Shown here: positions 1 to 8,153 of the stretch, piece after piece | Numbering within the stretch: the first letter of the stretch is position 1 | Layout: each line of letters opens with the position of its first letter | From: Anaerolineaceae bacterium UBA700 | Lineage (GTDB): Bacteria > Chloroflexota > Anaerolineae > Anaerolineales > Anaerolineaceae | Reading direction: 5' to 3' | Assembly: GCA_002298885.1 (NCBI GenBank) | Contig: DBMK01000099.1 | Span: forward strand, 1-8,153 | Length of the DNA: 8,153 bases | Translations under genes and position numbers: made by a program | Notes under the pieces: generated by a model | Seen by the model: only the letters and a program-made list of their open reading frames with translations | Databases searched by the model: none | Told to the model about the DNA's origin: nothing

Positions 1-96
1 AGAATCCACGAATTTCGCTAATTTTCACGAATTGATCGGGAAAATTTGGATTTTTTCTTCCTATAATTCGTGAAATTCGTGCAATTCGCGGATTCT
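1..96. repeat. Long imperfect inverted repeat made of AATTCGTG-type units
   Basis: Positions 1-33 and 65-96 are imperfect inverted copies: aligned end to end they share about 28 of 32 positions with one single-base bulge, around a 31-base spacer rich in A and T. The right arm is itself built of three 9-base steps (aattcgtga at 65, aattcgtgc at 74, aattcgcgg at 83). No transposase or open reading frame is associated with it. It could be a MITE-like or REP-like dispersed element, or simply a large hairpin at the end of the upstream gene. The left edge of the window coincides with the arm, so the element may extend further. Confidence 0.7.
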
Positions 97-98
97 TT

Positions 99-124
99 AA
101 ACTGTAAACTGTGAACTGTAAACT
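99..124. repeat. Short heptamer tandem array (aaactgt)
   Basis: Three full heptamers and a partial fourth follow in register: aaactgt (99), aaactgt (106), gaactgt (113) and aaact (120). The array begins 3 bases after the inverted repeat ends and differs from it in unit and period. Its role is unknown; it may be slippage-prone intergenic DNA. Confidence 0.65.
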
Positions 125-145
125 TAAAAACTCTTTCGCAAATCA

Positions 146-176
146 TGATTAATCCCTCCAATATTTGGTGATTAAT
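146..176. repeat. Direct repeat tgattaat upstream of nifJ
   Basis: Two exact copies of tgattaat (146-153 and 169-176) are spaced 23 bases start to start, about two helical turns. The first overlaps the palindrome aatcatgatt (141-150). The pair lies about 90-120 bases before the nifJ start and might be an operator, but the DNA is AT-rich and no clear nifJ promoter was identified. Confidence 0.3.
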
Positions 177-264
177 GTAACTATCCCCTTTTAATCCGAA
201 CAAAGTAAACTGAATTGTTGAATGTCCAGACACCTGATCTCACTCTCTATACGGAGATAGAAAA

Positions 265-3200
265 ATGAAACGTACCATGATCACGATCGATGCAAATGAA
301 GCCGTCGCCTACGTAGCCTACCGGCTGAACGAGGTGATTGCCATTTATCCGATCACCCCCTCCTCCAACATGGGCGAGCATTCCGATGCCTATTCGGCGG
401 CAAAAATCCCCAACCTGTGGGGGACCGTGCCGCTGGTGACCGAAATGCAATCCGAAGGCGGCGCGGCCGGAGCTGTGCACGGTGCCTTGCAAACCGGCAG
501 CCTGACCACCACCTTCACCGCCTCGCAAGGCCTGCTCTTGATGATCCCTAACATGTTCAAGATCGCAGGCGAGCTGACCTCGACCGTCTTCCACGTCTCG
601 GCCCGCTCCCTGGCGGCCCAGGCGCTGTCCATCTTCGGCGACCATTCCGACGTGATGGCAACCCGCTCGACCGGCTTTGCCCTGCTCTCCTCGCGCTCCG
701 TCCAGGAAGCGCACGACATGGCGCTGATCGCCACCGCGGCGACCCTGAAAGCCCGCGTGCCCTTCGTGCACTTCTTCGATGGCTTCCGCACTTCGCACGA
801 GGTCAACAAGATCGAGCTGCTGACCGAGGACGACATGCGCGCCATGATCGATATGGACCTGGTCAACGCCCACCGCGCCCGGGCCCTCTCTCCCGAACAT
901 CCCGTACTGCGCGGCACCGCCCAGAACCCGGATGTTTACTTCCAGGCGCGTGAGACCAGCAACCCGTATTACAAAGCCACGCCGGCCATCGTCCAGGAAG
1001 CTATGGACAAGTTCGCCGGGATCAGCGGGCGTCAGTACCGCCTGTTCGACTACGCCGGGGCGAAGGATGCCGACCGCGTCATCGTGGTCATGGGCTCCGG
1101 CGCCGAAACAGCCGAGGAGACCGCCCTGTACCTCAACAAACAGGGTGAAAAATTGGGCGTGGTGACCGTACACCTGTTCCAGCCCTTCTCGGTAGAGCAC
1201 TTCGTCAAGGCGCTGCCGGCGACAGTCAAGAAGATCGCCGTGCTGGATCGCACCAAGGAACCCGGCTCGTTGGGCGAGCCGCTCTACCAGGACGTGGTCA
1301 CCGCCATCAGCGAAGGATTCAACAGCGGCATGACCCAGTTCAAGACACTGCCGGTCATCACCGGCGGGCGCTACGGTCTGTCATCGAAGGAATTTACCCC
1401 GGCCATGGTCAAGGCCATCTTCGAGGAGCTCAAGAAGGACGCCCCCAAGAACCATTTCACCATCGGCATCAACGACGACGTCACCCATTCCAGCCTGGAC
1501 TACGACCCGAGCTTTTCGATCAGCTCGCCGGATACGGTACGCTGCATGTTCTTCGGCGTTGGCTCGGACGGCACGGTTGGCGCCAACAAGAACTCGATCA
1601 AGATTATCGGCGAGGATACCGACAACCACGCTCAGGGCTATTTCGTTTACGACTCGAAGAAATCCGGCCAGGTGACCATTTCGCACCTGCGCTTCGGCCC
1701 GCACCCCATCCGGGCGCCCTACCTGATCGGTGAAGGCGAGGCCAATTTTGTAGCCTGCCACCAGTTCAGCTTCCTGGAACGGGTCAACATGACCAAATAT
1801 GCGGCCAAGGGCGGCGTCTTCCTGCTCAACAGCATCTACGGGCCGGACGAGGTCTGGGCTCACCTGCCGCAGGAAGTGCAGACGGACATTATTGCTAAGA
1901 AACTGCGTTTCTTTGTCATCGACGGATACGAAGTGGCCCACAAGACCGGTATGGGCGGTCGGGTCAACACGATCATGCAGACGGCCTTTTTCTATATCTC
2001 CAACATCCTGCCCGCCGACGAGGCCATCGCCCAGATTAAGAAATCGATCAAGAAGACCTACGGGAAACGCGGCGAAGCCGTAGTTCAGCAGAACTTCGAC
2101 GCCGTTGACGGCACGATTGCCAACCTGTTCGAAGTGAAGGTGCCTGAGAAGGCAACCTCCAAGGAAACCCGCCGCCCGGCCGTGCCGGCTGAAGCGCCCG
2201 AATTCGTCAAGAAAACCCTGGGCGCGATCATCGCCTTCGAAGGCGACGAGCTTCCGGTCAGCGCCATGCCAGTGGACGGCACCTTCCCTACCAACACGGC
2301 CCGCTGGGAAAAACGCAATCTGGCGCTGGAGATCCCGGTCTGGGAACCCTCGCTGTGCATCCAGTGTGGCAAGTGCGTTTTCGTCTGCCCCCACGCTGTC
2401 ATCCGCCAGAAGGTTTACGATCCAACCGCTTTGGCCGGCGCCCCGGCGACCTTCAAATCGCTGGACGCCAAGTACAAGGAATTCCCGGGCACCAAATACA
2501 CTATCCAGGTGGCGCCCGAAGACTGCACCGGCTGCGCCCTGTGCGTTGAAGCCTGCCCTGCCAAGGACAAATCCAACGCCAGCCGCAAGGCGCTCAACAT
2601 GGCCGACCAACTTCCGCTGCGCGAGCCCGAGAGCGTCAATTGGGAATTCTTCCTGAACCTGCCCGATCCCGACCGCACCGCGGCGGCGCCGACGACCATC
2701 AAGAACTCGCAGCTCTACACGCCTCTGTTCGAATTCTCAGGCGCCTGCTCAGGCTGCGGCGAGACGCCGTACATCAAGCTGGTCTCCCAGCTCTTCGGCG
2801 ACCGGGCGATTGTGGCCAATGCCACCGGCTGCACCTCGATCTACGGCGGCAACCTGCCCACCACTCCGTGGGCAGCCAACAAAGATGGACGCGGCCCGGC
2901 CTGGTCGAACTCGCTGTTCGAGGACAACGCCGAATTTGGCCTGGGCATGCGCCTGACGCTGGACAAGCAGGCCGAATTTGCTCGCGAGCTGCTGCCACAG
3001 TTTGGCGGCGAACTGAGCGAAGAGCTGGTCAGCGGCCTGCTGACCGCCGACCAATCCGATGAAACCGGCATCAAGGCGCAGCGCGAACGGGTGGCCGAGC
3101 TCAAGAAGCGCCTCGCCGGGAGCAAGAACCCCAAGGCGGCCATCCTGCTCGGCGTGGCCGATGCCCTGGTAAAGAAAAGCGTGTGGATCATGGGCGGCGA

Positions 3201-3840
3201 CGGCTGGGCGTACGACATCGGCTACGGCGGCCTGGACCACGTGCTGGCCTCCGGGCGCAACGTCAACGTGCTGGTGCTGGATACCGAAGTATATTCGAAT
3301 ACCGGCGGGCAGTCCTCCAAATCGACCCCACGCGCTGCGGTGGCCAAGTTCGCCGCCAACGGCAAGAATATGCCCAAGAAGGACCTGGGTCTGATCGCCA
3401 TGGCCTACGGCTACGTCTACGTGGCACATGTGGCCATGGGCTCCAGTGACGCCCAGACTCTGAAGGCCTTCCTGGAAGCCGAAGCTTACGACGGACCATC
3501 GTTGATCATCGCCTACAGCCACTGCATCAATCACGGCATCGACATGCGCAAGGGACTCGACCAACAGCGCCTGGCCGTTGCCTCGGGCATCTGGCCGCTG
3601 TACCGCTACAACCCGTCCCTGGCCGACGAAGGCAAGAACCCGCTGATAATCGACTCGAAGGACCCAAGCGTGTCGGTGCAGGACTATGCTTACAATGAGA
3701 CCCGCTACCGCATGCTGGTCCAAAGCGACGAAGCGCGGGCCGAAATGCTGATGAAGGAAGCCAAACAGGACGTTTCCAAGCGCTGGGAGCTCTACAAACA
3801 GATGGCGGCTATCCAGTATAAAGCCCCGGACGAACAGTAG
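265..3840 (+). CDS. nifJ: Pyruvate:ferredoxin (flavodoxin) oxidoreductase, single-chain
   Basis: This cytoplasmic enzyme oxidises pyruvate with CoA to acetyl-CoA and CO2, passing electrons to ferredoxin or flavodoxin; the reverse reaction also occurs in some anaerobes. The 1191-residue length is normal for the homodimeric one-chain family. In order: N-terminal domain with YPITPSS (28-34), Glu64 in the EMQSEGG stretch, and Arg114 in HVSARS. By my recollection these match the catalytic Thr31, Glu64 and Arg114 of the Desulfovibrio africanus enzyme. Then come the transketolase C-like domain (VIVVMGSGAE, about 272-400), the gamma-type domain (FFGVGSDGTVGANK, about 430-630), and two 4Fe-4S clusters (C698, C701, C704, C708; C754, C757, C760, C764). 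The thiamine-diphosphate domain has GDG at 978-980 and N1012, with proximal-cluster cysteines C828, C831, C856 and C1087. No key residue is missing. The ATG is supported by GGAG at 253-256, 8 bases upstream. First gene of a two-gene operon. Confidence 0.97.
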   Translation: MKRTMITIDANEAVAYVAYRLNEVIAIYPITPSSNMGEHSDAYSAAKIPNLWGTVPLVTEMQSEGGAAGAVHGALQTGSLTTTFTASQGLLLMIPNMFKIAGELTSTVFHVSARSLAAQALSIFGDHSDVMATRSTGFALLSSRSVQEAHDMALIATAATLKARVPFVHFFDGFRTSHEVNKIELLTEDDMRAMIDMDLVNAHRARALSPEHPVLRGTAQNPDVYFQARETSNPYYKATPAIVQEAMDKFAGISGRQYRLFDYAGAKDADRVIVVMGSGAETAEETALYLNKQGEKLGVVTVHLFQPFSVEHFVKALPATVKKIAVLDRTKEPGSLGEPLYQDVVTAISEGFNSGMTQFKTLPVITGGRYGLSSKEFTPAMVKAIFEELKKDAPKNHFTIGINDDVTHSSLDYDPSFSISSPDTVRCMFFGVGSDGTVGANKNSIKIIGEDTDNHAQGYFVYDSKKSGQVTISHLRFGPHPIRAPYLIGEGEANFVACHQFSFLERVNMTKYAAKGGVFLLNSIYGPDEVWAHLPQEVQTDIIAKKLRFFVIDGYEVAHKTGMGGRVNTIMQTAFFYISNILPADEAIAQIKKSIKKTYGKRGEAVVQQNFDAVDGTIANLFEVKVPEKATSKETRRPAVPAEAPEFVKKTLGAIIAFEGDELPVSAMPVDGTFPTNTARWEKRNLALEIPVWEPSLCIQCGKCVFVCPHAVIRQKVYDPTALAGAPATFKSLDAKYKEFPGTKYTIQVAPEDCTGCALCVEACPAKDKSNASRKALNMADQLPLREPESVNWEFFLNLPDPDRTAAAPTTIKNSQLYTPLFEFSGACSGCGETPYIKLVSQLFGDRAIVANATGCTSIYGGNLPTTPWAANKDGRGPAWSNSLFEDNAEFGLGMRLTLDKQAEFARELLPQFGGELSEELVSGLLTADQSDETGIKAQRERVAELKKRLAGSKNPKAAILLGVADALVKKSVWIMGGDGWAYDIGYGGLDHVLASGRNVNVLVLDTEVYSNTGGQSSKSTPRAAVAKFAANGKNMPKKDLGLIAMAYGYVYVAHVAMGSSDAQTLKAFLEAEAYDGPSLIIAYSHCINHGIDMRKGLDQQRLAVASGIWPLYRYNPSLADEGKNPLIIDSKDPSVSVQDYAYNETRYRMLVQSDEARAEMLMKEAKQDVSKRWELYKQMAAIQYKAPDEQ

Positions 3841-3849
3841 GAGGTTAAC

Positions 3850-4851
3850 ATGCCCGAACTGAATACGACTTACCTCGGTTTACACCTGAAGAACCCCGTT
3901 GTGGCTTCGGCCTCGCCCCTGTCCAAGAAACTGGACTCGGTAAAGCGGCTGGAAGATGCCGGCATCAGCGCACTGGTGATGTACTCGCTATTCGAGGAAC
4001 AAATCGTGCATGAAAGCCTGGCACTGAACTACTTCCTCGATCGTGGCACCGAGTCGTTTGCCGAGTCGCTGACTTATTTCCCCGACCTGGACCACTACAA
4101 CGTGAGCGGCGAGGGATACCTGGAACTGATCCAGAAGATCAAGGCCTCGGTCAATATTCCCATCATCGGCAGTCTCAATGGCTACACCCCCGGAGGCTGG
4201 ATCGAATACGCCAAAAAGATCGAACAGGCCGGAGCGGATGCGCTCGAGCTGAACATGTATGCCGTGGCTACCGACCCTCTGCAGACCAGCCAGGACCTGG
4301 AACAATCCTACGTCGACCTGGTGGCCGACGTGCACAAGCAGATCCACATCCCGCTGGCAATCAAGCTGAGCCCGTATTTCACGTCTCTGCCGAACCTGGC
4401 TGCCCGCCTGGTCAAGGCCGGGGCGAGCGGTCTGGTGCTGTTCAACCGCTTCCTGCAGCCGGATATCGACATCGAGACGCTGGAAGTGAATCCGCAGGCC
4501 CATCTGAGCACACAGGATGAGCTGCGCCTGCCGCTGCGCTGGATCGCCATCCTGTTCGGGCGGATCGAAGCCGACCTGGCCCTGACCAGCGGCGCCCATT
4601 CCGGCGAGGACGTGATCAAAGCCTGCATGGCCGGCGCCAACTGCGCCATGCTGGCCTCCGAGCTGATCGCCAAAGGCCCCGGGCGCGTCCCGGAGATCCT
4701 GGGCGAGATGACCCGCTGGATGGAGGAATTCGAGTACGACTCGATCAACCAGATGCGCGGCAGCATGAGCCAGAAGTCGGTGCCCGATCCGGCGGCCTTC
4801 GAGCGAGCGAATTATATGAAGGCGCTGCAAAGTTTCGATAACCGCTTCTAA
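3850..4851 (+). CDS. Dihydroorotate dehydrogenase-like FMN protein, operon partner of nifJ
   Basis: The 333-residue protein is a probable cytoplasmic FMN-binding TIM barrel of the dihydroorotate dehydrogenase superfamily. Visible elements are the opening [19 protein letters not shown] (first barrel strand and flavin loop), GSLNGY (107-112), ELNMYA (133-138), AIKLSP with K172, and [19 protein letters not shown] (from 246), which resembles the FMN-phosphate loop. True dihydroorotate dehydrogenases usually carry an N-x-S-x-P-N type stretch after ELN; here it reads NMYAVATDP, so that signature is absent. Pyrimidine synthesis is therefore doubtful. Its ATG lies 9 bases after the nifJ stop. The Shine-Dalgarno AGGAGG (3839-3844) overlaps that stop codon, so co-transcription and coupled translation with nifJ are likely. 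From memory, proteins annotated dihydroorotate dehydrogenase-like occur next to nifJ in other phyla. The substrate is unknown. Confidence 0.9.
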
Positions 4852-4868
4852 TTAATTTGTTCACCAGG

Positions 4869-4906
4869 AAACTTCCGAAGTCTTCAAAGACTTCGGAAGT
4901 TTTTTT
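4869..4906 (+). terminator. Intrinsic terminator of the nifJ operon
   Basis: A perfect 15-bp stem (arms 4869-4883 and 4888-4902, tetraloop tcaa) is followed by a run of seven T (4900-4906). It lies 17 bases after the stop codon of the flavoprotein gene. The other strand has only a three-base U run after the hairpin, so it acts mainly on plus-strand transcripts. The same sequence recurs inverted at 6084-6121. Confidence 0.93.
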
Positions 4907-4918
4907 AAACTGTTGGTT

Positions 4919-4924
4919 TATAAT
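4919..4924 (+). promoter_or_regulatory. Candidate -10 box for the lipoprotein gene (leaderless?)
   Basis: A perfect TATAAT lies 12 bases before the ATG at 4937. The -35 position (4896-4901, gaagtt) falls inside the preceding terminator hairpin and is a poor match. Initiation about 7 bases downstream of the box would leave an mRNA leader of only about 6 bases, with no Shine-Dalgarno. In AT-rich DNA such a box can arise by chance. Confidence 0.45.
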
Positions 4925-4936
4925 AAAATATACAAA

Positions 4937-6010
4937 ATGAAAAGAATATTAGGGGCGTTCATTCTATTCTTCATACTGACTGCCTGCAATTCACAGGCAA
5001 CTCAAACTGGATTAAATTCGACCCCATCACAATCTTTTCCACCAACAAGAAGCATCACGGCCACCCAAAGACCTCACATAACGCCATCTGTCACATTGAC
5101 ATCGGCTGTAAGGACAGGTACAAGTAAAAACACACCCAAGTCAACACAGAGCGCCACGCCGGAGCCAACACCAATTCAGACTAAGTTACATGCCTCTATT
5201 TTTGATACGCCTGACCCTAATGGAATAGCACCGATATATTCAACAGTTGAATCACCGGATGGTAAATGGAGGATTGAGTTCCACTCAGATTTTATTTCCA
5301 TGAATTATTTGATGATTTTTTCAAAGGATAGCAGCACTCAATGGCGAATCAACGAATTTACCGTTAATGATGGTGGTGGCTACCGTCAAATCGATTATCG
5401 GTCGCCAATATGGTCTCTCGATGGCAATTACGTATATATGCCCATCGGTACTCGCAAGGATGGTTGGGGACTCCAGTATATAGATGGGGAAGGAATGGAT
5501 CGCTTAAACCTGAAATCTGGAGAAATTACTCGAGTTTTCGGGGAAAAGGATGCACTATATAGTTACACGTTGTCCCATGACCAGTCAACACTGGCTTTTA
5601 TAGAACTAGGTGTTCTCCCTCCTCTTCAGATTGTCCTGCTTGATATGCGCAGTGGCGAAAAACGAGTTATGGATTTGGATCAAGATTTCAAACTAGCTGG
5701 ATGGATCAGATGGTCTCCAGACAGTCAGAAATTTATTTTCGTAGCGACTCAAGATGATATCAGGGAATTCGGTTACAGTTATTTTTTAGTTGACACACAC
5801 AGCAATCTTCTGGATGCTCGTAAAATTCTTTCCAGCAAAGAAAGGTTATATTTATCCCAATGGTATATCAATAAAGGTGTTCTGGTAGTACATGAAGGGA
5901 ATAACAAATATAAATGGAGCTGGTTGAATCCGGAAACTGGAAATCTCCTTGAAGCTAAGGAATGTGCTACAGCTCAATTTCAATGCAATCTAGATTTGTC
6001 CAATGAATGA
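4937..6010 (+). CDS. Lipoprotein with Ser/Thr/Pro linker and beta-propeller-like domain
   Basis: The ATG at 4937 gives 357 residues starting MKRILGAFILFFILTAC, a classic lipoprotein signal peptide: basic n-region, hydrophobic core and lipobox LTAC with the lipidated cysteine at 17. An in-frame TTG at 4913 would add eight residues ahead of the signal and is less likely. Residues 18-85 are a Ser/Thr/Pro-rich linker (TPEPTP near 74-79), expected to be extracytoplasmic. From about 101 on, repeated blades resembling TolB/PD40 propellers are visible: VESPDGKWRIEF (104), SPIWSLDGNYVYM (156), YTLSHDQSTLAFIE (210) and IRWSPDSQKFIFVA (257). The function is unknown; a sensing or binding role at the cell surface is an inference. 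The gene is markedly AT-richer than both neighbouring units and lies between inverted copies of one terminator hairpin. No Shine-Dalgarno is visible. Confidence 0.85.
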   Translation: MKRILGAFILFFILTACNSQATQTGLNSTPSQSFPPTRSITATQRPHITPSVTLTSAVRTGTSKNTPKSTQSATPEPTPIQTKLHASIFDTPDPNGIAPIYSTVESPDGKWRIEFHSDFISMNYLMIFSKDSSTQWRINEFTVNDGGGYRQIDYRSPIWSLDGNYVYMPIGTRKDGWGLQYIDGEGMDRLNLKSGEITRVFGEKDALYSYTLSHDQSTLAFIELGVLPPLQIVLLDMRSGEKRVMDLDQDFKLAGWIRWSPDSQKFIFVATQDDIREFGYSYFLVDTHSNLLDARKILSSKERLYLSQWYINKGVLVVHEGNNKYKWSWLNPETGNLLEAKECATAQFQCNLDLSNE

Positions 6011-6083
6011 GATAAATTCCTATTTCTTAAAATTGAAAAGGATGCAAAACCCCCACATATATGGCCGCATTGAACTCAAGGAC

Positions 6084-6119
6084 AAAAAAACTTCCGAAGT
6101 CCTAAAGACTTCGGAAGTT
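6084..6119 (-). terminator. Intrinsic terminator of the rpsU-infA unit
   Basis: A perfect 13-bp stem (arms 6107-6119 and 6089-6101, loop of five bases) is followed on the minus strand by seven U (read from the A run 6084-6090). It lies 16 bases past the infA stop codon. The plus-strand side has no T run, so it is a poor terminator for the lipoprotein gene, for which no other terminator is visible. Confidence 0.92.
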
Positions 6120-6135
6120 CCTTATAATTCCGGGC

Positions 6136-6393
6136 CTAAACTTCGGGCTCTTCGGCGCCGAATTCGTTCGGTTTCTTGGACCGGTAGACGATGCGGCCGC
6201 GAGTCAGGTCGTAGGGAGACATCTCCACCCGCACGTGGTCGCCCAGCAGGATGCGGATGTAATACTTGCGCATCCGGCCGGATAAATAAGCCAGGACGTT
6301 GGCTCCATTATCCAGGCGAACCCGAAACTGCGTACCGGGCAGGGCCTCAACGATCGTTCCTTCAACCTGAATCTTATCTTCTTCTTTCGCCAT
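6136..6393 (-). CDS. infA: Translation initiation factor IF-1
   Basis: IF-1 binds the 30S ribosomal A site during initiation and works with IF-2 and IF-3. The 85-residue product carries the whole S1-like OB fold: [16 protein letters not shown] (10-25), [17 protein letters not shown] (36-52) and the strongly conserved [13 protein letters not shown] (59-71). Common family members are about 72 residues. Here an acidic tail of about 13 residues ([13 protein letters not shown]) follows the fold, and the usual HISGKMR is YLSGRMR. The ATG at 6393 has GGAGG at 6405-6401, 7 bases upstream. It follows rpsU by 65 bases on the same strand, with no promoter or terminator visible between them, so the two are probably one transcript. 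Confidence 0.97.
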
Positions 6394-6458
6394 GCGAAAA
6401 CCTCCAAAAACCTGCGGTCAAAAAGGGGATAGGCCTCGGTAAGCGCAGTACGGATGGA

Positions 6459-6659
6459 TTATTCCATCAACTTGCTGAACTGGCGGCGCTTAATCCGGCG
6501 GATCGCCTTTTTCTTTTCCACTCGACGCAGCTCACTCTTGGAAATGAACCAGCGCTTGCGGCGCACAGTGCTCAGTACACCACTCTTTACGACTTTCTTA
6601 CGAAAGCGCTTGAGCAGTTGCTCCTGCGACTCATTGGGACGTAAAATCACTGCTGGCAC
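6459..6659 (-). CDS. rpsU: 30S ribosomal protein S21
   Basis: S21 is a small basic protein of the 30S subunit, located near the 3' end of 16S rRNA and involved in initiation. The 66-residue product starts PAVILRPNESQEQLLKRF, followed by KSGVLSTVRRKRWF and a very basic C-terminal helix (KKKAIRRIKRRQ), the usual S21 pattern. The start is GTG at 6659. GGAGG at 6672-6668 lies 8 bases upstream, and the protein then begins like family members. The longer frame from 6713 would begin inside the terminator U-tract of the leader, and an ATG at 6674 overlaps the Shine-Dalgarno itself, so both are rejected. It is the first gene of the rpsU-infA unit, behind a promoter and an attenuator-like leader. Confidence 0.95.
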   Translation of the reverse strand: MPAVILRPNESQEQLLKRFRKKVVKSGVLSTVRRKRWFISKSELRRVEKKKAIRRIKRRQFSKLME

Positions 6660-6702
6660 TCTGTTCACCTCCATTCTTGCCCGGTATAAGGAAAGGGCGC
6701 AT

Positions 6703-6744
6703 AAAAAAAACAAAACCTGGCTCGCGGGACCAGCGTCAGCCAGG
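6703..6744 (-). terminator. Intrinsic terminator inside the rpsU leader (attenuator)
   Basis: On the minus strand CCUGGCU (6744-6738) pairs with AGCCAGG (6722-6716). A further CGC/GCG (6735-6733 with 6725-6723) stacks inside after a two-base bulge, giving 10 bp and a seven-base loop. It is followed by UUUUG and eight U (6715-6703). It ends 31 bases before the rpsU Shine-Dalgarno, so it would stop transcription before rpsU unless prevented. It could alternatively end a free small RNA of about 150 nt. Confidence 0.85.
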
Positions 6745-6797
6745 GCTCAGGCAACAGTATGGTGATTCACTCTGCGCAACCTGAAGTGTCCCGCGAA
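6721..6797 (-). promoter_or_regulatory. Candidate antiterminator helix of the rpsU leader
   Basis: CGCGGGAC (6795-6788) is perfectly complementary to GUCCCGCG (6730-6723); a U-A and a U-G pair (6797-6796 with 6722-6721) extend it to 10 bp. The downstream partner is the loop, inner stem and first two bases of the descending arm of the leader terminator. The two structures cross, so they cannot both form as nested helices. Inside the enclosed region UCAGG (6784-6780) can pair with CCUGA (6751-6747). AGGAGG (6804-6799) lies just 5' of the competing arm and has no ATG, GTG or TTG at translation distance. Complementarity is seen; regulation is inferred. Confidence 0.55.
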
Positions 6798-6839
6798 ACC
6801 TCCTGAAAGAAATAAGCTAGAAACGCGCAAGACGATAAG

Positions 6840-6851
6840 AAGCTTACGCTT
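6840..6851 (-). other. Small GUAA-tetraloop hairpin at the start of the rpsU leader
   Basis: AAGC-GUAA-GCUU at 6851-6840 forms a 4-bp stem capped by a GNRA tetraloop, about 5 bases after the predicted transcription start. It may stabilise the 5' end or belong to a larger leader fold. It is short enough to be chance. Confidence 0.35.
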
Positions 6852-6862
6852 ACTAATTATTT

Positions 6863-6891
6863 ATTATAACCTGGATGTTAAGAAATGTCAA
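6863..6891 (-). promoter_or_regulatory. Consensus sigma-70 promoter for rpsU-infA
   Basis: On the minus strand TTGACA (6891-6886) and TATAAT (6868-6863) are both exact consensus with a 17-base spacer, the optimum. Transcription should start near 6856, giving a leader of about 195 nt before the rpsU GTG. The -35 box is 22 bases past the MFS stop codon, so rpsU-infA is probably independent of the MFS gene. Confidence 0.92.
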
Positions 6892-6912
6892 ATTTTTTGT
6901 GTGCAAAGGCGC

Positions 6913-8139
6913 TCATGCTGCAGCGCGGTTTCTGGCACGAACGAGCAGGACCAATCCAAAGGCGGTGAGAACAGCGGCAACCGGAAAGACGGCGAACACG
7001 CTGCCCAGGCTGGATACCAGGCTGCCGATGGACGGCCCGAGGATGAGCCCCACATTCACCGGCAGATAGGCGAAAGACATGACCCGCCCGCGCGCCTCAG
7101 GTGAGACCGAATTGGCGAGCACGCTGAAGGAAATGGAGAAGACACCAGACGTCACGCCGTTGATGGCGGCCCAGGCCACTGCAAATGGCACCAGGCCAGA
7201 CACCAGTCCTGGAAGCGGCCACAGCAGGACGGTTAGCGCCGCGCCAATTATCAATACCCGCCAATGGCCATACCGGTCCGCCAGATAACCGATGAGGGGA
7301 CCGACCACCAAAGCCACCAGCCCGCCCGCGCCGAGCACCCTGCCGATGACCGTGGCCTGGTCCTGGCCAGAGTAGAGTTTGCCCACCGCCACGGGGACGT
7401 AGGTCAGCGCCATCATCCAACCGGCGAAGAGCAGGAAGAGGGCCGGGAAGAGCACTTTAAGGCGGGCGCTTTGCAGAATGATGCGGATGGAATCGCGGGC
7501 CATTTTGAGCAGCGGGCCGCGATTGCTGCCGGTGAAGTCGTCGTGATAACCCAGCGAGAGCAGGAGCACGACCAGGATCAGTAGGCCAGCGTCGATTAAA
7601 AGAAGGGTCGGGAAGCCGTATTGGTCGACGATGGGGCCGCCGACCAGCGGGCCGACGAAAACGCCGATCGGCGAGGCGGTGTTCATAATGGAAAAGGCCA
7701 ATCCCTGGCGGTGAGTGGGGGTGCGCTCGGACAGGGTAGTGAGCATGAGGCCGCTGTTGCCCAGGGACAGGCTGGAGATCAGGCGGGCCAGAAGGAAGAC
7801 CCACAGCGCGCCGGCGGCGGCGAGGGCCGTCCCGGTGATAAGCTCGACGACGAAGGAGCGCACGATGACCGGCTTGCGGGCGTAGCGGTCGGCCAGGGCG
7901 CCCCAAAAAGGCAGGAAAGGCAGTCCGAGGATGCCGGAAGCGGAGGCGATGATGCCCGCCCAAAAGGTCACATCGTCGGGTCGGACGCCCAGGATAGGCA
8001 GGTAATGCGGGGTGAAGGCAGTGAGCTGGCCGTAAAAGACGGTTTCGATGAAGCTGCCGAAGGAAAAGATGGCCAGCAACCAGATCCAGGAGGAACGAAA
8101 ACGCACAGTCTCTTCCATAGAGAACCAGTATTTTAACAC
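6913..8139 (-). CDS. Major facilitator superfamily transporter, efflux-type
   Basis: An integral inner-membrane protein of about 12 hydrophobic segments (408 residues from the GTG at 8139). The loop between segments 2 and 3 holds motif A (GALADRYARKP, 80-90), with a second copy after segment 8 (GYLADRYGHWR, 284-294), as expected of a duplicated six-helix fold. SPIGVFVGPLVGG (156-168) resembles motif C of proton-driven drug antiporters. This favours export of a small molecule, but the substrate cannot be read from sequence. The start is uncertain: GTG at 8139 has no clear Shine-Dalgarno, an ATG at 8118 gives 401 residues, and the frame has no stop between 8139 and the window edge. The first membrane helix begins near residue 18, so little, if anything, of the N-terminus is missing. 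It ends at TGA (6915-6913) without an obvious terminator. Confidence 0.92.
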   Translation of the reverse strand: MLKYWFSMEETVRFRSSWIWLLAIFSFGSFIETVFYGQLTAFTPHYLPILGVRPDDVTFWAGIIASASGILGLPFLPFWGALADRYARKPVIVRSFVVELITGTALAAAGALWVFLLARLISSLSLGNSGLMLTTLSERTPTHRQGLAFSIMNTASPIGVFVGPLVGGPIVDQYGFPTLLLIDAGLLILVVLLLSLGYHDDFTGSNRGPLLKMARDSIRIILQSARLKVLFPALFLLFAGWMMALTYVPVAVGKLYSGQDQATVIGRVLGAGGLVALVVGPLIGYLADRYGHWRVLIIGAALTVLLWPLPGLVSGLVPFAVAWAAINGVTSGVFSISFSVLANSVSPEARGRVMSFAYLPVNVGLILGPSIGSLVSSLGSVFAVFPVAAVLTAFGLVLLVRARNRAAA

Positions 8140-8153
8140 GAGTCGGGGTGGAT

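Follow-up and report, generated by a model that had tools for sequence, protein, structure and literature searches.

A probable transcription attenuator with a start-codon-poor Shine-Dalgarno-like box ahead of rpsU-infA in Chloroflexota

The window analysed here, the whole stretch of 8,153 nucleotides from Anaerolineaceae bacterium UBA700, carries on its minus strand the gene for ribosomal protein S21, rpsU (6459..6659; PF01165, 1.1e-12, and TIGR00030 above its cut-off), followed by infA, encoding translation initiation factor IF-1 (6136..6393; TIGR00008, 2.7e-33, and PF01176). These profile matches bear out an earlier, sequence-only reading of this DNA, which had named S21 and IF-1 as the genes under the leader. 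The rpsU start codon is a GTG at 6659 on the minus strand, preceded by the Shine-Dalgarno (SD) sequence GGAGGTG (6666..6672, minus strand). A terminator-like hairpin with a T-run lies 3' of infA (6084..6119, minus strand), and the palindrome can equally be read on the plus strand, at 6089-6119. Among the relatives described below, infA is found downstream of rpsU in all 76 testable loci with a leader and also in all 29 testable loci without one, so that having the two genes side by side does not set leader-bearing loci apart. Plasmid records match part of the rpsU-infA stretch in 37 cases, with none covering more than 80% of it. The upstream transcription unit in the window is an MFS gene, and the rpsU promoter is located between this gene and the terminator of the leader. 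At 265-4851 on the plus strand a gene for pyruvate:ferredoxin oxidoreductase (TIGR02176) and, after a gap of 9 nt, one for a dihydroorotate dehydrogenase-like protein (NF005741) are likely to form one operon.

The promoter is of the sigma-70 type, TTGACA and TATAAT separated by 17 nt (6863..6891, minus strand), and matches the consensus at 12 of 12 positions. With a start inferred 6-7 nt after TATAAT, near 6856, the 5' leader (6660..6856, minus strand) runs for ~197 nt to the rpsU GTG, in agreement with the consensus promoter and leader of about 195 nt described previously. The terminator hairpin (6716..6744, minus strand) is built from CCTGGCT (6744-6738) and AGCCAGG (6722-6716), which form seven pairs around a 15-nt segment (6737-6723) whose last bases are GTCCCGCG; with RNAfold the stem gains three inner pairs, CGC/GCG, and has an energy of -14.2 kcal/mol. 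The T-run that follows, TTTTGTTTTTTTT (6703..6715, minus strand), is the predicted 3' end of a short RNA and lies 30 nt ahead of the rpsU SD core GGAGG (6672-6668). Stem, T-run and spacing together correspond to the strong intrinsic terminator that had been placed shortly before the rpsU SD.

The 8-base complementarity noticed earlier within the leader is also present: CGCGGGAC (6795-6788) and GTCCCGCG (6730-6723) are complementary without a mismatch, and the longest exact complement between leader and terminator is 9 nt. When the RNA is folded from the inferred start to the T-run, the MFE structure (-47.2 kcal/mol) is an antiterminator in which 6800-6797 pair with 6722-6719 and 6795-6788 with 6730-6723, so that the leader of the window is predicted to fold by default for read-through. 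The 5' arm of this helix, GGUU-U-CGCGGGAC (6788..6800, minus strand), has a duplex energy of -32.6 kcal/mol with its own terminator; the 3' arm, GUCCCGCGAGCC (6719..6730, minus strand), comprises the bases enclosed by the terminator together with the first half of the terminator 3' arm, and a further hairpin (6746..6785, minus strand) is enclosed by the antiterminator in the MFE fold. The view that the two helices are mutually exclusive stands by way of the extension into AGCC (6722-6719), which belongs to the terminator 3' arm; it does not stand on the 8-base match alone, since contacts confined to the enclosed bases might form a pseudoknot. The antiterminator has at its foot an element absent from the earlier reading, the SD-like box AGGAGG (6799..6804, minus strand), whose last two G are overlapped by the antiterminator 5' arm. 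Pairing of the box with the anti-SD is calculated at -11.5 kcal/mol against a shuffle mean of -6.3, using an assumed anti-SD string, and no ATG, GTG or TTG follows at usable spacing.

On the evidence of the window alone, attenuation is no more than suggested. A perfect complement between leader and terminator of at least 8 nt arises in 76 of 2000 dinucleotide shuffles and one of at least 9 nt in 17 of 2000; the duplex energy has p ~0.065, and the whole-leader fold gives z values of -0.37 and -1.36. It is the relatives that carry the case. From 177 sources we obtained 176 upstream regions, which were reduced to 166 unique rpsU loci, nearly all from Chloroflexota, by removing duplicates of the last 150 nt. 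Those on named contigs are the best 80 of 258 confirmed places, and almost all carry Chloroflexota, Anaerolineae or an Anaerolineae genus in their titles, with one Paludibacter; others come from genomes in the class of Anaerolinea thermolimosa, where 294 of 396 matched and 60 more regions were taken. The leaders include those of the cultured strains Anaerolinea thermolimosa IMO-1 (L031), Longilinea arvoryzae KOME-1 (L010) and Bellilinea caldifistulae GOMI-1 (L006).

An intrinsic terminator, called where the T-run starts 18-110 nt ahead of the rpsU start codon, is located just before rpsU in 91 of these 166 loci. The other 75 are without one by this T-run-distance test, and the leader is therefore not universal in the class. 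By eye, four terminator-less loci (L024, L030, L054 and L102) still show promoter and box. At L055, L058, L061, L063-L065, L072 and L074 the leader is replaced by a reading frame closely preceding rpsU, which by eye appears to be S1-domain-like. Ten of the 91 loci were set aside, two (L002 and L139) on account of their promoter score and eight by name after inspection (L059, L068, L071, L073, L075, L100, L109 and L110), which leaves 81 leaders; L091 was excluded from the pairing analysis onward, and from the remaining 80 a greedy choice at <75% identity gave 53 representatives. TATAAT lies mostly 96-150 nt ahead of the terminator stem in the kept relatives. For L059, L068, L071, L073 and L075 the gap between promoter and terminator is 56-62 nt and there is no SD-like box, and these short leaders are possibly a reduced form.

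Pairing between leader and terminator was assessed as the mean duplex energy of a leader region with its own terminator and with permuted terminators. The arm proximal to the SD-like box gives -19.67 with its own terminators and -16.81 with permuted ones, and the 5' region of the leader -19.51 and -17.32, neither own value being reached in 20000 permutations; leader by leader, a place for the own terminator among the best 10% is seen in no more than 16 of the 53 SD-proximal arms and 13 of the 53 5' regions. Divided into classes by box sequence, the representatives separate. For GGAGG leaders (n = 26) it is the SD-proximal arm that prefers its own terminator (0/20000), the 5' region being not significant (1251/20000), and the same holds for a remaining class of six, mostly GAGG (54/20000 for the arm, 1622/20000 and not significant for the 5' region). 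For AGGAG leaders (n = 14) and GAGGTGA leaders (n = 7) the preference belongs to the 5' region (7/20000 and 10/20000), and the SD-proximal arm is not significant (12142/20000 and 11603/20000). This double dissociation by class indicates two wirings, in which the antiterminator arm starts at the SD-like box in the GGAGG kind, to which the window belongs, and lies near the 5' end of the RNA in the AGGAG and GAGGTGA kinds. As the two regions are drawn from the same genomes, composition alone explains the double dissociation poorly.

When the arms themselves are shuffled, the effect comes out milder. In the classes used for this and for the masking calculation below, for which L022 was reassigned to class A once its pairing was known and the six-member class was merged into A, the mean z against shuffled arms is -1.68 for A (13 of 33 at p<=0.05), -1.25 for B (4 of 13) and -1.81 for C (4 of 7), compared with -0.06, 0.99 and -0.05 for the non-pairing region of the same classes. 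Pairs were also counted in three alignments of chosen members (A1, A2 and A3, with 15, 16 and 17 sequences, some trimmed at their 5' ends), on structures derived from the same sequences they were scored on. The type-A terminator has 93.3% of its cells paired, against 17.8-41.7% when slid, with a covariation score reached in 0 of 500 shuffles. The type-A antiterminator has 79.2% of cells paired (30.7-46.1% when slid) and a covariation score reached in 7/500 shuffles; its 6 pairs with double changes are matched in 50/500 shuffles and in one slid version. For the type-B antiterminator 96.9% of cells are paired (31.0-56.0% when slid), the score is reached in 1/500 shuffles and 4 pairs show double changes. 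In the type-B alignment A2 (L077:1845-1986 and 15 related sequences) there is in addition a hairpin, GAAGCG..UUGAUCG..GGUCA..CGUUUC, directly 3' of the AAGGAG box, with 8 of its 11 pairs invariant across the 16 sequences. It does not show up in the type-A alignment, and could be a binding site for protein or RNA.

Two covariance models were built from the relatives, R2 from 17 type-A leaders and R1 from type B, and neither picks up the window at E values up to 1. At E<=0.01, R2 finds leaders outside its training set in 8 of 27 sources (L022, L013, L052, L057, L050, L023, L069 and L049), the window not among them. Across 298 genomes it matches 7 at the same threshold, three of them at rpsU, two of which had fed the model. 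Of the matches away from rpsU, L180 lies inside a coding frame, L181 is intergenic, by eye with a short ORF after it, and was put down to chance, and L182 and L183 are the other two. R1 matches 8 of 201 Chloroflexota genomes, once each and by coordinates directly upstream of rpsU, these or near-identical genomes having supplied its sequences; under strict filters it gives no second copy and no match in the other 193.

Given the terminators at 91 of the 166 loci, the preference for own over permuted terminators and its class-specific dissociation, the comparative evidence makes it very probable that the rpsU-infA leader is a transcription attenuator, as had been proposed from the window. Part of the test suggested for that proposal was that both helices be conserved ahead of rpsU in related genomes and show compensatory changes; the relatives have the terminator, antiterminators that co-vary with it, and paired cells well above the slid controls.

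The element common to both wirings is the SD-like box. In 51 of the 53 representatives an SD 5-mer begins 48-75 nt ahead of the terminator, compared with a mean of 3.8 and a maximum of 10 in 500 shuffles; the box is present in 79 of the 81 kept leaders (the misses are L051 and L079) and in 81 of the 91 terminator loci, and the best SD match has a median position 59 nt ahead of the terminator. By SD energy alone, 30 of the 81 leaders fall individually below 0.05 (40 shuffles each). An anti-SD-like partner within the leader is not enriched (5/53 against 6.7). In the GAGGTGA leaders L012, L020, L024, L036, L039 and L043 the box can by eye pair with a downstream GGAUCGCC-like segment which appears to resemble the 16S 3' end. 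A search for the anti-SD in 7 genomes with two patterns did not find it, the rRNA being perhaps missing or masked.

Start codons are scarce after the box. ATG, GTG or TTG occurs 4-11 nt downstream in 10 of the 53 representatives, where 22.7 are expected (as low in 1 of 5000 draws); for ATG the count is 1 against 5.4 (74/5000), for ATG and GTG together 4 against 12.3 (5/5000), and over the 80 leaders the count is 14 against 34.6. Control triplets show no clear depletion for CAT/CAC/CAA (20 against 15.8) or TAG/TGG/TGT (14 against 16.7). A third control, GTA/GTG/GTT, is low too (15 against 21.6, 179/5000), and part of the depletion may therefore be compositional. ATC/ATT/ATA are not depleted (20 against 21.5), which leaves room for unusual start codons.

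What might such a box do in an attenuator? Tentatively, we favour the 30S subunit as the ligand of the leader, and we put forward with equal reserve the whole mechanism, a 30S-docking attenuator with negative feedback. A 30S subunit with a free 16S 3' end would pair with the AGGAGG box; because no start codon follows, the docked subunit would be unable to initiate. It would cover the adjoining antiterminator arm, whereupon the terminator would form and synthesis of S21 and IF-1 would stop. Where subunits competent for SD pairing are scarce, for example when they lack S21, the antiterminator would win and both genes would be transcribed, the outcome being negative feedback on the supply of S21 and IF-1. 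Passages of a 2024 review cite S21 in E. coli as enabling the 16S 3' end to pair with the SD (PMC10931766), and it is this reported effect that makes S21 a fitting sensed variable. A more specific proposal is that a conserved decoy SD, kept free of start codons, would capture 30S subunits, so that transcription of S21 and IF-1 would answer to the cell's capacity for SD pairing, which S21 sets; this we regard as a degree more doubtful.

Masking calculations bear on this model unequally. A mask of 30S size on the window box raises the predicted terminator probability from 0.016 to 0.64, and the same mask raises the type-A median from 0.16 to 0.90 (n = 33), a result that is partly circular because the antiterminator arm adjoins the box; the free terminator probability is <0.1 in only 15 of these 33 leaders. 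Masking the box moves little in type B (n = 13, median 0.05 to 0.25) and type C (n = 7, 0.016 to 0.12), where masks nearer the 5' end of the RNA act better. For the 5'-wired leaders the calculation supports 30S docking weakly: either the subunit would act there by getting in the way of long-range pairing, or the docking model is not complete.

Other ligands, or none, have to be weighed against a docking 30S subunit. Classical ribosomal-protein operon logic, as for L20 or L10(L12)4 elsewhere, would have free S21 (or IF-1) bind the leader and stabilise the terminator, with the purine box as part of the protein site, and the strongly conserved type-B hairpin could be read in this way. The type-A alignment shows no such hairpin, however, and a plain protein site would not need a common SD-like box with start codons depleted after it; we consider free S21 possible, if unlikely. 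The leader might also respond to no ligand, its competing helices fixing a read-through fraction that is constant or dependent on growth rate. Predicted free terminator probabilities span ~1e-7 to 0.996, as if set-points differed, but the narrow distance of the box and the depleted start codons are then left unexplained, and this reading seems to us quite improbable. If instead the box were a standby or docking site by which 30S subunits aid translation of rpsU, attenuation being a separate matter, local pairing of the rpsU SD would have a rationale: its mean is 0.76, against 0.63 with shuffled upstream sequence, and it exceeds its own shuffles in 45 of 51 representatives, the window showing the opposite (0.69 against 0.77). 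Against this stand the position of the box, which precedes the terminator, and its contact with the antiterminator arm in type A; we give a standby site a small chance.

The box contains GGA, and CsrA or another GGA-binding protein could read it. A first look found the CsrA family in 5 of 8 leader genomes, but it is present in only 15 of 53 leader genomes drawn from the 80 leader loci (a list that differs from the 53 representatives), some absences perhaps reflecting incompleteness since many are MAGs; CsrA is rejected as a general ligand, and a GGA-binding reader of any kind has little to commend it. Insulation of rpsU from upstream transcription would suit the MFS gene in the window and the 5S rRNA found within 2 kb upstream of rpsU in 4 of 16 loci searched (L002, L003, L019 and L025), relatives here having rRNA operons as neighbours. 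The promoter is nevertheless found downstream of the MFS gene and ahead of the terminator, with the same arrangement in relatives, and the antiterminators co-vary; a constitutive insulator is accordingly unlikely, and we would give the merely insulating terminator very little weight. Lowest of all we place a leader-peptide attenuator, in which a ribosome would translate a short ORF from the box. The SD-like box is there, and 10 of the 53 representatives do have ATG, GTG or TTG at usable spacing, but ATG is found in a single one, start codons as a whole are depleted, and the candidate ORFs differ in length, stop and sequence; for ordinary start codons the leader peptide is rejected, and its likelihood is close to negligible.

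The proposed 30S-docking attenuator belongs to the broad kind of ribosomal-protein and translation-factor attenuators, and no known ribosomal-protein leader is recognised in it, in keeping with the earlier reading. Rfam 15 gives for the window only five microRNA matches far below the gathering score, and for 16 of the loci only rRNA, with no ribosomal-protein leader family. In Bacillus subtilis the L20 (infC) and L10(L12)4 (rplJL) attenuators likewise place a terminator/antiterminator leader before a ribosomal-protein operon, and are described in passages of PMC10931766 and PMC4538822 as responding to the ribosomal protein itself. A survey of premature terminators contains the rimP- and rpsL-leaders, attenuators of the translation machinery, the latter multiform between groups; in the passages concerned these control genes other than rpsU (PMC2965389), and the main text of that survey has no rpsU, S21, Chloroflex or Shine-Dalgarno. 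Neither rpsU nor S21 appears in the main text of a survey of 104 candidate structured RNAs (PMC2864571). Searches of the open-licence PMC literature gave no rpsU attenuator among the matches listed, and no paper with the decoy-SD or non-initiating-30S phrases tried.

The closest likeness in the control of rpsU is the autoregulation of bS21 in Flavobacterium, which in passages of PMC9976891 depends on SD/anti-SD pairing and on the presence of bS21 in ribosomes. That control is translational, acts at the gene's own SD and is favoured by ribosomes lacking bS21 (PMC9976891), whereas in the Chloroflexota leaders a separate upstream box without a start codon sits inside a probable transcription attenuator; the main text of the Flavobacterium paper makes no mention of attenuation or Chloroflexota. 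In Sinorhizobium, ribosome availability at a leader RBS is proposed to control premature termination ahead of a DUF1127 gene. According to passages of PMC12218461 this attenuation needs translation of a uORF, in contrast to the leaders here, where start codons after the box are depleted. For E. coli, a passage of the 2024 review states that the regulation of rpsU remains unknown (PMC10931766). If the docking model is true, the initiating subunit would be sensed directly, with neither translation nor a free ribosomal protein, linking S21 dosage to SD use. With one box common to two wirings, the idea lends itself to tests with simple reporters and purified components.

Finally, in many leader loci, among them L001, L006 and L011, the rpsU SD tends to be part of a small hairpin, UCCCU..AGGGAGG, which suggests a second, translational layer of control.
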